From positions 1 to 32,959 of the forward strand of contig JAPLDP010000058.1 of NCBI GenBank assembly GCA_026391695.1: DNA of 32,959 bases. The letters run 5' to 3'. Of the stretch, positions 1 through 32,959 are shown one piece after another. The notes beneath the pieces are model-generated. The model was given only the letters and a program-made list of their open reading frames with translations. It did no database searches and had not been told where the DNA came from. The DNA comes from Bacteroidota bacterium (lineage in GTDB: Bacteria; Bacteroidota; Bacteroidia; Bacteroidales; JAGONC01). A program made the position numbers and the translations under genes. Positions within the stretch are counted from its first letter, which is position 1. Each line of letters starts with the position of its first letter.

Positions 1-1
1 C

Positions 2-73
2 AAAGTCCTCACCCGCATCCCGGATCAATCCATCCAACGCCTGGAGGAACTGCTTCCGCATAATCTGAAATAA
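2..73 (+). CDS. IS66-family transposase, C-terminal fragment (runs in from left edge)
   Basis: The frame is open from the first bases to a TAA at 71-73 and encodes 23 residues beginning KVLTRIPDQSIQ and ending LEELLPHNLK. From memory of the family, this resembles the extreme C-terminus of IS66-type DDE transposases of Bacteroidota (a 'VLTRIP...I..LEELLPH' ending, in the small IS66 C-terminal domain). The body of the gene, including the catalytic DDE core, lies outside the window, so it cannot be judged whether the element is intact. The identification rests on a short peptide, but the peptide is distinctive. Alternative: a decayed IS remnant. Confidence 0.7.
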   Translation, partial: KVLTRIPDQSIQRLEELLPHNLK

Positions 74-122
74 AATCGCCCGGAAATAAAACTAATTTTG
101 CATTACCGGTCAATATGCATCA

Positions 123-136
123 GGCCGAAGGCTTAC
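123..136 (-). repeat. Candidate right terminal inverted repeat of the IS66 element
   Basis: Read on the minus strand from 136, the sequence is GTAAGCCTTCGGCC. IS66-family elements typically have ends that start GTAAGC, and this one lies 50 bp beyond the transposase stop, where the right end is expected. If it is correct, 137-144 (TTTTAATC) would be one copy of the 8-bp target duplication. The left end is outside the window, so the match cannot be confirmed here. Confidence 0.4.
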
Positions 137-152
137 TTTTAATCAGAATATT

Positions 153-818
153 ATGCAGTTTTATAATGTGATCAGCCATCGCAATTTAAGTTTTCACTTA
201 ATATGCTATATTCATAATTGGTTAATAGTGAAAATGAATAGTATATTACAAAATATTACCGAATGGCTCACTGACTTTTTCCTGAATCAAGCCATTGATA
301 TAAAAGATCATGACAGAAATAAATTTTCCAAACACGAAATTTATTATTCTGAACAAGTAATTATTTGGAATATAAATAATTACTGTATATCAAATGAAGT
401 TATTATTAAGGAAGATTATAAAAATAGATATTCTCGGATAGAAAATTATATACAAAGAAAATTTCAATGGCTCAAGGAAAGAGTCGTATTGTACTTTGAA
501 TTGGATTCCATTCTGATTGATTCCGATGATCAGTATATAATTCTACAAGTTCCGACAAATAGTTCTATTCACAACTTGCTCATAGAAAAGAAATTCCAGA
601 CACTTTTTAATCTTGAAATTGTGAGCAAAGCAAATTCATTAAATAAATTGAAAAGTAAAAAATTGGGTAGGAGCCTAGTTAAATTTTTTCATATATGCTA
701 TAGGGACTCCTGCCGCACATGGTCTTCTTTGCTACAAAATACTTCATCTATAGTGATGACTTTGCAAGTGTATATTAAATTATGTCAGAAAAAATTCCCC
801 ACACAATTAACGTTTTGA
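153..818 (+). CDS. Hypothetical protein, AT-rich orphan ORF next to an IS end
   Basis: An open frame of 221 codons. A second ATG at 234 (MNSILQNITEWL) would give a 194-aa product. Residues ~28-170 look protein-like (mixed charged and hydrophobic, no membrane segment). The last ~50 residues, rich in Cys, Arg and Ser with codons unlike the upstream part, look like out-of-frame read-through, so the gene may be frameshifted or truncated near 665-700. I recognise no family. There is no Shine-Dalgarno, which is normal for this genome. It starts 16 bp after the probable IS66 end, so it may be cargo, a broken target gene or chance. It could be non-coding. Confidence 0.35.
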   Translation: MQFYNVISHRNLSFHLICYIHNWLIVKMNSILQNITEWLTDFFLNQAIDIKDHDRNKFSKHEIYYSEQVIIWNINNYCISNEVIIKEDYKNRYSRIENYIQRKFQWLKERVVLYFELDSILIDSDDQYIILQVPTNSSIHNLLIEKKFQTLFNLEIVSKANSLNKLKSKKLGRSLVKFFHICYRDSCRTWSSLLQNTSSIVMTLQVYIKLCQKKFPTQLTF

Positions 819-933
819 AAGTCATTTCTATATAAACTTTCAGGACGTTATAACAGATCGTGTAATATGTGCCATAAATTTAGGCTGGTTCCAGACCATT
901 GATTCATATCGCTTTGTTTGAGTACTTTCTCAG

Positions 934-1692
934 CTAAAGAGCGAAGGGAATTATGGCTTTTCGTTCGTTAGGATAGTTAACAAACTGTTCTTTATACCAT
1001 TGATGATGATCTAAGGCTCTTGGAATGAGATTTACACATGTCCATAAAAAAAATGATAAAGTTGGCATACACCATGTCATTACAGCAAATCCCAACCACT
1101 CTGTTATCTCACCGAAAAAGTTAGGACAGGAAATATACTTAAAGAGTCCACCATATGGAATATAATAATCTGTAGAACCTTTGGTCCGGAGGCTTAATAA
1201 TCGCTGATCAGAGTCCTGATTTATTGCGACTCCTGTGAGGAATAATAAAACACCAATAATAAATCGTGGATCATAAAGCCAATTGATTGCATAGGATTTA
1301 GCAAGATAGCCAAACCAATACCCATTAATAAATCCATTCATTAAATTAAAAAAGATCGCAAAAAACATAATAGCTAATGGCATTCGCTTCCCTTTGGTCT
1401 TTGTTCTGAATGGGTAAATGAAAACACGGTGGAAATAATGAAGAAACCAGAATGTCCAGAAAATCCATATCACTATATTTTCCTGGGCTCTGGACGAAAT
1501 AACCAGGTAAGTGAACGCAGCAAATGCAGGAAACTCCATAACAATCCAACCAGCACGGTTGTCAATGGTCGGACCCCATTTTTTTGTGATATGGCGACCA
1601 TACGGGGCAGTAACTTTTAAAAGTAAAGGGAATATAATTATTGCCAAAATTATCCAGGAATAAACAATGTAATCAAAGGTCGTTCTTGTCAT
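934..1692 (-). CDS. Steroid 5-alpha-reductase-like membrane protein (DUF1295/SRD5A superfamily)
   Basis: A 252-aa polytopic membrane protein with about six hydrophobic segments (roughly residues 8-26, 50-67, 75-92, 105-125, 138-158, 200-222). Near residues 178-202 it carries the family's C-terminal signature, YIPYGGLFKYISCPNFFGE followed by ITEWLGFA. In this family the segment helps bind NADPH and the enone substrate. Family members reduce a C=C double bond conjugated to a ketone or carbonyl, as in 3-oxo-delta4-steroids, polyprenols or enoyl-CoA. It lies 44 bp downstream of, and on the same strand as, an SDR oxidoreductase gene, which suggests a shared pathway and transcript. The true substrate cannot be read from the sequence. 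The family call is secure; 'steroid' is only the family name. Confidence 0.85.
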   Translation of the reverse strand: MTRTTFDYIVYSWIILAIIIFPLLLKVTAPYGRHITKKWGPTIDNRAGWIVMEFPAFAAFTYLVISSRAQENIVIWIFWTFWFLHYFHRVFIYPFRTKTKGKRMPLAIMFFAIFFNLMNGFINGYWFGYLAKSYAINWLYDPRFIIGVLLFLTGVAINQDSDQRLLSLRTKGSTDYYIPYGGLFKYISCPNFFGEITEWLGFAVMTWCMPTLSFFLWTCVNLIPRALDHHQWYKEQFVNYPNERKAIIPFAL

Positions 1693-1736
1693 AAAATAAT
1701 CTGATGTTGATTTTCTGGATTGTTGTTGTTACAATT

Positions 1737-2714
1737 CTAAATAGCAGCATACACATTGAACCATTCAATTGTATCCGAGATTGTTTCTTCAATTGGGCGT
1801 GGAGTATAATCCAGCTCATTGTTAGCTTTGGTACCTTGAATATATAAATTACATTCACGAAGGATATCTATCGATTCACATGTGTAAAGAGGAGGTTCGT
1901 TTCGGAGCTTTGCAAAGATTTCAATAAAAGGTACAAAAATTTTAGCAATTGTACCAGGACAGATAAATTCTGGTACTTTTTTGCCCGTAATATCTTTTAT
2001 CGTTAAGGCTATTTCTTTCAACGTCATATATTTTCCAGGCAATATGTATTTTTCACCCCGGCGACCTTTTATGGCTGCTGATATGGCACCTTTTACGACA
2101 TCTCTGACGTCCACCCAGTTGTATCCCCCTTGCACTAGCATGGGTAATTTATTTGCGGCCATTTTCTTGAAAGCTAGACCAAGGTAAGACGGTTTGAAAT
2201 CATATGGGCCAATAACGGCAGTTGGATTAATTATAACTGCGTCAAAACCAAGTGACACTGCATTAAGGACAACTTTTTCACTTTCTGCTTTTGACCAGTC
2301 ATAAATAAAACGTGATGAACCAACAGTTGGCCAGGTTTCATCAAGAGGTTTATCCACTGGATTATTTCGGAATGCATGAATAGAACTAAAATGCACCATA
2401 CGCTTTACACCCATCTCAATACAACATTGAATGATGTTTTTAGTACCATTAACATTTGTATTAAAAACATCCGCTTTACTGAAACCTCCAATCGAAATTT
2501 TTGCTGCAAGGTGAAAAACAATATCGACATCACGGCATAACTCCTTGAGAGATTCAATATCCAACATATCACCTTTAATCTTCTGGACGTCCAGTCCCTC
2601 AATACCTTTGGTATCATGATAAATTAAAACCCGAACATGATGACCTCTTTCTAACAGGTCCCTGCAAAGACAGGAGCCAACATGCCCACTTGCTCCAGTA
2701 ACAGCTATATTCAT
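1737..2714 (-). CDS. Extended SDR oxidoreductase / NAD-dependent epimerase (3-beta-HSD-like)
   Basis: A 325-aa extended short-chain dehydrogenase/reductase. It has the nucleotide-binding glycine motif TGASGHVG at residues 6-13, an acidic HLAAK region around 68-72, a serine cluster HFSS at 108-111, and the catalytic pair Y138 and K142 in YDWSK. Length and layout match sugar epimerases, dihydroflavonol reductases and 3-beta-hydroxysteroid dehydrogenases. The substrate half (about 160-325) does not allow a choice among these. It is the first gene of a probable two-gene unit with the 5-alpha-reductase-like gene 44 bp downstream, a pairing that favours an alcohol/ketone step on an isoprenoid or sterol-like lipid. 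No clear promoter box or Shine-Dalgarno precedes the ATG at 2714. Confidence 0.85.
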   Translation of the reverse strand: MNIAVTGASGHVGSCLCRDLLERGHHVRVLIYHDTKGIEGLDVQKIKGDMLDIESLKELCRDVDIVFHLAAKISIGGFSKADVFNTNVNGTKNIIQCCIEMGVKRMVHFSSIHAFRNNPVDKPLDETWPTVGSSRFIYDWSKAESEKVVLNAVSLGFDAVIINPTAVIGPYDFKPSYLGLAFKKMAANKLPMLVQGGYNWVDVRDVVKGAISAAIKGRRGEKYILPGKYMTLKEIALTIKDITGKKVPEFICPGTIAKIFVPFIEIFAKLRNEPPLYTCESIDILRECNLYIQGTKANNELDYTPRPIEETISDTIEWFNVYAAI

Positions 2715-2780
2715 TTGTAGAATTTTATAAGTCGGGCAATATACAAAAAGCTATTAAATAATAAACAATTATTTAAATTT

Positions 2781-2803
2781 GCTATCCCGACTTTCGGAAT
2801 AGC
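2781..2803. repeat. Short hairpin, GCTATCCCGA / TCGGAATAGC
   Basis: Two 10-bp arms with one mismatch are separated by a 3-nt loop, in the spacer between the SDR gene and msrA. The TCCCGAC...GTCGG-type core is also found in the elements at 24524-24604 and 29892-30052, so it may be a degenerate member of the same dispersed family. It lies 28 bp upstream of the msrA ATG. Confidence 0.55.
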
Positions 2804-2831
2804 AGAGCCTGATATTCATATACAAACTAAA

Positions 2832-3392
2832 ATGAAAAAAGTCATGTCATCTGACATCAATGAATATGACACAGCTACTTTTGGAGCAGGATGTTTCTGG
2901 TGTGTTGAAGCTATTTATCAGGATTTGAAAGGGGTGGAGAAGGTCATTTCAGGATATTCCGGAGGAACTGTCATCAGTCTTACATACCAGCAAGTTTACT
3001 CCGGACTCACTGGTCATGCAGAGGTTTGCCAGATTATCTACAATCCTGATATCATTTCATATAAGGATCTTCTCGAAGTTTTCTGGCAGATTCATGATCC
3101 TACTTCTTTAAATAAACAGGGAGATGATGTTGGAACCCAATACAGGTCAGTAATATTCTATCATAATGAAAACCAGAAAAAACAGGCTGAAAAGTATAAG
3201 AAAGACTTGAATGCCTCAGGCGCCTTTGAAAAAATCATTGTAACGGAAATTTCACCCTTTAAAACTTTTTATAAAGCTGAGAATTATCACCAGGATTATT
3301 ACAATACGAATCCTAACCAACCCTATTGCCACATAGTTATAGGATCAAAGATTGAAAAATTCAAAAAGGCCTTTAAAAATAAGATCAAATAG
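2832..3392 (+). CDS. msrA: Peptide methionine-(S)-S-oxide reductase MsrA
   Basis: A 186-aa protein that repairs oxidised proteins by reducing methionine-S-sulfoxide, with electrons usually supplied by thioredoxin. The active-site motif GCFWC is at residues 20-24, with catalytic Cys21 and a second Cys24. The following stretch has the family's GY(S)GG and the later GHAEV and D(V)GTQYRS motifs, and a further Cys near the C-terminus (PYCHIV) is a candidate resolving cysteine. There is no signal peptide, so it is probably cytoplasmic. The length is normal for the single-domain form with no fused MsrB. It is convergent with the threonine aldolase gene, with only 12 bp between the stops. ATG 2832 is the natural start; a second in-frame ATG four codons on is possible. 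Confidence 0.95.
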   Translation: MKKVMSSDINEYDTATFGAGCFWCVEAIYQDLKGVEKVISGYSGGTVISLTYQQVYSGLTGHAEVCQIIYNPDIISYKDLLEVFWQIHDPTSLNKQGDDVGTQYRSVIFYHNENQKKQAEKYKKDLNASGAFEKIIVTEISPFKTFYKAENYHQDYYNTNPNQPYCHIVIGSKIEKFKKAFKNKIK

Positions 3393-3404
3393 TTCGTCAC
3401 ACCT

Positions 3405-4433
3405 CTAAATTATATTCCTCAAAATACGCTTGGTTCTGTCGAGCATATCATCATTAAAATCGAGATGTGTAACCATCCGGATAAGCTGTGGTCCAAATCC
3501 AACAACGAGGATGCCTTTTTCTTTTAATTTGGTTATTAAATCCAAATCCCTTATTTTCTTGTTCACTTTAAAAATAATAATATTTGTTTCGACAGGCATG
3601 ACATCCTCCACAAAGGGGAGATTAGAGATTGTTTCCCCTAATTGCCTGGCTCTCAGATGATCTTCCCTAAGTCGTTGAATATTATTTTCGAGAGCATAAA
3701 TACCTGCTGCAGCCAAGTAGCCAGCTTGCCGCATACCACCGCCCAACACTTTTCTGATGCGACGTGCTTGAAATTGTTCGGTTTTATTACATAAAAGTAT
3801 CGATCCAATTGGAGCTCCTAAACCTTTTGAAAAACAAATAGATATGGAATCAAAAAGTTGACCATACATAATGGGATTTTCCTGTGTTTCTACTAAAGCA
3901 TTAAATAACCTTGCACCATCCAAGTGGAAACGCAATTCATTCTTTTTACAGACTTCACTTATTTTTTTAAGTTCCTTAAAATCATATATGCTTCCGCCTC
4001 CTTTGTTACTCGTATTTTCAGCAACAACAAGACGGGTTCTTGGACGATGCACATCAACGGGATTGATATTTGCAAGAATCTGATCGGCGAAAATTCTGCC
4101 GCGATCGCCAAAAATAAGACGCATTGAACAGCCTGAATTAAAACCAATACCACCACCTTCAAAATTATAAACATGGGAGCCTGCTTCACAAATGATTTCA
4201 TCACCTGGCTGAGTGTGAACTTTCACGGCAATCTGGTTGGTCATAGTTCCGGAAGGGCAGAAGATCGCAGATTCCTTCCCAAATAGTTTTGCAACCTTTT
4301 CTTCCAGTTCATTTACAGTTGGATCATCACCGAAAACATCGTCACCAACTTTTGCAGTAAACATTGCGTCAAGCATTGCTTTTGTCGGACGTGTAACTGT
4401 ATCACTGCGAAGATCAATTTCCATATAGCTCAT
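3405..4433 (-). CDS. ltaE: Low-specificity L-threonine aldolase
   Basis: A 342-aa fold-type I PLP enzyme that cleaves L-threonine or allo-threonine to glycine and acetaldehyde. The N-terminus [14 protein letters not shown] is the family hallmark. Asp172 in HLDGAR should contact the PLP pyridine nitrogen, and Lys203 in [11 protein letters not shown] is the Schiff-base lysine. Length and motifs match the beta-eliminating lyase / threonine aldolase family along the whole sequence. The start could be ATG 4433 or the in-frame ATG at 4424, which would begin directly with MEIDLRSD. A -7 promoter box sits just upstream (4448-4455). Probably monocistronic; its stop faces the msrA stop. Confidence 0.92.
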
Positions 4434-4447
4434 TTTCGAATTTTAAG

Positions 4448-4455
4448 CAAATATA
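4448..4455 (-). promoter_or_regulatory. Bacteroidota-type -7 element upstream of ltaE
   Basis: On the minus strand the sequence is TATATTTG, an exact match to the phylum's TAnnTTTG -7 consensus. It lies 14 nt upstream of ATG 4433 and 23 nt upstream of ATG 4424. The very short leader left for the first ATG slightly favours the second start. No clear TTTG -33 box is seen. Confidence 0.5.
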
Positions 4456-4521
4456 ACAATTTAACTTACACCAGTTTACTAAACTATTTGTCTCATAATT
4501 AATATTATGTTAAGTAATAAC

Positions 4522-4557
4522 AAAAAATAATAAGGAAGATTTTATAAATCATCTTCC
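4522..4557 (-). terminator. Intrinsic terminator downstream of the TPR gene
   Basis: Read on the minus strand, a perfect 7-bp stem GGAAGAT/ATCTTCC with a 10-nt loop is followed by TTATTATTTTTTG. It lies about 30 bp after the stop of the TPR gene and before the ltaE promoter, the expected position for termination of the leftward transcript. Confidence 0.6.
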
Positions 4558-4587
4558 CTATTGCTCTTAAGACGAAGCGGATCATGA

Positions 4588-5766
4588 TTATTTTAGCTGA
4601 TCGATTCGTGCCTTTATTTCAGTGGCCTTTTCCAACATCCCTAAGCGCGCGTAAATTTCCCGTAAAGAATTCAGTGCATTTATATCGTCAGGATGCAGAT
4701 TAATAGCTATTTCAAGATAAGGAATAGCTTTCTTCAACATTCCATCAGCCTTAGCTTTTAAGGTATCGTAGCGTTTATCAATGAATGGTAGTGAATTGGC
4801 ATATTGAATGATTTCTGAAGCTTTATTAACGTACAATGCTCCAAGGTTATAATTAGCATCATAATATACCGAATCTAATCCGATTGCAGTTATATACGAT
4901 TTTTCAGCTTCAAGGAATGCATCATTCCTAACCTCTTCAGTTTTGGTAGTGTCATCCACAATGATGTTATACTGAGCTCCTACGGCAAAGTAAATAGTCG
5001 GATTATTCTTCTCCTTTTGTAATGCCACTTTTAGATTTGCAAGAGCTTTTTCAGAATTTCCCATACTTAGATACAAGTTAGTTTCTGTAATGATGATATT
5101 GAAATCATCTGGGTATCTTTCTCTACCTAATTTGATGATTGTCAAAGCTTTTTCATTATTACCCTCTCCTCTAAATACATTTGTTAAGGAAACATAGATA
5201 AGTGGTTGATTAAAATTAAGTCCTATCAGGGTACCATAAAGTTCTTCGGCCCCTTTATTATCTTTACCGTATTCAGCGCATATAGCAGCATTGTATGTCG
5301 CCAGAGAATCGAAGCCTCCGAAGCTTTCATTTATCTCCTTTGATGTCAGAAAAGCATTCTTGGACTGAATAAATTCATCCTTATTGAAATAACTTACAGC
5401 CTTGTTATAAAACTGTTCTGCAACAATAAGCATATTGATTTGCAACTCATTTTTAAACTCCTCTTTAGTATCCAGAGTTTTGGTTTTCTTATAGGCATCA
5501 TAGGCAATATCGAGAGCATTATCTGAGAGTTTCTTATACTCCTCATTTGGTGACATATATATATTAAGATATACATTACCAAGGTAAAACCATGTTTTTG
5601 CTTTATTACTTGTTGATTCATTCACAGATGCCGCATCAATAGCGGTCTTGGCTTTGTCAAGTTTACCATTTTTTAAATAATTATAAGCACTTTGTACTTT
5701 CGGACTTTGTCCAAAAACCATTGTCATATAAAATGCCATGACAATCAGGCATACGATTTTTTTCAT
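4588..5766 (-). CDS. Secreted tetratricopeptide-repeat protein
   Basis: I chose the ATG at 5766 (392 aa), because it places a clean signal peptide (MKKIVCLIVMAFYMTMVFGQ, cleavage near residue 20) at the N-terminus; a longer frame to 5805 would bury it. The mature protein is almost wholly helical TPR-like repeats, the clearest being the last one, with 'YLEIAINLHPDDINALNSL'. It is therefore probably a periplasmic or surface-attached scaffold with no enzymatic motif. It sits directly downstream of gyrA on the same strand, and a TPR protein next to gyrA is common in Bacteroidota. It appears to have its own promoter at 5803-5810. The specific role is unknown. Confidence 0.85.
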   Translation of the reverse strand: MKKIVCLIVMAFYMTMVFGQSPKVQSAYNYLKNGKLDKAKTAIDAASVNESTSNKAKTWFYLGNVYLNIYMSPNEEYKKLSDNALDIAYDAYKKTKTLDTKEEFKNELQINMLIVAEQFYNKAVSYFNKDEFIQSKNAFLTSKEINESFGGFDSLATYNAAICAEYGKDNKGAEELYGTLIGLNFNQPLIYVSLTNVFRGEGNNEKALTIIKLGRERYPDDFNIIITETNLYLSMGNSEKALANLKVALQKEKNNPTIYFAVGAQYNIIVDDTTKTEEVRNDAFLEAEKSYITAIGLDSVYYDANYNLGALYVNKASEIIQYANSLPFIDKRYDTLKAKADGMLKKAIPYLEIAINLHPDDINALNSLREIYARLGMLEKATEIKARIDQLK

Positions 5767-5802
5767 ATTTATAAATTTAAGATCACTTCGAATATGGAGT
5801 GG

Positions 5803-5810
5803 CAAATATA
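5803..5810 (-). promoter_or_regulatory. Bacteroidota-type -7 element upstream of the TPR gene
   Basis: The minus-strand sequence is TATATTTG, an exact TAnnTTTG match. A TTTCG on the same strand about 20 nt upstream (around 5831-5835) could serve as the -33 box. It lies 37 nt upstream of the ATG at 5766, in the short gap after the gyrA stop. This supports the shorter start for the TPR gene and independent transcription from gyrA. Confidence 0.55.
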
Positions 5811-5825
5811 AAAATTACCGGAGAA

Positions 5826-8384
5826 TTAAACGAAATCCATGCCATTTTTCTCTTTTTCATCGCTAATTATGGCATCATCGCTGATTGGAGGGGCGTCATT
5901 TCCTGGCGACTCATCAGGCTCAATACCACCTTCTTTTTTATTTTCTTCAACATCGACCTTTGTAATGGCTGCGATGGCATCGCCGTAACGTAAGCCAATG
6001 AGTTTTACGCCTTGTGTAGCTCTGCCAATGACAGGGATGCTTGATACAGCCAGGCGAATAATAAGACCAGATTTGTTGATGATCATCAGGTCATCAGAAT
6101 TCTGTACATTATTGATTGCGATAAGGTTGCCCGTTTTTTGGGTAATATTAATGGTTTTCACGCCTTTTCCTCCCCTGTTTGTAACACGATAGTCTTCAAG
6201 TTTAGACCTTTTCCCGTAACCATTTTCTGAAACCACCAGAATCTCATATGTGTCATTTTCAAGACATATCATGCCTACAACTTCATCTTCACGACCAGAA
6301 GGCTTAATACCCCTTACACCAGAGGCATTCCTACCCATGGGTCTGACCTTGGATTCATTGAAACGAATAGCTCTTCCCGACCGTAATGCCATGATCACTT
6401 CATTGCTTCCATTGGTCAGCCGTGCTTCGATCAGTTGATCGTTTTCTTTTATTTTAATGGCATTTATTCCATTTTGCCTTGGCCTTGAATAGGCTCTCAG
6501 GGATGTTTTTTTAATAGTTCCATGCTTTGTGGCCAGTATAATGAAATTATTATTGATGTAATCGTCGTCTTTTAGATCCCTGACATTAATATATGCCCTT
6601 ACTTTATCATCCGGCTGGATACTTATCAGATTTTGAATAGCTCTGCCTTTGGACGATTTTGTTCCTTCTGGGATTTCAAATACACGCAACCAATAGCAAC
6701 GGCCATTTTCAGTAAAGAAGAGCAAATAATTATGTGCAGAAGCTATGAATAAATGCTCAATAAGGTCTTCCTCACGAATCTCTGTTCCTTTGGCTCCCCT
6801 TCCACCACGGTGCTGGACCTTGTATTCTCGCAGAAGTGTCCTTTTAATATAGCCCATATGAGAAATGGTGATCACATAATCTTCATTTTCGATGATATCC
6901 TCAATTCTCAGATCCCGACCAGAATAAATAATATCCGTACGGGTATCATCACCATATTTTTCTTTTATCTCAAGAAGTTCTTCTTTAATGATGGCCATTC
7001 TTAGATTTTCATCGGACAGCACATCTTTATGATGTTGTATGAGATTAATAAGTTCATCATATTCTTCTCTGATCTTTTCACGTTCTAAACCTGTAAGTCT
7101 CTGCAATCTCATATCCAGAATTGCTTTTGCCTGGATTTCAGAAAGGCTGAACTGTTCTATCAAGCCATTACGTGCTTCTTCAGGAGTTCGGGATGCGCGG
7201 ATAAGATTAATTACTTCGTCCAGATGATCCAGTGCAATAAGCAATCCTTCAAGTATATGCGCTCTTTTTTCAGCTTCCCTTAGTTCATACTCTGTCCTAA
7301 GCGTGACCACTTCATGCCTGTGATCAACAAAATACACAATAAGCTGTTTTAAATTCAATAATTTGGGCCGGCCATTGACTAAAGCAATATTATTGACATT
7401 GAAAGAAGTTTGCAAAGGGGTAAATTGATATAATTTATTAAGAACAACATCGCTTATAGCATCTCTTCTAAGTTCATATACAATTCTGAGCCCATTACGG
7501 TCCGATTCATCCCGGATGTCAGTTATCCCTTCAATTTTCTTTTCCCCGATCAAATCAGCTGTCCGTTTGATCATGTCCGATTTATTTAACTGGTATGGGA
7601 TAGATGTCACTATAATGTGTTCCCTACCATTCGGATCCTGCTCGATTTTAGCTTCTCCACGCATAATGATCTTGCCACGTCCTGTTTCATAGGCTTCCCT
7701 GACACCTTCATATCCATAAATAATTCCGGCAGTCGGAAAATCAGGCCCCTTGATATAATTCATCAGTTCTGGTATCGTAATTTCCCTATTCTCGATATAA
7801 GCAATAATGCCATCAACCACTTCTCGTAAATTATGCGGGGGCATATTGGTAGCCATCCCGACAGCTATTCCGGAAGCGCCATTTACAAGCAGATTTGGGA
7901 TTTTTGACGGAAGTACAGTAGGCTCGACTAAGGAATCATCGAAATTGGGTTTCATAATAACAGTATCCTTCTCGATATCATTCAGCATTTCTTCTGCTAT
8001 CTTCCGAAGTCGTGCTTCAGTGTATCTCATTGCAGCCGGGCTGTCACCGTCGATAGATCCAAAGTTACCCTGTCCGTCGATCAAAGGATATCGTAATGAC
8101 CAATCCTGTGCGAGCCTGACCATAGCATCATATACTGATGTATCTCCATGTGGATGGAATTTACCTAAGACCTCCCCTACTATTCTGGCAGATTTTTTAT
8201 AGGCACGGTTTGATAAAACACCCAGTTCAAGCATTCCAAAGAGAACTCTGCGATGAACTGGCTTCAAGCCATCACGTACATCTGGCAGTGCACGTGACAC
8301 AATGACAGACATTGCATAATCAATGTAAGCCGACTTCATCTGGTCTTCTATGTTAACCCTTAAAATCTTCTCACCTTCTATCAT
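5826..8384 (-). CDS. gyrA: DNA gyrase subunit A
   Basis: An 852-aa type IIA topoisomerase A subunit that, with GyrB, introduces negative supercoils. The N-terminal breakage-reunion domain has the [16 protein letters not shown] motif (31-46), the HPHGD motif (77-81) and the catalytic tyrosine Y121 in AMRYTEAR. The quinolone-determining stretch reads GDTSVYDA, so Thr82 stands where E. coli has Ser83 and Asp86 where it has Asp87. The C-terminal beta-pinwheel begins around residue 500 and contains a GyrA box, QHRGGRG, near residue 520, which marks it as gyrase rather than topoisomerase IV. The acidic, low-complexity tail (about 815-852) is typical. It is divergent from clpC. Confidence 0.97.
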
Positions 8385-8714
8385 CTTCTTTTCTTAATTC
8401 ACTCAATATTAATTAATTGTAATAATTTATAGCATTACGAATGTACAATTTTTTTTGCTACCTGAATTTTTTTTAAATGTCTTTTCTTACTAACACGAAT
8501 TTGTTGATAATTATTGTATTACTGACTAATTAGGCACTGTAACTTATTATCGGATGACAACGTATTGAGGATGAATTATCAAACAATATGACTGCTCATT
8601 TGTTTAATGTTTGTATTTTTGTTGGGAATAGATTTTGATAGGTTCCAATTAATCTGCCTGAAATTAAAAGCAGATAACTGGAAAAAATCAGTATTAAGAA
8701 TTTTTTATTATTGA
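8385..8714. other. Divergent intergenic region between gyrA and clpC
   Basis: 330 bp, AT-rich, with no credible ORF or RNA gene. On the minus strand 8438-8445 reads TACATTCG, one mismatch from the TAnnTTTG -7 element and 54 nt upstream of the gyrA ATG, so it may serve gyrA. On the plus strand an exact match lies at 8614-8621. I see no strong hairpin or operator-like palindrome, and no CtsR- or CIRCE-like repeat that would suggest heat-shock control of clpC. Confidence 0.6.
8614..8621 (+). promoter_or_regulatory. Candidate -7 element for clpC
   Basis: TATTTTTG matches TAnnTTTG exactly and lies 93 nt upstream of the clpC ATG. No properly spaced TTTG -33 box is visible (the nearest, at 8599-8602, is too close), so the call is weak. 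Confidence 0.35.
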
Positions 8715-11261
8715 ATGGAAGCAAAATTCTCACAAAGGGTTAAGGATGTTCTGACCTACAGCCGTGAAGAGGCATTACGTTTGGGGAATGATTATATTGG
8801 TGTTGAACATTTACTTCTTGGAATGATCAGAGAAGGTGAAGGACAGGCTATTCAAATACTGACCTACCTCGGCATTGACACCAATGAGATAAAAAACAGG
8901 ATAGAGCAATCTATTGTCAATAAGGGTAAGCATACTCCTGAAATCGAAAACATTCCTCTTGTCAAGCAGGCTGAGCGAGCATTGAAGATCACTTATCTGG
9001 AGGCTAAACTTTTTAGCAGTGAGCTTATCGGGACTGAGCATTTGTTACTTGCTATATTAAAGGATGAGGATAATCTGGTCACAAAATTGCTTCATAATTA
9101 TAACATCGATTACGAAACAATAAAGGAAGAACTTAAGTCATTCAATACTGATAAAGGATTTCCGTCAAAACAGGAGCCAACTGATGAATTACCAGGGGGA
9201 ACGGCCGATGATGATGCAGAAGATGGCAGCAAAGGGTTGAGTAACAGTCTGCGGAAATTATCAGATTCAAAGTCCAAGACTCCTGTACTTGATAACTTCG
9301 GCAGAGATGTGACCAAAGCTGCTGAGGAGAATCGTCTTGACCCAATAGTAGGACGTGAAAAAGAGTTGGAACGTATAGCTCAGATATTAAGCCGGCGGAA
9401 AAAAAACAATCCTATCCTGATCGGCGAGCCTGGAGTTGGTAAATCAGCTATCGTTGAGGGCCTTGCAATCAGAATCGTTAGCAAAAAGGTTTCCCGGGCA
9501 TTGTTCAACAAACGTGTTTTTACTTTAGACTTGGCCTCGCTGGTTGCCGGAACAAAATACCGGGGACAATTTGAAGAGCGAATGAAAGCCGTGCTGAATG
9601 AGCTGGAGAAAAATCATGACATCATTCTTTTCATAGATGAAATCCACACAATTGTCGGAGCCGGCAATGCATCAGGTTCGCTCGATGCATCGAATATGTT
9701 TAAACCTGCACTATCCAGAGGTGATATACAGTGTATTGGTGCAACAACTCTTGACGAATATCGTCAGTACATCGAAAAAGATGGAGCACTCGAACGCCGC
9801 TTTCAAAAAATACTTGTTGATCCGACTTCTCCGGAAGAAACAGTTGAAATTCTCAATAATATCAAAGAAAAATATGAGGATCACCACCTGGTCAAGTATA
9901 CCCCTGATTCAATCAAGTCCTGTGTATCTCTTACCAACAGATATATGACTGATCGTTATTTACCAGATAAAGCTATTGACGCTCTCGACGAAGCAGGTGC
10001 AAGAGTCCATATAAAAAATATTAATGTTCCGGATGAAATAATTCAAATTGAAACTGATATTGAAGACACTAAACAGAAAAAAACAAAAGCCATAAACAGC
10101 CAAAAATTTGAAGAAGCAGCGAAACACAGGGACATCGAAAGAAGATTACAGGATGACCTCGAGAGGGCGAGAAAGAAGTGGGAAGAAGAATCCAAAATAA
10201 ACCGGCAAGTAGTGGATGCAGAAAATGTTGCTGAGGTCGTGGCAATGATGACCGGAATCCCCATTCAACGTATCGCACAAAATGAAAGTGCGCGTTTGGT
10301 GAGAATGGAATCAGAACTCGAGAATTCAGTCGTTGGACAAACGGAAGCTATCAAAAAGGTTGTCAGGGCAATACGACGAAACAGAGCTGGATTAAAAGAT
10401 CCCAATAAACCTATCGGTAGCTTTATTTTTTTAGGTCCAACCGGCGTTGGTAAAACCCACCTCGCAAAAGTCCTTGCTGAATTTCTCTTCGATTCAACCG
10501 ATGCACTGGTGAGGATAGATATGAGCGAATATATGGAAAAATTTGCTGTTTCCAGACTTATAGGCGCTCCTCCGGGATACGTGGGATATGAAGAAGGTGG
10601 GCAACTTACAGAAAAAATAAGACGTAAACCCTACTCAATAGTTCTTCTCGATGAAATTGAGAAAGCTCATCCGGATATTTTCCATTTACTCCTTCAGGTC
10701 CTTGATGATGGTCTTCTCACAGACAGTCTGGGACGCCGTGTCGATTTCAAGAATACGATTATCATCATGACATCAAATATCGGTTCCAGGCAACTTAAAG
10801 ACTTTGGACAGGGTGTCGGTTTTGCAACGGATGCAAGGAAATCAACTACTGTTGACTTTGCAAAAAGTGTCATCGAAAATGCCTTGAAAAAGACTTTTGC
10901 TCCTGAATTTCTTAATCGTATAGATGATGTCGTTATTTTTGAGCCTCTTGAACGTGATGATATCCATAAAATTATTGATATTGAACTCCGTTACCTGTTC
11001 GAAAGAGTAAACACCATTGGTTTTATGATCAGTGTAACTGAAAAAGCCAAAGACTTTATTCTTGATAAGGGTTGGGATGCACAATTTGGTGCACGCCCCT
11101 TGAAACGGGCGATTCAAAAATATATCGAAGATCCTTTGGCTGAAGAAATCATTAAAACCGAGCTCTCTGAAGGTTCTATTATTATTGTAGATTACGACAG
11201 TGTTAAAGAAGATACTGTTATAAACATTTCTAAACCTGTTCCAAATACTGAACAGGCATAG
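8715..11261 (+). CDS. clpC: ATP-dependent Clp protease ATP-binding subunit ClpC
   Basis: An 848-aa double AAA+ unfoldase that feeds substrates to ClpP. The order is: two Clp-N repeats (about 5-145), an acidic linker, AAA-1 with Walker A GEPGVGKS at 237-244 and Walker B ILFIDEIH, a middle domain with a UVR-type coiled coil (about 455-490, [11 protein letters not shown]) that separates ClpC from ClpB and ClpA, then AAA-2 with Walker A GPTGVGKT at 574-581 and the clamp motif [13 protein letters not shown]. Length and architecture are normal. It is cytoplasmic. An acyl-CoA dehydrogenase gene starts 12 bp after its stop on the same strand, so the two may be co-transcribed. Confidence 0.95.
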
Positions 11262-11273
11262 CAGCCGACTTAT

Positions 11274-13055
11274 ATGGATAATAAGAATCGTTTGCAAGGC
11301 GGTGAATTTCTGATCAAAGAAACTGACTCAAAAGATATCTTCATACCGGAAGAAATCAATGAGGAACAAAAAATGATCATTCAGACCTGCGAGGATTTTC
11401 TGAAGACTGAAGTCTTTCCTATTCTTGACCGTATCGATAACCAGGAAAAGGGTTTGATGCGTGAGCTTATCAAAAAAGCCGGTGAACTTGGACTCTTAGG
11501 AATTTCAATACCTGAGGAGTATAATGGTTTCGATCAGTCATTTACGACATCAATGCTCGCCAGTGAAGCTATGGGTTCAGGATATTCTTTTTCGGTAGCT
11601 TATTCTGCCCACACTGGTATTGGTTCGATGCCTATTTTATATTATGGCAATGAAGAGCAAAAAATGAAGTACCTACCCAAACTGGCTTCCGGAGAATGGG
11701 CTGCTGCTTATTGTTTGACTGAACCCAATGCAGGATCTGACGCAAATTCGGGGAAATCAAGGGCTGCGCTCTCTGAGGACGGTAAATATTATATTCTCAA
11801 TGGTCAGAAAATGTGGATAACAAATGGAGGCTTTGCTGACGTGCTGACCGTCTTTGCCAAAATTGACAATGATAGAGTGCTCAGTGCTTTTATCGTCGAC
11901 AGGGATTTAAATGGCGTTATCATAAATCCTGAAGAAAAAAAAATGGGCATCAAGGGATCTTCTACCGTTCAAATCTTTTTTAATGATGCCAGAGTGCCTG
12001 TTGGGAATCTTCTTGGGAAACGAGGTGAGGGGTTCCGAATAGCTCTCAATATCCTGCATATGGGAAGGATTAAACTTGGTGGAACAGTATTAGGTGCTGC
12101 TAAAAGAGCCATAACTCAATCGGTTAACTATGCCAATGAGAGAAAACAGTTTGGCAGACTCATAAGCAGTTTTGGCGCTATAAAATTCAAACTGGCTGAA
12201 CAGGTCATCAGGACTTTTGCAACTGAATCAGCTGTTTACAGAGCAAGTAAAAATGTTGACGATGCTATAGAAGAACTTATTGGACAAGGATTTCCGAAAC
12301 CCAAAGCTACTATTGAAGGAATTGCACAATATGCTATAGAAGCGGCACTCCTGAAGGTTTATGGTTCTGAAGCCCTCAACTATGTTGTTGATGAGGCAGT
12401 TCAGATATTCGGAGGAATGGGATTCTCTTCTGAAACAGACGTTGACAGGGCTTACAGGGATTCACGAATTAACAGAATATTTGAAGGCACTAATGAAATC
12501 AACAGGCTTCTTGTCGCTGACACAACCATAAAAAAAGCGTTGAGGGTCGGTTTTGACGTGGTGCGTTATGCTAATCATATCCTTAAGGAGATGGATATTA
12601 CAGAAAAGGACATAAAAGGAATTGGTTACTACGAAGAGAAAAAGAAATATCTAAAAAACTTTAAAAGAGCCGCCCTCTTGCTTTTAGGAATAATCTCGGA
12701 AAAATTTCACAGGAACCTTGCTGATGAACAGATGCTTCTCATGAATATCTCTGATATCATTATGCCTATCTATGCAGCAGAATCCTCACTTTTAAGGGTT
12801 GAGAAATTAGAAAAGATACGCGGAACAGAAAGTGTAAGAATCTATAGGGACATTATTGACGTATACATCTATGATACAGCACATCACATTTTCAAATCAG
12901 GTATCGATGCGGTGAATTCCTGTTCAGAGGACTGTGCACGGGAAATTATGATTGAACGTATAGAACTCTTCACAAAGATAGCTCCTGTTAATGTTAAAGC
13001 GGCACGACTCAGAATTGCGGAGAAATTAATTGAAGATAACCGGTATAGCTTCTGA
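11274..13055 (+). CDS. Acyl-CoA dehydrogenase, long form with C-terminal extension
   Basis: A 593-aa FAD flavoenzyme for the first step of acyl-CoA beta-oxidation. Conserved motifs are AAAYCLTEPNAGSDA (signature 1, about 143-157), KMWITNGG, and near residue 405 RIFEGTNEINRLL, where the Glu of EGTNE is at the VLCAD-type catalytic-base position. Residues ~430-593 form an extra helical domain, as in VLCAD/ACAD9-type enzymes, so it should act on long chains and may dimerise rather than form the usual tetramer. It follows clpC by 12 bp and converges with a second, short acyl-CoA dehydrogenase gene 19 bp away. The physiological chain length cannot be fixed from the sequence. Confidence 0.92.
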   Translation: MDNKNRLQGGEFLIKETDSKDIFIPEEINEEQKMIIQTCEDFLKTEVFPILDRIDNQEKGLMRELIKKAGELGLLGISIPEEYNGFDQSFTTSMLASEAMGSGYSFSVAYSAHTGIGSMPILYYGNEEQKMKYLPKLASGEWAAAYCLTEPNAGSDANSGKSRAALSEDGKYYILNGQKMWITNGGFADVLTVFAKIDNDRVLSAFIVDRDLNGVIINPEEKKMGIKGSSTVQIFFNDARVPVGNLLGKRGEGFRIALNILHMGRIKLGGTVLGAAKRAITQSVNYANERKQFGRLISSFGAIKFKLAEQVIRTFATESAVYRASKNVDDAIEELIGQGFPKPKATIEGIAQYAIEAALLKVYGSEALNYVVDEAVQIFGGMGFSSETDVDRAYRDSRINRIFEGTNEINRLLVADTTIKKALRVGFDVVRYANHILKEMDITEKDIKGIGYYEEKKKYLKNFKRAALLLLGIISEKFHRNLADEQMLLMNISDIIMPIYAAESSLLRVEKLEKIRGTESVRIYRDIIDVYIYDTAHHIFKSGIDAVNSCSEDCAREIMIERIELFTKIAPVNVKAARLRIAEKLIEDNRYSF

Positions 13056-13074
13056 TACCAAGTACCAAAGATCC

Positions 13075-14232
13075 TTATTCAGATTTCATTTCTTTAAGAA
13101 TATTCTTGGAAATCACTATTCTTTGGACCTGATTAGTGCCTTCGTAGATTTGGCAAAGTTTTGCATCGCGCATCATTTTCTCAACAGGATAGGCTCTGGA
13201 GTATCCTTCCCCACCCATGACCTGAACTGCATCTGTTGTGACTTTCATACCCATGTCAGAAGAATATAGTTTTGACATGGATGCCAGTTTGGATGCTGTC
13301 TTTTGCCCGGTGTCATAAGCCCATGCAGCATACCAGGTCAACATCCTTGCGGCTTCAATTTCAGTTGCCATATCAGCCAGCATAAATGCGATAGCCTGGT
13401 TAGCTGCTATTGGCTTACCGAATTGTATTCTTTTTTGAGTCCATTCTTTGGCAATTTCAAATGCAGCCCGGGCACAGCCGACACTCAATGCAGCAACACC
13501 TGTTCGTGTTCTGTCAAAAGTCCTCATAGCAATCGGGAATCCCTTTCCTTCATCACCAAGGCGATTTTCAACTGGTACTTCTACATCATGGTACTTGATC
13601 TCATTCTGTACGGATGCTTTTTGTCCCATTTTATCAAGACGTCCAACAATTTCAATGCCTGGCAGATCACGTGGAACAACCAAAGCAGTCAAACTCCTGG
13701 ATCCTTTCTCAGGGTCAGTCACCGCAAAAATAGTATGGTATGTGGCAACTTCACCATTCGTTATAAACCGTTTATGCCCATTTAAAATATATTTATCACC
13801 ATGACGTATAGCTGAGGAACTTATGCTCTGGACATCGGAACCGGCATTCGGCTCAGTGAGGCAATATGCTGCAACGCCTTTTTCCTCGACAATCCGTCCG
13901 AAAAACTTTTTTTTCTGCTCATCAGTTCCTGCGAGTAATAAGGGAGTTAAGGCAAGTGTGTTTGCATCAATACAAATCCCGATACCTATACAACCTGCTC
14001 CCAATTCTTCAGATTGAAGTGCACTACCACGCAAATCATAGCCATTCCCTCCATATTCCTTTGGCATAGGACCATTCATAATTCCTTCTTCATACGCTGC
14101 TTTGATAATATCCCATGGAAACTGTGCCAATTCGTCATACTTCATCCTGTTGGGCACAATCCAACGATCTGAAAAATCCCTGTATTTCCCGACTATAGCT
14201 TTATATTCATCTGATAATGAAAAATCTAACAT
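13075..14232 (-). CDS. Acyl-CoA dehydrogenase, short/medium-chain type
   Basis: A 385-aa flavoenzyme of the classic acyl-CoA dehydrogenase layout: N-terminal helical domain, beta domain with VAAYCLTEPNAGSDVQS (about 136-152) and KRFITNGE, and C-terminal helical domain. The catalytic glutamate lies in IYEGTNQVQRIV near residue 365, the MCAD/SCAD position. It oxidises acyl-CoA to trans-2-enoyl-CoA and passes electrons to ETF. The start at 14232 is unusually well supported: a perfect AAGGAGG lies five bases upstream and a TATATTTG promoter box about 50 bp upstream. That Shine-Dalgarno is unlike every neighbouring gene. It is convergent with the long acyl-CoA dehydrogenase. Confidence 0.94.
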   Translation of the reverse strand: MLDFSLSDEYKAIVGKYRDFSDRWIVPNRMKYDELAQFPWDIIKAAYEEGIMNGPMPKEYGGNGYDLRGSALQSEELGAGCIGIGICIDANTLALTPLLLAGTDEQKKKFFGRIVEEKGVAAYCLTEPNAGSDVQSISSSAIRHGDKYILNGHKRFITNGEVATYHTIFAVTDPEKGSRSLTALVVPRDLPGIEIVGRLDKMGQKASVQNEIKYHDVEVPVENRLGDEGKGFPIAMRTFDRTRTGVAALSVGCARAAFEIAKEWTQKRIQFGKPIAANQAIAFMLADMATEIEAARMLTWYAAWAYDTGQKTASKLASMSKLYSSDMGMKVTTDAVQVMGGEGYSRAYPVEKMMRDAKLCQIYEGTNQVQRIVISKNILKEMKSE

Positions 14233-14237
14233 ATTTT

Positions 14238-14244
14238 CCTCCTT
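14238..14244 (-). promoter_or_regulatory. Perfect Shine-Dalgarno AAGGAGG, unusual for this genome
   Basis: On the minus strand AAGGAGG precedes the ATG at 14232 with a 5-nt spacer. No other gene I checked in the window has a recognisable Shine-Dalgarno sequence, in keeping with Bacteroidota, where 30S subunits rarely use one. It fixes the start of the acyl-CoA dehydrogenase gene. Confidence 0.8.
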
Positions 14245-14283
14245 ATATGGATTCTTGATGTTACGCTAAATGATTATCTCTTA

Positions 14284-14291
14284 CAAATATA
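14284..14291 (-). promoter_or_regulatory. Bacteroidota-type -7 element for the short acyl-CoA dehydrogenase gene
   Basis: The minus-strand sequence is TATATTTG, an exact TAnnTTTG match. It gives a predicted leader of about 45 nt that includes the AAGGAGG site. The promoter is therefore of native type even though the ribosome binding site is not. Confidence 0.5.
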
Positions 14292-14331
14292 TTGAAATAA
14301 TTAAGAAAATATCATTGCCATTTGTAAATAG

Positions 14332-14339
14332 TATCTTTG
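14332..14339 (+). promoter_or_regulatory. Bacteroidota-type -7 element for the TonB-domain gene
   Basis: TATCTTTG followed by C is one of the most typical forms of the phylum's -7 box. A TTG about 14 bp upstream may act as a weak -33. The predicted transcript start is near 14346, which excludes translation from the TTG at 14337 and supports the ATG at 14370. Confidence 0.6.
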
Positions 14340-14369
14340 CCATTAAAGATAAAACAATCTTCACAGGGA

Positions 14370-14810
14370 ATGACACAAAAAAATAAAAAGAAGAAATTTC
14401 TTAACCTCCCAAAATATCCTGGTGGAAGCGCTTACTATAAGCGGTTTATTTTTGATAATCTTGCATATCCGGAGGAAGCTTTACTAAATGGCATTGAGGG
14501 TTCCGTATACTTATCCTTTACAGTTAATGATTTCGGAGATGTTATTGATGCAAAGGTGATAAAAGGATTAGGCTATGGATGTGATGAAGAGGCTCTGCGT
14601 TTAGTCAGATTAGTGAAATTTGAGAAGGTAAAAAACCGTGGCATAATTATACAATCGATGAGACGCACCCGAATTGATTTCCGGTTAAAAAGCAATAAAA
14701 CAAGCGGACTGAGCATAAATTATGTACTCAAATCCACAGAAAAATCCACGTCCACCGAAAAAAAACCAGGGGATTCACACATCAACTATAATTACACAAT
14801 AAAATTCTGA
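14370..14810 (+). CDS. Stand-alone TonB C-terminal-domain protein without membrane anchor
   Basis: 146 aa from ATG 14370; a TTG start at 14337 lies inside the promoter and is unlikely. Residues ~18-105 have the TonB C-terminal fold pattern: YPGG, then NLAYPEEALLNGIEGSVYL, an FTVNDFGDVIDAKV strand pair, and GCDEEALRLVR. Typical TonB proteins begin with a cytoplasmic-membrane helix and a Pro-rich spacer. This one starts with a basic tail (TQKNKKKKF) and has no signal peptide or membrane segment, so it cannot energise receptors in the usual way. The last ~40 residues are polar and low-complexity. It may be a cytoplasmic or partnered derivative. It converges with recN. Confidence 0.75.
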   Translation: MTQKNKKKKFLNLPKYPGGSAYYKRFIFDNLAYPEEALLNGIEGSVYLSFTVNDFGDVIDAKVIKGLGYGCDEEALRLVRLVKFEKVKNRGIIIQSMRRTRIDFRLKSNKTSGLSINYVLKSTEKSTSTEKKPGDSHINYNYTIKF

Positions 14811-14847
14811 AAGAAATACTTTTTTCATTGATCAATGATCAAAGTGT

Positions 14848-16512
14848 TCATCTGACCGGTCCTTTTAACAGTTCTTTTGCAGTTTGGATGGCAGATTCAG
14901 AAATATTCTCATTGCTGAGCAATTTTGCAATCTCAAGTATTCTTTCCTCTTTAGTAAGTTTACGGACAGCTGAATGGGTTGCGTCTTTATCTGAATACTT
15001 ATAAACGAGATAGTGTTCCTTACTTTTGCCAGCAATTTGTGGAAGGTGGGTGATGACAATGACTTGCATTTCCTGAGCCATTTTCTGAAGAATATTAGCA
15101 ACTTTGCCGGCAATCTCACCCGAAACGCCCATATCAATTTCATCAAATATTATAGTCGGCAGAAGATTTTTCCGGGCAATCATCGATTTGATACCCAACA
15201 TCAGCCTGGACCTCTCACCTCCGGAGGCAACGGAGGAGATTTCCCTAAGATCCCCTCCCCTGTTGGCATTAAAAAGGAATGACACTTTATCTGCACCGTC
15301 CTTGCCAAGTTCATTAGCTGAAGACATTTCTATCCTAAACTGTGCTTCAGGCATTCCCACAGAAGATAAAATCTTTACAAACTCACTTTCAATTTCCGGA
15401 ATGACGTGACGACGGGCATTCGAAATTTCTCCTGAAATTTTCCTGAGTAAATCTTCTCTTCTGGCGACTTCCTTTTCCAGCTCCGAGATTTGTGTTTCAA
15501 ACGAAGCGATTTGGTTGATTTTATCAGAAAAGTTATTCTTAAGCTCAATTAATTGAGCGATAGAGTCAACTCGATGCTTATGTTCAAGATGATAAATCAT
15601 ATCTATTCGGCTGCTATATTTACTGATCATTTCAGGATTGATAAAAACCTGCTGTTCAATGCCTTCGAGTTCCCGGGCAATATCTTTCAACTCAATCAGT
15701 GTGGATTCAAGACGCTGGGACAGAGTTTTGATCCCATCATGGAATTTCGATAACCTGTTAGCAATATTCCTGATTTCTGCGATTTTTGCCAAAACATTAT
15801 CATCAGAAGTCTGAAGGGAGCTTGTAATCTGTGAAAGACTTGTTTTAATGTCCTCCGCATGAGTAAGGATTTCTAATTCCTTCTGAATCTCTTCCTGTTC
15901 ACCATCAACCAGATGGGCCTGGTCAAGTTCAGTATATAGAAAGTTATAATAATCCTCATCAGCTTTCGATCGTTTTTCCTCTTTAATCAGATTATTTAAC
16001 TCCTGTTTCAGTTCAATATATTTTATAAACTCCATTCGATATATGTCAACCTTTTCCAGCAGATGTCCATAGTTATCAATAACTGTCAGTTGAAAATCAG
16101 CCTCATTGATTATCAAAGTCTGATATTGCGAATGGATATTGATAAGTTTCCCGCCAAGTTGTTTGAGGATATAGAGATTAACAGGTGTGTCGTTCACAAA
16201 TGCCCTGGATTTTCCATTAGTCGTGATCTCCCGGCGCAAAATGGTTTGTTCATCATATTCCAGGTCATGTAATAAAAAAAAGTCTTCAAGACCATAATCC
16301 TTGATATTGAACACCCCTTCTACTGTACATTTTTTTCCAGCATCCTTAAGCACGGCTGTATCTGCGCGTTCACCCAGGATCAATGATAATGCCCCGATAA
16401 GTATTGACTTTCCCGCTCCTGTTTCACCCGTTATCACCGAAAACCCTTCAGAAAAATCAATATCCAGTTCATGAATCAAAGCATAATTAGATATGAAAAG
16501 ATGACACAACAT
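14848..16512 (-). CDS. recN: DNA repair protein RecN
   Basis: A 554-aa SMC-like ATPase that acts in double-strand-break repair. Walker A GETGAGKS is at residues 29-36, right after the N-terminal 'LFISNYALIHELDIDF'. A long coiled coil (about 150-370) follows, and the C-terminal half has the ABC signature ASGGERSRLMLG and Walker B TIIFDEIDMGVSG. Length and order are normal for RecN. It is the last gene of the leftward bamD - omega - coaBC - DUF4835 - recN run, 58 bp after DUF4835, an order conserved in Bacteroidota. The start is the only ATG that keeps the conserved N-terminal strand. Confidence 0.96.
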   Translation of the reverse strand: MLCHLFISNYALIHELDIDFSEGFSVITGETGAGKSILIGALSLILGERADTAVLKDAGKKCTVEGVFNIKDYGLEDFFLLHDLEYDEQTILRREITTNGKSRAFVNDTPVNLYILKQLGGKLINIHSQYQTLIINEADFQLTVIDNYGHLLEKVDIYRMEFIKYIELKQELNNLIKEEKRSKADEDYYNFLYTELDQAHLVDGEQEEIQKELEILTHAEDIKTSLSQITSSLQTSDDNVLAKIAEIRNIANRLSKFHDGIKTLSQRLESTLIELKDIARELEGIEQQVFINPEMISKYSSRIDMIYHLEHKHRVDSIAQLIELKNNFSDKINQIASFETQISELEKEVARREDLLRKISGEISNARRHVIPEIESEFVKILSSVGMPEAQFRIEMSSANELGKDGADKVSFLFNANRGGDLREISSVASGGERSRLMLGIKSMIARKNLLPTIIFDEIDMGVSGEIAGKVANILQKMAQEMQVIVITHLPQIAGKSKEHYLVYKYSDKDATHSAVRKLTKEERILEIAKLLSNENISESAIQTAKELLKGPVR

Positions 16513-16570
16513 ACATGGAAATACTAATTCAGCGAAGGTAAAATTACAAAAGAAATTCCGGCTTTTAAAC

Positions 16571-17473
16571 CTATTGCCTAGGAATTAAGATTTTTTGATA
16601 CACCGATGAATTGGCAGGATCGATTTCCGTGAGTATAGTGACAGCCTTGGCCTTATCAATATCATTTGCTTCCATGTAAATATTCCTCAATTCATCTCGT
16701 TTGGCCTCAAGTACCAGTTGAAGGGAAAAAAGATTTGGCTCGTTTCTGTATGCTTTTCTGAGATCTTCAAGGGATTCAGTAATAGATGTTCGTCCAAGTT
16801 CAAGGTTATCCGACATCATATCAAGACCTTTTCTGTGATATTTGTACATAAACTGCCGTAAAGAAGAATATGATGAATTAAGCATATTTTCAGCCAGCCA
16901 ATATCTGTTTTTCATACCTTCAAATGCTTTCCATCCGGGTTCAATAGCACTCTGTGCACTATTGACAACGGCCTGGGCTTTCTGATAAAAAGAGGTTCCT
17001 CCATATAACTGGAAAGAGTCAAAATCAAATCCAAGAATCATATATAAATAAAAAGCAAAAATGGATGACAGGTTTGAATCGAAGGAATTATCTGAAAAAA
17101 TTAGAGGCTGGCCTTCATCATAAGAAAACTGGATATCCTTATCAACGTAATTAAACATCGGAGTTTCATAGGAGGTTCTATATACTGGCCGGCGATAAAT
17201 GATATTCAATCTGCCTCTATATTCGTTACTTGAGATACGTTCCGAAAGAGTAAGCATAAAAGTCACTTCGATTTTTTCTTCTACACGAAAGGCATAATTT
17301 GACCATGACCGTTCATTGATAAACTCATAAAGAGCTTTCTGGATAGCCTGGTACACCGTTTTATCAGATCCTTCGATCTGTGCTGCAGAAACACTCACTG
17401 TGCCTTTAAATTCCTGAGCAGTAACATGTCCAAAAAGAAATATTAACCCAATCAGGATATACTTTTTTGACAT
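16571..17473 (-). CDS. DUF4835 family secreted protein
   Basis: A 300-aa protein with a signal peptide (MSKKYILIGLIFLFGHVTA, cleavage before QEF). The mature part matches what I know of DUF4835, a Bacteroidota family of unknown function: 'ALYEFINERSW', 'RVEEKIEVTFMLTL', 'GRLNIIYRRPVY', 'FAFYLYMILGFDFDSF' and a helical C-terminus with 'DKAKAVTILTEIDPANSSVY'. It is expected in the periplasm or outer membrane. It follows coaBC by 7 bp, so the genes are surely co-transcribed. The constant association with coaBC, recN and bamD suggests an envelope role, but no activity can be inferred. Confidence 0.9.
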   Translation of the reverse strand: MSKKYILIGLIFLFGHVTAQEFKGTVSVSAAQIEGSDKTVYQAIQKALYEFINERSWSNYAFRVEEKIEVTFMLTLSERISSNEYRGRLNIIYRRPVYRTSYETPMFNYVDKDIQFSYDEGQPLIFSDNSFDSNLSSIFAFYLYMILGFDFDSFQLYGGTSFYQKAQAVVNSAQSAIEPGWKAFEGMKNRYWLAENMLNSSYSSLRQFMYKYHRKGLDMMSDNLELGRTSITESLEDLRKAYRNEPNLFSLQLVLEAKRDELRNIYMEANDIDKAKAVTILTEIDPANSSVYQKILIPRQ

Positions 17474-17480
17474 ACGTGGA

Positions 17481-18701
17481 TTATTTAGCTCCGGCTTTAT
17501 GATTACTTACAAGTTTTACTATCTGGTCAATGATATCTTTTGCCACTTCATTTTTAGGTTTCAGTGGGTAGTTAAGTTGTTTACCAGAACGGGTGATGAT
17601 GGTAATTTTATTGGTGGATGTTCCAAAACCAGCACCTTTGTTTTTCAAAGAGTTAAGAACGATCAGATCGAGGTTTTTATCCTGAAGTTTCTGCAAAGCG
17701 GCTTTTATACCATTGTCTGTTTCCAAAGCGAAACCAACAAGTATCTTATCCTTTGATTTTTTCTTCCCCAACTCATGAAGAATATCTTTTGTTGGTTTTA
17801 ATTTAATTATTAACTCACCTTTCTCTTTTTTAATTTTATTCTTTTCATAATGGTCGGGGGAGAAATCAGCGACAGCAGCGGCCATAATAGTAATATCGCT
17901 ATCCGGAAAATACTTCGAGCAGGCGGCGTACATATTCTTTGCTGTCAGCACATCTACCCTATCAACAGAAGGGTGGTCTATTAGCATATGCGTAGGTCCG
18001 GTGATCAGGATAACCTGAGCTCCTCGCCTGGCAGATTCATGTGCAAGTTCAAAGCCCATCTGACCTGAAGAATGATTCCCAATGAACCGGACGGGATCGA
18101 TAGCTTCATATGTTGGTCCCGCTGTAATAAGAATCTTTTTATTCACAAGGTCCTGGCCATTTCTAAAGTAAGCATCTATTACGTTCACTATCTTTTCCGG
18201 TTCTTCCATTCTACCCGGGCCGCTAAGACCGCTGGCCAATTCACCGACCTGTGGTTCAATAAGTAAATGACCAAGTAACTGAAGTTTTCTTACATTTTCA
18301 ACGGTGGATGGATGATGGTACATATCGAAATCCATTGCTGGGGCAAAAAAGACCGGACATCGTGCAGATAAATATGCTGTTGTGACAAAGTTATCGGCTA
18401 TTCCATGCACCATCTTAGCCAGTGTATTTGCTGTCAGAGGGGCAATGATCATTAGGTCAGCCCATGTACCAAGTTCGACATGACTTTGCCAATGTCCATC
18501 CTCCTGATTGAAAGATGAACAGATAACGGGATTCTTTGACAGCGTAGATAATGTCAGGGGTGTTATAAAGTCCTTGGCAGAGGGTGTCATAATTACTCTT
18601 ACCTCAGCACCTTCTTTCACAAGCAGACGCACAAGGTATGCGGATTTAAAAGCCGCTATGCTTCCAGTAACAGCAACGATGATCTTTTTACCTTTAAGCA
18701 T
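17481..18701 (-). CDS. coaBC: Bifunctional phosphopantothenoylcysteine decarboxylase / phosphopantothenate-cysteine ligase
   Basis: A 406-aa enzyme carrying out two steps of coenzyme A synthesis. The N-terminal CoaC flavoprotein domain (about 1-180) has VTGSIAAFKSAYLVRLL, the active-site His in HVELGTWADLMIIAP, PAMDFDMYHHP and the cysteine-free PGRMEEPE substrate-clamp region. The C-terminal CoaB domain (about 190-400) has ITAGPTYEAIDPVRFIGNHS, the nucleotide-binding VDVLTA and AAVADF, and the lysine-rich KNKIKKEKGELIIKLKPT stretch typical of CoaB. Length and fusion are normal for bacteria. It lies between the omega-like gene (29 bp gap) and DUF4835 (7 bp gap). Confidence 0.96.
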   Translation of the reverse strand: MLKGKKIIVAVTGSIAAFKSAYLVRLLVKEGAEVRVIMTPSAKDFITPLTLSTLSKNPVICSSFNQEDGHWQSHVELGTWADLMIIAPLTANTLAKMVHGIADNFVTTAYLSARCPVFFAPAMDFDMYHHPSTVENVRKLQLLGHLLIEPQVGELASGLSGPGRMEEPEKIVNVIDAYFRNGQDLVNKKILITAGPTYEAIDPVRFIGNHSSGQMGFELAHESARRGAQVILITGPTHMLIDHPSVDRVDVLTAKNMYAACSKYFPDSDITIMAAAVADFSPDHYEKNKIKKEKGELIIKLKPTKDILHELGKKKSKDKILVGFALETDNGIKAALQKLQDKNLDLIVLNSLKNKGAGFGTSTNKITIITRSGKQLNYPLKPKNEVAKDIIDQIVKLVSNHKAGAK

Positions 18702-18730
18702 AAGGAATTGAATTTGTAATCAATTCATTA

Positions 18731-19066
18731 CTAAACCTTAGTTTTTTTCTCCTTCGATGGATTACGGTAATAGACCTGGTCATTAATAAATTCATGAGTG
18801 GCTATCAAGGTAGGCTTCGGAAGACGTTCATAATATTTAGCTATCTCGATTTGTTCACGGTTTTCAAAAATTTCCTCCAGATTATCGACCGGAGATGCAA
18901 ATTCAGCGATTTTTTTATTCAGCTCTTCTTTCATCTCCAACCCTATCTGATTAGCTCTTTTGGCAATGATCGCAACTGTTTCATAAATATTTCCAGTTTC
19001 CTTGTCAAAGTCACTTACAGTACGTGTAATCGTAGTTGATTCAGTCTTGATTTTCTTGTAATCCAT
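18731..19066 (-). CDS. rpoZ: RNA polymerase omega-subunit-like protein (Rpb6 superfamily, Bacteroidota type)
   Basis: A 111-aa protein with the conserved core 'DKETGNIYETVAIIAKRANQ' at about 20-39, followed by 'EFASPVDNLEEIFENREQIE' and 'YYERLPKPTLIATHEFI'. These are hallmarks of the Bacteroidota omega-type protein, which differs from proteobacterial RpoZ but has the NIYETVAI-AKRANQ omega/Rpb6 helix. The expected role is assembly and stability of RNA polymerase. It is cytoplasmic. It lies 10 bp downstream of bamD and 29 bp upstream of coaBC, its usual place in the phylum. Confidence 0.9.
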   Translation of the reverse strand: MDYKKIKTESTTITRTVSDFDKETGNIYETVAIIAKRANQIGLEMKEELNKKIAEFASPVDNLEEIFENREQIEIAKYYERLPKPTLIATHEFINDQVYYRNPSKEKKTKV

Positions 19067-19076
19067 TTTATATTAA

Positions 19077-19874
19077 TTAATTCGACAATTGTTTTTTAGC
19101 ATTATTATAATAACCACTTGCCTGTTTTAAATACCCACTGTCAGGAAAAGTAGATACAAAAGTATCATAAGCTACCACAGCGTTTTGAAATCTCTCTTTC
19201 TTTTTTGTTTCAATACTATTCAATGCATAAAAATAATATGCTTTTGTCAGGTTAAATAAGGTTTTTTCTTTATAATCCGTATCGGGGTAATCTTTTAGAA
19301 GATTATTAAAAGTCGTAATAGCAGCCTGATAATCCTCCATTTTAAGATACATCTCAGCAATTACAAATTCCTTCTTTTCCAGCTTGCCATTTAATTCATC
19401 AATCAGTCTGTTACATTCAGTTATCCGTTCGCTATTGGGGAATACATCAATAAAAAGCTGTAACTCATTTATTGCTTCAATCGTGCTTGTTGGATCCAGG
19501 CTATAAACAGGAGAATCGAGGTATTTACAATAAGCGCTCATATAATAACACTCTTCGGCATATTTACTAGAAGGATAATTTTTTGTGAACCGTTTAAAAT
19601 AATAGCTTGCGAGGACATGATCACCTTGCTGATAGTGGCAATAGGCATAATAGTATGAAAGTTGTTCCGCTTTATCCGTTCCACGATAAAAAGGTAAGAC
19701 AGCGTCAAATAGTTGCAAAGCCTTGTAATAATCACCCTGGTTGTAATAAACAACTGCCATTTCGTACTTTTCTTCAAAGTCTGTACTTTTCATCAGTTTC
19801 TGATACTTGGAACAGGAATTTGTTACAACAAATAGTACAATGAAGAAAAACGGCGTAGCGATTTTTTTAAACAT
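19077..19874 (-). CDS. bamD: Outer membrane protein assembly factor BamD
   Basis: A 265-aa lipoprotein. The signal sequence ends in the lipobox VTNSC with lipidated Cys21. The mature protein is a string of TPR-like helices: 'AVVYYNQGDYYKALQLF', 'YYYAYCHYQQGDHVLASYYF', 'FTKNYPSSKYAEECYY', and a later 'DYPDTDYKEKTLFNLTKAYYF' region. BamD is the essential scaffold of the BAM complex that inserts beta-barrel proteins into the outer membrane. It heads the leftward operon with the omega-like gene, coaBC, DUF4835 and recN. A -7 box lies a few bases upstream of the ATG, implying a very short leader. Confidence 0.93.
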   Translation of the reverse strand: MFKKIATPFFFIVLFVVTNSCSKYQKLMKSTDFEEKYEMAVVYYNQGDYYKALQLFDAVLPFYRGTDKAEQLSYYYAYCHYQQGDHVLASYYFKRFTKNYPSSKYAEECYYMSAYCKYLDSPVYSLDPTSTIEAINELQLFIDVFPNSERITECNRLIDELNGKLEKKEFVIAEMYLKMEDYQAAITTFNNLLKDYPDTDYKEKTLFNLTKAYYFYALNSIETKKKERFQNAVVAYDTFVSTFPDSGYLKQASGYYNNAKKQLSN

Positions 19875-19879
19875 GGGCG

Positions 19880-19887
19880 CAAAAATA
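19880..19887 (-). promoter_or_regulatory. Candidate -7 element for the bamD operon
   Basis: The minus-strand sequence is TATTTTTG, an exact TAnnTTTG match, but it ends only 5 nt upstream of the bamD ATG. The transcript would be nearly leaderless. Either that is so, or the real promoter is further upstream in the 63-bp gap after galK. Confidence 0.4.
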
Positions 19888-19937
19888 CAAATTTTCAGCG
19901 AATTATTAAACGCTTAAAGGTGATAAATATTTTCAGA

Positions 19938-21134
19938 TTAATCAATACTTCGCACGCCATTTCCTATTTGAACAGGATAAAACTCCGGTATCAGACCGGT
20001 TTTTCGAATATATGCCTTACTGACTTCAGATATAAAATGCTTAATTTTATCTTTCATTATGAGTGTAACAGTGCAACCGCCAAAGCCTGCCCCAGTCATT
20101 CGGCTTCCAAGGACTCCTTCAATGCATTTGGATTCATCGACGAGAACATCAAGTTCGTTACCAGTAACTTCATAATCAAAGCGTAATGAATCATGTGAGG
20201 CGTACATGAGTTTCCCAAAATAATCCAGATCATTCATTTTTAGCGCTTTTTTTGCTTCAACAACCCGCCGATTCTCTGAAACGACATGTCTAGCCCTTTT
20301 TCTAAGTGTCGCATCTGGGATGAGAGTTTCATATTTGCTAAATGTTTCTAAATTTAATTCTCCCAGATTATTTAAACTCAAAATAGTATTAAGATATTGA
20401 AGTGACTTCTTGCATTCCTCAACTCTTTCATTGTACTTTGAATCAGCAAGACCTCGTTTCTTATTTGTATTTGTAATGATCAATAAGTGACTTTTTAAAT
20501 CAAATGGTACCAATTCAAAATCTAACGAGTCACAATTCAGAAACAAAGCATGATTGTGTTGTCCCATTCCCACAATAAACTGGTCCATAATACCACAATT
20601 CACTCCGACAAATTCATTTTCAGCTTTTTTAGAAGCCTTTATCATATCGATCATTGTCCATCCTGTTCCATAAAGATCATTCAGTGCAAAAGCAGTTACC
20701 ATTTCAATGGAAGCAGAAGATGAAAGACCAGCTCCATAAGGTATATTCCCACTATATAGCAAATCCATACCAGCTAATGGAATAAGTTTATCCAAGAACT
20801 GGTTCATAACTCCAATCGGATAATTAATCCATTCGTGGCCCTGTTTTTTAGTTAAATCAGTCCTGTCAATGGTGGCAGAAAAATGGAAATTTGTTGATGC
20901 AAACCTGACCCGATGTGACTGATTAAAACGGATAAGAAGAGTAGTACCCATATCAAGGGCACAAGGCAATACCAAGCCGCCATTATAATCAGTATGTTCC
21001 CCGATAAGATTGACCCTTCCCGGAGCAAAATATGAAAACAATGGAGAGTTATTTAATCCAAATCTGACAACGAATTCACCTTTATTATCAGAACTAAATT
21101 CGGTAGTACGAATTCTTTTTTTTTGAGTCATCAC
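19938..21134 (-). CDS. galK: Galactokinase
   Basis: A 398-aa GHMP-family kinase that phosphorylates galactose to galactose-1-phosphate, the entry to the Leloir pathway. The galactokinase signature GRVNLIGEHTDYNGG is at about 39-53, the ATP-binding GHMP motif GAGLSSSASIEM near 142, the catalytic Asp in CGIMDQF near 187, and the C-terminal GAGFGGCTV motif near 358. Length is normal. No galT, galE or galM is in the window, so the rest of the pathway is elsewhere. The start is ATG 21134 or the next codon (MM). An inverted-repeat element begins 3 bp upstream of the ATG, so any promoter must lie inside that element. Confidence 0.95.
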   Translation of the reverse strand: MMTQKKRIRTTEFSSDNKGEFVVRFGLNNSPLFSYFAPGRVNLIGEHTDYNGGLVLPCALDMGTTLLIRFNQSHRVRFASTNFHFSATIDRTDLTKKQGHEWINYPIGVMNQFLDKLIPLAGMDLLYSGNIPYGAGLSSSASIEMVTAFALNDLYGTGWTMIDMIKASKKAENEFVGVNCGIMDQFIVGMGQHNHALFLNCDSLDFELVPFDLKSHLLIITNTNKKRGLADSKYNERVEECKKSLQYLNTILSLNNLGELNLETFSKYETLIPDATLRKRARHVVSENRRVVEAKKALKMNDLDYFGKLMYASHDSLRFDYEVTGNELDVLVDESKCIEGVLGSRMTGAGFGGCTVTLIMKDKIKHFISEVSKAYIRKTGLIPEFYPVQIGNGVRSID

Positions 21135-21137
21135 AAT

Positions 21138-21395
21138 AATGCGTACTTGTGGTTAGAATTCGTGATTTGAATTACCCCGGACTTCAGGCCGGGTTTTCAG
21201 GCAGCTAAATAAAACGTGGGCGTTAGCCCGAAACAGACGCATCAAATTTGTACTTACGTATAAATTCTTGATATTCATATGCCATATCGTAAACAAGGTT
21301 TTGGGCTAAAGCCCGGTTTTGTGTTGTTTTTTTTAACCCCGAGCTAAAAGCACGGGGTAATTCATATTACCTTCGTTACCCTAAAAGTACGCATT
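21138..21395. repeat. Nested inverted-repeat (MITE-like) element between galK and an FKBP gene
   Basis: Outer perfect 11-bp inverted repeats AATGCGTACTT (21138-21148) and AAGTACGCATT (21385-21395) enclose inner perfect 12-bp repeats TGAATTACCCCG (21168-21179) and CGGGGTAATTCA (21353-21364). The arms lie at nearly equal spacing, giving about 42-bp imperfect termini. Inside are small hairpins: CCCGG/CCGGG at 21176-21193, GGGC/GCCC at 21218-21229, GGGC/GCCC at 21303-21314, and CCCCGAGCT/AGCACGGGG (one mismatch) at 21337-21357. There is no ORF. It fills the gap between galK and the FKBP stop. Confidence 0.7.
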
Positions 21396-21414
21396 TCTGT
21401 AAAGACCCGTTTTG

Positions 21415-22737
21415 TTACTTTAAAATCTCCAATAATTCCACTTCAAATATCAATGCCATGTTGGGTTCGATAATTTTTCCCCTTCCATTATCCTTATATG
21501 CCAATTCAGGAGGAATGTACAATATCCATTTTGCACCAAGTGGCATCATCTGAAGAGCTTCAGACCAACCGGAAATTACTGCATTAACCTTAAAAACTGA
21601 AGGTTCTTTTCGGTCATAGGAACTGTCAAAAACAGTTCCGTTTATGATAGTACCTCTGTAATTTACCTTTACCTGATCAGTGAGAGATGGTTTAGTACCA
21701 GAGCCCGGATTTACAATTTTATATTGCAGGCCATCCGGAAGAGTCACAACGCCAGGTTGTTTACTGTTTTGTTCGAGGAATCTACGGCTTTCAATTTTAT
21801 TCTGTTCATATTTCTTCAATTTCTCCTGTTTGATTTTTTCCTGCTCAATATCATGTTGTTGTTTGGTCATAATATCAACAATCTGAACATCATAAAGCAG
21901 AGTTGAAAAAGGTGGAATCATCTCTCCCCTGCCACGTTCGCCAAAGGCAAGGTCAGATGGGACTATCAGACGAGCTTTCGAGCCCTTACTCATCAGACCA
22001 ACAGCTTCTGTAACACCTTTGTTTTCAAATTGTTTTCCAAACTCAAATTCCGCCGGCTTATCATTAAAAGAAGAATAAATTATTTTTCCATCCAATGCTG
22101 TAACTGAAAAATGCAATTTAATCCATTGTCCGGTCTGCGGTATAGTTCCATTTCCAGGGGTTGTCTCGATAAAGTACAGCCCGCTGGTTAAAGAAGCGAC
22201 ACCAATCCCATTATCTTTGATGTATTGTTCACGAAATTGATTTTCCTGTGATTTGAGGCTGTCCTTTCTCGCCTGCTCTGCTCTTTGGTAAGCTTCTCTT
22301 GTGAGAGAGGATAAAAGTTTAATATGAAAAATCATCACGTCGTTGCTGTCGATATAGGGTGGTATTCTTGGATTGCGAGCGGTTTTAAGAAAAAATGAAT
22401 CCGGCCGGAGAATGAATGAGGCACTATCTCCAACTGACATCATTGAGAAAGCTTCATAAATATCACCCTTATAATCAGATTTTTTTTGAGGCATCATAAG
22501 TGGTCTTGGGCTTTTATCGCTGTCAAAAATAGTCGTGTCTTCTGTTCCATATTTCATCCTGATTGTAATCATATCATTTAAGCGGGGTTTTGTTGTATCA
22601 CCAGAACGATGATAAAACTTATACAGGAGACCGGAATCTGACTTCTTATATCCCCTATATTTATTTTGCTGGCACGAGACCACAGCAAGTGAAATGACTA
22701 ATGCAATCACCATTAATAAAAAAAATTCTCTTTTCAT
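21415..22737 (-). CDS. Lipoprotein with three FKBP-type peptidyl-prolyl isomerase domains
   Basis: A 440-aa protein with a lipoprotein signal (lipobox VVSC, Cys22). There are three FKBP-like modules: a degenerate one at about 33-150, a second at about 185-290 (GKQFENKGVTEAVGLMSKGS, AFGERGRGEMIPPFSTLLYD) and a third at about 335-440 (VNYRGTIINGTVFDSSYDR, ELAYKDNGRGKIIEPNMALIF). Charged Gln/Lys/Glu-rich linkers around 150-180 and 290-330 probably form helices. Module 3 is closest to active FKBP; module 1 has lost most signature residues. It is presumably periplasmic, folding or holding envelope proteins. It follows a single-domain FKBP lipoprotein gene by 12 bp and is the last gene of that operon. 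Confidence 0.9.
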   Translation of the reverse strand: MKREFFLLMVIALVISLAVVSCQQNKYRGYKKSDSGLLYKFYHRSGDTTKPRLNDMITIRMKYGTEDTTIFDSDKSPRPLMMPQKKSDYKGDIYEAFSMMSVGDSASFILRPDSFFLKTARNPRIPPYIDSNDVMIFHIKLLSSLTREAYQRAEQARKDSLKSQENQFREQYIKDNGIGVASLTSGLYFIETTPGNGTIPQTGQWIKLHFSVTALDGKIIYSSFNDKPAEFEFGKQFENKGVTEAVGLMSKGSKARLIVPSDLAFGERGRGEMIPPFSTLLYDVQIVDIMTKQQHDIEQEKIKQEKLKKYEQNKIESRRFLEQNSKQPGVVTLPDGLQYKIVNPGSGTKPSLTDQVKVNYRGTIINGTVFDSSYDRKEPSVFKVNAVISGWSEALQMMPLGAKWILYIPPELAYKDNGRGKIIEPNMALIFEVELLEILK

Positions 22738-22749
22738 TTTTAATGAATT

Positions 22750-23325
22750 TTAGTTATACTTAATTTTGATATTCCTGATGTCTATTAATTCTACATCATA
22801 AACCAGCGTTGCTTTTGGAGGGATTTTATTCTGATCACCCAACAATCCAAAAGCGAGGTGCGAAGGTATAATAAATTTTGCTTTGTCTCCAATGCGGAGT
22901 AACAAAATTCCTTCATCCAGACCACTTTCAACGGCCCCGCTACCGATCTGGAATTCCTTATGTCCATCCTTTCCAGAGGAGTAACATGAATCACCATTAA
23001 GAAGTATCGAGTAATAATTAATAATAACGTAATCACCTTTCTTTGGAAACAGACCATTTCCTTTTTTATAAATCATATATCGCAATCCTGTTCCTGTTTG
23101 TTCCATAGTCCAACCATAACGCCTGATGAAATCATCAATGAGATCACTTTCGTTCTTAGTCATTTGTTTGTTGGCTTTTATCAGGATCTCCTTATACGGA
23201 TCAGGATTAAAGGCTTTTTCCTTCTCTGAAAGTTTATTACGACATGCTGATATTATTGAACTAAAAGCAATCAATAAAATAATGAAAGCAACTGTTTTAC
23301 CTATTACCGACATAACACTATTCAT
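22750..23325 (-). CDS. FKBP-type peptidyl-prolyl isomerase lipoprotein, GldI-like
   Basis: I place the start at ATG 23325 (191 aa), which overlaps the stop of the upstream nrnA-like gene by 8 bp and gives a compact lipoprotein signal with lipobox IISAC; a longer frame from 23355 is possible. Residues ~75-185 form an FKBP domain: 'KKGDYVIINYYSILLNGDSC', 'GSGAVESGLDEGILLLRIGD', 'IPSHLAFGLLGDQNKIPPKA', 'LVYDVELIDI'. It resembles GldI, the FKBP lipoprotein associated with gliding motility/T9SS, and single-domain periplasmic FKBPs in general; I cannot separate these by eye. The T9SS substrates in this window make a GldI-type role plausible. Confidence 0.82.
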   Translation of the reverse strand: MNSVMSVIGKTVAFIILLIAFSSIISACRNKLSEKEKAFNPDPYKEILIKANKQMTKNESDLIDDFIRRYGWTMEQTGTGLRYMIYKKGNGLFPKKGDYVIINYYSILLNGDSCYSSGKDGHKEFQIGSGAVESGLDEGILLLRIGDKAKFIIPSHLAFGLLGDQNKIPPKATLVYDVELIDIRNIKIKYN

Positions 23326-24367
23326 GATAATTATATCCTGACATCTGATTTGCAATATTTAATTGCTCTTTATAAACTGCGAGTAGCTCCTCCAGTTTAA
23401 GTATTGTTTCTTCGATAGTAACGTACGAATTTGCACCGGCTGCATTTTTATGACCACCTCCCTCAAAATGTCTTCTTGCAAAGTCATTAACAGAAAAGTT
23501 GCCCCGTGACCTGAATGACATTCTGATATATTTATCTCTTTCCATTATTAAACAGGCAAAGCTTACTCCAGTAATTGAAAGGGCATAATTTACGATACCT
23601 TCAGAATCCCCAATCTGATAATTAAATGACCGCAGCTCTTCTTTTGTCAGACAAATATAGGCTGAATGATATTCCTTAAGAACTTTCAGCTTTTTACTCA
23701 AGCAGTAACCGAGTAAGCGCATCCGGTCTTCAGAATAGGTGTCATAGACAAGTGTATGGATATGTTCACCATCAACACCTCTTTTCATTAAATCGGCAAT
23801 AATCAGATAAGTGTTTTCGTAATTACATGAATAGCTAAAAGAGCCAGTATCTGTTACTATACCTACATAAATATTTTCAGCAATAGGTTTAGAAATGAGG
23901 TACTTCCCTCCAAGCTCATCAATTAATTTATATACCAGTTCTGCTGTCGAAGATGTTTCAACGGAAGAAATCACAATGTCGAATTCATTTTCAGGCTGAG
24001 GATGATGGTCTATTAATATTTTGGGGACAAAGCTTTTGCGAACCGGATCCTCAAGTTTATCCAACCGGATAAGTGCATTAAAGTCGAGACAAAATATTAA
24101 TTCAGCCTGAGCGATAATGTGTCTGCATTTTTCAGGCAGCCTTTTATAGATCAGGATATTCTCACTTCCTGGCATCCATGACAGGAAGGCAGGAAAGTTA
24201 TTCGGTACAATGATATCCACATGGTGCCCCGTAATTGTCAGAAATTGCCCAAAAGCCAGGGATGATCCCAAAGCATCCCCATCAGGGTTAGTGTGAGTAG
24301 TAATTACCACATTTCTTTTTGAGGAGCTGAGCAATTCTTTGACTTGATAAGCAACTGTTTTGGTCAA
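23318..24367 (-). CDS. DHH-family phosphoesterase, NrnA-like (oligoribonuclease / pAp phosphatase)
   Basis: A 349-aa DHH/DHHA1 phosphoesterase. Metal-binding motifs are THTNPDGDALGS (25-36), the Asp of FCLDFN near 95, and DHH at 120-122 in ILIDHHPQP. The later 'IVTDTGSFSYS' and the C-terminal DHHA1 motif FEGGGHKNAAGA follow. NrnA-type enzymes degrade nanoRNAs and 3'-phosphoadenosine 5'-phosphate; related members cleave cyclic dinucleotides, so substrate is uncertain. Cytoplasmic. It is first gene of a leftward operon with two FKBP lipoproteins; the next gene overlaps its stop by 8 bp (ATGAATAG). A -7 box TAAATTTG lies 36 bp upstream. Confidence 0.9.
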   Translation of the reverse strand: MTKTVAYQVKELLSSSKRNVVITTHTNPDGDALGSSLAFGQFLTITGHHVDIIVPNNFPAFLSWMPGSENILIYKRLPEKCRHIIAQAELIFCLDFNALIRLDKLEDPVRKSFVPKILIDHHPQPENEFDIVISSVETSSTAELVYKLIDELGGKYLISKPIAENIYVGIVTDTGSFSYSCNYENTYLIIADLMKRGVDGEHIHTLVYDTYSEDRMRLLGYCLSKKLKVLKEYHSAYICLTKEELRSFNYQIGDSEGIVNYALSITGVSFACLIMERDKYIRMSFRSRGNFSVNDFARRHFEGGGHKNAAGANSYVTIEETILKLEELLAVYKEQLNIANQMSGYNYHE

Positions 24368-24402
24368 TGCTCTAATATTTAAATATTGTCAAAATAGGTT
24401 GG

Positions 24403-24410
24403 CAAATTTA
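24403..24410 (-). promoter_or_regulatory. Bacteroidota-type -7 element for the nrnA-FKBP operon
   Basis: The minus-strand sequence is TAAATTTG, an exact TAnnTTTG match, giving a leader of about 30 nt before the ATG at 24367. Confidence 0.5.
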
Positions 24411-24458
24411 TAAATTTATAAAATATAACAGACTAAGACCTTGCAATTGATTATGTAT

Positions 24459-24466
24459 TATTTTTG
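24459..24466 (+). promoter_or_regulatory. Bacteroidota-type -7 element for ndk
   Basis: TATTTTTG followed by CGCAC matches the -7 consensus exactly; a TTG at 24441 may be the -33. Transcription from about 24473 would give ndk a long leader of roughly 158 nt containing the two-hairpin element at 24524-24604. Confidence 0.5.
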
Positions 24467-24523
24467 CGCACGATAACGGTAACCAGAGCAAGCCCATTTT
24501 CCAAATTCCGTTGCAGAGTATTT

Positions 24524-24604
24524 AATTAATCCCGACTTGCTTCGCAGTCGGGATTAATTCGACTTACAAATTTTACTGCACTTTGTTTGTAAAATTTGAG
24601 TCTC
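24524..24604 (-). repeat. Two-hairpin dispersed element, copy A (ndk leader)
   Basis: Hairpin 1 has a perfect 14-bp stem: AATTAATCCCGACT (24524-24537) pairs with AGTCGGGATTAATT (24546-24559). Hairpin 2 has a perfect 10-bp stem: CAAATTTTAC (24567-24576) pairs with GTAAAATTTG (24589-24598), extended by GACT/AGTC across a 2-nt bulge. In minus orientation it reads GAGACTCAA...TTGTAAGTCGAA...AATCCCGAC...GTCGG, the order also found at 29892-29957. It ends 26 bp before the ndk ATG. Confidence 0.75.
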
Positions 24605-24630
24605 ATTAAAAATCTTTAAAACCAACATTT

Positions 24631-25050
24631 ATGTCAGGAAAAATCACATTGACCACGATTAAACCTTTAGCTGTGCAGAAAAATCACACAGGTGCAATAT
24701 TAAAACAGATAAATGAAGCAGGATTCCGGGTTATAGCGATGAAATACCTCAAATTGACAACGGATCAGGCAAGGGAATTTTATGCCATTCACAGAGAAAG
24801 GCCATTCTTTAATGATTTAGTAATGTCAATGAGTTCAGGTCCCATAGTAGCTGCTATACTTGAAAAGGACAATGCTGTCGAAACATACAGGGAACTCATT
24901 GGTTCTACAGATCCTTTAAAAGCAGCACCAGGTACGATACGGAGTTTATATGGGATATCTATTGAAGCGAATGCAGTGCACGGTTCTGACAGTGACGAAA
25001 ATGCAGGGATTGAAAGTGATTTTTTCTTTTCAAAATTGGAACGGTACTGA
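24631..25050 (+). CDS. ndk: Nucleoside diphosphate kinase
   Basis: A 139-aa enzyme that exchanges the terminal phosphate between nucleoside triphosphates and diphosphates. Conserved features are the TIKP lysine near the N-terminus, '[20 protein letters not shown]', '[11 protein letters not shown]', '[14 protein letters not shown]', and the active-site phosphohistidine in [12 protein letters not shown] near residue 116. Length is the usual short bacterial form. The first motif reads TIKPLAV where most members have MIKPDAV or MIKPNAV, so a normally polar position carries Leu; the catalytic residues are intact. It converges with an XRE-type regulator gene with 5 bp between stops. Confidence 0.95.
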
Positions 25051-25055
25051 TAATT

Positions 25056-25508
25056 CTATTTTCCGACATTTTCAGGCATATATTCTGAAAATGTATGATC
25101 GTTAAAAAAAATCACAATACGTACTGATTTAATTACGCCAGTATTTTGTGCTACTTGTGTATCGCTTTTTACAGGTGATGTGCTATCTTGGAGTAAGGTT
25201 TTCCCTTCTTCAACAGGGGAAACCTTCAAACCAGTTTCGGATTTGAATGTTTCTATGTGACCAGTTCGTATTTCCTGGTTATTAATAGTAATTTTTTCTT
25301 TTCGTATCATCGCGCCGTGATCAAACAAAAGCCAATCAGGATTAATTTCCGGAAAACATCGTAAAATTTTCAGTACAAAATCAAGACTCGGTTTATTTCT
25401 TCCAGAAAGAACATGTGAAACGCTGGATGGTTGCACTCCAATTGTCGATGCAAACTCAGAGGCTGTGATTTCTTTCGATTTGATTAATTGAAATATTCTT
25501 TTTAGCAT
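25056..25508 (-). CDS. XRE-family helix-turn-helix regulator
   Basis: A 150-aa protein. Residues ~1-65 form a helix-turn-helix of the Cro/C1 type: 'EITASEFASTIGVQPSSVSH' and 'LSGRNKPSLDFVLKILRCFP', followed by 'INPDWLLFDHG', a phrase common in Bacteroidota members of this family. The rest is polar and probably disordered up to a hydrophobic patch near the end (IKSVRIVIFFNDHTF), possibly a dimer contact. It is a likely DNA-binding transcription factor. The only strong palindrome near it lies at its own promoter (25559-25588), which suggests autoregulation. Targets are unknown; the T9SS protein gene is the next gene on the divergent side. Confidence 0.88.
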   Translation of the reverse strand: MLKRIFQLIKSKEITASEFASTIGVQPSSVSHVLSGRNKPSLDFVLKILRCFPEINPDWLLFDHGAMIRKEKITINNQEIRTGHIETFKSETGLKVSPVEEGKTLLQDSTSPVKSDTQVAQNTGVIKSVRIVIFFNDHTFSEYMPENVGK

Positions 25509-25558
25509 AAGAATGCCAAAATTAAGTCATTTTGAATAAATATGCAAATTCTTCATCA

Positions 25559-25588
25559 CAAATGTAATAATTGAATTATTCACATTTG
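25559..25588. promoter_or_regulatory. Operator-like palindrome overlapping the XRE regulator promoter
   Basis: CAAATGTAATAATT (25559-25572), a central G, then AATTATTCACATTTG (25574-25588): 14- and 15-nt arms that are reverse complements apart from one inserted base. The left arm contains, on the minus strand, the -7 box TACATTTG (25559-25566), so a dimer bound here would block transcription of the regulator about 50 bp downstream. Confidence 0.6.
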
Positions 25589-25795
25589 TATCTAATAAAA
25601 ATTAATATCATAACATATTTTACAATTGTAACTCGAGATTGAATTTTAGATAAAAACAGCCTGTAAAGTAGATTTTCGTTTATGTCAAGGGTTGGCATGC
25701 ATTCGAATTGTTACAGACTCGAATTTACACCCTGAACTAAAATATTTACAGTTATAAATTCCTTTTAATACAGTTTGTATTACCTTTTGCAAAAA

Positions 25796-25824
25796 TACCG
25801 ATTAAAGTTTATATTTTACCCTTG
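25796..25824 (+). promoter_or_regulatory. Promoter candidate for the C25/T9SS protein
   Basis: A -33 box TTTG at 25796-25799 and a -7 box TACCCTTG at 25817-25824 (one mismatch to TAnnTTTG) are separated by 17 bp, as expected in Bacteroidota. The leader would be about 26 nt. Confidence 0.45.
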
Positions 25825-25856
25825 CCCTATGTGATCCGAACTAAGGTTCACATAAA

Positions 25857-28800
25857 ATGGCGAAAAAACCTTTTTCTATCTTAATATCCATAGTGATAGT
25901 GGTATTTCAGACAACCGGATCGGAATGGATTAAGATCACAGCCGATTCTCCTTCGCCGGCTCGCGTGAAGCTCATCTCCTCTACTATTTCTTCTTCAGTC
26001 ATTAAATATTCGATCGATGGATTTTATTTAAACGAATACCAAGACAATCGCAATAATTCATATTGTGTACGCGTCGATAATGCAGTTCCCATTCTCATGG
26101 CCGGTTATCCGGATCTGGTAAAATTATCGGAATCCATTATAATTCCTGACCAGGGTGAAATGAAACTGAATATTGTTTCGGCCCATTTCACTGATTATAC
26201 CAATATGTCTATTGCTCCATCATATGGAGATATGCAAAGGAATGGGAGTCAAAATTATTATTCAGCAAAAAGTGATGCATATCGCACGGATGCTTTTTAC
26301 CCCAATATGCTGTCTGATATTAGCGAACCTTTTATCTTAAGAGATTTAAGAGGGCAGACTGTCACTATTTTCCCATTTCAATATAATCCCATCCAAAAAA
26401 TACTGCGTGTCTACACAGAAGTCATTGTGGAATTGGTTGCCGATAAAAGTGAAGGACGAAATCCTTTTGTCCGCAAATACGAAAATTCGGCATCAAATGG
26501 ATTTAAAGAAATATATAACCGCCATTTCCTAAACTATAGAATGACAGATAACAGAGATGATAGTCAAATGGAAACCACCCGCATGCTCATCATTTCATAT
26601 GGTCCTTTTATAGAAGCCTTGCAGCCTTTAATAGACTGGAAATTACAATGCGGTATTATCTGCGATGTTGTAGACGTCGCCCAAATTGGTGATGCAGAAG
26701 CAATCAAAAATTATGTCACAAACTACTATTACTCATATGGCCTCTCCTATTTGCTGCTTGTCGGTGATATTGAATACATTCCTTCTTTGAGCACTGAACT
26801 GGGTATTTCTGATAATTCCTATGGATATATAGCCGGCACAGATCATTACCCCGATATATTTGTCGGGCGCTTTTCTGCTTCAACGCTTAATCACGTGAGG
26901 ATTCAAGTCGAAAAATCTTTACGGTATGAAAAAAATGAGTTTGAAGCAAGGGATTGGTTATCAAAAAGTATTGGCATTGGATCCAATCAAGGTCCTGGTG
27001 ATGATAACGAAATGGATTATGAACATGTAAGGAATCTTCAGAATAAGTTATTAAGCAACGGTTACAGTTATAAGTATGAATTGTTTGATGGTAATCAGGG
27101 TGATTTTGATGCTGCAGGAAATCCTACCAGCAGGATGGTAAAGGAAGCCATCAATGAAGGTGCAAGTATATTATTGTATACCGGTGTTGGAGACTTTTCT
27201 TCATGGGGAACTTCAGAATTCAACGTTAATGATGTGTTCCAATTGAATAATGCAAATCGTTATCCATTTATCATCTCGGCCGGGTGTTATGGTGGCGCAT
27301 TCAATCATCCGTTATGTTTTGCCGAGGCATGGCTCCGGGCATCGGATAACGATATACCAACTGGAGCTGTAGCAGCATTTATGACGACCGGACAATTAGG
27401 CTGGTATCCCTCCATGCACGCCCAGGATGAAATGATATCCTATCTATTAAATGGGCATGACAATTCGGCTTTAATGACATTTGGAGGGATGACCATGAGT
27501 GGTTGTATGGCCATGAATGATAAATATGGGATAGCAGGTGGCAGACTCACAGATATATGGACAATATTTGGAGATCCTTCACTTATTTTACTATCGGGTA
27601 CCCCTAAAACTATCTATGCACAACATGAGGATGTGATATATTCTGATGCTGAAACATTTGAAATTAAATGTGATATTGATGGAGCACAAGCGGTATTGAC
27701 ATGCAATGATCAAATCGTGGGTGCTGGAAAAATTCTCGAAGGAGTAGCCCATATTAAGATTGCAAATGAATTGCAGTGTGATGAGGTCACTTTAACCATA
27801 ATAGCTAATAATTGTATACCTTATATTAAAAAGTTATCATTAGTATATTACCCATCCCGGATTAAAATATCCTCACCTGTCAACTGCCAGGAAATGGTTT
27901 CTCCTTATAAAACGCTGCAATGGTCAGCAGGTAATGGAAGTAAACCGCAATTTTACAAGATATATATCGGAACCGACAACCCTCCGACTAATTTACTTAA
28001 TGGACTGACATTGAGAGACACGTTTTATTTATATGATAAAACTTTTGAATACAACCGGAAATATTTCTGGCGTGTTGACGCTTATAATCAATATGGTTTT
28101 ATAAATGGGGATATCTGGCAATTCAAGATTACATCACCTCCTGATGAAGATTTTGAAGATGCAACACTTCCCCGGAATCTCTGGGGCTTTGAAGGCATTT
28201 ATGGATGGCAAATTGACAGCACGGTTCATTTTAATGGTTTGATGTCGTGCAAATCGGGGCAAATTGGTGCTAATGAGAGTTCGTCAATGCTTTTTTACTC
28301 AGAAAATACAATAGATGATTTTGTAAGTTTCTGGTTTAAGATTTCATCTGAATCAGGAAAGGATAGGTTCGAATTCCTTATTGATGGAAATATACAAGGA
28401 GAATGGTCAGGGGAAGTTTCATGGGTTAACTGCATATATTTTGTTCCAAAAGGGAAACATGTACTTGAGTGGAAATATGCAAAAGATGAAAGGGATGCCA
28501 AAGGTTCCGATGCTGTGTGGATTGATGATGTTTATCTGCCAATAAACGAAGAAATTTATGTTGATGCCGGGTGGGAAGCATTCTTCTGTGAAAAAGAGGT
28601 CATCAATTTGACCGGAGATGCCCGGAATTTCACATCTGTGAAATGGACAACCAATGGCACAGGTATTTTTACAGAACCTACAGCGCTTAATACAACTTAT
28701 ATTCCGTGTCTTTCTGATTACAATAATAAAAATCTATGTGTAACATTAACGGCTTATAATGAATATACGTTTACATCTGTAAATAATCAAATGAAAGTAA

Positions 28801-29327
28801 ATTTTACACCATATCCGATAGAGCTGAATAACATAAAGGACACGACCCTTTCAATAGGAGAAATTTTAAATATTGATGCTTTTTCCCCTGACATTCAATC
28901 CTATCTCTGGATGCCATCAGGATTCAGGGAAAGCAATTTAATAATTGATTCAAGGGAGTTTAAAGCCGGGACGCACACCATCACATTAAAAGCAATTGGT
29001 ACGAATGGTTGTTTATTCGAGAAATCAATGAATATCACTTTTTTTAATAATTCCGATAAAATGCGTACAGAGTGTATTCAATTGGAAATATTTCCCAATC
29101 CCAATGATGGGATATTTAATCTGAAAATTGATTCTGAGTTCCCGTTAAATGTCGGAATTATTATTTATGATATATACGGAAAGATAATTTATGAACAAAA
29201 AGGTATTTCTGTCATGGATATCTATTCAGAGAAGCTTGATCTGTCAAATGTTGAAAATGGCCTATATTTTATTCAAATAGATGGCGGTGCAAGTTATCAA
29301 ACGAAAAAACTGATTATTCAAAAATAA
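25857..29327 (+). CDS. Gingipain-like C25-family T9SS protein with catalytic His replaced by Val
   Basis: 1156 aa. A signal peptide (about 1-21) and a propeptide-like region lead to a C25 domain at about 240-590, recognisable from its similarity to RgpB: YTGVGDFSSWGTSEF, AGCYGGAF, MTFGGMTMSG, DIWTIFGDPSLIL. The nucleophile Cys is present (C477), but the catalytic His, 33 residues earlier in gingipains (GHGS), is Val444 (codon GTT). After it come an Ig-like C25 C-terminal domain (about 595-670), a fibronectin-like domain (670-760), a concanavalin/MAM-like domain (765-890), PKD-like domains (900-1060), and a T9SS type-A sorting domain (about 1075-1156: IFPNPNDGIFNL, IYDIYGKII, LENGLYFIQ-like end, KKLIIQK). 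It is expected at the cell surface or outside the cell. Proteolysis is doubtful; binding or scaffolding is possible. Confidence 0.88.
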   Translation: MAKKPFSILISIVIVVFQTTGSEWIKITADSPSPARVKLISSTISSSVIKYSIDGFYLNEYQDNRNNSYCVRVDNAVPILMAGYPDLVKLSESIIIPDQGEMKLNIVSAHFTDYTNMSIAPSYGDMQRNGSQNYYSAKSDAYRTDAFYPNMLSDISEPFILRDLRGQTVTIFPFQYNPIQKILRVYTEVIVELVADKSEGRNPFVRKYENSASNGFKEIYNRHFLNYRMTDNRDDSQMETTRMLIISYGPFIEALQPLIDWKLQCGIICDVVDVAQIGDAEAIKNYVTNYYYSYGLSYLLLVGDIEYIPSLSTELGISDNSYGYIAGTDHYPDIFVGRFSASTLNHVRIQVEKSLRYEKNEFEARDWLSKSIGIGSNQGPGDDNEMDYEHVRNLQNKLLSNGYSYKYELFDGNQGDFDAAGNPTSRMVKEAINEGASILLYTGVGDFSSWGTSEFNVNDVFQLNNANRYPFIISAGCYGGAFNHPLCFAEAWLRASDNDIPTGAVAAFMTTGQLGWYPSMHAQDEMISYLLNGHDNSALMTFGGMTMSGCMAMNDKYGIAGGRLTDIWTIFGDPSLILLSGTPKTIYAQHEDVIYSDAETFEIKCDIDGAQAVLTCNDQIVGAGKILEGVAHIKIANELQCDEVTLTIIANNCIPYIKKLSLVYYPSRIKISSPVNCQEMVSPYKTLQWSAGNGSKPQFYKIYIGTDNPPTNLLNGLTLRDTFYLYDKTFEYNRKYFWRVDAYNQYGFINGDIWQFKITSPPDEDFEDATLPRNLWGFEGIYGWQIDSTVHFNGLMSCKSGQIGANESSSMLFYSENTIDDFVSFWFKISSESGKDRFEFLIDGNIQGEWSGEVSWVNCIYFVPKGKHVLEWKYAKDERDAKGSDAVWIDDVYLPINEEIYVDAGWEAFFCEKEVINLTGDARNFTSVKWTTNGTGIFTEPTALNTTYIPCLSDYNNKNLCVTLTAYNEYTFTSVNNQMKVNFTPYPIELNNIKDTTLSIGEILNIDAFSPDIQSYLWMPSGFRESNLIIDSREFKAGTHTITLKAIGTNGCLFEKSMNITFFNNSDKMRTECIQLEIFPNPNDGIFNLKIDSEFPLNVGIIIYDIYGKIIYEQKGISVMDIYSEKLDLSNVENGLYFIQIDGGASYQTKKLIIQK

Positions 29328-29415
29328 AAAAAGTCATTTAAGAGCCTCAACTGTTTCATACTGTTTTGGAAAAGCCCCTACCCTGGTAAGGGGTACATAC
29401 ATAGGAAAGGGTAAA

Positions 29416-29456
29416 ATAAAAAGCAAGTGCCAGGGCTTGCTTTTTATTTTTTTTTT
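29416..29456 (+). terminator. Strong intrinsic terminator after the C25 gene
   Basis: A perfect 12-bp stem, ATAAAAAGCAAG (29416-29427) with CTTGCTTTTTAT (29436-29447), an 8-nt loop and a T-rich tail to 29456. It lies 89 bp after the C25 stop. Confidence 0.88.
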
Positions 29457-29460
29457 AAAA

Positions 29461-29492
29461 TTTGTTTTATAATTATTAATGACATAACTTTG
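29461..29492 (+). promoter_or_regulatory. Orphan promoter with consensus -33 and -7 boxes
   Basis: TTTG at 29461-29464 and TAACTTTG at 29485-29492 match both Bacteroidota boxes with a 20-bp spacer. It starts right after the terminator, and no convincing gene follows for over 700 bp. The transcript would begin near 29499. Confidence 0.55.
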
Positions 29493-29600
29493 CCGCACAA
29501 AGTTCTGTTGTTCACCCATTACCCTACCCCAACAGACTACTTGTAACCCCTAACAGCATTCAGAATTATTAACTGAATGTCGTTAGAAAGTCAAAATGTT

Positions 29601-29729
29601 ATGAAACAGAAAGTGCCTGTATTACCTTCGTTTTATCTTATCAGTAAATTTATTTTCTTTATTTTCAAGGTACTTTCATATTATAATACTGTCGTGAAAT
29701 CCACTCCATACGCAATTATGGAGTCATAA
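29601..29729 (+). CDS. Doubtful 42-aa small ORF
   Basis: ATG 29601 to TAA 29729 encodes a 42-aa peptide starting MKQKVPVLPSFYLISKF with a short hydrophobic stretch (IFFIFKVL). It lies about 100 nt downstream of the orphan promoter at 29461-29492, which is the only reason to list it. There is no Shine-Dalgarno and no recognised family. It may be a small membrane peptide, the remnant of a signal peptide from a lost gene, or chance in AT-rich DNA. Confidence 0.2.
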   Translation: MKQKVPVLPSFYLISKFIFFIFKVLSYYNTVVKSTPYAIMES

Positions 29730-29891
29730 TAGTGTTCGTTGAAATTTAACTGACTGTAAATAATATAGTCGGATGCAATTTTAACACAATTGATTCTCTT
29801 CACCCAGGGAATCCCCTTTCCTATGTATTTTTCAATGAAAAATTGATGTGTTGATGTATTGTTTGGAGTAATGTATAAATGTTTTATTTGT

Positions 29892-30052
29892 GAGACTCAA
29901 TTTTTGAAAGCCGAAGGCGCACCAAAAATTGTAAGTCGAACAATCCCGACAAAGTCGGAAGGTATAATACCACGCCCTTTGGGGCAGAATAAGGGGCCGG
30001 GGCGCCGCTGGAGCGGCATGTCGCAAGCTCAACTTGCCCCGGGATTCATACC
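29892..30052 (+). repeat. Two-hairpin dispersed element, copy B, fused to a GC-rich branched palindrome
   Basis: The left part repeats the copy A order: GAGACTCAATTTTTG (29892-29906) pairs with CAAAAATTGTAAGTC (29923-29937; 9-bp stem plus GACT/AGTC across a bulge), then AATCCCGACAAAGTCGG (29942-29957). The right part (29961-30052) begins with GGTATAATACC and contains an outer stem CCGGGG (29997-30002)/CCCCGG (30037-30042) enclosing two hairpins, GCCGC/GCGGC (30004-30017) and CAAG/CTTG (30024-30036), like a three-way junction. It ends ATTCATACC, complementary to the GGTAT start. It is much richer in GC than its surroundings. Confidence 0.72.
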
Positions 30053-30219
30053 TGTGATTTATATAATTCATAATCAGATAAATAAAAAAATAACTGCATA
30101 ATTTTTAAACAATATTATATAGAGCTTGTATTTATGATTAATCAAGTGAAATGGTCCCAAAAAATTTGACAGTAACTTAAGGCTATAAGCGATGTATAAA
30201 CCTTAAAAAATATACAAAA

Positions 30220-32959
30220 ATGAAGAAATTCTTACCTTTTTTATTGATACCGTTGCTCTCACTCGCTGGCACGTTTTCAGTGAGTGCGCTAGGCTGGTAT
30301 GATGCAAGTTGGCACTACCGGAAAAGCCACACCATCCATTCAGCGACTGGAGCAGGAACAAATTATCAAGTTATGATAACCGTTCATTATGCCGGTGGAA
30401 CCGATGGTGCTGGAGATGTTTATTGTAATAGTAAATGCAAAACCGATTTTGGAGATATACGGTTTACCGCTTCTGATGGTTCAACGCTATTAGGTTATTG
30501 GATACAGTCTTCCACAGCCAGCGACAACGCTGTATTTTGGGTCAAGGTATCGGCGGATCTCGAAAGTTCAGCACAATCGATATATGTTTATTACGGCTAT
30601 TCAACCGCTACTACCACCAGTAGCGGCTCTTCAACATTTATCTATTACGATGACGGTTCTTCTACAACAGGGTGGACCGTATCCGGTAATGCCGGAACAA
30701 CAAGTTCCATAGGAAACCCTCCAAATTCGCTATATGCTCAAACCCACACCGCTGGTGCACAGAATTACATGTATAGGAATAGCGGCATCGCCGCGAATAC
30801 ATTTACATCTTTTAACGTTTATACCGAGACTGGTAACCTGGGAAACTTTTATTTTCTATGCAATTCAAGTGGATTAGGACAGATGTACCGTCTGGATTCC
30901 AGGGGAACCTTATCCTATACGGGTTTTGCAACTACCACCAGTTGGAATGTCTGGGGCACTCCTGGTGCAAGCCAAACTTCGTCGCCTCTTACATGGTATA
31001 GGTTTGGTATTGCCATTAATTCAGCGGGGAATTCGTCAACTCTGTATTATGATGCTACGACCAGCATGAGTCCTGTTCCCGGTACTGTTCTAAACTCTAC
31101 CACCTACGCTGTTACAAACAATGGTGGGTATATTGGTCTCGGCGGGGATGCTTTAGGAGGAACTGTTAACACCTATTGGGATAACATCATCACCCGCAAG
31201 TATGTAAGCCCGGAGCCTGCGAATGGAACTTATGGAAGCGAGGAAGTTTCTTATACTTGGACGCATGGTACCTCTACTGACTGGCAAGTTGCAACCAATT
31301 GGACACCTACCCGTACAACACCTGCGACATATGACGTTCTTCAATTTAGTGGCGGTGGAAGTGTCACATTAACCAATGTCCCCACTCAAACTATAGCGCA
31401 ATTAATTCTCTCCAACAGTTCAACAGTGAATCTCCAAACTGGAAGTTCGGCTACATTAACAGTGAACGATGCTTTGACCACCACGGTTTCCGGCGATGTT
31501 CTCAATTTCGGTCCCGGAATTATTCTTGCCGGTACCCTTTCCACAATTACCAATACGGGAACTATTCAAACATCGGTACCAACATCAACGAGTGAAACAC
31601 CGATTCCCTCAGGTAAAACATGGGGCGGCACTATAGAGTACAATGGATCAGGGGCACAAACGGCGGTTGGTGGAACATACGCAACTCTTAAAATAAATAA
31701 TTCAACCGGAGTGACGCTTGCTGCCGCAGCAACGGTTACTACTCTCACAATAGGAGATGTAACATCAGGCAGCATTTTCAACGATAGCGCTTATACAGTT
31801 ACAACGGCTACCACGCTGAATCTCAATACGGGGACGTACAATTGCACTGCAGCTACCTTCCCATGGGGAACACTAAACGCCGGCACGGGAACAGTGAATT
31901 ATAGTTTGGGAGGTACTCAAACTGTTGCTGCAGGAACCTATTACAACCTCGGCCTTTCAGGCTCAGGCACAAAAACAACAGGAGGAATTGTAACCGTTGG
32001 CGGCAATCTGAGTGTAGGAACCGGAGCAACTTTTGCTACCGGTGCTACAAATACCTGGACACTTTCAGTTACCGGTACAACATCAGTTACAGGTACATTA
32101 ACACTTGCTAACACAGGCACTAAAACATTTACAGGAGATGTAACAATTAATTCCGGAGGTGTTTGGAATGAAACTGACGCTGCAGCTATTAATTATGGTG
32201 GTAGCTTGCAACACAGTGGTACAACTTTTACAGCCAGCACGGGAATTCATACCTTTTCAGGCACCACCAAAACGATTGGTGGAACTTTAACTATTCCGTC
32301 TGTTACAATCAGCGGAACAATTCAGAACAACGGGACATTAACTGTCACAACGGCATTAGCTCAATCGGGCTCACCCACATTAACAAACACAGGCACACTT
32401 AATATTAACTTTACAGGAACCCCGGGACTTACAGCACTTACAGCTACTGCAAACGGCAACACCGTTAATTACGGATATGCCGGGACACAGACGCTTATTT
32501 CAACTAATTATTACAATTTAATATTAAGTAACACTAGTGCAAAAACATTGCAAACAGGTACTACGGCAATAGGTGGTAATTTTACTTTATCAGGAACAGC
32601 GACAACTATTGCAGTAGTAAGCCTTACTATCGGTGGGAGTGTTACTATTGGGACGGGTACCTCATTTACTGCCGGGTCTTTTACTCACAATGTTGCAGGA
32701 GATTGGACTAACAATGCTACTTTTACTAATACCGGAAGCACAATAAATTTCAACAGATCAGGTGCACAGGCCATTGGGGGAAATACGGCTATATCATTTA
32801 ACAACCTTACATTATCCAGCTCAGGCACCAAGACATTTTCTGCTGTTGCATCAATTGGGGGAACACTATCTATAAGCGGAACAGCAAATGCCGCCCTGGC
32901 AACTGGCACTAATTCTACGGTAAATAAACTAATACTTGGTGGGATTATCGAGGTTTCTG
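30220..32959 (+). CDS. Large repetitive DUF2341 surface protein, 5' part (runs off right edge)
   Basis: From ATG 30220 the frame stays open to the last base (913 codons, no stop), so the gene is incomplete here. A signal peptide (about 1-25, MKKFLPFLLIPLLSLAG) is followed by a DUF2341 domain (about 48-150, with WYDASWHYRKSHTI before it and SIYVYYGYSTATT within), a LamG/concanavalin-like segment (about 150-335), and a 'WTHGTSTDWQVATNWTPTR' module with TIAQLILSNSSTVNL. Then come Thr/Gly/Asn-rich beta-rich repeats of the form TVNY..GTQT...TYYNL.LSGSGTKT, at 31627, 31888, 32455 and 32734. This is typical of very large Bacteroidota adhesins; a T9SS sorting domain would be expected at the unseen C-terminus. 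Composition is richer in GC and Thr/Gly codons than neighbours. Confidence 0.88.
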   Translation, partial: MKKFLPFLLIPLLSLAGTFSVSALGWYDASWHYRKSHTIHSATGAGTNYQVMITVHYAGGTDGAGDVYCNSKCKTDFGDIRFTASDGSTLLGYWIQSSTASDNAVFWVKVSADLESSAQSIYVYYGYSTATTTSSGSSTFIYYDDGSSTTGWTVSGNAGTTSSIGNPPNSLYAQTHTAGAQNYMYRNSGIAANTFTSFNVYTETGNLGNFYFLCNSSGLGQMYRLDSRGTLSYTGFATTTSWNVWGTPGASQTSSPLTWYRFGIAINSAGNSSTLYYDATTSMSPVPGTVLNSTTYAVTNNGGYIGLGGDALGGTVNTYWDNIITRKYVSPEPANGTYGSEEVSYTWTHGTSTDWQVATNWTPTRTTPATYDVLQFSGGGSVTLTNVPTQTIAQLILSNSSTVNLQTGSSATLTVNDALTTTVSGDVLNFGPGIILAGTLSTITNTGTIQTSVPTSTSETPIPSGKTWGGTIEYNGSGAQTAVGGTYATLKINNSTGVTLAAAATVTTLTIGDVTSGSIFNDSAYTVTTATTLNLNTGTYNCTAATFPWGTLNAGTGTVNYSLGGTQTVAAGTYYNLGLSGSGTKTTGGIVTVGGNLSVGTGATFATGATNTWTLSVTGTTSVTGTLTLANTGTKTFTGDVTINSGGVWNETDAAAINYGGSLQHSGTTFTASTGIHTFSGTTKTIGGTLTIPSVTISGTIQNNGTLTVTTALAQSGSPTLTNTGTLNINFTGTPGLTALTATANGNTVNYGYAGTQTLISTNYYNLILSNTSAKTLQTGTTAIGGNFTLSGTATTIAVVSLTIGGSVTIGTGTSFTAGSFTHNVAGDWTNNATFTNTGSTINFNRSGAQAIGGNTAISFNNLTLSSSGTKTFSAVASIGGTLSISGTANAALATGTNSTVNKLILGGIIEVS

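What the first reader, a model, noticed from the sequence alone, without database searches (positions are those of the whole stretch)
24524..24604. Two-hairpin dispersed element with compensatory stem changes, in the ndk leader
Copy A here (minus orientation) and copy B at 29892-29957 (plus) share the order GAGACTCAA - stem - loop - stem - TTGTAAGTCGAA - AATCCCGAC - loop - GTCGG. The AT stem differs between copies (CAAATTTTAC/GTAAAATTTG versus CAATTTTTG/CAAAAATTG) yet pairs perfectly in both, and both keep the same 2-nt TA bulge. Changes that preserve pairing imply selection on, or copying of, a folded structure. Copy A would lie in the ndk 5' leader, so it may also influence that gene.
Basis: seen in the sequence. 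Interest (0 to 1): 0.66.

Follow-up and report, generated by a model that had tools for sequence, protein, structure and literature searches.

The report
Folded mobile DNA repeat crossing phyla
The two matching hairpin sequences are copies of a small mobile DNA element that has no genes of its own, is scattered through this bacterium and through unrelated environmental bacteria, keeps its folded shape while its letters change, and can land in gene leaders and even inside protein-coding genes.

Summary
In detail: copy A (24556-24606, minus) and copy B (29890-29942, plus) share a bulged hairpin and a second hairpin. They belong to a dispersed family with 30 places in this genome, matches in 6 of 59 relatives, and copies in Bacteroidota, Ignavibacteriae and, at up to about 150 or more per genome, Smithella/Syntrophaceae. 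No Rfam match. Pairing is kept through changes on both sides (165 cells against 47 shuffled). The full unit is longer than described: 85-208 nt, GTGA-hairpin-hairpin-terminal stem-GTGATT. In-frame insertions in trmFO and fdhE have empty counterparts: the element enters behind TTATT (or CTATT) without a clear target duplication. Copy A sits between a conserved promoter-like motif and the ndk start; 12 other ndk loci lack it. Best reading: a non-autonomous single-stranded-DNA mini-transposon, REP/PATE-like in working, Rickettsia-palindrome-like in entering genes. The mobilising enzyme is not shown: 4 of 35 Y1 loci against 17 of 233 ordinary ORFs have a module within 500 nt, though one RAYT subfamily has modules beside all three members seen. 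An effect on ndk is untested.

The parts
24556..24606 (-). Copy A, hairpin 1: outer GACT/AGTC stem, 10-bp A+T stem, 2-nt TA bulge, then GAA
   Evidence: R1 79.9 bits, E 1.1e-17 over the window; read directly
24524..24559 (-). Copy A, hairpin 2 (AATTAATCCCGAC...GTCGGGATTAATT)
   Evidence: read directly; folds
24484..24523 (-). Copy A, decayed remnant of the 3' hairpins; no GTGATT right end seen, so probably an immobile relic (inference)
   Evidence: comparison with better-kept copies L011 and L013
24459..24469 (+). Promoter-like TATTTTTGCGC of ndk, also present in four family relatives
   Evidence: that TAnnTTTG is the Bacteroidota -7 consensus is recalled
24631..25050 (+). ndk, nucleoside diphosphate kinase
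   Evidence: Pfam NDK E 4.8e-50
29890..30059 (+). Copy B, whole element GTGAGACT...CCTGTGATT (170 nt); preceded by TTATT at 29884-29888 plus one T
   Evidence: copies 93% identical over the 161-nt query on contigs C85 and C41, 95% over 111 nt on C22
29890..29942 (+). Copy B, hairpin 1
   Evidence: R1 69.7 bits, E 3.8e-15
29946..29958 (+). Copy B, hairpin 2 (CCGAC AAA GTCGG)
29961..30052 (+). Copy B, terminal stem GGTAT...ATACC holding nested hairpins
   Evidence: replaced by a short hairpin in the 85-90-nt copies

Best explanation
A family of non-autonomous miniature mobile elements that move as folded single-stranded DNA. The minimal unit is GTGA - bulged hairpin - AGTYGAACAA - small hairpin - terminal hairpin (GGGTAC..GTACCC) - GTGATT, 85-90 nt; longer copies hold extra hairpins inside the terminal stem. 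Shown: dispersal, conserved fold with compensatory changes, boundaries at two insertion sites, a strong preference for TTATT just 5' of the element, presence in distantly related bacteria, in-frame insertion in genes, position of copy A in the ndk leader. Inferred: a Y1 (HUH) transposase of the IS200/IS605-RAYT type acting in trans cuts behind the left TTATT and the right GTGATT, most likely on the lagging-strand template. In the window, copy A is a decayed relic that lengthens the ndk leader, and B is a nearly complete copy.
For: 30 places in the genome; 1 to at least 149 per genome in 33 carrier handles. Covariation: 165 cells with both sides changed against 47.3 shuffled and at most 46 slid; with anchors that leave out the inner stem, 30 of 67 distinct arm pairs are perfect against 2.6 shuffled, maximum 8 in 1000; in contigs sampled as contigs, 10 of 15 perfect against 3.8 shuffled, maximum 8. 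Empty sites: trmFO, insertion in 3 genomes and none in 13; fdhE, insertion in 1 and none in 8; insert lengths 90, 99, 120 and 153 nt, all in frame. TTATT ends 0 or 1 nt before the element in 84 of 193 copies against 0-2 at eight other offsets. Hairpin strand on the G-rich strand 84:43, p 3.5e-4; intercept t 2.8 after allowing for gene direction. Single-stranded DNA fold of the 90-nt unit z -4.6.
Against: No autonomous copy found in 1.16 Mb of fetched, partly overlapping loci. One carrier with 57 copies (G454) shows no Y1 gene in two searches; another (G457, 86 copies, 1.7 Mb) has only short fragments. Y1 loci are not clearly nearer to elements than ordinary ORFs (4 of 35 against 17 of 233 within 500 nt). 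None of the 5 Y1 genes of the window's genome has an element nearby. 109 of 193 copies do not have TTATT at the two offsets; the three trmFO copies have TTATT, CTATT and CTGTT in front, and of 11 empty trmFO sites 5 have TTATT. ATT is shared by the left flank and the right end, so a 3-nt target duplication by another enzyme cannot be excluded. The strand bias is modest.
Confidence: 0.66

Rival explanations
1. A REP/RAYT system in the strict sense: a resident REP-associated transposase flanked by these elements spreads them.
For: The 234-aa RAYT subfamily of G460 (NHVHFI, YVENNPVRAG; NCBIfam REP_Tyr_transpos 75.1 bits, just under its cut-off of 80) has modules 51, 137 and 138 nt away in all three members seen, one of them a 60-residue fragment.
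Against: 4-20% of ordinary ORFs in four carrier genomes also lie within 500 nt of a module; the subfamily was picked after two cases were seen; members at 70% identity or more were found in 3 of 31 genomes searched, not in the window's genome. No GTAG/GTGG tag as a rule.
Confidence: 0.2
2. A DDE-type MITE moved by a common insertion sequence.
For: Short, non-coding, dispersed; ATT at both edges could be a 3-nt duplication.
Against: No terminal inverted repeats: GTGAGACT at one end, CCCGTGATT at the other; the same ATT at both edges at two sites rather than a varying duplication; a fold conserved by compensation.
Confidence: 0.08
3. A structured RNA (cis-regulator or small RNA) whose copies spread by duplication; copy A regulates ndk.
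For: Strong RNA fold (z -3.7), covariation, copy A in the ndk leader.
Against: No element in 12 other ndk loci; all four orientations to neighbouring genes occur (30/22/15/13 of 80 placed); in-frame insertions in genes; sharp insertion boundaries.
Confidence: 0.06

Closest known systems
REP/REPIN elements with RAYT (TnpA-REP)
   Same: Short, dispersed, mostly extragenic palindromes, probably mobilised in trans as single-stranded DNA; a stem bulge is required for activity of E. coli REP (PMC8266576, passages).
   Different: RTGA instead of a GTAG/GTGG tag in most copies; several hairpins in a fixed order; preference for TTATT in front; no resident RAYT shown to be flanked by copies as a rule.
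IS200/IS605 ends-only derivatives (PATE)
   Same: No inverted repeats, insertion 3' of a preferred short sequence, hairpin near each end, no clear target duplication (IS200/IS605 features from PMC7290912, passages).
   Different: No autonomous IS with the same ends found; the two end hairpins differ in sequence; high copy number in some hosts and a span across phyla.
Rickettsia palindromic elements (RPE)
   Same: Insert in frame in unrelated protein genes and add a recurrent peptide (PMC10969869, passages).
   Different: Different hosts; sequence relationship not tested.
CGTC-tagged REPs of PMC3733652
   Same: Palindromic, intragenic copies, no dedicated transposase, reported also in Bacteroidetes and Chlorobi (PMC3733652, passages).
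   Different: 8-9 bp stems with 4-5-nt loops and a CGTC tag; the present unit has a 14-bp bulged hairpin and further hairpins and is 85-208 nt.

Membership tests
REP (GTAG or CGTC superfamily) | GTAG/GTGG or CGTC tetranucleotide at the foot of the palindrome | tested here: not met
   Four letters before the GACT stem are ATGA or GTGA in 14 of 18 rows of A2; the other four read GTTA, AGTA, CTGA and GTAA, and in the AGTA copy (L005) GTAG can be read across the foot. A3 and A4 were chosen by this motif and do not count.
REP (GTAG or CGTC superfamily) | Dispersed palindromic copies | tested here: met
REPtron | RAYT gene flanked by the repeats | tested here: inconclusive
   0 of 5 in the window's genome; three members of one RAYT subfamily positive, Y1 loci as a whole near the baseline
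IS200/IS605 derivative (PATE) | Insertion 3' of a fixed tetra- or pentanucleotide, no target duplication | tested here: inconclusive
   Two empty sites fit and TTATT is strongly preferred, but it is not fixed in all copies and the shared ATT leaves a 3-nt duplication possible
IS200/IS605 derivative (PATE) | Hairpin near each end | tested here: met
   hairpins at nt 5-46 and 69-84 of the 90-nt unit
IS200/IS605 derivative (PATE) | Autonomous element with the same ends and a tnpA | tested here: inconclusive
   None in 1.16 Mb of fetched loci, ends up to 4 kb apart; carrier genomes were not read whole
Rickettsia palindromic elements | In-frame insertion in protein genes | tested here: met
   trmFO, fdhE against empty sites; open frames through the element in a metallophosphoesterase and a phosphopantetheinyl transferase, without empty-site comparison
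Rickettsia palindromic elements | Sequence kinship to an RPE family | not tested
   No RPE sequence was compared
MITE of a DDE transposase | Terminal inverted repeats | tested here: not met
   Ends read
Rfam RNA family | Match at the gathering score | tested here: not met
ndk leader cis-regulator | Kept in ndk loci of relatives | tested here: not met
   Absent from 12 of 12 other ndk loci at E below 0.3; one weak match at E 0.35

The most novel reading that the evidence does not exclude
A previously undescribed superfamily of multi-hairpin single-stranded-DNA mini-transposons, shared by Bacteroidota and Syntrophaceae, with its own TTATT target preference and modular hairpins that nest in one another, which moves by a trans-acting enzyme not yet identified and adds peptides in frame to conserved enzymes.
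Probability: 0.4. Interest if true: 0.74.

Novelty: new variant of a known kind. Interest (0 to 1): 0.6.

Why it matters
It gives a dispersed, strongly structured element with mapped filled and empty sites, which makes a long-standing question testable: how REP-like and RPE-like repeats without a dedicated transposase spread, and how they enter protein genes without breaking them. It also shows one such family in widely separated phyla, which suggests horizontal spread (inference; many carriers are metagenome bins). For the window, it explains an unusually long ndk leader.

Tried and rejected
Rfam at gathering and at relaxed thresholds: only chance matches. Companion gene: clustering 1360 ORFs of 80 loci (of 114 fetched) gave no common neighbour; the largest cluster, ABC ATPases, is in 7 loci, two clusters of 4 loci are frames of the element itself, the others reach 3 loci at most. 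Y1 genes: a simple pattern found 0 of 29 loci with an element; the covariance models then found elements that the pattern missed, at L259, at L377, L371 and L378 and others, so alone is misleading. Of the Y1 matches only a part was fetched; one search covers 71 loci, some overlapping (for example L377 and L391), and leaves out L245, L256-L266 and L387, most of which were fetched again in other form (L265 and L266 were not). The 4 of 35 is my count from the lists and 98 of distinct Y1 places in deltaproteobacterial genomes. Autonomous copy: left and right ends paired up to 4 kb apart, one case of 282 nt. Model R2 of the full unit was built but not used, since the nested part varies too much. 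Mobile carriers: no match in plasmids or phages for one Syntrophaceae copy (L148), none in viral contigs for one exact pattern. Literature: nine searches gave no description of this family in the listings seen (one search listed 10 of 619, one search listed 10 of 27); supplements, subscription papers and preprints were not searched.

Considered and dropped: intrinsic terminator (no T run behind the palindromes of copy A in the ndk direction, by eye) and a regulatory leader of ndk (see rivals).

Full report
Observation. Each begins GA-GACT, forms a bulged hairpin in which GACT pairs with AGTC outside an A+T stem and the 2-nt TA lies unpaired on the 3' side, and is followed by a second hairpin. 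Both fold better than dinucleotide shuffles (z -3.7 and -3.0). A scan of the window with model R1, filters off, gives only these two below E 0.01; both had gone into the model.

The family in this genome. TTGTAAGTCGAA occurs 14 times exactly in the 3.63-Mb genome, 0 times read backwards. The 161-nt B query has 93% copies on two other contigs, a 95% copy over 111 nt on a third, and partial ones elsewhere. From 18 copies I aligned hairpin 1 (A2) and built R1; it finds 33 rows at E <= 1: 30 places at E <= 1e-4 (18 of them the model's own), two antisense overlaps, and one at E 0.02 (150 of 3255 candidates scored). Three stem subtypes occur. The unit is longer than reported: B is 170 nt to CCTGTGATT; A has only a decayed tail. 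Optional hairpins occur between hairpins 1 and 2 and inside the terminal stem; the 46 full units picked by pattern are 85-208 nt.

Spread. R1 matches 6 of 59 relatives at E <= 0.01, four of them (G002, G030, G043, G055) at E below 1e-6 and two weakly (G020, G054) (its tally of 7 of 60 counts the window's own genome), and 5 of 394 other genomes drawn from the class (15 candidates scored per genome, so counts are low). In 33 carrier handles, chosen because they carry it (G106 and G465 give the same figures and places and seem to be one genome), counts run from 1 to 149; five have 144-149 and are limited by the 150 candidates scored. As G106 is in the window's class and G465 is a record titled Bacteroidetes, the window belongs to Bacteroidota. 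No match in plasmids, phages or viral contigs.

Fold under constraint. On A2, 96.2% of cells pair and 20 cells are changed on both sides against 6.7 shuffled; but the number of pairs with such a change (4 against 2.9, 71 of 500 shuffles as high) and of pair types (7 against 6.4) do not stand out. Next I anchored on outer motifs only: of 153 distinct sequences 109 pair at all nine inner positions and 146 at seven or more; of 67 distinct arm combinations 30 are perfect against a shuffled mean of 2.6 and maximum of 8 in 1000; the closing pair is G-C 46, A-T 19, A-C 2. Much of that DNA had been fetched with R1 or with a pattern that fixes part of both arms, so this is not free of selection. In contigs taken as contigs (L331-L363, L367-L370) 10 of 15 are perfect and 15 of 15 pair at seven or more, against shuffled means of 3.8 (maximum 8) and 9.4 (maximum 13). 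On 55 diverse rows (A4), 93.1% of cells pair and 165 cells are changed on both sides against 47.3 shuffled and at most 46 when slid; 11 of 14 pairs have such a change (shuffled 9.1; 33 of 500 as high). Relatedness inflates the shuffles, and a structure taken from the sequences favours itself over the slid versions.

Boundaries and target. In trmFO (NCBIfam TrmFO, 652.6 bits) three genomes (G457, G460, G468) carry the element in frame; the other 13 of 16 with a TrmFO match do not (17 genomes searched). DNA of 14 of these 16 was aligned (two were not picked up by my script): filled, for G457, TCTTATT[GTGAGACTC...CCCGTGATT]TATATTTTT; empty, for L270, TCTTATTTATATTTTT. The inserts are 90, 99 and 120 nt with TTATT, CTATT and CTGTT in front. 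Of 11 empty sites aligned, 5 have TTATT, 1 CTATT, 2 TTATC, 1 CTATC and 2 none of these. In fdhE (Pfam FdhE_central; below the cut-off of NCBIfam FdhE) G468 carries an in-frame 153-nt element behind TTATT, and 8 other genomes do not (16 searched; 7 of the 8 aligned as DNA, where the neighbouring bases have diverged and TTATT is not seen). Across 193 flanks TTATT ends 0 or 1 nt before [AG]TGARACT in 84, and in 0-2 at eight other offsets; the looser TTWWT ends 0-2 nt before in 104, against 12 and 9 at two control distances. ATT at both edges leaves a 3-nt ambiguity.

In genes. Of 115 copies in GTDB loci 4 lie within long ORFs by a strict rule. Further stretches, chosen for long open frames, show frames running through copies in a metallophosphoesterase and a phosphopantetheinyl transferase, with peptides like CETQISKTKCIEICKSN.

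Copy A and ndk. TATTTTTGCGC stands 22, 25, 25 and 52 nt before candidate ndk starts in four family relatives and 161 nt before it here, with the element between. ndk was found in 13 of 16 genomes searched; R1 finds no element in the 12 others (one weak match, E 0.35). So A is most likely a derived insertion in the leader, reading against ndk. Genes beside copies show no fixed orientation: 30/22/15/13 of 80 GTDB copies placed (27 at locus edges and 6 inside ORFs set aside) and 6/5/8/4 of 23 in this genome (2 set aside).

Mobiliser. Y1_Tnp is found in 31 of 33 carrier handles; not in G454 (57 copies) or G457 (86 copies, 1.7 Mb), though G457 has short RAYT fragments. A Y1 protein of 234 aa in G460 (NCBIfam REP_Tyr_transpos 75.1 bits, cut-off 80), a 72% identical one in G476 and a 60-residue fragment in G464 have modules 51, 137 and 138 nt away; L371 (322 aa, G468) has modules on both sides. 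But 17 of 233 ordinary ORFs of 180-360 aa (4-20% by genome) have a module within 500 nt, against 4 of 35 Y1 places, and the window's genome has no match to the 234-aa protein. No autonomous copy was seen. The hairpin strand lies on the G-rich strand in 84 of 127 copies from 98 loci (p 3.5e-4), and the regression intercept after allowing for gene direction is 0.011, t 2.8. This fits single-stranded DNA on the lagging-strand template, as for IS200/IS605 (PMC6006769, abstract in the listing), but is modest.

Known kinds. IS200/IS605 elements lack inverted repeats and target duplications, insert 3' of a tetra- or pentanucleotide and need a hairpin at each end (PMC7290912, passages). REPs carry a GTAG-type tag and, in E. 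coli, need the stem bulge (PMC8266576, passages; PMC3733652, passages). Bacteroidetes RAYT subclass 2.6 is flanked by 'atypical secondary structures' (PMC6006769, sections 13 and 25); whether these resemble the present element could not be checked, as figures are not held. RPEs insert in frame in genes (PMC10969869, passages). The element works like these but meets no single definition fully, so I call it a new variant of a known kind.

Noticed in passing
window 25857-29327 (+): 1156-aa C25 (gingipain-type) peptidase with propeptide and type IX secretion tail (Pfam); copy B lies about 560 nt downstream.
   Followed up: no
L047 (G000:C34:40287-43631): A Y1 transposase match with an internal stop, set among several copies of a different short palindrome of the CGTCCCTAACGGGACG type: perhaps a second REP-like family in this genome.
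   Followed up: no
L377 / L391 (G460:C66) and L259 / L392 (G476:C57): 234-aa RAYT genes with clusters of the element on one or both sides, candidate REPtrons.
   Followed up: partly
L137, L159, L181: Elements with a second GAGAC unit nested inside them, so the hairpins seem to be targets or building blocks for each other.
   Followed up: no
L001, L008, L013: Copies that start directly behind terminator-like hairpins with T runs (by eye), perhaps because these supply the T-rich target.
   Followed up: no
L083, L088, L091 (G055): A divergent subfamily with copies close to contig ends, which hints at longer repeats that broke the assembly.
   Followed up: no
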